Source of the DNA: a virus
Virus record (IMG/VR): IMGVR_UViG_3300022200_004630
Location: 1 to 27,002 of that record
Length of the DNA: 27,002 bases
Direction: 5' to 3' (one strand)
Shown: piece by piece, positions 1-27,002 of the stretch
How positions within the stretch are numbered: position 1 is the first letter of the stretch
How the letters are laid out: each line of letters begins with the position of its first letter
Program-made: the position numbers and the translations under genes
The notes under the pieces: model-generated
Databases searched by the model: none
Told to the model about the DNA's origin: nothing
The model's input: the letters and a program-made list of their open reading frames with translations, nothing else

Positions 1-1
1 G

Positions 2-232
2 TTGGTGTGGGAACATGACGGCGGTGTTTTTTATACAAATTTTGGATTGGGGAGGCATGATTACAACTTCGACATGGTGACAAGAAACAGTGACGAACCG
101 ATCACTGTTTACTTGGGGCAGGATGAAATCAACACAGAAGATTGCTGGACAAAAGAACTAGCCCAAGCCGCCGCCCAGTCCCACGCAGACGCAGCCCATT
201 GGGGAAATACACCGATTGGAGCCGCGCGATGA
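2..232 (+). CDS. Unknown protein, 3' end of a gene that enters from the left edge (tentative)
   Basis: The frame is open from the first full codon to a TGA at 230-232, and no start with a ribosome site is visible, so any gene would begin outside the window. The 76 visible residues are mixed and soluble-looking (Trp, Asp and Asn present, Ala-rich near the end, no membrane segment), and no minus-strand reading frame of comparable size competes. The TGA overlaps an ATG (ATGA at 229-232) that opens only 18 codons, ending at 285. I do not recognise a family. The strand is opposite to every other gene here, and the frame ends about 30 bases before the end of the last late gene, so the two units would converge. 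It may be the end of an early or replication-region gene, or chance. Confidence 0.4.
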   Translation: MVWEHDGGVFYTNFGLGRHDYNFDMVTRNSDEPITVYLGQDEINTEDCWTKELAQAAAQSHADAAHWGNTPIGAAR

Positions 233-262
233 TTGACACCCTAGCCCTGCAATTCGCGGGCA

Positions 263-664
263 TCACTCCGCAGGCTCACTATTGATTGCCGTTAACCCCA
301 TTGCCGCCATTGCGTCAGCGCCTTCCATGCCCAAGATTGCAGTGATGCGGTTGGTAGTTGCCAATGGCGGCACGGTGCTATCCTCGTTTGGCATCCATAG
401 GATCACCAGCGCTTGAGCCTGTCCCGCCTTGGTCATGTCGATAATCTGGTCAACGTCCCATGCGGGGCGCTGTAGCGGGCTTGTGGATGTGCTGACGAAG
501 CTATCCCCCACAGGCAGACTTGCGAGGGCGTAGAGGTTGCCCTGTGCGTCCTGCCATGACGGGTTGCGGTAGGTCAGGCCATCAGCCTCAGAGTAACCCA
601 AGACCATGGCGTAGTGGTTCGCAATGTCGATGTGTGCTTGCGGCACTGCTATTGTCAGTCTCAT
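263..664 (-). CDS. Unknown phage protein following the tail spike
   Basis: This is a 133-residue soluble protein of unknown function. Its ATG (662-664) directly abuts the TAA of the upstream spike gene (665-667), giving TAAATG, so it is probably translated by coupling. It has no signal peptide, membrane segment or recognisable catalytic motif. The middle contains a DVDQIIDMTKAGQAQALVILW stretch that looks like an alpha/beta core, and the C-terminus is Ala/Met-rich. Position immediately after a receptor-binding protein suggests a fibre-associated or chaperone role, which is inference from context only. It is the last gene of the minus-strand late operon. No T-rich intrinsic terminator is evident between its stop and the converging plus-strand frame. 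Confidence 0.8.
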   Translation of the reverse strand: MRLTIAVPQAHIDIANHYAMVLGYSEADGLTYRNPSWQDAQGNLYALASLPVGDSFVSTSTSPLQRPAWDVDQIIDMTKAGQAQALVILWMPNEDSTVPPLATTNRITAILGMEGADAMAAMGLTAINSEPAE

Positions 665-3487
665 TTACTTCTCCACGATCAGACCGCCAGAGGCACTGAT
701 GGCCTTACTGACAGAGGTTGTTGTATTGCCTACCCGACGAAGCCCCTCGAAGATGCTACGACCTGCGCTGGTCCCCACATGGAGAAGGTCAGTATCAGGG
801 TCGTGAGCCAAGGCTGTCACCGCGTCAGATGCCCCGTAGAGTGTGGCTTGGGCATTGTCTTGGAACAGGAACTTCTCGTCGTTGTAGATTTTGGCGATCT
901 GTTCGGCGGTGGGTGCGGTGGCTGAGATGCGCCATAGGGCTAGGGAGCCGTTGTCAAACCACCCAGCTATTGACCCATTGTATTTCAATGCGCCCACCAA
1001 GAGGGTGGCATCCGTATTGGTATAGTCACCATTGTCTGCGGCAGAGTTAGACAAGACGGCATTTAGGAACGTTTTCGCAACTCCGACCTGACGGACATAG
1101 GTTACAAAAGCCCAAGAACCGAAGGCGGGGATACCAAACACAAGGTTGTTCGTCCCGTTCAACCCAATCATTTTTAGGTTGCCAGTCGCTTCTGTGCGGA
1201 TGCCGAAGTTTGGACCACCGTAGCCAGAACCCGCGTCTTGCCTATGAATGATTTCCTCCGCAGAGGCGCTGTTTAGCTTCACCCACCCCATCACGCAGAA
1301 GTCACCAGTCCCGAAGTCGAGACCACTGTTATACGGCTGCTCAAGGTAGTTGCTGGAAGAGAACCCACTGTAGGCCACCAGATCAGCGCCCGTTGCCACG
1401 GGGGTGCGGGTCACAGTGCCAAACACCTGTAAGCCATTGCCGTTCACGCTGCGGTCTTTGTCTGCGAGGCGGACGGAGACGTTGTCGACCGAAACAACGT
1501 CATCAACGGAGTATATCCAAATCTGACTATTTGTCTCGGTCGCAACAAATGTTGCCGTGTAAACTTTTGAAGTGTTTGGCGAAAGAGTTGTTGTTACTAG
1601 GTTACTTGTTCCAGCCGCATTCCGAATGCCAAGAGAACTATTTGAAATAGTCAAATCGCCAGTTGTGTCAATGGTTGCAGAAATAACGTAAGTTTTACCG
1701 ACAACAAGCGACAGAGTTTGAGACAAAGCGCCACCACCAGCAGCTTGTGAGTGCGCAGCAACGCCGCCGCTAATCGTCCAGCCAGTGCCTTTAGTCCAAT
1801 CCGTATCAGTATCAAACGCACCATTCGTCACCAACTCACCAGCACCAACCAGATCGGTGTCATCGGTATCGGACAGGAAGGCACCCTTGATGTCGCCGTT
1901 CATCCAGCCTGTGTTGTAGGTGGAGGTAGTGTAGGCGACCATGCCTTTTGATGGTGCTGAGACATTCTCCGCAAGGTGCGTAAGCCCGCCATCTGTAGAA
2001 CTGGTGTTGCCGATAGCAATGTCATCAATCACACGGCTGACAGCAGTGACATTTCCAAGATAGTAGAGAGTATCCCCGCCTGCGATACCAACTTTCGGGA
2101 AATACAGACGCAGATCATTAGCTGAACTAGATGCCCCATCCCCTTCAACAATATCAGTCATTGGAATAGCATACTTACGAGCGGCATATTGGTAGGAAGT
2201 TTTGCCTAACCCGTTTACAAACGTGAGGTTATTGTCTGCGTCAAAAGCGATGCTGTTGATGATGTTCTTTGCTGAATAAGTAATATCAACAACCGTCCCA
2301 TTATCCTTAATCACGCTCACGCCACCAGCAGTCGCCACTGCAATCGTAGGCACAGGAAGCCCAGTCGCAGGGTCAATCGGGGCGTCGGGCAGCAAGGTCA
2401 TGGCTACGTCGTTGACAAGACCGCTAACGAGCGCAACGGCGAACCTCGAAGGAAGATCAACAGATTTTGTACCGCTTGAGGCGTTTAAGCCAAACCCGCC
2501 CGTTGCCGCCGAGTAGTTGTATCGAAAAACCTTATCACCGACAAAATCAATGCCACCAAGCCCGTTTGCACCATCATTGCCCGTGCCGCTGTTAATACCA
2601 AAATAAACAATCCCGTTGATCGCAGAAATGCTTGTAGCATTACGGCCTCCAGCTCTCCACCAATCTAACCCATTCGTGGGCGCTGATGCCGGTGTCCAAA
2701 CAGCCCACATCGGCAGGGTAGGGTCATCACCATCATAGATCGTGACCTTGTTCGTTTCAGCCACAATCACAGCCACGGCGGGGAACTCACGACGAGCGCC
2801 ACGGGTCGCCGTGTTGAGCGTCTCGTTATACCAAGAGGTAGCCTGAGCCAATGCCCCAGTGCGCCATGCACCACCATCACTATCCTTAGAAGTGTCATAG
2901 ACAAACACGTCCACTGCGTTAATAGCAATCAAGGTCAGGCGGTCAATCTCGGCACCATAACTCACACCTTCAACCTTAGACGCAAGGTAGCGGATCAGGT
3001 TTACCTTTTCTATAAATGTCAAAGCCCTATCAATAGCGACAAAGCCTGCAATCTCTTGAGTAGGCAAGGTGTAAGAACCACTGATAGTTTGATCCTCAAG
3101 GAAATGCACCCCAGACCGAGTGACGTAAGCAACCGTAGCCTCGGTTCCCATATCTGGAAGTGTAACCGTCAGAGCGTCGTCAACAAGGTCGTGCTGAATG
3201 AATGTACCGTCAGCGTCCACAATGTAGCTAGGCCGTGCAGCCGCCGTGGGTTGCGTGGCGTGGTTGCCTCGCCCTGACTTATCCAGCATCAGCGCAACAG
3301 TCTGCCCCGCCGAGGTCACAGGCGTAGTGCCTGCAACGTCTTGGAATAGCGTGGTCAGGTCAGATGGATCTGACCAAACGCCGGGTTCACCGCCCGCAAA
3401 TAGCAATGCAGGGGAAAAGCTGCCACCTAGCATAGCGCCAAGCCTATTGAACCGAAGCGCGGTGAATGCCTTTTTACGCATCGGCAT
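665..3487 (-). CDS. Mosaic tail spike/receptor-binding protein with CBM-like and LamG-like domains
   Basis: This 940-residue protein (938 if the second Met at 3481 is used) is likely an adhesion or tail-spike component. Residues about 30-86 carry a conserved phage motif (WSDPSDLTTLFQD, then LDKSGRGNHA). Residues about 190-545 are rich in short Gly/Asp beta-strand repeats resembling a beta-propeller. Residues about 550-676 begin ELVTNGAFDTDTDW and end VDNVSVRL, typical of a CBM4/9-like jelly roll. Residues about 701-872 (NYLEQPYN, FCVMGWVKL, IIHRQD, LALWRISA) look like a LamG/concanavalin sandwich. The last 60 residues (HDPDTDLLHVGTSAGRSIF) again look propeller-like, so the CBM and LamG parts appear inserted. 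The start overlaps the previous gene's stop by 8 or 14 bases. No enzymatic motif is visible. Spike identity is inferred from domains and position. Confidence 0.8.
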   Translation of the reverse strand: MPMRKKAFTALRFNRLGAMLGGSFSPALLFAGGEPGVWSDPSDLTTLFQDVAGTTPVTSAGQTVALMLDKSGRGNHATQPTAAARPSYIVDADGTFIQHDLVDDALTVTLPDMGTEATVAYVTRSGVHFLEDQTISGSYTLPTQEIAGFVAIDRALTFIEKVNLIRYLASKVEGVSYGAEIDRLTLIAINAVDVFVYDTSKDSDGGAWRTGALAQATSWYNETLNTATRGARREFPAVAVIVAETNKVTIYDGDDPTLPMWAVWTPASAPTNGLDWWRAGGRNATSISAINGIVYFGINSGTGNDGANGLGGIDFVGDKVFRYNYSAATGGFGLNASSGTKSVDLPSRFAVALVSGLVNDVAMTLLPDAPIDPATGLPVPTIAVATAGGVSVIKDNGTVVDITYSAKNIINSIAFDADNNLTFVNGLGKTSYQYAARKYAIPMTDIVEGDGASSSANDLRLYFPKVGIAGGDTLYYLGNVTAVSRVIDDIAIGNTSSTDGGLTHLAENVSAPSKGMVAYTTSTYNTGWMNGDIKGAFLSDTDDTDLVGAGELVTNGAFDTDTDWTKGTGWTISGGVAAHSQAAGGGALSQTLSLVVGKTYVISATIDTTGDLTISNSSLGIRNAAGTSNLVTTTLSPNTSKVYTATFVATETNSQIWIYSVDDVVSVDNVSVRLADKDRSVNGNGLQVFGTVTRTPVATGADLVAYSGFSSSNYLEQPYNSGLDFGTGDFCVMGWVKLNSASAEEIIHRQDAGSGYGGPNFGIRTEATGNLKMIGLNGTNNLVFGIPAFGSWAFVTYVRQVGVAKTFLNAVLSNSAADNGDYTNTDATLLVGALKYNGSIAGWFDNGSLALWRISATAPTAEQIAKIYNDEKFLFQDNAQATLYGASDAVTALAHDPDTDLLHVGTSAGRSIFEGLRRVGNTTTSVSKAISASGGLIVEK

Positions 3488-3773
3488 GACTCACAGATAC
3501 GGCAATATCAGCAAACGACAGCGCCCAAAGCCGGTTGGCGCCTGTAACGCCGGGCCAAAGCTGTGCAAGGGTCAAGTCAGCGGCCAGGGTTTCCTCGCCG
3601 TTAAGCATGATGGACCCAGCCGTGACGGAGTTGCTCGGGGGCGTAGTGCCGTTTGTGGCCTGCAACCGAATGGTGTGTTTTTCTTGGTTCTGAACGCGCA
3701 CCGCTACAGCATTTGCATTGGTTAGCTGCGTCCACACGTTTCCGACCAGAGATACGTTTGCATTTTGAGCCAT
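3474..3773 (-). CDS. Small virion-like protein of the distal adhesion module
   Basis: This is a 99-residue, beta-rich, probably secreted-free structural protein with no Cys, signal or membrane segment. It opens MAQNANVSLVGNVWTQLTN and contains HTIRLQATNGTTPPS and LNGEETLAADLTLAQLWPG, a pattern of alternating short strands like small phage decoration or tip proteins. An AAAGGAG ribosome site lies 7 bases before the ATG, one of the best in the operon, which suggests independent and strong translation. Its end overlaps the start of the large spike gene. The function is not established. A decoration, plug or fibre-attachment role is inferred from size, composition and position between a 172-residue tail-like protein and the spike. 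Confidence 0.8.
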   Translation of the reverse strand: MAQNANVSLVGNVWTQLTNANAVAVRVQNQEKHTIRLQATNGTTPPSNSVTAGSIMLNGEETLAADLTLAQLWPGVTGANRLWALSFADIAVSVSHADA

Positions 3774-3832
3774 TTTATTCTCCTTTGAGATTTCATCAAT
3801 TTCTACTGGCCGAACGGCCGAGATTTGTCGCC

Positions 3833-4351
3833 CTATGCGAAGCGTACCAACATGACATTGAGGGTATGGGATGCGCCGGTGATGGATGCGGCAGATGCGT
3901 TAACCGCATAGATTGTCACCTCGTCAGGGGCGGTTACAACGCCGCGGAGGATCAGGCCGGCAGGAAGTGTGGATGGTCCGTTGACTGTCACGATGTCGCC
4001 AACGATAGCGCCTGTTAGGCTCATCGTAACCGTCCCTTCCGCCCCAGATGCGACGGTAGGTATTGCAACGGCCGCAGAGCCGCTAAGCATTTTTGTAACT
4101 TCGCCGCCCAGGATCAGGCTTCCGCTTACGGTCAGGTCGTCAATGGAACCCGCTGGTGCGTTAAGGGCTCCTGTTGCGTTAAGCGTTCCGACTGCAAACG
4201 TGCCGGTCGTGCGAACAAGCCCGCCAAGAAAATTTGCGCGCGTAGCATGCCTGCTTTTCTGCGTTGCCGCGCCAACATCATAAAGGATGATAAGGTCGTC
4301 ATCCGTAATGTCGGGGGCCAATACTTCTGGTAGGTCTGGGATCTCGGTCAT
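3833..4351 (-). CDS. Tail-fibre-like structural protein (172 aa)
   Basis: The N-terminus (DLPEVLAPDITDDDLIILYD, then SRHATRANFLGGLVRTTGTF) looks like the short virion-attachment segment seen in phage fibre-type proteins. A repetitive Gly/Ala/Thr shaft-like middle follows (GTLNATGALNAPAGSIDDLTVSG). The C-terminal half is a beta sandwich with ASITGASHTLNVMLVRF at the end. No catalytic motif or membrane segment is present. An AAAGGAG ribosome site (4358-4364) lies 6 bases before the ATG. It starts the distal adhesion module after a 76-base non-coding gap that follows the lysis genes. It could be a short fibre, an adaptor for the large spike, or a tip protein. The family is not firmly recognised. 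Confidence 0.75.
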   Translation of the reverse strand: MTEIPDLPEVLAPDITDDDLIILYDVGAATQKSRHATRANFLGGLVRTTGTFAVGTLNATGALNAPAGSIDDLTVSGSLILGGEVTKMLSGSAAVAIPTVASGAEGTVTMSLTGAIVGDIVTVNGPSTLPAGLILRGVVTAPDEVTIYAVNASAASITGASHTLNVMLVRFA

Positions 4352-4427
4352 GGTGGGCTCCTTTGGGATTGGAAGTTGCCCCCACGATGGATAAACGACA
4401 ATGCACCGCGCACTCGTCGTCTACTCG

Positions 4428-4511
4428 TCAGGCGCCCAACACCAGCCACACGACCCCCGCCCAAACAATCAGGCCTGGTATCATCGCTGCGAATAAGTAG
4501 ACGATTACCAT
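4428..4511 (-). CDS. 27-residue single-helix membrane peptide (tentative)
   Basis: Translating the gap after the outer spanin gives a 27-codon frame that starts with ATG at 4509-4511, one base after the spanin TAG, and ends with TGA at 4428-4430. The peptide begins MVIVYLFAAMIPGLIVW and is almost entirely hydrophobic, with one central Pro-Gly and no charged residue, so it could form one transmembrane helix. The ribosome site is poor, so expression would rely on coupling with the spanin gene. Such peptides can act as accessory lysis or holin-like factors, but that is a guess from its place in the lysis cassette. It could also be a chance frame; in its favour are the tight spacing and uniform hydrophobicity. 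Confidence 0.4.
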   Translation of the reverse strand: MVIVYLFAAMIPGLIVWAGVVWLVLGA

Positions 4512-4512
4512 G

Positions 4513-4707
4513 CTAGTGATTCCAGCCGCAGATGCGCGCGCCGGTGTCGTTGTTGTCGTTGATCTGCCGCGCCAACTCGCCGCTAATTACCTCAATGTCG
4601 TGTGACGTTGGCCGAATAGGTGACGCCCAGCAATCGCTAGTCTGGCTCACGCACCCACTTACGAACGGCATCACGCACAGCACCATCAGAAAGTTTCGCA
4701 TTTTCAT
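4513..4707 (-). CDS. Outer-membrane spanin lipoprotein (Rz1/o-spanin type)
   Basis: This 64-residue protein has a basic N-terminus (MKMRN), a hydrophobic core and a lipobox VSG/C with Cys19, so it is predicted to be a lipoprotein with a mature part of 46 residues. The mature part carries two more Cys (26 and 60) and a PIRPTSHDIEVISGELARQ segment. Its first 71 bases overlap, in another frame, the end of the preceding inner-membrane spanin gene, which is the classical Rz/Rz1 nested layout. An AAAGGA ribosome site lies about 8 bases before ATG 4705-4707, inside the partner gene. Known role of the family: with the i-spanin it bridges the periplasm and fuses inner and outer membranes in the last step of lysis. 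It implies a Gram-negative host. Confidence 0.85.
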   Translation of the reverse strand: MKMRNFLMVLCVMPFVSGCVSQTSDCWASPIRPTSHDIEVISGELARQINDNNDTGARICGWNH

Positions 4708-4879
4708 CTCGCACGTCCTTTGCGGTTATCAGGGCATCCAGTCTTTTCTCGATGATCTTGCTTTTCGCCGCTACGTTGCCAGATCGCCGCCCAGCAAGCC
4801 ACGACACCCCAGCGGCAAAGATAGCGGCCAGAGCGGCCCATACGGGCGTTGGAATGGCGTTTATGAGTAGGGCAATCAT
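4637..4879 (-). CDS. Inner-membrane spanin (Rz/i-spanin type)
   Basis: This 80-residue protein has an N-terminal membrane segment (about residues 8-29) followed by the basic GRRSG junction. A charged helical tail with heptad-like spacing (KIIEKRLDALITAKDVRDENAKL) would form a periplasmic coiled coil. This N-in, one-helix plus coiled-coil plan, together with a nested lipoprotein gene in another frame, is the hallmark of two-component spanins. It is shorter than lambda Rz, as in many small phages. Its ATG overlaps the stop of the 59-residue membrane protein upstream (ATGA at 4876-4879). Identification rests on architecture and context rather than on a sequence motif. Confidence 0.8.
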   Translation of the reverse strand: MIALLINAIPTPVWAALAAIFAAGVSWLAGRRSGNVAAKSKIIEKRLDALITAKDVRDENAKLSDGAVRDAVRKWVREPD

Positions 4880-5055
4880 GTTGCGCCCCCGTTACGCTTG
4901 GCCAAGGCATACGCGCCCTCTACAGCCGCCCCAAGGGCCAGCGAAAGCACCAGCACCGCGTCACCATCCAAGGCCAGCGCCTCGCCAACCTCCGACCCCG
5001 CTAGGTAGCCGATGCCGTACCGCAATACGATCCGCGCCAATGGTCCGAAATTCAT
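4876..5055 (-). CDS. 59-residue two-helix membrane protein, holin candidate
   Basis: Reading the gap between the neighbouring genes gives a 59-codon frame starting MNFGPLARIVLRYGIGYLAG and ending AYALAKRNGGAT. It has two hydrophobic stretches (about residues 7-20 and 33-51) separated by an acidic EVGEALALDGD turn, and a basic tail. Both ends overlap neighbours as ATGA: its ATG with the stop of the 68-residue gene, and its TGA with the start of the i-spanin gene, so it fits the operon exactly. Small two-helix proteins next to an endolysin and spanins are often holins or holin-like, and that is the inference here. A ribosome site (AAGG within GGGCAAGGC) precedes it. No sequence family is certain. 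Confidence 0.75.
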   Translation of the reverse strand: MNFGPLARIVLRYGIGYLAGSEVGEALALDGDAVLVLSLALGAAVEGAYALAKRNGGAT

Positions 5056-5068
5056 GCCTTGCCCTTTC
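5050..5068. repeat. Copy 1 of a duplicated 19-base gene-junction sequence
   Basis: The 19 bases here match 5253-5271 at 18 of 19 positions. On the coding strand both copies read as a purine-rich ribosome site, AAGGC, and an ATGA stop/start overlap. Both copies also encode the same last residues (KGKA) of the upstream proteins and the first residues (MN) of the downstream ones. Confidence 0.75.
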
Positions 5069-5258
5069 TTTCGTCAATGTCTGTGTAAGACCAAAATGAC
5101 CAATCCGGCCCATCCAAAAAACCCTTTTTCTGGACCATTTGGCGCGAAACATGGCGAAGCCATGCCCACTTTCCATAGAATAACTTGACGGGTTTCCAAG
5201 CGAACCACGCATGAGATGGGCCTATCTTTGAACCAAAACTATATTCTGGATGATTCAT
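5052..5258 (-). CDS. Small aromatic-rich phage protein of unknown function
   Basis: This 68-residue protein is unusually rich in Trp, Phe and Tyr (for example SHAWFAWKP, GKWAWLRHVSRQ, PDWSFWSY) and is basic in the middle. It has no membrane helix or signal. Small W-rich proteins with a WLR motif and an FWxY tail are common next to phage lysis genes, but I know of no established function. It sits between the muramidase and the 59-residue membrane protein and overlaps both by ATGA. The upstream junction is a near copy of its own downstream junction. A role in lysis control is possible only from position. Confidence 0.75.
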   Translation of the reverse strand: MNHPEYSFGSKIGPSHAWFAWKPVKLFYGKWAWLRHVSRQMVQKKGFLDGPDWSFWSYTDIDERKGKA

Positions 5259-5271
5259 GCCTTACCCTTTC
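5253..5271. repeat. Copy 2 of a duplicated 19-base gene-junction sequence
   Basis: This matches 5050-5068 at 18 of 19 bases and serves as the ribosome site and ATGA overlap between the muramidase and the 68-residue gene. Confidence 0.75.
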
Positions 5272-6019
5272 CAATGAATGCCGCGATTGCGGAGAATAAT
5301 GCTGTGATTGCCGACCACCACCCGCTACCGGCCTCTTGGTCAACCGCCGAGGGTTCGCGCCCCGCTGCGTCAACGAGCGGCAAGTCGATCGGGATTTGCT
5401 TGACCGGCTCTTGGTATGGCGTCCAAGGCGTGTCGCGGATATTCGACCACTTCGCGTAGGCCGCAGCCAGCTTTGTGTGGTAGCCGTTCTTGGCGTACTG
5501 TGGGCCATTGTAGCCGCGCGCAAAGCCCTCCCAGTCTTTAGCACGCAGTTCATCATCCAGCTTTGCCGACTTGATGAAGCTGACCATCGCTTGAAGGTGG
5601 TTTTCCTCGTCCTCTAGGAAGTCTGCAACCATTGCCTTTGCGCTCTCGTATCCAGCAAGGCTGTGATTGAAGCCCATGATCTGACCCAACCCCCAAGACG
5701 CAGACATCAAGGCAGGATCGACACCGTATGCCATTGCTCGGATCAGGCGCGGGTAGCTGTCACTTGGATAGTTGCGCCTCCACTTTGGATAGGCCAGACC
5801 CTCTTTCGCCGCTTTGTCGCGCAATGGGCCGGGGCCAAGTTCACGCCAGAAAATGTGCGGCTCGAACAGCATGGCCGGTCGCCCCTGACTGTCAAAGCCA
5901 GAATTTCGCGCTTCAACGTCCATGACCGCATGAACCTCATCCTCGCCCACGCCGATCATCGCCCCGAGGCGGGGGATATCCACGTCATCAAGTCGCCTTG
6001 CCTTGCCCTTGAAAATCAT
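5255..6019 (-). CDS. Endolysin, N-acetylmuramidase family, with C-terminal hydrophobic helix
   Basis: This 254-residue protein is predicted to cleave the MurNAc-GlcNAc bond of peptidoglycan. Residues about 15-195 match the N-acetylmuramidase family (Pfam PF11860, formerly DUF3380). The likely catalytic Glu36 lies in DVEARNSGF, followed by GRPAMLFEPHIFWRE (47-60) and SASWGLGQIMGFNHSLAGY (107-124). A proline-rich linker (about 198-230) leads to a hydrophobic segment at about 234-250 (WWSAITALFSAIAAFIG) with a basic KGKA end. No N-terminal signal or cell-wall-binding domain is seen. The C-terminal helix could anchor the enzyme in the membrane until lysis. The ATG overlaps the preceding stop (ATGA 6016-6019), and the gene sits in the lysis cassette. 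Confidence 0.9.
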   Translation of the reverse strand: MIFKGKARRLDDVDIPRLGAMIGVGEDEVHAVMDVEARNSGFDSQGRPAMLFEPHIFWRELGPGPLRDKAAKEGLAYPKWRRNYPSDSYPRLIRAMAYGVDPALMSASWGLGQIMGFNHSLAGYESAKAMVADFLEDEENHLQAMVSFIKSAKLDDELRAKDWEGFARGYNGPQYAKNGYHTKLAAAYAKWSNIRDTPWTPYQEPVKQIPIDLPLVDAAGREPSAVDQEAGSGWWSAITALFSAIAAFIGKGKA

Positions 6020-6345
6020 CGCTTGCCCCTCACATGCTCGGCATAAATGTTGTTTTGCACCTGTAAAATCTCGCGCAGGTTGGTGTTGGTCTGATCGTGC
6101 TTGGATGCAAGCGTATCAACCTTGCCACCCAGACCCACGAACAACCCGTTGTTGTGGCGGAATTGCTCAACCATCGCCAGCATGGCCGCTGTGTTTGCAT
6201 CCATTGCTCCACGCATCTTGTCGTCGGGCTCTCCGGCCTTGCCAGACTTATAGCCCTTGCGGATTTCCAGAGCCCCAAAAGCAGCAATCAAAGTCGCAAT
6301 AGCGGTGATAATTACGCTCACCGGCTCATTCGTAAATTCCAGCAC
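6016..6345 (-). CDS. Single-helix membrane protein with coiled-coil tail, possible holin or lysis regulator
   Basis: The start is GTG at 6343-6345, supported by AGGAG (6352-6356) at a 6-base spacing. That makes 109 residues and a 20-base overlap with the upstream gene. One hydrophobic helix lies at about residues 8-27 (PVSVIITAIATLIAAFGALE), followed by a basic KGYKSGKAG segment. The rest is a soluble helical tail (MRGAMDANTAAMLAMVEQF, then HDQTNTNLREILQVQNNIYAEHV) with coiled-coil character. The gene lies immediately before the muramidase. One-helix proteins with such tails occur as class III holins, antiholins or lysis accessories, so a lysis role is plausible but not shown by a diagnostic motif. 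Confidence 0.75.
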   Translation of the reverse strand: MLEFTNEPVSVIITAIATLIAAFGALEIRKGYKSGKAGEPDDKMRGAMDANTAAMLAMVEQFRHNNGLFVGLGGKVDTLASKHDQTNTNLREILQVQNNIYAEHVRGKR

Positions 6346-6748
6346 AAGCGGCTCCTATCTTTTTGGCTGCATCAAACAGCGCTGCCCGTAATGCCTGCAC
6401 GGATGCGATGGTGAAAGCGCCGTAAAGAAAGACCGCAGTTGAACTAGGGTTCACCAAAGCAAATCCCCACACCCACGCCCCATATATGACCGCCATAGAG
6501 AAGGCCGTGAATGATCTAGCAAAAGGTGTCCACCAGCGCAGCCCGTTTAGAATTACAGAGACAACATGCGCAACTCCAATCGCCATAAACAAAAGCCCCC
6601 AAAACAACTCGCGCTGCATTTCGAGCAATTCAAAATATCCGACCGATCCCATAGAAGTTGAAGGCAACGCAATCCAAACGCCAAGCAATGCGGTGAAGCC
6701 GCCCAACCATGCCTCCATAGGGCGCTTGCGTGTGTGCCTGACAATCAT
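6326..6748 (-). CDS. Four-helix membrane protein of the lysis region
   Basis: This 140-residue protein has four predicted transmembrane segments (about residues 12-28, 47-69, 80-99 and 103-121) and a basic N-terminus (MIVRHTRKRP). It has no transport or enzymatic motif. The ATG overlaps the preceding stop as ATGA (6745-6748). Membrane proteins of this size next to an endolysin may be holins, but four helices is unusual for the commonest holin classes, so it may instead be an antiholin, a superinfection-exclusion factor or an unrelated membrane protein. It overlaps the GTG-started gene downstream by 20 bases. Confidence 0.75.
   Translation of the reverse strand: MIVRHTRKRPMEAWLGGFTALLGVWIALPSTSMGSVGYFELLEMQRELFWGLLFMAIGVAHVVSVILNGLRWWTPFARSFTAFSMAVIYGAWVWGFALVNPSSTAVFLYGAFTIASVQALRAALFDAAKKIGAACAGIYE
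6352..6356 (-). promoter_or_regulatory. Ribosome binding site selecting a GTG start
   Basis: AGGAG on the minus strand lies 6 bases upstream of GTG 6343-6345, inside the end of the upstream membrane-protein gene. It decides the start of the 109-residue gene. Confidence 0.7.
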
Positions 6749-7035
6749 TTATCAATTCCCGGCAAATCATTGCGCGCTAAGGTCTTTCGGGTTTCGCCCG
6801 CAGCGGTTATTGCGCGCTGCCGATCAGCCATGAAAGCCTTTCTGCAATGATCCGGCTGCCAGAAAAATAGGGCGTTTATCCACCTTTCAAGCGGGCGGCT
6901 CTCGCGGTGCGCTCTGCCGCTAATGCTTTCATTTGCCGTGGTTTGCGTGTGGTCCCAGAAAGGCCAAGCCACGTTCCCAAGCTGCGAAACGGCGTCTAGT
7001 ATTTTGAATATGCGCGGGGTTGGGTCAAACATCAT
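6745..7035 (-). CDS. Small conserved-looking phage protein of unknown function
   Basis: This 96-residue soluble protein has the motif HTQTTANESISGRAHRES (about residues 29-46), then ERWINALFFWQPDHCRKAF (about 50-68). The combination NESISGRA...W..iNALFFW..dHC recurs in small proteins near phage tail and lysis genes, but I know of no proven activity. His and Cys at the HC pair could bind a metal; that is speculation. The start is the first of two adjacent Met codons and overlaps the previous stop as ATGA (7032-7035). Its own stop overlaps the next ATG the same way, so it belongs to the coupled chain. Confidence 0.75.
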   Translation of the reverse strand: MMFDPTPRIFKILDAVSQLGNVAWPFWDHTQTTANESISGRAHRESRPLERWINALFFWQPDHCRKAFMADRQRAITAAGETRKTLARNDLPGIDK

Positions 7036-7451
7036 GCCTCAATCACCATTGCAACGCGGAACATTTCGTCCGTTTGCTCGTCCGTGAAGTTCAACAGGTA
7101 GGCAAAAAACGCAATGTTCTGCGAATTGCGCACCCATGTTTGCGCGCTGTCAATGATGACCTTTTGCGCCCATGTGGCCTGCGTATCCCGCCAAGCCAAG
7201 ATGATATTCCAATACGTTTCGCCCAAGGCAATCTGCCCCTGCATTGGAGTGCAGGACATTCCGGCGCGTTCGGCGGCAAGGATAGCTGCGATTTCCTCTG
7301 GTGTCGGTGCAGGGTCTTGAATGGGTGCGAAAGGTAAAGGGCCAGCGGCCACCGCAGCTTCATACTCTGGGCCGCTATCAATATACCTGACACGCCTCTC
7401 CACAAAAGTTACCACACCGATTTGTTCTGGGTTTGCCCATTGATAAACCAT
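7032..7451 (-). CDS. Tail-fibre-following protein, possible fibre assembly factor
   Basis: I place the start at ATG 7449-7451 (139 residues), one base after the fibre gene's TAA and with GAGG about 6 bases upstream. A longer frame would run back into the fibre gene. The N-terminal 45 residues (VVTFVERRVRYIDSGPEYEAAVAAG) look like a small beta unit. A proline linker (APIQDPAPTPEEIAAI) follows, and the C-terminal 80 residues are helical (ALGETYWNIILAWRDTQATW, then FFAYLLNFTDEQTDEMFRV). This two-part layout with a proline-rich hinge, directly behind a fibre gene, resembles fibre-assembly or chaperone proteins in context, but no family is certain. Confidence 0.75.
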   Translation of the reverse strand: MVYQWANPEQIGVVTFVERRVRYIDSGPEYEAAVAAGPLPFAPIQDPAPTPEEIAAILAAERAGMSCTPMQGQIALGETYWNIILAWRDTQATWAQKVIIDSAQTWVRNSQNIAFFAYLLNFTDEQTDEMFRVAMVIEA

Positions 7452-7452
7452 A

Positions 7453-8805
7453 TTAAGCCTCGCTCCCCAATAGTGTTGGCAAGACAACAATTAAACTGTC
7501 GCTTGCAGTGACTGAAATTTCCGATAGTACTGATGCGTTTGTAACAGCACTGTGCCTCCACTCGAATACATCGTTCACAGCAACACTAACATCGACTGTA
7601 CGCGGAACGTCGGTTGTGGTGGTATTCGTCCACGGACCAGCGGCTATTGATCCATTTTTATAGAACCATAATGTCGCGGTTCCTGATGCGCTCATTCGGT
7701 GAGAACATTTGAAGCGCATTGTCCCAGAGAACCGCCCGTTGGTGTAAGTGTATCCAGCAGCTACGCTAGGGGGGTAATTACTGAGGGTGCCGGAAACAGG
7801 AGACAATCCTTCGGAAGCCGTATAGGTATCTGCTGCCGAAACTGTCACGGCAGATACATCTATAGCAAGACCATAAACACGCGGTTGACCAGCACCACCA
7901 GCAGCAAAGTCTGCCAGTTCAGTTGCTGAAAGTGCAAGGTCAGCCAGTGCGCCCTGTGCCGCCGTGGCGTAGTTAGTTGATGGTGTGGTCGCCGCAGTAC
8001 CAAGACCGAGATTGGCGCGCGCGGCCACCACGTTGAGCAAATCGCTAAGGTTATTCCCTTTTGCCAGTGCTGTTTCCGATGCGGTATAGGAAATCCACGG
8101 CGTTATGCCGTCGTAAATCCGCATTTCAGACACGGAGGTATTGAAATAAAGCATACCTATAACCAGTGGGCCGCCTTCATTATCCAGCGTAGGTTCCGCT
8201 GCTTTCGCACCTAGATACGCATAGGAGAAGCTATCAAGCACCCCCTGCACCTGGTCAGCCGCAGCGGCCGCACTTACCGCCGCGCCAACCGCAATTAACG
8301 CATCTGCATTGGCGCTATCCGCCGCAGCTTGAGCATTTTCGACCTCATCGACAGTTGGGCCGGCCTCAATACTATCAGCCGTGAAGACAACCACCCTACC
8401 AGCAACAGGCACAAACGCGCCCAAAGGGGAAAGTGATCTTGCGGTGCGGCCGACCTTCATTGAAATTTCTGAAACACTTGACCAAAGCCGTGCAAGTTCT
8501 GCATTCAGCTTGCGCGCCATGCCGGGATCGCTGCTAAGATAATCCGCGTCACGACCCGGTACTAGCGCACCGTCGATCTGGATTTCGTCACTTGCATCAA
8601 GTGCTGCGTCAAATGTAATAGTTGCGTTGTCATCATAACCAATTGAAAGATCAGTGGTTATTGAGAAGTTTGTTGCCCTGATGCCATTTACATGAACATC
8701 AAGGGCGTCATCGTCAAATAGACGAAATCCGACAAGGAATGGCCCAGACCCCGCAGATGCAAGGGTATAGGAGCTCGTACGGGGGGTTTTTGCTACTGTT
8801 GCCAT
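7453..8805 (-). CDS. Tail fibre protein with T7-gp17-like N-terminus
   Basis: This 450-residue protein is likely the fibre that recognises the host. Residues 1 to about 125 (MATVAKTPRTSSYTLASAG, IGYDDNATITFDAAL, PGRDADYLSSDPGMARKLN, VSEISMKVGRTARS) resemble the T7 gp17 N-terminal domain that attaches the fibre to the tail. An Ala-rich coiled-coil-like stretch (about 155-185) follows. Next come a fibre shaft signature (GNNLSDLLNVVAARANLGLG) and a beta-rich C-terminal domain of about 135 residues with GRFSGTMRFKCSHRMSASGTA, likely the receptor-binding tip. The start codon is inside the 3' arm of a perfect 12-bp inverted repeat and has no good ribosome site, so translation may be controlled by RNA structure. 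Confidence 0.85.
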   Translation of the reverse strand: MATVAKTPRTSSYTLASAGSGPFLVGFRLFDDDALDVHVNGIRATNFSITTDLSIGYDDNATITFDAALDASDEIQIDGALVPGRDADYLSSDPGMARKLNAELARLWSSVSEISMKVGRTARSLSPLGAFVPVAGRVVVFTADSIEAGPTVDEVENAQAAADSANADALIAVGAAVSAAAAADQVQGVLDSFSYAYLGAKAAEPTLDNEGGPLVIGMLYFNTSVSEMRIYDGITPWISYTASETALAKGNNLSDLLNVVAARANLGLGTAATTPSTNYATAAQGALADLALSATELADFAAGGAGQPRVYGLAIDVSAVTVSAADTYTASEGLSPVSGTLSNYPPSVAAGYTYTNGRFSGTMRFKCSHRMSASGTATLWFYKNGSIAAGPWTNTTTTDVPRTVDVSVAVNDVFEWRHSAVTNASVLSEISVTASDSLIVVLPTLLGSEA

Positions 8806-8838
8806 GACGGGAAGATGCTAAATCCGCCCGTCATGGCA
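8800..8838 (-). promoter_or_regulatory. Perfect 12-bp inverted repeat enclosing the tail-fibre start codon
   Basis: Arms 8800-8811 and 8827-8838 are exact reverse complements (TGCCATGACGGG on the RNA side) around a 15-base loop. The fibre ATG (8803-8805) is inside the 3' arm. The hairpin fills most of the 39-base gap between the 834-residue gene and the fibre gene. There is no U-run after it, so it is not a standard intrinsic terminator. It would hide the start codon unless ribosomes arriving from upstream open it. Confidence 0.75.
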
Positions 8839-8844
8839 TATGCA

Positions 8845-11349
8845 CTAGCCGCCTAAAGCATTGGCCAGATTGGGCCCGCGCGCTGGCATTGCCTGCCCTG
8901 GAAGCCAGAAGTCACCTCCGCCGACAAGGTTACTGCGCTTTTTTGCCGCCGTGGCGAGGCTGTTTGCTGCCTCGGGATCAAGCATCATTGATAGCCTATC
9001 CCAGAACAACCGATCAATTGCAGGGCCAACAATAGGCGTCTGCCCCATCGGGGTGTACCGCTTGCCGAACCGGCCAAGATCCTTTGCGAAGCCAACATTC
9101 ACGTCCTCGCCTGTGGCCGCTTGATATGCCGCTGTCATGGCATTGCCGATGGTGAGCCCGTAAACGTCCGTCATCATTTGCGGCACGGGGCCAGCCAAGT
9201 ATCCGGCAAAGCCGCCGCCCCATGATGCCTGACCGGTCGTGACAATATCCCCCACGATACCGAAGCCGCCGCCCTTTACGGCTGCGCGCGCCATGAAGAG
9301 CGGGTTTGTCATGTCCTGCGGATCACGGCCCATCATCAGTTCGTTTGCTTGGATTGAAATCGCGCCAAGGACCGTGGCACCGGCCGCAAGATCAAGGCCG
9401 TACATTACCCTGTCGCCCAATGTCGGCCGCGCCATGATCTGCCGATATTGGTTGATCGAGAACGTCATGGTGAACGATTTGAAGGCCGTTGCCGACTTGA
9501 GAAATTCGTACCCGATGGAACCTGGCGGCAAGTTGTGCGCAGATGGATCTACGAACGCCTTGGCCAGAAGGCTTTGCGTAGGAACCGCCAACTCCATCAC
9601 TTCCTCAATCGCGCCCTGCATTTTGGCGTACAGGTCATCAGCCTTGTCGGCCGGCATATCCGTTACTTGGCGCCAGTATGTCGGAAGCGCGAAGGTCGCG
9701 CCGTTGTCCGCACGGAACAGATTTTCAACCTTCCTGAAATTGTTCCAATCCGCGTCCGATATGTTCCATTTCTTGAATTGCATTTGCAGCGCGGGCTCAA
9801 GATTGCTCAAGGGCCGGTCAATCTGCGCCGCCATGAAGCCGCCAAATTCCTGATAGAAGGTTGCGCGCGCCCGATCTGTCCAGAAGGAAAGCCCCTGCAA
9901 TCGCATAGAGGCCTGCGTGACGCGCTCGACCCATTCCGATGAGGCAAACTCTTGTTGGAACCGCGCAACCGCTGTCCCGGCGTCAGCCATAGTGTCAGCA
10001 ACCCACCCCGCGCGCAGAAGTTCATCGGAGCTCAAGCCCTGCAATACCCCCACCTGTTTTGCTAAGACGTTGCCGGGGTTCATGCCCATTGTCTTTGCCG
10101 CCATCCGCATCGAGTTCATATCCGATAGGGAGGCGATGATTGCGCGGTCAAGGAAGGCCGAGGTCATCAGCCCCCGCGCGTTAGAGAAGAAACGAGCAAC
10201 CCATTGCTGTGAGGCGTCTTGTGGGACGCTGCCGCCACTCATCACGTTCATCATACGAAGGGCTGTGTTGCTGTCGCGCTCTACGGCGGTGAGAAGCTTC
10301 TGGTCGCCTGTCGCCTTGGCCTTTGCGCGCCACAGGTCTGCCTCATATTCAGCGCCAAGCTTGGGGTTAGGCCCAAACTCTCGCATCAGGGTGATGTCCC
10401 GCGCCATCCGGTGAACGTGGCCCATCAGAGATTGGTGGATGCCGCCCGTGCCAAACCCCGAGTTGTAATCCATCCAGTCTTTGCCGGATTTGAAGTGAAG
10501 GTGCCGGCTGTCCGAGTGCTTGCGGTAGGTCGCAACGCCCTTGGGCCGACCATATACCGGATTATCGGCGTCACGATTGAAAACGATGTTGTCATAGGCC
10601 TCTTTCAAATACCGCTCACGGAATGCCAAAGGAACCTCGCCGGTCCTTGGGTCCATCTGAATTGGCTTGCCGGTCAGGGGGTCATTAATCCGCGCCCAAT
10701 CCAGACGCCCATCAATTTCCTTGAACCATCCATCAAAACCAGATCGCATCAAGGCCAGTCGATCGTGGACGTGGGGCAAACCCCAATTGTCCATCTTGGA
10801 AATGTGGCCGCCAGCCTCGTTGAACATGAGGCGCAGATCTTCAAGCGCCTCATGGATACCCGCAGCTAGGCCGCGCGCTTCCGCATTGCCCGTGCTTACC
10901 CCATGCAGTTCATCCGCAATGTGGGCTTGCTGTGCCGGATTTGTCATCTGGCCCGAAATTTTGCGATGGTTCTTTTTGAGATATGCGCCAAGCTTGCCGT
11001 TGAACCGCCGCACCAAGCCGCGGTGCTTATAGTCCATCTTCTCATGGCGGTTAATCATATCAGGCACCGCAGCTTCCTTGACGTGAGCCTGCGCCTTGCG
11101 CTGGAATGCCATTGTGGACAGATAGGAATGTCGCTTTTCGCCTGCTTCACGCCGGAAAGCCTCTTTCACGTCATCGGCGGCAAGAACCTCCGCAACGTGG
11201 CGGGGATGACCTGAACTCTCGTATTGGTCTGAACGCTTTTTCCATTCATCCTGGGCCCGCTGCGCACGGTCACGCAGCTTTGCCGCCTCGGCCGGATCTT
11301 CCTTGGCCGCGTAATCGTGCCAGCGCTGAATGCAATCGAACAAACTCAT
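8845..11349 (-). CDS. Large internal virion/DNA-ejection protein (834 aa)
   Basis: This 834-residue protein is the last of three large proteins in tandem that sit where T7-type phages encode their internal core and ejection proteins. The N-terminal 130 residues are highly charged helices (WHDYAAKEDPAEAAKLRDRAQRA). The middle is soluble with aromatic clusters. The C-terminal third has amphipathic or hydrophobic helices, for example about residues 640-670 (LDLAAGATVLGAISIQANEL in part) and 700-740 (GGGFAGYLAGPVPQMM), which could insert into the membrane during ejection. No transglycosylase or peptidase motif was recognised. The ATG overlaps the preceding stop (ATGA 11346-11349), and a TAG (8845-8847) ends it just before the fibre hairpin. 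Function is inferred from size, order and composition. Confidence 0.7.
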   Translation of the reverse strand: MSLFDCIQRWHDYAAKEDPAEAAKLRDRAQRAQDEWKKRSDQYESSGHPRHVAEVLAADDVKEAFRREAGEKRHSYLSTMAFQRKAQAHVKEAAVPDMINRHEKMDYKHRGLVRRFNGKLGAYLKKNHRKISGQMTNPAQQAHIADELHGVSTGNAEARGLAAGIHEALEDLRLMFNEAGGHISKMDNWGLPHVHDRLALMRSGFDGWFKEIDGRLDWARINDPLTGKPIQMDPRTGEVPLAFRERYLKEAYDNIVFNRDADNPVYGRPKGVATYRKHSDSRHLHFKSGKDWMDYNSGFGTGGIHQSLMGHVHRMARDITLMREFGPNPKLGAEYEADLWRAKAKATGDQKLLTAVERDSNTALRMMNVMSGGSVPQDASQQWVARFFSNARGLMTSAFLDRAIIASLSDMNSMRMAAKTMGMNPGNVLAKQVGVLQGLSSDELLRAGWVADTMADAGTAVARFQQEFASSEWVERVTQASMRLQGLSFWTDRARATFYQEFGGFMAAQIDRPLSNLEPALQMQFKKWNISDADWNNFRKVENLFRADNGATFALPTYWRQVTDMPADKADDLYAKMQGAIEEVMELAVPTQSLLAKAFVDPSAHNLPPGSIGYEFLKSATAFKSFTMTFSINQYRQIMARPTLGDRVMYGLDLAAGATVLGAISIQANELMMGRDPQDMTNPLFMARAAVKGGGFGIVGDIVTTGQASWGGGFAGYLAGPVPQMMTDVYGLTIGNAMTAAYQAATGEDVNVGFAKDLGRFGKRYTPMGQTPIVGPAIDRLFWDRLSMMLDPEAANSLATAAKKRSNLVGGGDFWLPGQAMPARGPNLANALGG

Positions 11350-13697
11350 GTGGTTTTCCCCTTACCGCAAGCATCAAGCACGGCTTGAAACTCGTCATCC
11401 ATATCAAATTCATCAAGGATGCTGGACGCAGAACGTGACCCCAAGCCATCATCCATATCCACGTCGAAGTCAGACTTGGCGATCTGATCCTCCACATCGG
11501 CGCGCATGGCATCCTGTGCTGTCCGCGCTTGTGGGCCCGAAGGCTCCGAAAACAGGTCGTTGCGCACCTTGTCATCAGGATCGAACAAGCCGCCGATATT
11601 GCTATCCGGCGCTGACTGCCGGCCGCCGCCTAGAGGTGCTTGCTGTCGTGCTTCCAGCCGGTCGCGCTGCGTTATGGGCGCAACACCGTCGATTAGGGTT
11701 TGCTCACCGGCGCTTGTGACTTCGCTTCTTTGTGGGCCAGGATCATATCCTTCACCCTCTGGGCCGCCGCGTGCTGGCTGGGGCTCTTCGTCCGGTCTGC
11801 CAATCCCGCCTCCGCCCTCATCAGGTAATCTTCCAGCCTCGGACTGATCGAGATATCGGAGGTATTCTTCTGGGTCGTATTGTCCATAATCATCCGCCTT
11901 GTTTGCAGGTAGGTCCAGATAATCCAGATCGCGCTCAAGAACACGTTCTACCAGATGTTTTGCCTCACCGCCATTTTTTTGAAGTTCCGTGATTATTTCC
12001 ATCCGCTCATCCGGCGTGAGAAGATCATCCGCCCACTCTTTACGGAAATATGCGTCGAAGTCATCGCGGATACGGTCAAAGCCCCCCGTGAGGTCATCGA
12101 AGGCGTAGGCATCCAGATCCACGAAAAAGCCATCATCCGCTGGCCGACCGGCAAGGTAATCATCCGCTGGCCGCGTTGTGGGTGTTTCCAGAGCACGCAG
12201 CGCCGCCTCACGCTCATCTATGATCCGTGTGACCTCTGCCCTACTGGCAAGCCAAGACGTGTCTCCACCCGCGTCCCTAGCGATAACGTCTAGGAAACCC
12301 TGACGATCGAGATACATGCCATCCTCCGACACGCCGGCCGCCGCCGTGATGCCGGGGAATTTGTCTTCCATTTCCGTGGCTACAAGGTTGTCGAAATCCC
12401 CACGCCCTTCTTTGGAAAACAGGCCGGGGGCACTCTTCGATGTGACGCCCATAGCGCGAAGATCTTGCGCCGCCTTGCCCGATGGATTGACCTGCATGCT
12501 TTCGCCGCCGCCTGGTAGTGGCTGGCCTGACTTTTCCGCCGCGCGAATTTGAGCCTTTGTGACGCGGTGCCCACGGGTAAGCCAAGAGATAAGAGGCTTG
12601 GCCGCGCCGCTATCATAGGCCATAGCGTCAGAAATGGCCGCTGTGGACGCATCTTCGATCTGGCGCACTTCGTCCATGCGGGGATTGAGAAGCACGTCCA
12701 GAGGGTCAGCCAGTGGCTCCGGCGCGGCATTTGGGGCAGTCTCTACCGGCTGCGGTGCCCCAGCACGGTCTGGGATGAGGGGTTCGCGCTTAATTGGGTC
12801 GCGCTGAACCAGGGGATCAAGCTTTGGCGGCGCATCGGCTTGCACGCGACTTGCCGCCTCAAACGGGTTGGCGCCAGCGACAATCGCATCCTCGGCCGCA
12901 TCAATGGCCCCAGCGTCAAATACAGGGTCAGCCGTAGGGGGAAGCCTGTTGCGGCCACGCATGTATATGAATGCGCGAGAACCGGCCTCTACCGCGCCGC
13001 CAAGGATCGCACCGGCCCCAGCCGCCATAGCAAGCTGTGAAACCACATCGGGGTCTTCGATACCAAGACGTTCAGCCATTTCGTACTGCGCCGGCAGGAA
13101 TGCCGCTTCCGCCCCCATGTTGAGAGCGGCTTCACGCCCCATTACCCGAAGGATTGATCCGCCGCCGCCGCCCAATATGAATGGAAGGTTCTTTATGTCC
13201 GCTGTAATCCCCGCCATGCCGCCCACAAGGTCAGCAGCGCCGCGCCACGCTGGCATCATGTTCAGGATTGCCTCGGCGTCAGCATGTTCGGCTTGAAGCT
13301 TTGCGTTGATGGTGCTGTCGATCGCTCCATCCGAAACGTCCAGATCGGCCCACTTATCAGGCTCCGCCGCCGCAGCTTCACGCGCCATTTCCAGCACGCC
13401 AGGGATAGCCCGCATGTTCGAGGCGAGAGCATCAGCCCCCTTGCCATCAGTCACATAGACGTTGCGCGCCTTGAGGCCGGTTCGCACCGCGTCATCGCCA
13501 AGCCTATCCCAAGCCTTTTCGGCCAATGACCGGCTCACGGTTTGCCGTTCCCGCGCTAGACGGAAGTTAGCGTCGTTTTCCAGAGCGGACTTGTTGAACC
13601 CAGCGCCAAGGCCTTCCCACACGCCGCTTGGCTGCACATCGCGGCCCCGCGGCTTCACTTGCGACATATCGCCTTCATCGCGCAGAAAGTACGTCAT
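11346..13697 (-). CDS. Internal virion/ejection-type protein (783 aa)
   Basis: This 783-residue protein lies between the M15-peptidase virion protein and the 834-residue ejection-type protein, with ATGA overlaps at both ends. The N-terminal 140 residues are charged helices. Residues about 145-245 are a Gly/Ala-rich hydrophobic region (ADLVGGMAGITADIKNLPFILGGG, in two or three segments up to AGAGAILGGAVEAGSRAF) suited to membrane insertion. The remaining 530 residues are acidic, proline-rich and probably flexible, ending in an Asp/Glu-rich tail (DVDMDDG, LDEFDMDDEFQ). No enzyme motif is recognised. By order and composition it is a candidate component of the ejected channel. Confidence 0.7.
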   Translation of the reverse strand: MTYFLRDEGDMSQVKPRGRDVQPSGVWEGLGAGFNKSALENDANFRLARERQTVSRSLAEKAWDRLGDDAVRTGLKARNVYVTDGKGADALASNMRAIPGVLEMAREAAAAEPDKWADLDVSDGAIDSTINAKLQAEHADAEAILNMMPAWRGAADLVGGMAGITADIKNLPFILGGGGGSILRVMGREAALNMGAEAAFLPAQYEMAERLGIEDPDVVSQLAMAAGAGAILGGAVEAGSRAFIYMRGRNRLPPTADPVFDAGAIDAAEDAIVAGANPFEAASRVQADAPPKLDPLVQRDPIKREPLIPDRAGAPQPVETAPNAAPEPLADPLDVLLNPRMDEVRQIEDASTAAISDAMAYDSGAAKPLISWLTRGHRVTKAQIRAAEKSGQPLPGGGESMQVNPSGKAAQDLRAMGVTSKSAPGLFSKEGRGDFDNLVATEMEDKFPGITAAAGVSEDGMYLDRQGFLDVIARDAGGDTSWLASRAEVTRIIDEREAALRALETPTTRPADDYLAGRPADDGFFVDLDAYAFDDLTGGFDRIRDDFDAYFRKEWADDLLTPDERMEIITELQKNGGEAKHLVERVLERDLDYLDLPANKADDYGQYDPEEYLRYLDQSEAGRLPDEGGGGIGRPDEEPQPARGGPEGEGYDPGPQRSEVTSAGEQTLIDGVAPITQRDRLEARQQAPLGGGRQSAPDSNIGGLFDPDDKVRNDLFSEPSGPQARTAQDAMRADVEDQIAKSDFDVDMDDGLGSRSASSILDEFDMDDEFQAVLDACGKGKTT

Positions 13698-16378
13698 GGC
13701 GCCACCCCAAGATCGCTAATTGAGGCAGGGCCACCCAAGGCCGGCGCATAAGCCCCTTCCCGTGGGTTGGCCTCGATCAGCGCGTGCAGGTCAAACTCGA
13801 ATGTGCCGCCCGCCGCGTTGCGCGCATCGGTCACGGCGCCGTTGGTGATAACCTCAATTCGGTATTTGCTATCTTTGGTTGGCACGATCCGAATATGCCC
13901 GTTCTGCAAAAGCTTTGGGCTCAATGGCTTGCCGCCAAGCATGGGTCCGGGTTCAGCACCCCAATTCTGCGGAAGTTCGGCAATTGGGTCTTGGCCCATA
14001 ATGGCCGCGCCGATCTGCGCAAAAGCCTGCATTCCAGAGATTTCCCCTTGGCCCGCTGTGAACGCCGATTGAAGCGCAAACTCTGCATCCTCGCCAATCA
14101 CATCGACCGGAAGCAAGACTGGACTGCCGCCGATGGTCTGCACGCCGCCTTTCAGCTTGCCGCGTTTTGTCTTGGATTGACCAAGCGCAGACTGCACCGC
14201 CCCAGCCATGATTGCCTTTTGCTCTTCGGCATCGGTCACGCCGCGCGCTCGGGCGCCATAGATCGAGATTGCAAACTTGCGAAGCTCGCCCTGCATTTCA
14301 AATGGAACCGTGGACAGCGCCGCCGATATGTCTGGGGAAATGCCTTCAAGACTTGCCGACGATGATGGTGCCTGCACCAAACCCTCATCCAGCATGGCTT
14401 GGCCGCGCATGGCTTCAAACGCGATTGCCTTCTCACCGCCACGCGCCATTAGCTTGCCAGCGTATATTGTGGTTGGGTCATCCGACTTGATTTCGGTGAA
14501 GACCCGCTCCGCACCGGGGCCAAAGCCTTCAACGATTGCCGCAGCCATTACCGCGCGCAGTTCAGGCGGGGTTTCCTTGCCGAGAGCGGCCCCAAGAGCC
14601 TCCGCCTCTTGATCGCTCAAGTAAACGACTTCTGGGGTATATCCTGCCTCGCTGAATTGCTCCGCCCATTGCCCGCGCGCCTTCATGGCCGCAATCGCGC
14701 TTGATGGGTCTTCGGGATTGATATTGGTCAGCGCCGGGGGTTTCCTGTCATCAGGCATGATTTCAGTCGCCCGCTTCACAGGGTCTTCCTCAAGCGCCTT
14801 CCTGTTTTCGGCCGCCGCGCTTTCGCCCGCTTTGAGAATGTCCATTTCCCAATCAGCTTGAACCGGCTGGGCTTTCATTTCGGCCAGCGCCGCCGATTGT
14901 TCTGATGGGGTCATTGTCAGGAAGGTTGGCAGGTTGTCGCGCAGCGCAACCCGTGATGCCGCCTCGGCCCACTCGTCGGGAAGCAGCGCACGGATTTGCG
15001 GATTTTGCAGAATGCTTTCATCTGCCGAAGCTTGGCCGTTCATCGCCGCCTTACCAATTAGGCTTAGGTCAGACTTCCAAGTGGTCGTTTGCTCCTTCTG
15101 TCGCCGCACCACTTCCTTTTGCGCCGCATCGCGCGCCTTGATGACTACGTTCTGGGATTGCTCTCTCGTCCATGCCACGCCGGGCAGGCTCTCGCGCGCT
15201 GACAAAATTCCAGTGAGCTCTGATTGCGCAGCAAAGATTTCTTCTTCATTTCCGCCGACCATCGCGTTGACCAAATTATCAGACCACCTATCCACCAAGG
15301 CCGCGCTTGAGTTGTTGGCACGCTGGCGCGTGTCGCGCTGTCGTTCCTCGACCATGCCCAGATACCGGCGCTGCGCTTCCTTCTGGAAGTTGCCACGAAT
15401 AGCCGCCTTGAACATATCAGGGGCAGACTTCACGATCCCATCGACATATCCCTTTGCCGCATCATTGAAGCCATCGGGATTGAGCATGAATTGCTCGGAC
15501 AGCGCCATCATGTCCTGCGCGCCCTTGAGCATGATCTCTGATTGGTAGGCCACGCCCGCCGCCGCGTTGTGCGCTTGCAGGATCTCACCAGACAGGGGGG
15601 AATACAGGCGCCCTACCAGTGAGCCATCCGCTTGCCGCAGCATGGTTGGTGGAGGCAGTTGAGGCGCTGCACCGCCATTCATGGATGATACCGTGGTGGA
15701 CGTGCCGCCCGATGGTGCCGCACCCCCATCTTTGAATTGGAAATGGACGCCATCTTTTAGCGTCTTCCAATCGCCGCCCCATTCAAAGCCCTCATATCCG
15801 AGTTCAGCCGCAACCTTTTTTGCTTCATCGGCAAGTGGGCGATAAGCCTCAAAGTCCCAATTTGCTTTCCCGTCTTCTCCGATGATGTGATAGTCCGCAG
15901 CGCCGCCATGCAGGTGCTTGCTATTCATCGTTTGCGACTTGCCTTGTGCAACCATTTGGGCCTGCCTGTCGGAAGTACGCAAACCCTCGCTCACACCAAT
16001 ATTGATCCCCGTCCGCTGCGAAGCAAGACTTAGAACCTCGTTAATGCGGGGATCTACGCCATGCAGTTTGTCGCCGCCGCCAGAGCCCTTCCCAATCGCG
16101 CCCATCACGTCATTGGCGAGGCCTTGGTTCGGACCGGCCGGCGCATTCATCCGCGACGTTGTGAAGGAACCGGAAGGGTCGCCCATCTGTTGCTTTGCGA
16201 TCTGACTGCCAAGTTCGGAACCCAGTGCCTCTTGCTCTGCAATGGCCGCTGGCTTGAGCCATTCATAAGCCGCATTCGCCGCTTCTGCCATAAGGCGAAA
16301 ACCGCCCCCAGCATCGGGAACGGTTTGGCGGAAGTCCGAAAGTGCGCTGGATTTTACAACCCGCTTGATTTCAGCCAT
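13694..16378 (-). CDS. Virion-associated protein with N-terminal M15-type peptidoglycan peptidase
   Basis: I start it at ATG 16376-16378 (894 residues), which forms TAATG with the previous stop and has GGAGG upstream. Residues about 103-219 are an M15-type metallopeptidase (VanY/L-Ala-D-Glu peptidase group). The SxHxxGxAxD motif is present as SKHLHGGAAD, with zinc ligands His155 and Asp162, and DGVHFQF supplies His212 with Asp209 as the probable catalytic acid. The family cleaves peptide cross-links of peptidoglycan. The remaining 670 residues are long, charged, helix-rich and Ala-rich, as in internal core proteins. Such a fusion in the virion would open the cell wall during DNA entry and is distinct from the lysis muramidase. 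All key residues appear intact. Confidence 0.85.
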   Translation of the reverse strand: MAEIKRVVKSSALSDFRQTVPDAGGGFRLMAEAANAAYEWLKPAAIAEQEALGSELGSQIAKQQMGDPSGSFTTSRMNAPAGPNQGLANDVMGAIGKGSGGGDKLHGVDPRINEVLSLASQRTGINIGVSEGLRTSDRQAQMVAQGKSQTMNSKHLHGGAADYHIIGEDGKANWDFEAYRPLADEAKKVAAELGYEGFEWGGDWKTLKDGVHFQFKDGGAAPSGGTSTTVSSMNGGAAPQLPPPTMLRQADGSLVGRLYSPLSGEILQAHNAAAGVAYQSEIMLKGAQDMMALSEQFMLNPDGFNDAAKGYVDGIVKSAPDMFKAAIRGNFQKEAQRRYLGMVEERQRDTRQRANNSSAALVDRWSDNLVNAMVGGNEEEIFAAQSELTGILSARESLPGVAWTREQSQNVVIKARDAAQKEVVRRQKEQTTTWKSDLSLIGKAAMNGQASADESILQNPQIRALLPDEWAEAASRVALRDNLPTFLTMTPSEQSAALAEMKAQPVQADWEMDILKAGESAAAENRKALEEDPVKRATEIMPDDRKPPALTNINPEDPSSAIAAMKARGQWAEQFSEAGYTPEVVYLSDQEAEALGAALGKETPPELRAVMAAAIVEGFGPGAERVFTEIKSDDPTTIYAGKLMARGGEKAIAFEAMRGQAMLDEGLVQAPSSSASLEGISPDISAALSTVPFEMQGELRKFAISIYGARARGVTDAEEQKAIMAGAVQSALGQSKTKRGKLKGGVQTIGGSPVLLPVDVIGEDAEFALQSAFTAGQGEISGMQAFAQIGAAIMGQDPIAELPQNWGAEPGPMLGGKPLSPKLLQNGHIRIVPTKDSKYRIEVITNGAVTDARNAAGGTFEFDLHALIEANPREGAYAPALGGPASISDLGVAP

Positions 16379-16908
16379 TACCCTCGACCTCCCCAATTGT
16401 TTTTCGAGCCATAGTCGTAAATGTCAAACAGGCTCGGACCAGCTTTCAAAAGGCCGGAAGTCAAAGACATTCCAGGGCTTATGCCGTTGGCTTTAGCCTT
16501 GTACGCAGCGGCGTTTTGCGTTTCGTTGTTGAAGGCCACGCGCCGTTCCGCGCCGCGCACCGAGCGCAGTTCATCAAACATTGACGCTGTGCCTACGCTT
16601 GGACGCTGCCCATTGGCAGACAGCGCCGCCCGCACGTTGGATAGTTCTGAATTTAGCCCTTCACGCGCAGCTTGGTCTGTTTGCCGCGCCCGGGTGGTCC
16701 CGATGTAGCTGTTGACCTTCGCTTGCTCCTTCGCGCTCTTTGCTTGCTCCATTGCATTGAAGGCGCCGAATACAGGCCCAGCCGCGCTTGCAACAAGGGC
16801 CATAGGTGTTACCGCCGCCGCCGCCGTTCCTGCCGCTGCCGCCGCCCCCGCGCCTGCCGCTGCCGTTCCTGCGCCTGCCGCCACTAGTGGTGCCAAAAGT
16901 GCCTGCAT
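16378..16908 (-). CDS. Internal core-like virion protein with Ala/Gly-rich N-terminus
   Basis: This 176-residue protein opens with about 45 almost purely Ala, Gly, Val and Leu residues (LVAAGAGTAAAGAGAAAAAG and onward), suited to membrane or hydrophobic packing. A charged helical core follows (FNAMEQAKSAKEQAKVNSYI, RARQTDQAAREGLNSEL, ELRSVRGAERRVAFNNETQ) and then a short Gly/Asn tail. The size and the position first in the tandem of core-like proteins recall T7 gp14 or P22 gp7, small proteins ejected with DNA. A strong AGGAGG site (16919-16924) precedes the ATG at a spacing of 10, and TAATG joins it to the tail tube B gene. Function is inferred. Confidence 0.75.
   Translation of the reverse strand: MQALLAPLVAAGAGTAAAGAGAAAAAGTAAAAVTPMALVASAAGPVFGAFNAMEQAKSAKEQAKVNSYIGTTRARQTDQAAREGLNSELSNVRAALSANGQRPSVGTASMFDELRSVRGAERRVAFNNETQNAAAYKAKANGISPGMSLTSGLLKAGPSLFDIYDYGSKNNWGGRG
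16809..16890. repeat. GCN-rich low-complexity tract
   Basis: Imperfect runs of GCC/GCG/GGC triplets encode the Ala/Gly N-terminus of the 176-residue core protein. The unit around GGAACGGC recurs, so replication slippage could vary its length. Confidence 0.6.
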
Positions 16909-19073
16909 TAGTATTGTACCTCCTGTGTAATCGCCATTATCTCAAGGATACCCGGCTCATTCTTCGTGATTTCAATTTCTGGATGGTCACGGCTGCCAAC
17001 AACGCTGAAACGATAGAGTTCAGTCCTGAATGGCGGCGGCACCCCAAGGTCTTCACCCCAGCGATAGCCGCCAACCTCTCTGGTGTGATTGTTGGCGCGA
17101 ATACTAAAACCACTTGATGAAAGCACAGACACGGACCCACGGATCAGGCGGGCTTTCAGCATGCCTACACGCGGGCTATCAATTACTTCGACCGGCCAAG
17201 GCATGAAGGACGATGTGAAGTTGAACCCAGCAAACGTATCTTCGGGCATATCCTCAATATCGGGTACGACACCATCAAGGCCGACAATGCGTGAACCGCC
17301 AAACCAGTTGCCGCTGTAGATGCTCACTTCCTCACCAGCCAAAGGCGCAGCGCCGGATGAAACCACCGACAGGCTTTCGCCGTTTACCTCAAGGTCGATC
17401 CCGTTCACTGACAAGTTCGATGCAGAAAAGACCGGCACGGCGCAGTCCACCAGCGCCGCATCATCGAACCGCTCAATCAGCCGGCGCGTTACGCCATTGA
17501 TTTCACGCTCTACAATCGCCCAGTAGCCGCCAAATATCGGGGAAGCAGTCTTGAACAGGCCTTGTGTGTTCCACGGAACAAAGCCAACGCTATCCGCCGC
17601 AAAGTCCGAGAACCACGATACCGCCGCGATCGTCCCGTCACTATTGATGACAAACATATATTTTTCAGGCGCTTCCGAGAACAACGAAGGGCCACAAAGC
17701 TTGATTGGCCTTTTGATGAGTGGGTCATGGAATGTGGAAATCGTGCGAACCGACCATTTCAGGTAAATGTTCCCGTCCAGCAGGCACGCCGCGATTGCTT
17801 CGCCTGACGCCTCAATAAAAACAACGCCATCATCGACCGCAACGGGCCGAACAGGGCTTGATGACCGCTTGTCAAAGAGAGTGGCCTTGAAGTTCTGGGG
17901 GGTTAGTATGTTTCCGTCCCTGATGTTGATGTAGTAAAGGCCGCGATCAGAGAAGAGCAGCAAATCCCCAGCGTTCAGGACGTGCATAAAGCGCGGGCTA
18001 TTGTCGCCGGTCGTCCTGACAATTGCATCATCATCACCGGCCCCAGCCGTGAAGTCGTTCACGCTCCGGCTCGATGACATGCAGATCAGATCAGGAACCA
18101 ACGGGAAGTCCACCAGCGTCAAACGCCCGCTGGCCGATGCACCTGATCTTGGATAACCGCGCACCGCCGACATTATCGGCTCGTCCCAGATGAAGGATGG
18201 AAGCGGGGTAATCTCTGACTTAGACAAAACCTTGGCTGATGCAGACGGGCCAGATATTGTTTCGTCTACATCGGGGCCATCGAAAAACTCTGTGGTGATG
18301 ACCTCGATGTATGAGCCAACGATGTTGACAATGATACCTTGGAAGTTTGTGTCGATAGCGACAACCGCATCACCCGTTTTGAAACCAACGGTCTTTGAAA
18401 GATTAATTCTAAAGCTTGGCGCCAAAATGTCCGTGACGGTCCCGCCTACGAGCGTGGAGGACGTAAACGATGTGATGCTGATTTCACGCTGCGAATAGCG
18501 GATCTTTGTGCCAACGTAGTCTGGCGTGAACAAAGGCTTTGAGGAAACAATTGTGATTGCTCCGCTTCGCGCGCTCGGACGAAGTGTGGTGTCCTTAACA
18601 AAGGACCAATATGGCTGCGCCAGGTCGCCGCCAGCCGCCAGATCAAACTCAAAGGTGGCGAATGACCAAGTGCCGCTGTCATAGGTTAGTTCATATAGAC
18701 CAAATGGACCGCCAATGACCGTCTTTTCACGAAAGGCTTCAACCCATACGTCTTCTGGCTGATCCCAAGGTGCAGACGTGATTTCAAAATCTTCGCCGCC
18801 ATCTTCATTGATGATGACTGCGCTTCCATCCATAATCACAAGGCCAAAGGTCTTTGAAGTTTCGGGCCTTATCTCGATTATGTCATGCGCCGTTCCGCCC
18901 TCTCGAATATAGGTCATGCCGGGGCGAGAGTGCAGGCCGCGCGTAGCTGTAACCCGCATGTTTGAGGCCGCGCGGCAGGATGCCTGCCGAATATCCAGAT
19001 CATCGGCCTCAAGAAAGCCATCGCGTGTCTGCCCGAGAAGGAAGTTGCGCTGCGGGATGCTGCGTTTAGCCAC
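16908..19073 (-). CDS. Tail tubular protein B-like (nozzle) protein
   Basis: I place the start at GTG 19071-19073 because GAGG (19081-19084) lies 7 bases upstream and the text begins VAKRSIPQRNFLLGQTRDG. Upstream in-frame residues are Arg-rich and overlap the preceding gene. The result is 721 residues, overlapping the preceding stop by 8 bases. The N-terminal sequence (NFLLGQTRDGFLEADDLD, ASNMRVTATRGLHSRPGM) matches the pattern of T7 gp12-like tail tube B proteins (in which early residues read as fnGG..p......).  The middle is a series of beta-rich repeats, including DVWVEAFREKTVIGGPFGLYELTY. The protein would form the nozzle below the tail adaptor ring. T7 gp12 is about 794 residues, a comparable size. 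Confidence 0.75.
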   Translation of the reverse strand: MAKRSIPQRNFLLGQTRDGFLEADDLDIRQASCRAASNMRVTATRGLHSRPGMTYIREGGTAHDIIEIRPETSKTFGLVIMDGSAVIINEDGGEDFEITSAPWDQPEDVWVEAFREKTVIGGPFGLYELTYDSGTWSFATFEFDLAAGGDLAQPYWSFVKDTTLRPSARSGAITIVSSKPLFTPDYVGTKIRYSQREISITSFTSSTLVGGTVTDILAPSFRINLSKTVGFKTGDAVVAIDTNFQGIIVNIVGSYIEVITTEFFDGPDVDETISGPSASAKVLSKSEITPLPSFIWDEPIMSAVRGYPRSGASASGRLTLVDFPLVPDLICMSSSRSVNDFTAGAGDDDAIVRTTGDNSPRFMHVLNAGDLLLFSDRGLYYINIRDGNILTPQNFKATLFDKRSSSPVRPVAVDDGVVFIEASGEAIAACLLDGNIYLKWSVRTISTFHDPLIKRPIKLCGPSLFSEAPEKYMFVINSDGTIAAVSWFSDFAADSVGFVPWNTQGLFKTASPIFGGYWAIVEREINGVTRRLIERFDDAALVDCAVPVFSASNLSVNGIDLEVNGESLSVVSSGAAPLAGEEVSIYSGNWFGGSRIVGLDGVVPDIEDMPEDTFAGFNFTSSFMPWPVEVIDSPRVGMLKARLIRGSVSVLSSSGFSIRANNHTREVGGYRWGEDLGVPPPFRTELYRFSVVGSRDHPEIEITKNEPGILEIMAITQEVQY

Positions 19074-19659
19074 GGCCAAACCTCGCTTTCGCAAGACGCC
19101 CACGCTGGAACGGCTGCGTTGCAGATCGTGCCTTCGATGACAGCGTGCGCGCATTCTGGAATTTAGCTTCTGCGTTGCCATCCATCCGTTCAGCGTTGGC
19201 GTATTCTTCCTTGAAGCGCAGAAGAACCGCCTCAAGCCTCATTTGGATACCGACTGCAAAGTTAGCGGACCAGATGGAAGGATCGGCGCTCTCGATGTAT
19301 TCAATGAAAACGCCCTCGGCGCTATCAACGTGAACGCGCGAACCATCCTGCACCCAATCGGGGAAGGACCGAACGCCGGTTTCATCCTCCGTCCACACTC
19401 GACGGACGTGCAGCGCCGCATGTGGAACCGCAAACGCATCATCATACCCAAAAAGACCATCCGAGCGGCTCAAGAGCTCATCTTGCTTTTTAGAGAAGTG
19501 ATAGTTGGACATTTCCAACTCGGCCTCAACGATAGGGGCCCAATTGAGTGATAAAAGACGACCTTCATTGGTCCCGTCAGTATGGGCCAATAGTTCGTCG
19601 CAGCCCTGCGAAATGAGGGCCGCATTCATTATTTCAAGCATTGCAAATTCTGTTGACAT
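19066..19659 (-). CDS. Tail tubular protein A-like adaptor
   Basis: I start it at ATG 19657-19659 (197 residues). A longer frame back to 19701 begins within the U-tract of the terminator and has no ribosome site. T7 gp11 is close in length (196 residues). Residues about 5-60 (AMLEIMNAALISQGCDELL, DGTNEGRLLSLNWAPIVEAE) fit the gp11/gp4-like adaptor plan with its helical bundle that docks under the portal, and FGYDDAFAVPHAALHVRRVW follows. The C-terminus is basic (RLAKARFGRG). It is the first gene after the capsid terminator, so it needs read-through or its own promoter, which I cannot identify. Confidence 0.7.
   Translation of the reverse strand: MSTEFAMLEIMNAALISQGCDELLAHTDGTNEGRLLSLNWAPIVEAELEMSNYHFSKKQDELLSRSDGLFGYDDAFAVPHAALHVRRVWTEDETGVRSFPDWVQDGSRVHVDSAEGVFIEYIESADPSIWSANFAVGIQMRLEAVLLRFKEEYANAERMDGNAEAKFQNARTLSSKARSATQPFQRGRLAKARFGRG
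19081..19084 (-). promoter_or_regulatory. Ribosome binding site selecting a GTG start
   Basis: GAGG on the minus strand lies 7 bases before GTG 19071-19073 of the tail tube B-like gene, within the end of the tail adaptor gene. It is the reason for preferring this start. Confidence 0.65.
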
Positions 19660-19703
19660 GCCCGCAGATTGCAGTCGAAAACCGCAAGACCATATGCACA
19701 TAG

Positions 19704-19733
19704 AAAAAGGGCCAGGTTTTACCCCAGCCCTTT
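19704..19733 (-). terminator. Intrinsic terminator after the capsid genes
   Basis: On the minus strand AAAGGGC and GCCCTTT (19727-19733 and 19706-19712) form a 7-bp stem around a 14-base loop with further possible GG/CC pairing. A run of five U follows (bases complementary to 19704-19708). It lies 26 bases after the stop of the 112-residue gene and before the tail genes, like the T-phi terminator that follows the capsid gene in T7. Confidence 0.7.
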
Positions 19734-19759
19734 AACAAAACGCCCCACGCGGGAGGATC

Positions 19760-20098
19760 TTACGCGGCAGCGTCTTTCTTGATGGACGCGCGATAGGCCT
19801 TCAACCGCGCAATGTCCTCTTTGGTCTTTGGCTGCATCCACACAAGAGAGAAGGCGCTGCAATTGATCTTTGCAGGCTTGCCAACTGGCTCAATGCCTCC
19901 AAGGCCAAATGTTCCCGGTGCGGTGGTAACGATTTCCATCGTATATTCACCACCAGCATCAGGCTTGTACTCCGTCACCACAACAGTTTCGGCTTTGACG
20001 CCGCCCTGATCTGTTTCAGGCGTAGGCTTGGTAATGGCATCTTTTTCCAGACCGGCCTTGGCGTCTTCGGCCAATTGCTCTTTGGTTTTAGCAGCCAT
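19760..20098 (-). CDS. Small capsid-module protein of unknown function
   Basis: This is a 112-residue soluble protein. The N-terminus is a charged helix (KTKEQLAEDAKAGLEKDA), the middle is beta-like (AETVVVTEYKPDAGGEYTMEI), and the C-terminus is again helical (PKTKEDIARLKAYRASIKKDA). It has a single Cys. It follows the cement gene with GGAGG (20106-20110) 7 bases before its ATG, so it is expected to be expressed along with the capsid proteins. It is the last gene before the capsid terminator. I do not recognise a family. A minor head, head-completion or decoration protein is plausible from position. Confidence 0.75.
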   Translation of the reverse strand: MAAKTKEQLAEDAKAGLEKDAITKPTPETDQGGVKAETVVVTEYKPDAGGEYTMEIVTTAPGTFGLGGIEPVGKPAKINCSAFSLVWMQPKTKEDIARLKAYRASIKKDAAA

Positions 20099-20100
20099 TC

Positions 20101-20520
20101 TTAAACCTCCGTGGCTAGGGCGGCCGAAACCTTGCCCGCGGTGGCTGTGGTGCCCGTCACCGTGTAGCGGACGCCGAGATAGCGCAGCAAGGGCGCGTCA
20201 GGGAGCCAGCGGATCGGCAGCTTGTAGCCGGCCTTCAAGGTGGCAACGGGGATCGCGCCGCTGGTGTAAAGCACCGTTGGCGTCGAGAGGTCAGCCGCCG
20301 CAGAGGTTTCCAGCGTGACGGTCAGAGAGGTCAGCGTAGCGAAGTCCTCATTCACCATCAGCAGTAGGGGGATTTCGTTGCCCGCGCCGAGGTTCATGGC
20401 CGCCGCAGCAGCTTCGTAGGGAACAACGCCGTTCACACCGAGGTCGATCACGTTTTCGGAAATTGCGGTAGCCGTGACTGCCTGCAACTCCGAAAGGATC
20501 AGGTTCTTGTCCAAGATCAT
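20101..20520 (-). CDS. Cement/decoration protein, BPP-1 Bbp16-like
   Basis: This 139-residue beta-rich protein begins MILDKNLILSELQAVTATA and continues SENVIDLGVNGVVP. That opening (a short acidic start, then a Q-A-V-T-A-T-A stretch and a VIDLG strand) is typical of the Bbp16 cement family, which in Bordetella phage BPP-1 forms jelly-roll dimers that lock the capsid. The remaining strands (LTVTLETSAAADLSTPTV, LLRYLGVRYTVTGTTATAGK) fit a sandwich fold. It follows the coat gene, with GGAGA as its ribosome site, and an intergenic hairpin separates the two. Family assignment is from memory of the pattern. Confidence 0.75.
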   Translation of the reverse strand: MILDKNLILSELQAVTATAISENVIDLGVNGVVPYEAAAAAMNLGAGNEIPLLLMVNEDFATLTSLTVTLETSAAADLSTPTVLYTSGAIPVATLKAGYKLPIRWLPDAPLLRYLGVRYTVTGTTATAGKVSAALATEV

Positions 20521-20546
20521 TTCAAGTCTCCAATTTCAGGGTTGCC

Positions 20547-20569
20547 GAGTGGGCGAGTGCCGCCCACCC
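20547..20569 (-). promoter_or_regulatory. Hairpin between coat and cement genes
   Basis: GTGGGCG and CGCCCAC form a 7-bp perfect stem around a 5-base loop, extendable to 9 pairs through a G-U pair. It sits in the 57-base gap between the coat stop and the cement start. No U-run follows, so it may protect or process RNA or attenuate partially rather than terminate. Confidence 0.5.
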
Positions 20570-20577
20570 AGAAGGGG

Positions 20578-21612
20578 TTAAACCACGCGGGCTTCGGCGT
20601 TCAGAAGCGCATTTGTTTCACGGATTGGGATACCGCGATAAGCCAGCACTTCTTTGCCTTCAACTTCCATCCACTTGAGGCGGGTAAAGTTGTCGGTGGC
20701 GCCGGTGTTGGTTGCCAAGGCGTCAAGGGCTTCCAAAGCATCGACGTTGGCATAGATCACCGTGCGTCCAGGTTCGGTATCCTTGGTCGTCTTGACGTTC
20801 TGATTGCGGACGCCTTGAAGCGCATAGTAACCCTTGCGCATGAACGAGTAGAGATCCACGTTGCCAGCGGCCAATTCAGAAACGTCGATGTTCGACACGC
20901 GCGAACAGCGGCGATAGTCGCCAAGGCCAAAGCCCATATGCGAACGGATCAACTCTTCCTTCACATAGTAAGGGTTGCCAGCATCATCCAGCACACGCTG
21001 GCGGCCCATATCCTCTTGGCTGATCCCCGCACTGGTGCCCTTTGGGTAAAGAGCGCGGAGGCCCGAGCCGCCCCACGTCACAAACCAGATCGACATATTG
21101 TCCGAGCCGGTGCCGCCCGCGTCGATGATTTGCTTGCCCGCGCCAGAAGTTGCTTTGGTGCCATAGCGAGGGGCAAGGCCTTTGGGCAGGCGAGGGTTGG
21201 TTGCGGTATTGTGGTAGAACAGGGCCGAAACCAGTTCTTGCGCCATTGCTTCAATGTCAGCTTCGCTTTCCTGCGCGCGGACAGCGGCTTCATTGGCGCC
21301 GGCCAGATCCAGCAAGCGCGTGTCCACCGAGCAAAGCTTTTCAGCAAAGCCAGTGGTTTCAGTCACTTGTTGGGTTTTCGACTTGGATTGCGCGATACCT
21401 TCGTAAAGAGCGCCCCAGCCAACAGTACCAAGACCAGTGCGAGTGGTGTAGATATGCTTGGTGCCATCGTTGCATTCCTGCATGACAAAATCGGTGAAGA
21501 TGTCCTGCGCAGTTGTGTTCATCATTTCCATGATTTGAGCAGCGCCGCCGCCTGGGAGGGTGCGCTTGTAAATATCTGCCATAGACAGGAATTTTTGGGT
21601 CAGGGTGGTCAT
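20578..21612 (-). CDS. Major capsid protein, BPP-1 Bbp17-like (HK97-type fold)
   Basis: This 344-residue protein is the likely coat protein, made right after the scaffold and right before the cement protein. It begins with a short helical segment (LTQKFLSMADIYKR). Other conserved-looking parts are QDIFTDFVMQECNDGTKH, YHNTATNPRLPKGLAPRYGT, SIWFVTWG and the C-terminal PIRETNALLNAEARVV. The length suits a coat subunit, and the gene set around it (Bbp19-like, scaffold, Bbp16-like) points to the BPP-1 lineage, whose coat is a topological variant of the HK97 fold. AAGGAG (21618-21623) gives an excellent ribosome site that overlaps the scaffold stop, as expected for the most abundant protein. Confidence 0.85.
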   Translation of the reverse strand: MTTLTQKFLSMADIYKRTLPGGGAAQIMEMMNTTAQDIFTDFVMQECNDGTKHIYTTRTGLGTVGWGALYEGIAQSKSKTQQVTETTGFAEKLCSVDTRLLDLAGANEAAVRAQESEADIEAMAQELVSALFYHNTATNPRLPKGLAPRYGTKATSGAGKQIIDAGGTGSDNMSIWFVTWGGSGLRALYPKGTSAGISQEDMGRQRVLDDAGNPYYVKEELIRSHMGFGLGDYRRCSRVSNIDVSELAAGNVDLYSFMRKGYYALQGVRNQNVKTTKDTEPGRTVIYANVDALEALDALATNTGATDNFTRLKWMEVEGKEVLAYRGIPIRETNALLNAEARVV

Positions 21613-21621
21613 TTCGGCTCC

Positions 21622-22350
21622 TTACTTTGTCCGGGAGGTTGGGTATCGTGAAGAAAGACCGCCATCATTAGCGGCCTCTTCGGGTTGTGGTGTCGGCGTG
21701 GTGGAGTTGCGGGGGCCAAGAAGCTTTTCGAGAGCCATCATGGCCGGTGCGCTGCGGGTTGCCGCTTGAAGCGCTTGCGCCTCATCGGCGGTAAGACGGG
21801 TTTCCATTGCGCGAACAACCGAAGTAATTCGCTGATTTGCTTGCTCGGGCGTGCCAAGCTTTGCAAATTCTTGCTTTTGCGCTTCGATTGCTGCGGTGAG
21901 TTTTGTTGCTTCATATTTGGCGAGAAGGCCGCCAATCTTTCCGCCCATTTCAGCCGGTGCGCCAATACCCTTGAGGGTTTCGGACAGTTCACCAAGAAGC
22001 GGCTGCATGGTCGGATCTTCCAGATTGAAATCCAGCGCCATTCCTTCGGGCAGCCCGAGTGCGGAAAAATCCATATCGGCCGGCACAACATAGTCGTATT
22101 TGTCAGGCGCTACCGATGGTTCGACCAGCTTGCCGTAATGCTCCTTGAATTTCTCAAGGTCCGGCTTTCCATCCACATGAAAGCTTTCGGGGATAAAGGA
22201 TAGGTCAAAGGCTTCCGCCTGTGGTGCAGCTTCACCCACCGGCGCTGCGGCCACAGGCGCGGCCTCACTTACCGGCGCCCCGCCTTGGCCCCCCTCGTTT
22301 GGCGCTTCCCACCGTAGCTTGCTTTTGTTCAACCAGTTTCTCATATTCAT
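21622..22350 (-). CDS. Scaffolding protein
   Basis: This 242-residue protein lies directly before the coat gene. A short basic start (MRNWLNKSKLRWE) is followed by a Pro/Ala/Glu linker (about residues 20-45), an ordered part (IPESFHVDGKPDLEKFKEHYG, PDKYDYVVPADMDF), long Ala/Gln/Glu helices (TLKGIGAPAEMGGKIGGLL, TAAIEAQKQEFAKL) and a flexible tail. This composition is typical of phage internal scaffolds. The start is ATG 22348-22350, because AGGAGG (22361-22366) sits 10 bases upstream. The first 86 bases overlap the preceding gene in another frame, an unusually long overlap. Confidence 0.85.
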   Translation of the reverse strand: MNMRNWLNKSKLRWEAPNEGGQGGAPVSEAAPVAAAPVGEAAPQAEAFDLSFIPESFHVDGKPDLEKFKEHYGKLVEPSVAPDKYDYVVPADMDFSALGLPEGMALDFNLEDPTMQPLLGELSETLKGIGAPAEMGGKIGGLLAKYEATKLTAAIEAQKQEFAKLGTPEQANQRITSVVRAMETRLTADEAQALQAATRSAPAMMALEKLLGPRNSTTPTPQPEEAANDGGLSSRYPTSRTK

Positions 22351-22609
22351 CGCTCAAGATCCTCCTAAGATCACTTGCGATAAATGCTTGAGAATTGCGC
22401 GCCGCCAATGCACGCGGATCAGCCAAGATTTTTGTTGGCGTTGTTATTGTTGCTTTTTCAAGCAATTCCAAAAGGATACGGCCATCGACGGAACCAAGAG
22501 CCGCACGGATGGAACGCCGAAGGTCAGATGCCTTTGTCGCGTCGATTTGCTCAAGGGCCGCGATATACGTCAACAACGGCCCCGGCTCTGAAATCAGATT
22601 TGGCAGCAT
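22265..22609 (-). CDS. Bbp19-like phage protein
   Basis: This 114-residue protein has a helix-rich plan: DATKASDLRRSIRAALGSVDGRILLELLEKA, then ADPRALAARNSQAFIASDLRRIL. The GR-LLE-LL and later ARNSQAF...DLRRIL parts fit the pattern of Bbp19-type proteins found between portal and coat genes in BPP-1-like phages. The C-terminus is basic (SAKRGGPRRGAGK). Its ATG directly abuts the portal stop (TAAATG). Its last 86 bases overlap the scaffold gene and contain the scaffold's ribosome site. The function is unknown; it may be a head-assembly factor. Confidence 0.7.
   Translation of the reverse strand: MLPNLISEPGPLLTYIAALEQIDATKASDLRRSIRAALGSVDGRILLELLEKATITTPTKILADPRALAARNSQAFIASDLRRILSDEYEKLVEQKQATVGSAKRGGPRRGAGK
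22361..22366 (-). promoter_or_regulatory. Strong ribosome site of the scaffold gene inside the Bbp19-like gene
   Basis: AGGAGG on the minus strand lies 10 bases before ATG 22348-22350. It is embedded in the coding part of the upstream gene and fixes the scaffold start despite the 86-base overlap. Confidence 0.75.
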
Positions 22610-24121
22610 TTATACCTGCCCTTCTGGTGGCTGGGCCTCTTGGGGCGGAGCTTCTTCACGAATGACGGTTAGCTGGTCGCCGGAAACCTTGACCACCTTC
22701 TTCATCGTCGATCGCATATCCACCACTTCGCCAACCTGATCTTGGAAAATAGAGAATGCCAGATCGAGATTGGACCGCGTTACCATCACCTTGTCTTGGT
22801 TTTGGGCTTTTTGAAGAGGCGAGATAGGCGTGACGCTAATCACCTGCCCATTGTGCGTAATCGCCTCTTTCAGCTTCCCGCTCTCAACAGCCAGGTATTC
22901 AAACCGCTGGATGAGCGGCATGACAAACTCGCTCCACAGTGGCGCAGACGGTTTGCCAAGGCGTTGCTGGACACGGCGGCGCTCATCAAGCCATTGGGTT
23001 GCCGTTGGCGGCGTATCGCCACTCTGCCTTGGCCCATCCTGATAGAAGGCCCGAGCGATCTTCTTTTCCAGCCTGTCTTCCGTGAACCAGCCCTGATCCA
23101 CATTCACGTTGCGGCTCAAGTCGTAGATTTGCTCACGGGTAAAGCCGCGGTGCGCGGGATAGGCGCGACCGGCTTGCAGGCCTTCCGAAAGATCAAGGAA
23201 ACCATCATCGGGATAGATGATCGTATTCATCAAGCTTTGGTCGAGCCCAGACAGGATAATCTCTGCCATTTCGTCCATCACGCGCAGGTCTGGCAAGGAT
23301 TTCCAGCCAGGGCCGCGCCCCCAAGGCTTCCCGATTTGTGGATTGAAGCGGCCAACTATCAATGGGCAAGTGCCAGCAAGGCCTCCAAGTTCAAGTGGCT
23401 TCGATGGTGTGATGCGTCGATCATCGACAGTGATTTCACAAAGCCATTTTGGGATTGCGGCATCAGACCAATCCACCCAGAAACCCCAGACAACCTTGGC
23501 TCTTGCACCTGGCTTTTTGATCTTCTGTTGGATTTGCTCGTCGGCCAGAGAAACGTCCCAGCCGGTGAATAGTGCTGGCAAAGATGAGGCCAGGACCGAG
23601 ACTTCCCTGAAACGGTCCAGATAGCCAAGATGCCCCGGCGTTGTGTAAAGCTGTTGCGGTGGAACCACCTCGCAATGAATAGGTTGCTGCATGTGCGCTT
23701 GCTGCACCCAGAGCGCAGTCGTGCCGTGGCTTGCCGCCTCAAAGGCCCATTGCGGCGCTATGTCATTGTAATTAGAAGATGAAATCATTTCAAACAGGTC
23801 ATCTTCGCGGGCCTGCACTTGTTCAAGAACCGCATCCGCTTGATCTTCTGGAATTTCCATTGTGACAAGAAATTCGCCCCACTTGCTTTCGGCAGGGGTA
23901 TAGTAATTCACTAGGTCGCCGGCCAGATCCGTTGCCATATCCTCGGCAATGGAAATGAAAACCTCGCTCTCGCTCTCGCTTACGTCACCGACAGCCTTGC
24001 TGAAATCCTGCTCCCGACCGGGGCAGCAAAACTTCAAGCTTTCCTTGATGAATGGCTCTGCGGCGCTGCGCCAAGCCTTTGCCGTTTTGAGGCGGGATGA
24101 AAACTCTTCTCCTGGCTGCAT
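22610..24121 (-). CDS. Portal protein (T7 gp8-like head-tail connector)
   Basis: I start it at ATG 24119-24121 (503 residues), where TGATG links it to the previous stop. It resembles the bacteriophage head-to-tail connecting family (Pfam PF12236). The sequence has the charged N-terminal region (SRLKTAKAWRSAAEPFIKE), a GREQDF stretch, FISIAEDMATDLAGDLVNYYTP and SKWGEFLVTMEIPE. Later it has PLIVGRFNPQIGKPWGRGPGW and DEMAEIILSGLDQSLMNT, typical of the clip and stem region. The C-terminal part (TATQWLDERRRVQQRLGKPSAPLWSE, EFVMPLIQRFEYLAVESG) is the wing and barrel. T7 gp8 is about 536 residues. Protein in the head forms the twelve-fold ring through which DNA passes. Confidence 0.85.
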   Translation of the reverse strand: MQPGEEFSSRLKTAKAWRSAAEPFIKESLKFCCPGREQDFSKAVGDVSESESEVFISIAEDMATDLAGDLVNYYTPAESKWGEFLVTMEIPEDQADAVLEQVQAREDDLFEMISSSNYNDIAPQWAFEAASHGTTALWVQQAHMQQPIHCEVVPPQQLYTTPGHLGYLDRFREVSVLASSLPALFTGWDVSLADEQIQQKIKKPGARAKVVWGFWVDWSDAAIPKWLCEITVDDRRITPSKPLELGGLAGTCPLIVGRFNPQIGKPWGRGPGWKSLPDLRVMDEMAEIILSGLDQSLMNTIIYPDDGFLDLSEGLQAGRAYPAHRGFTREQIYDLSRNVNVDQGWFTEDRLEKKIARAFYQDGPRQSGDTPPTATQWLDERRRVQQRLGKPSAPLWSEFVMPLIQRFEYLAVESGKLKEAITHNGQVISVTPISPLQKAQNQDKVMVTRSNLDLAFSIFQDQVGEVVDMRSTMKKVVKVSGDQLTVIREEAPPQEAQPPEGQV

Positions 24122-24363
24122 CAAGAGAGGCTCCCAAATCTCATGGCGAGATTGTTAAGCATATTGCTAGAACTTTTACGGGAAGATCCCTTTGCGGTTC
24201 CAGAAACTGGCGCCAAACCCTTCATTCCGTAGATTGCGCGAATGTCGCTTGTCAGGCCGGACGCCTGCTTTTCAGCGCTCTTCTGCCGGCCAACATCGGT
24301 AATCCGCCGCTCCCTAAGTCTTGCCTTCTTATCCTTAGGATCTTCCTTGTATCCGCCACCCAT
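24121..24363 (-). CDS. Small basic protein between TerL and portal
   Basis: This 80-residue protein is rich in Lys, Arg and Ser (GGGYKEDPKDKKARLRERRITD, then GRQKSAEKQASGLTSDIRAIYG) and has no Cys. AAAGG lies 7 bases before its ATG. It overlaps the 140-residue gene by 29 bases and meets the portal ATG with TGATG. Small proteins with an RLRERRI pattern are often found just before portal genes in podoviruses and are probably minor head or packaging factors, but their function is not established. The high charge would allow nucleic-acid or portal contact. Confidence 0.75.
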   Translation of the reverse strand: MGGGYKEDPKDKKARLRERRITDVGRQKSAEKQASGLTSDIRAIYGMKGLAPVSGTAKGSSRKSSSNMLNNLAMRFGSLS

Positions 24364-24757
24364 GATCTGACCTTTCGTGTAAAAGTTCCGCTCCGTTGGA
24401 CAGCAATTTCCGCTTTAGGGTGCTTGGCATCAATGCACGGATATTCACCAATGCGCCGCAGATCGACGCGCAACTCATAAGTGTGAAGGGCGGCAGGTCA
24501 AATTCCGGCTCATCATTTTTTATTTTTACGATACTTTCGCAGATCGCGTAATAAGCCTCTAGCTGCGTCAGGACTTCATCATGCCGGTGCATAACACGAA
24601 TTTTAAACCCCCTGCCTTGCGGATCTAGGAAAACCCAAGTGTCATCGGCGTTGTATCCCCAAGCCTCACAGTGGCCTAGCCAGTAACGCGCATCAATCTT
24701 GCCTTTGAAGTTGCGCAGACGTGGCCGGTGAAATCCGAAAAACCATTCAACGATCAT
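24335..24757 (-). CDS. Unknown protein between TerL and portal
   Basis: This 140-residue protein overlaps the TerL stop as ATGA (24754-24757). It begins MIVEWFFGFHRPRLRNFKG and has ARYWLGHCEAWGYNADDTWVFLDPQG (split by conserved-looking aromatic residues). A C-terminal stretch LMSCASICGALVNIRALMPSTL follows, then RKLLSNGAELLHE. The pair of a His-Cys segment and a later Cys-rich helix could suggest a cysteine-protease-like or metal-binding fold, but I cannot assign it. Proteins with a CGALVNIRAL-like helix occur in this position in other podoviruses. A packaging or head function is inferred from order alone. Confidence 0.75.
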   Translation of the reverse strand: MIVEWFFGFHRPRLRNFKGKIDARYWLGHCEAWGYNADDTWVFLDPQGRGFKIRVMHRHDEVLTQLEAYYAICESIVKIKNDEPEFDLPPFTLMSCASICGALVNIRALMPSTLKRKLLSNGAELLHERSDHGWRIQGRS

Positions 24758-26280
24758 TTTTTTCTCCGATTGCGGATGCTGTGCCGCTGTGGCTGGGATG
24801 GCGCTTTGCGTTCGCGGTGCGTTGAAGTGATGACCGCCTCACCCTCTCCGCCGCCCAGAAGACCGTTCTCGATCGCGTCAACAATATGGGAGTAGAGCCC
24901 CTTGCGCGGCTTTTCAGCGAATAGACCGGATAGGCCTCGCACTTTCAGCTTCGGGTAATGGTGGCCGCCAGCAAGGCCGGTCTTTGCGACAAGGCAGGTC
25001 GTATCGACGAGAAAGCCGTTCCGGCGCCCGAGCACGGCTTCCATCGCTGACCGACGCATCTGCGTGTTGTTGTCTGTCGTGGCCGGCATTACCCGCATCC
25101 CGTACTTCTGGAAAACGTCATAGGCTGTGGTTTCGGTGTTCTGGCCGCCATCGGCCCCGCGCGGGTCGCCAAGGAAATCAGCCTCAAAGCCGCGATACCG
25201 TTCCGCGATGTGCTTCTTGACCTTAGGCGCAAAGAGCTCCGCGCTCTCGTTCGAGCCGATTAGTTCCGATAGGACACGCCAGTTTCCATTTACGTCCTGC
25301 ATGAAAGCCGCGGCCGGATCGCGCCCGAAGTCCAGACCAACGACAATCTTGAAGCCGGGAATGGGTTCTAGCTTGCTCTTGGAAACGTGTTCGTCTTCTG
25401 AAAACGTGGGGTATACCGCCTTGCCCTCGATGTGCAGGCCGACCTTGTTCAGAACGCGCCGGTCAATCCAAGCCTTCGTCTTGCCGACGATGGTTTCCAT
25501 GTAGGATTTCTTCGTGTGGGTTTGGTTTTCAGCCTTCGGGTTTGGCTGATAGGAAACCTTGCCCTCATGCCGAACCTCAATAAGACCGGGGGGCTGCGTG
25601 TAAAATGTCCAGTTCGCGGGCTTCTGATAGACGCGCCGCTCGTCCTCTGTCGTTTCTGGGGGCAATGGAATGTCGCCGCGCATGTACGGTATCCAATGAC
25701 CCTCGACCGGCGCGTTAAGGTCGATGAAGCCGCCGTGCCACGTTGCGCCGGGGCCGTTACGCTTTGAAGGATAGCGCGCGCACCGTGAAAGAAGTTCGTC
25801 AATCACCAGCTTGTCGCAAAACTGGCCCTCGTTCCGAAAAAATCCCGTAATCTCGTAAGACGCCAAAATCTGTTCGGCAACGTCAGGATCGGGAACGGCA
25901 AGGAATATCACCTCGCAATCAATAGTCGTCCCATCGCCCGAGGGATGATCCCGCTTCAAATGATGGAAAGAAGGCTCCGCCCTAATCATCGGACCCCACT
26001 CGCTTTCGGGAAACCATTCAAGCCAAGTCTTGATCGTCGTTTCGCGCAGTTCCTTGTAGGTGTCCCGCGTGATGATGAACCGCGTGCGCCTCACACCGTC
26101 AAAGTCAGGCTCTTGCTCAACGGCAATCGCCCAGATCTTCATACATGAACCCGTAGACGTGCCAGAAGCAATCGGACCCTGAATGATCGCCATTTCCGAA
26201 CGGTCCCAGAAGTACCCATCCAGAACGGCACCATCCGCAGCGTATATGTAATTCCCGCGAGGGGTTTGAAGAAGTGCCAT
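24754..26280 (-). CDS. terL: Terminase large subunit
   Basis: I start it at ATG 26278-26280 (508 residues), because TAATG joins it to the upstream protease stop; a longer frame would run into that gene. This is the packaging motor. The ATPase half has a Walker A-like GPIASGTSTGS (35-45), a Walker B-like segment ending FRNEG with Glu151, and LSRCARYPSK (164-173), as in P22-like large terminases. The nuclease half has the RNase H-like acidic triad: Asp317 in GLDFGRDPAA, Asp372 in GDPRGADG and Asp468 in SHIVDAIENGLL. Both halves appear intact. No small terminase gene is adjacent. Confidence 0.9.
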   Translation of the reverse strand: MALLQTPRGNYIYAADGAVLDGYFWDRSEMAIIQGPIASGTSTGSCMKIWAIAVEQEPDFDGVRRTRFIITRDTYKELRETTIKTWLEWFPESEWGPMIRAEPSFHHLKRDHPSGDGTTIDCEVIFLAVPDPDVAEQILASYEITGFFRNEGQFCDKLVIDELLSRCARYPSKRNGPGATWHGGFIDLNAPVEGHWIPYMRGDIPLPPETTEDERRVYQKPANWTFYTQPPGLIEVRHEGKVSYQPNPKAENQTHTKKSYMETIVGKTKAWIDRRVLNKVGLHIEGKAVYPTFSEDEHVSKSKLEPIPGFKIVVGLDFGRDPAAAFMQDVNGNWRVLSELIGSNESAELFAPKVKKHIAERYRGFEADFLGDPRGADGGQNTETTAYDVFQKYGMRVMPATTDNNTQMRRSAMEAVLGRRNGFLVDTTCLVAKTGLAGGHHYPKLKVRGLSGLFAEKPRKGLYSHIVDAIENGLLGGGEGEAVITSTHRERKAPSQPQRHSIRNRRKK

Positions 26281-26723
26281 TAGCGATCCGCCAAATATTG
26301 AACCGCGCCAAACGCACAAGTGCTGTGAGCAATCGCCGCCTCAACCGCAATCACCGCAGACGCCCCATAGTGCAACGCGCCGTAGGCAACCTCCGCGCCA
26401 CCACCAATCGCGCAGTAAGGGCAACCCCGAAGATCCTCCTCGCCCTGCGCAGTCAAAAGAAACAAACCCGCATCAGGCCGCCAAACCAAAATAATAAAAT
26501 CACTCCCGTCATCCCGAACCTGCGGAACAACCATTTCGCCAACACACTCCCCAGCCTCAACCCACCTGAAAAATTCTGATACACGGCTACCGTCACCAGC
26601 ACCCCCGTAAATAACACCGGATTTCCCGCGAATAAGCTTCCTCGACCAAGGCGTGACAAGACCACCAACCCACGCTCCACTGTCCGAGGCCATAACCCCA
26701 TCCCGAAATACAATCGTCGTCAT
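26280..26723 (-). CDS. HslV/proteasome-beta-like Ntn hydrolase
   Basis: This 147-residue protein has an N-terminus reading MTTIVFRDGVMASDSG. After Met removal, Thr1 would be the nucleophile of an N-terminal-nucleophile protease. Asp13 (in ASDS) and Lys28 (in WSRKLI) match the Asp17/Lys33 pair of HslV. The body fits the family (GVIYGGAGDGSRVSEFFRWV, then CAIGGGAEVAYGALHYGASAVIAVEAA). Family members usually have GSG where this has GGG, so one active-site-region Ser may be replaced. GGAGG lies 6 bases before ATG 26721-26723. There is no HslU-type ATPase in the window. Its place at the head of the packaging operon suggests a role in head or packaging proteolysis, but that is inference. Confidence 0.8.
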   Translation of the reverse strand: MTTIVFRDGVMASDSGAWVGGLVTPWSRKLIRGKSGVIYGGAGDGSRVSEFFRWVEAGECVGEMVVPQVRDDGSDFIILVWRPDAGLFLLTAQGEEDLRGCPYCAIGGGAEVAYGALHYGASAVIAVEAAIAHSTCAFGAVQYLADR

Positions 26724-26782
26724 AGCGATCCTCCAATCAACCAGACCGGAACATCACTCCCAAAAAAAAATCGCCATATGCA

Positions 26783-26803
26783 CACCAAATAACCCAAAAT
26801 CAG
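26783..26803 (-). repeat. Leader direct repeat, copy nearest the operon
   Basis: On the minus strand it reads CTGATTTTGGGTTATTTGGT plus G. It shares the CTGATTT-GG and TTTGG core with the other two copies (26834-26855 and 26904-26923). Confidence 0.55.
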
Positions 26804-26833
26804 GGGGTCCATTATCAATGTGATACCTGAAAT

Positions 26834-26855
26834 CACCAAAAACACCCCAAATCAG
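26834..26855 (-). repeat. Leader direct repeat, middle copy
   Basis: It reads CTGATTTGGGGTGTTTTTGG plus TG on the minus strand, and is 51 bases from the copy nearest the operon. Confidence 0.55.
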
Positions 26856-26903
26856 TGTCCCCCACCCGTGGAAGGGTAGCATTCGTAAGATCAAATTAAT
26901 AAT

Positions 26904-26923
26904 CGCCAAAATGCCAAAATCAG
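26904..26923 (-). repeat. Leader direct repeat, outer copy
   Basis: It reads CTGATTTTGGCATTTTGGCG on the minus strand, and is about 70 bases from the middle copy. Confidence 0.55.
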
Positions 26924-27002
26924 AAAAATTTGATAATTGAAGCCGCGCGAGGGAGAGGGACGAGTAGAGCTCTGCGCGCGCCGGGTTTTGCCCCCGCCCC
27001 CC

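Follow-up and report, generated by a model that had tools for sequence, protein, structure and literature searches.

In Gram-negative phages, endolysins are commonly divided into two kinds: soluble enzymes, which need a large holin hole, and SAR-type enzymes, which are exported beforehand. M4Lys of Salmonella phage BSPM4, described in 2020, carries a C-terminal membrane domain (PMC7143992), and LysAP of Acidovorax phage AP1 was called a C-terminal SAR endolysin in 2022 (PMC8879335). According to the accessible portions of these reports, both enzymes lyse E. coli and both need their tails, M4Lys without Sec and LysAP with Sec (PMC7143992, PMC8879335). A further case, Enc34 ORF39, combines a predicted two-helix membrane domain with a PHA02564 catalytic domain, and the accessible portion of its 2022 report calls M4Lys its homologue (PMC8943055).

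Pae87, AP3gp15 and LysT84 have catalytic domain and fold in common with the endolysin studied here. Pae87 and AP3gp15 have, like it, a pair of glutamates 17 residues apart; AP3gp15 and LysT84 differ from it in having an N-terminal wall-binding domain, and Pae87 in having an AMP-like region that lies within the folded domain, whereas the tail studied here is borne on a linker (PMC8972805, accessible portion). The survey of PF11860 architectures in the Pae87 paper gives, in the same portion, lone domains and architectures with a wall-binding domain at one end or the other, and the word 'transmembrane' is absent from its main text (PMC8972805). Among the open-access literature matches listed, there was no PF11860/DUF3380 endolysin with a transmembrane or membrane-targeting tail, and in the open-access literature searched, a PF11860 enzyme with an amphipathic or transmembrane tail on a linker seems not to have been described. 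Membrane-active amphipathic helices are known from endolysins of other catalytic families. For several of these, amphipathic C-terminal helices with membrane action have been published (PMC11929351, accessible portion).

We analysed a virus record of 27,002 bases (the window), whose predicted PF11860 endolysin ends in a putatively membrane-binding helix. C-terminal membrane domains in endolysins are already known from LysAP, M4Lys and Enc34, and the PF11860 tail is a variant of this known theme. An earlier note on this DNA had set the C-terminal helix against the usual N-terminal position of SAR segments; the generalization was right, but the published cases remove the novelty. The window endolysin resembles LysAP in the lack of a signal peptide, a C-terminal hydrophobic helix, basic residues after it and an adjoining (here candidate) holin gene, and differs from it in catalytic domain, which is GH24 in LysAP. 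With M4Lys and Enc34 ORF39, as far as the accessible text goes, it shares an N-terminal catalytic domain, a C-terminal (here putative) membrane domain, the absence of a signal sequence and a lysis cassette.

A PF11860 muramidase without an N-terminal hydrophobic segment

The endolysin gene (5255..6019, minus strand) encodes a predicted N-acetylmuramidase of 254 residues. A profile search matched PF11860 at 181.2 bits (E=2.8e-53; curated cut-off 22.3), with the catalytic domain at residues 28-191 (5447..5938, minus strand), and the protein matched phrog_1224, 'endolysin', at E=3.6e-77. AlphaFold2, run on the monomer with a 36-row alignment, modelled residues 1-200 at block-mean pLDDT values of 94-98. 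The model matched crystal structures of LysT84, Pae87 and AP3gp15 (7 chains, E 6.6e-13 to 5.6e-11), and the next-best structural match reached only E 0.28. Glu36 (5912..5914), singled out by the earlier note, and Glu53 (5861..5863, both minus strand) were each invariant in 36/36 aligned proteins. The catalytic pair of Pae87, Glu29 and Glu46, has the same spacing of 17 (PMC8972805, accessible portion), and from spacing and fold Glu36, as the catalytic acid, and Glu53 would be their counterparts. By profile match and both glutamates, we assign the protein to the PF11860 N-acetylmuramidases, with muralytic activity predicted.

The N-terminus held no hydrophobic or SAR segment, and a scan of the whole protein put the best insertion segment at residues 233-249, in agreement with the claim that the hydrophobic segment is not N-terminal. 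Because the sequence is without an export signal, the catalytic domain would stay in the cytoplasm.

A terminal helix with a segregated hydrophobic face

Past the catalytic domain, AlphaFold2 assigned no secondary structure to residues 193 to 233, a linker (5321..5443, minus strand) that is probably disordered from about residue 205, with block-mean pLDDT values of 71, 53 and 48 over residues 201-230. A terminal helix of moderate confidence follows at residues 234-252 (mean pLDDT 59 for 231-240, 78 for 241-250 and 61 for 251-254). The protein reads ...SGWWSAITALFSAIAAFIGKGKA up to the stop codon at 5255-5257; residues 234-254, WWSAITALFSAIAAFIGKGKA, lie at 5258..5320 (minus strand) and comprise the helix WWSAITALFSAIAAFIG and a basic cap, KGKA. 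The hydrophobic C-terminal helix that the earlier note had placed at 5255-5320, after a linker, is real and its coordinates exact; the amphipathicity of the helix had gone unnoticed there.

The tail has a helical moment of 0.59 at a mean hydrophobicity of 0.99, and its periodicity spectrum shows a sharp peak at 103 degrees. All eight bulky residues (W234, W235, I238, L241, F242, I245, F248 and I249) fall within a 140-degree arc, from 320 to 100 degrees, and Ser, Thr, Ala, Gly and K251 occupy the rest. The moment of the 17-mer was reached in 1/5000 shuffles, and in 0/5000 in a mean-subtracted version of the test; a harsher version, in which the best 14-mer was re-picked from the shuffled last 32 residues, reached the tail moment in 19/1000. 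When the segment was picked by hydrophobicity, the tail beat 2000/2000 of its own shuffles. The endolysin tail is a terminal helix with a segregated hydrophobic face.

Residues 234-250 carry no charge, the last 25 residues have a net charge of only +2, and a cationic helix face is not present on the tail, both lysines lying after the helix core. These values bear on a role that has been proposed for LysAB2, LysTS6 and Pae87, namely that an antimicrobial-peptide-like helix perturbs the outer membrane after periplasmic release. In the accessible literature, externally added Gram-negative endolysins disturb the outer membrane through their amphipathic C-terminal helices, and a C-terminal peptide of Pae87, a PF11860 lysin, is active; some relatives of the window enzyme are more cationic, reaching +5 in the last 25 residues. 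Published activity, however, follows positive charge on the helix (PMC11929351, accessible portion), which the window tail lacks, and 4/25 amphipathic tails of the family are net negative over the same stretch. The phage moreover has spanins of its own for the outer membrane step, and we regard this role as improbable for the window tail.

Small residues are spaced along the helix as S236/A240, S243/A247 and A246/G250, a pattern that we take to resemble helix-packing motifs. It would suit a hydrophobic face that docks not on lipid but on the holin, a second endolysin copy or the enzyme's own catalytic domain, as would the HolAP-LysAP interaction reported in the accessible literature. Such protein contact has only a slim chance in our estimation: a low-confidence linker parts helix from domain in the AlphaFold2 monomer, and tails vary widely where the catalytic domain is conserved.

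An origin of the tail as a by-product of the overlapping downstream gene was ruled out, the 17-residue helix lying upstream of the shared stretch. The last four endolysin codons (KGKA) coincide with AAAGGG(T/C)AAGGCATGA at 5255-5270. This junction recurs at 5052-5067 (both minus strand), such that two successive genes end in KGKA and each junction precedes the next start codon; given this coincidence and repetition, the basic end may also serve as a ribosome-binding site.

Transmembrane or in-plane

Insertion free energies (dG) were computed on a biological insertion scale, and by this measure the predicted insertion of the tail was unfavourable, its best segment (233-249) scoring +1.58. On the same scale the SAR segment of P1 Lyz, which works, was itself marginal at +0.90, and the Rz helix of the window scored +0.18. 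M4Lys has a true TMD (-0.83) and LysAP a strongly hydrophobic, non-amphipathic one (-1.91), with moments of 0.20 and 0.20 against 0.59 in the window tail; measured against these two, the tail is less hydrophobic than both, and it is borderline against SAR. As amphipathic controls we used the C-termini of the unrelated E. coli proteins FtsA and MinD, which likewise have a short C-terminal amphipathic helix (best 18-mer moments 0.63 and 0.54) but carry charge and have a lower hydrophobicity (dG 6.25 and 8.10).

The 35 relatives with transmembrane-scoring tails had a mean moment of 0.15 (sd 0.10, maximum 0.36) by the procedure used for the window tail, and in 0/35 was it at least 0.5; a sharp 103-degree periodicity is absent from them. 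Their mean hydrophobicity was 0.95 versus 0.99 in the window tail, and their median uncharged core of 16 residues equals that of the window tail, which is in turn the longest among the 25 amphipathic tails (median 7). The window tail is the most transmembrane-like of the amphipathic class, and because its small-residue face is without charge, the same appearance would be expected of a transmembrane helix that packs through small residues.

This likeness in hydrophobicity and core length speaks for a SAR-like transmembrane anchor on the LysAP model, in which the KGK end would be cytosolic and the catalytic domain outside, to be released on holin-driven collapse of the membrane potential. The basic cap after the helix fits such an anchor, as does a marginal, Ala/Ser/Gly-rich composition like that of the P1 Lyz SAR segment, and a C-terminal TMD is required for lysis by LysAP and M4Lys in the accessible portions of those reports. 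We nevertheless consider the anchor unlikely. Both dG and moment set the tail apart from M4Lys and LysAP, and some 230 N-terminal residues would need to be translocated. According to the Enc34 authors, in the accessible text, no known mechanism appears to export an N-terminal hydrophilic domain from a C-terminal signal (PMC8943055), and the published cases differ in their dependence on Sec. Four relatives bear on the same question. The tails of L002, L003, L004 and L006 retain the [N/G]-[V/F]-W start, but their uncharged cores are limited to 6, 6, 9 and 6 residues and the helix contains N, K, R or Q, and helix cores this short and polar or charged are hard to square with bilayer spanning. For L004, AlphaFold2 gave a terminal helix at 222-235 (pLDDT ~60) after a low-confidence linker.

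Of the interpretation in the earlier note, the C-terminal membrane-interacting helix survives; its tail anchor, held until triggered, is weak in view of the dG of +1.58, the short 16-residue core and the 103-degree periodicity. The contrary outcome that it had named, a prediction of an amphipathic surface helix, is approached by these values but not reached, since the small face is uncharged and the hydrophobicity is that of transmembrane tails. The reading that we favour, and hold with moderate confidence, is that of a cytosolic, holin-dependent muramidase with a C-terminal membrane-targeting amphipathic helix.

Tail types recur and probably switch among relatives

The relatives came from 260 heavily overlapping loci chosen by similarity to the window endolysin, with one of the six search peptides at the linker/tail boundary and one relative set being the best 80 of 447. 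A readable match was present in 259, and 245 were complete, with no internal stops or unknown letters; compared over the last 120 residues, these amounted to 145 different proteins, and with the window endolysin added and four dropped whose domain end was unaligned, 142 proteins were classified. On how often PF11860 relatives carry such a tail, a question raised by the earlier note, the counts were as follows: 42 had no tail (<22 residues), 35 a transmembrane-scoring tail, 25 an amphipathic tail (including the window) and 40 another kind, several of which resemble wall-binding domains by eye and four of which (L013, L021, L193 and L227) have a GFW start but lie below the cut-off. The subset with at least 50% identity (n=109) comprised 24 without a tail, 30 transmembrane, 20 amphipathic and 35 other. 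The tail-anchor idea fits many of these relatives better than it fits the window endolysin.

For comparison, 894 C-termini of other, mechanically found ORFs from the same loci, represented by their last 60 residues only, included 62 transmembrane-scoring and 28 amphipathic cases. Amphipathic tails accounted for 25/100 tails versus 28/894 neighbouring ORFs (25% versus 3%, Fisher 6e-13) and transmembrane-scoring tails for 35% versus 7% (Fisher 1e-13), p-values that relatedness makes too small. After clustering at 80% (115 domains, 79 with tails; null thinned to 813), the excess held at all nine threshold pairs (amphipathic p <=2.3e-7, transmembrane p <=3.4e-6). As the amphipathic class is defined by moment, and the class thresholds were set after the tails had been looked at, this enrichment speaks for recurrence, not function. 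With segments picked by hydrophobicity, 13/24 tails of the amphipathic class (window tail excluded) and 3/35 of the transmembrane class surpassed their own shuffles at the 0.05 level. The classes are imperfectly separated: the sister proteins L147 and L164, on a well-supported (starred) branch, have similar tails on opposite sides of the cut-off, and six of the 35 transmembrane-class proteins (L008, L009, L012, L129, L143 and L188) have in addition an amphipathic stretch with a moment of at least 0.55 in the last 32 residues.

Conservation of the tail in sequence was rejected; its character recurs and its sequence does not. Between L002 and L003, 14 tail codons are the same, 2 silent and 3 replaced, and between L012 and L008, 16 are the same, 5 silent and 16 replaced. 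On a quick tree built from 109 catalytic domains, many of whose branches are weak and on which the window's placement is unsupported, we counted 38 changes among four tail states (minimum 3; shuffled mean 59.3), 13 for the amphipathic label (shuffled mean 18.6) and 20 for the transmembrane label, all blind to gain versus loss; with only the starred branches taken, each tail label requires 2 to 4 changes. A single origin of the amphipathic tails is conceivable but not supported, and the counts suggest that tails were probably exchanged or re-evolved often, the number of such events being unsure. Amphipathic and transmembrane tail types are commoner than among neighbouring genes, and on this weakly supported tree they change repeatedly.

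In seven relatives (L024, L026, L044, L144, L162, L174 and L179), the transmembrane-scoring tail leads into an R(V/L)xD(H/A)x(S/T)GxN-like end common to them all, which may be a conserved tail module of its own. In L024, a PG-binding domain precedes the transmembrane-scoring tail.

Lysis cassette and proposed mechanism

Beside the endolysin lie a candidate holin gene and both members of an Rz/Rz1 pair, which suits the holin-dependent reading. Directly downstream, a Trp-rich protein of 68 residues (5052..5258, minus strand), whose ATG overlaps the endolysin stop (ATGA), matches phrog_14828 (7.4e-9), phrog_18133 (1.4e-7) and phrog_10835, PHROG families of unknown function; it has no transmembrane segment, the best insertion score being +4.32. 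The next gene (4876..5055, minus strand) encodes a 59-residue protein (dG 0.86) in which two hydrophobic stretches are visible by eye; it had no match in either family library or the phage collection, and we propose it as the holin candidate. A gene 58% identical to it lies directly after the endolysin in L034, L035 and L090, which count as a single case because they share one identical endolysin. The cassette continues with an Rz-like i-spanin (4637..4879, minus strand; phrog_1026, E=1.6e-9) with an N-terminal hydrophobic helix (dG 0.18) and, overlapping its gene, an Rz1-like o-spanin lipoprotein (4513..4707, minus strand; phrog_1275, E=1.5e-13).

Upstream of the endolysin lie a 109-residue protein (6016..6345, minus strand) with one N-terminal hydrophobic helix (dG 0.48) and no family match, which may be a second holin or a regulator, and a hydrophobic, probably multi-helix membrane protein (6326-6748, minus strand). 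Homologues of ten neighbouring window genes were few in 115 other loci (E 1e-3), with zero for the genes at 5052, 6016 and 6326. The gene overlapping the endolysin stop in L002 and L004 encodes a 66-residue membrane protein, which in L002 matches DUF7940, and L006 has an adjoining 69-residue one without a match.

The C-terminal tails of FtsA and MinD are amphipathic helices that lie in the plane of the inner leaflet, and that of FtsA is likewise borne on a linker. By analogy, the membrane-targeting reading that we favour would run as follows. The catalytic domain would remain in the cytoplasm, and a probably disordered linker of a predicted ~30-40 residues would lead to the amphipathic helix, which we infer to lie in-plane within the inner leaflet of the cytoplasmic membrane. 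There it would concentrate the enzyme on the membrane before lysis. Once the candidate holin opens lesions, the leashed enzyme would gain the periplasm and cut peptidoglycan via Glu36/Glu53, and the Rz/Rz1 pair would complete the outer membrane step. Membrane binding by the tail, itself predicted, is the best-supported of these steps; the identity of the target membrane and the benefit to the phage are conjectured around it.

A broader idea, which we offer tentatively and think doubtful as a whole, is that the C-terminus of PF11860 endolysins is a rapidly exchanged membrane-address slot (transmembrane, amphipathic in-plane, wall-binding or none) swapped between close relatives. The charge-free, Trp-headed helix of the window would then sense lipid packing, park active muramidase on the inner membrane face and gather it at holin lesions, the enzyme being pre-positioned and neither freely soluble nor SAR-anchored. 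A muramidase leashed to the inner membrane face would be a third state besides soluble and SAR, and, provided that the tail reading is true, PF11860 enzymes with natural membrane-binding tails would be at hand. Because nature supplies tail variants (none, amphipathic and transmembrane) on nearly the same enzyme, tail type could be compared directly with holin type and lysis timing.

A further peptidoglycan hydrolase domain lies elsewhere in the window, at residues 154-220 of a 900-residue protein (13694-16396, minus strand; Peptidase_M15_4, E=2.5e-10) that also matches phrog_465, 'endolysin', at E=5e-35. Since this protein sits among tail and virion genes, it is probably a virion-associated lysin used at entry. 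The large terminase (24754-26319, minus strand) matched 23 phage records, all at <60% identity, with Microcystis phage Mwe-JY08 ranked top at 41.5%; named relatives this distant point to a virus from a poorly sampled group.
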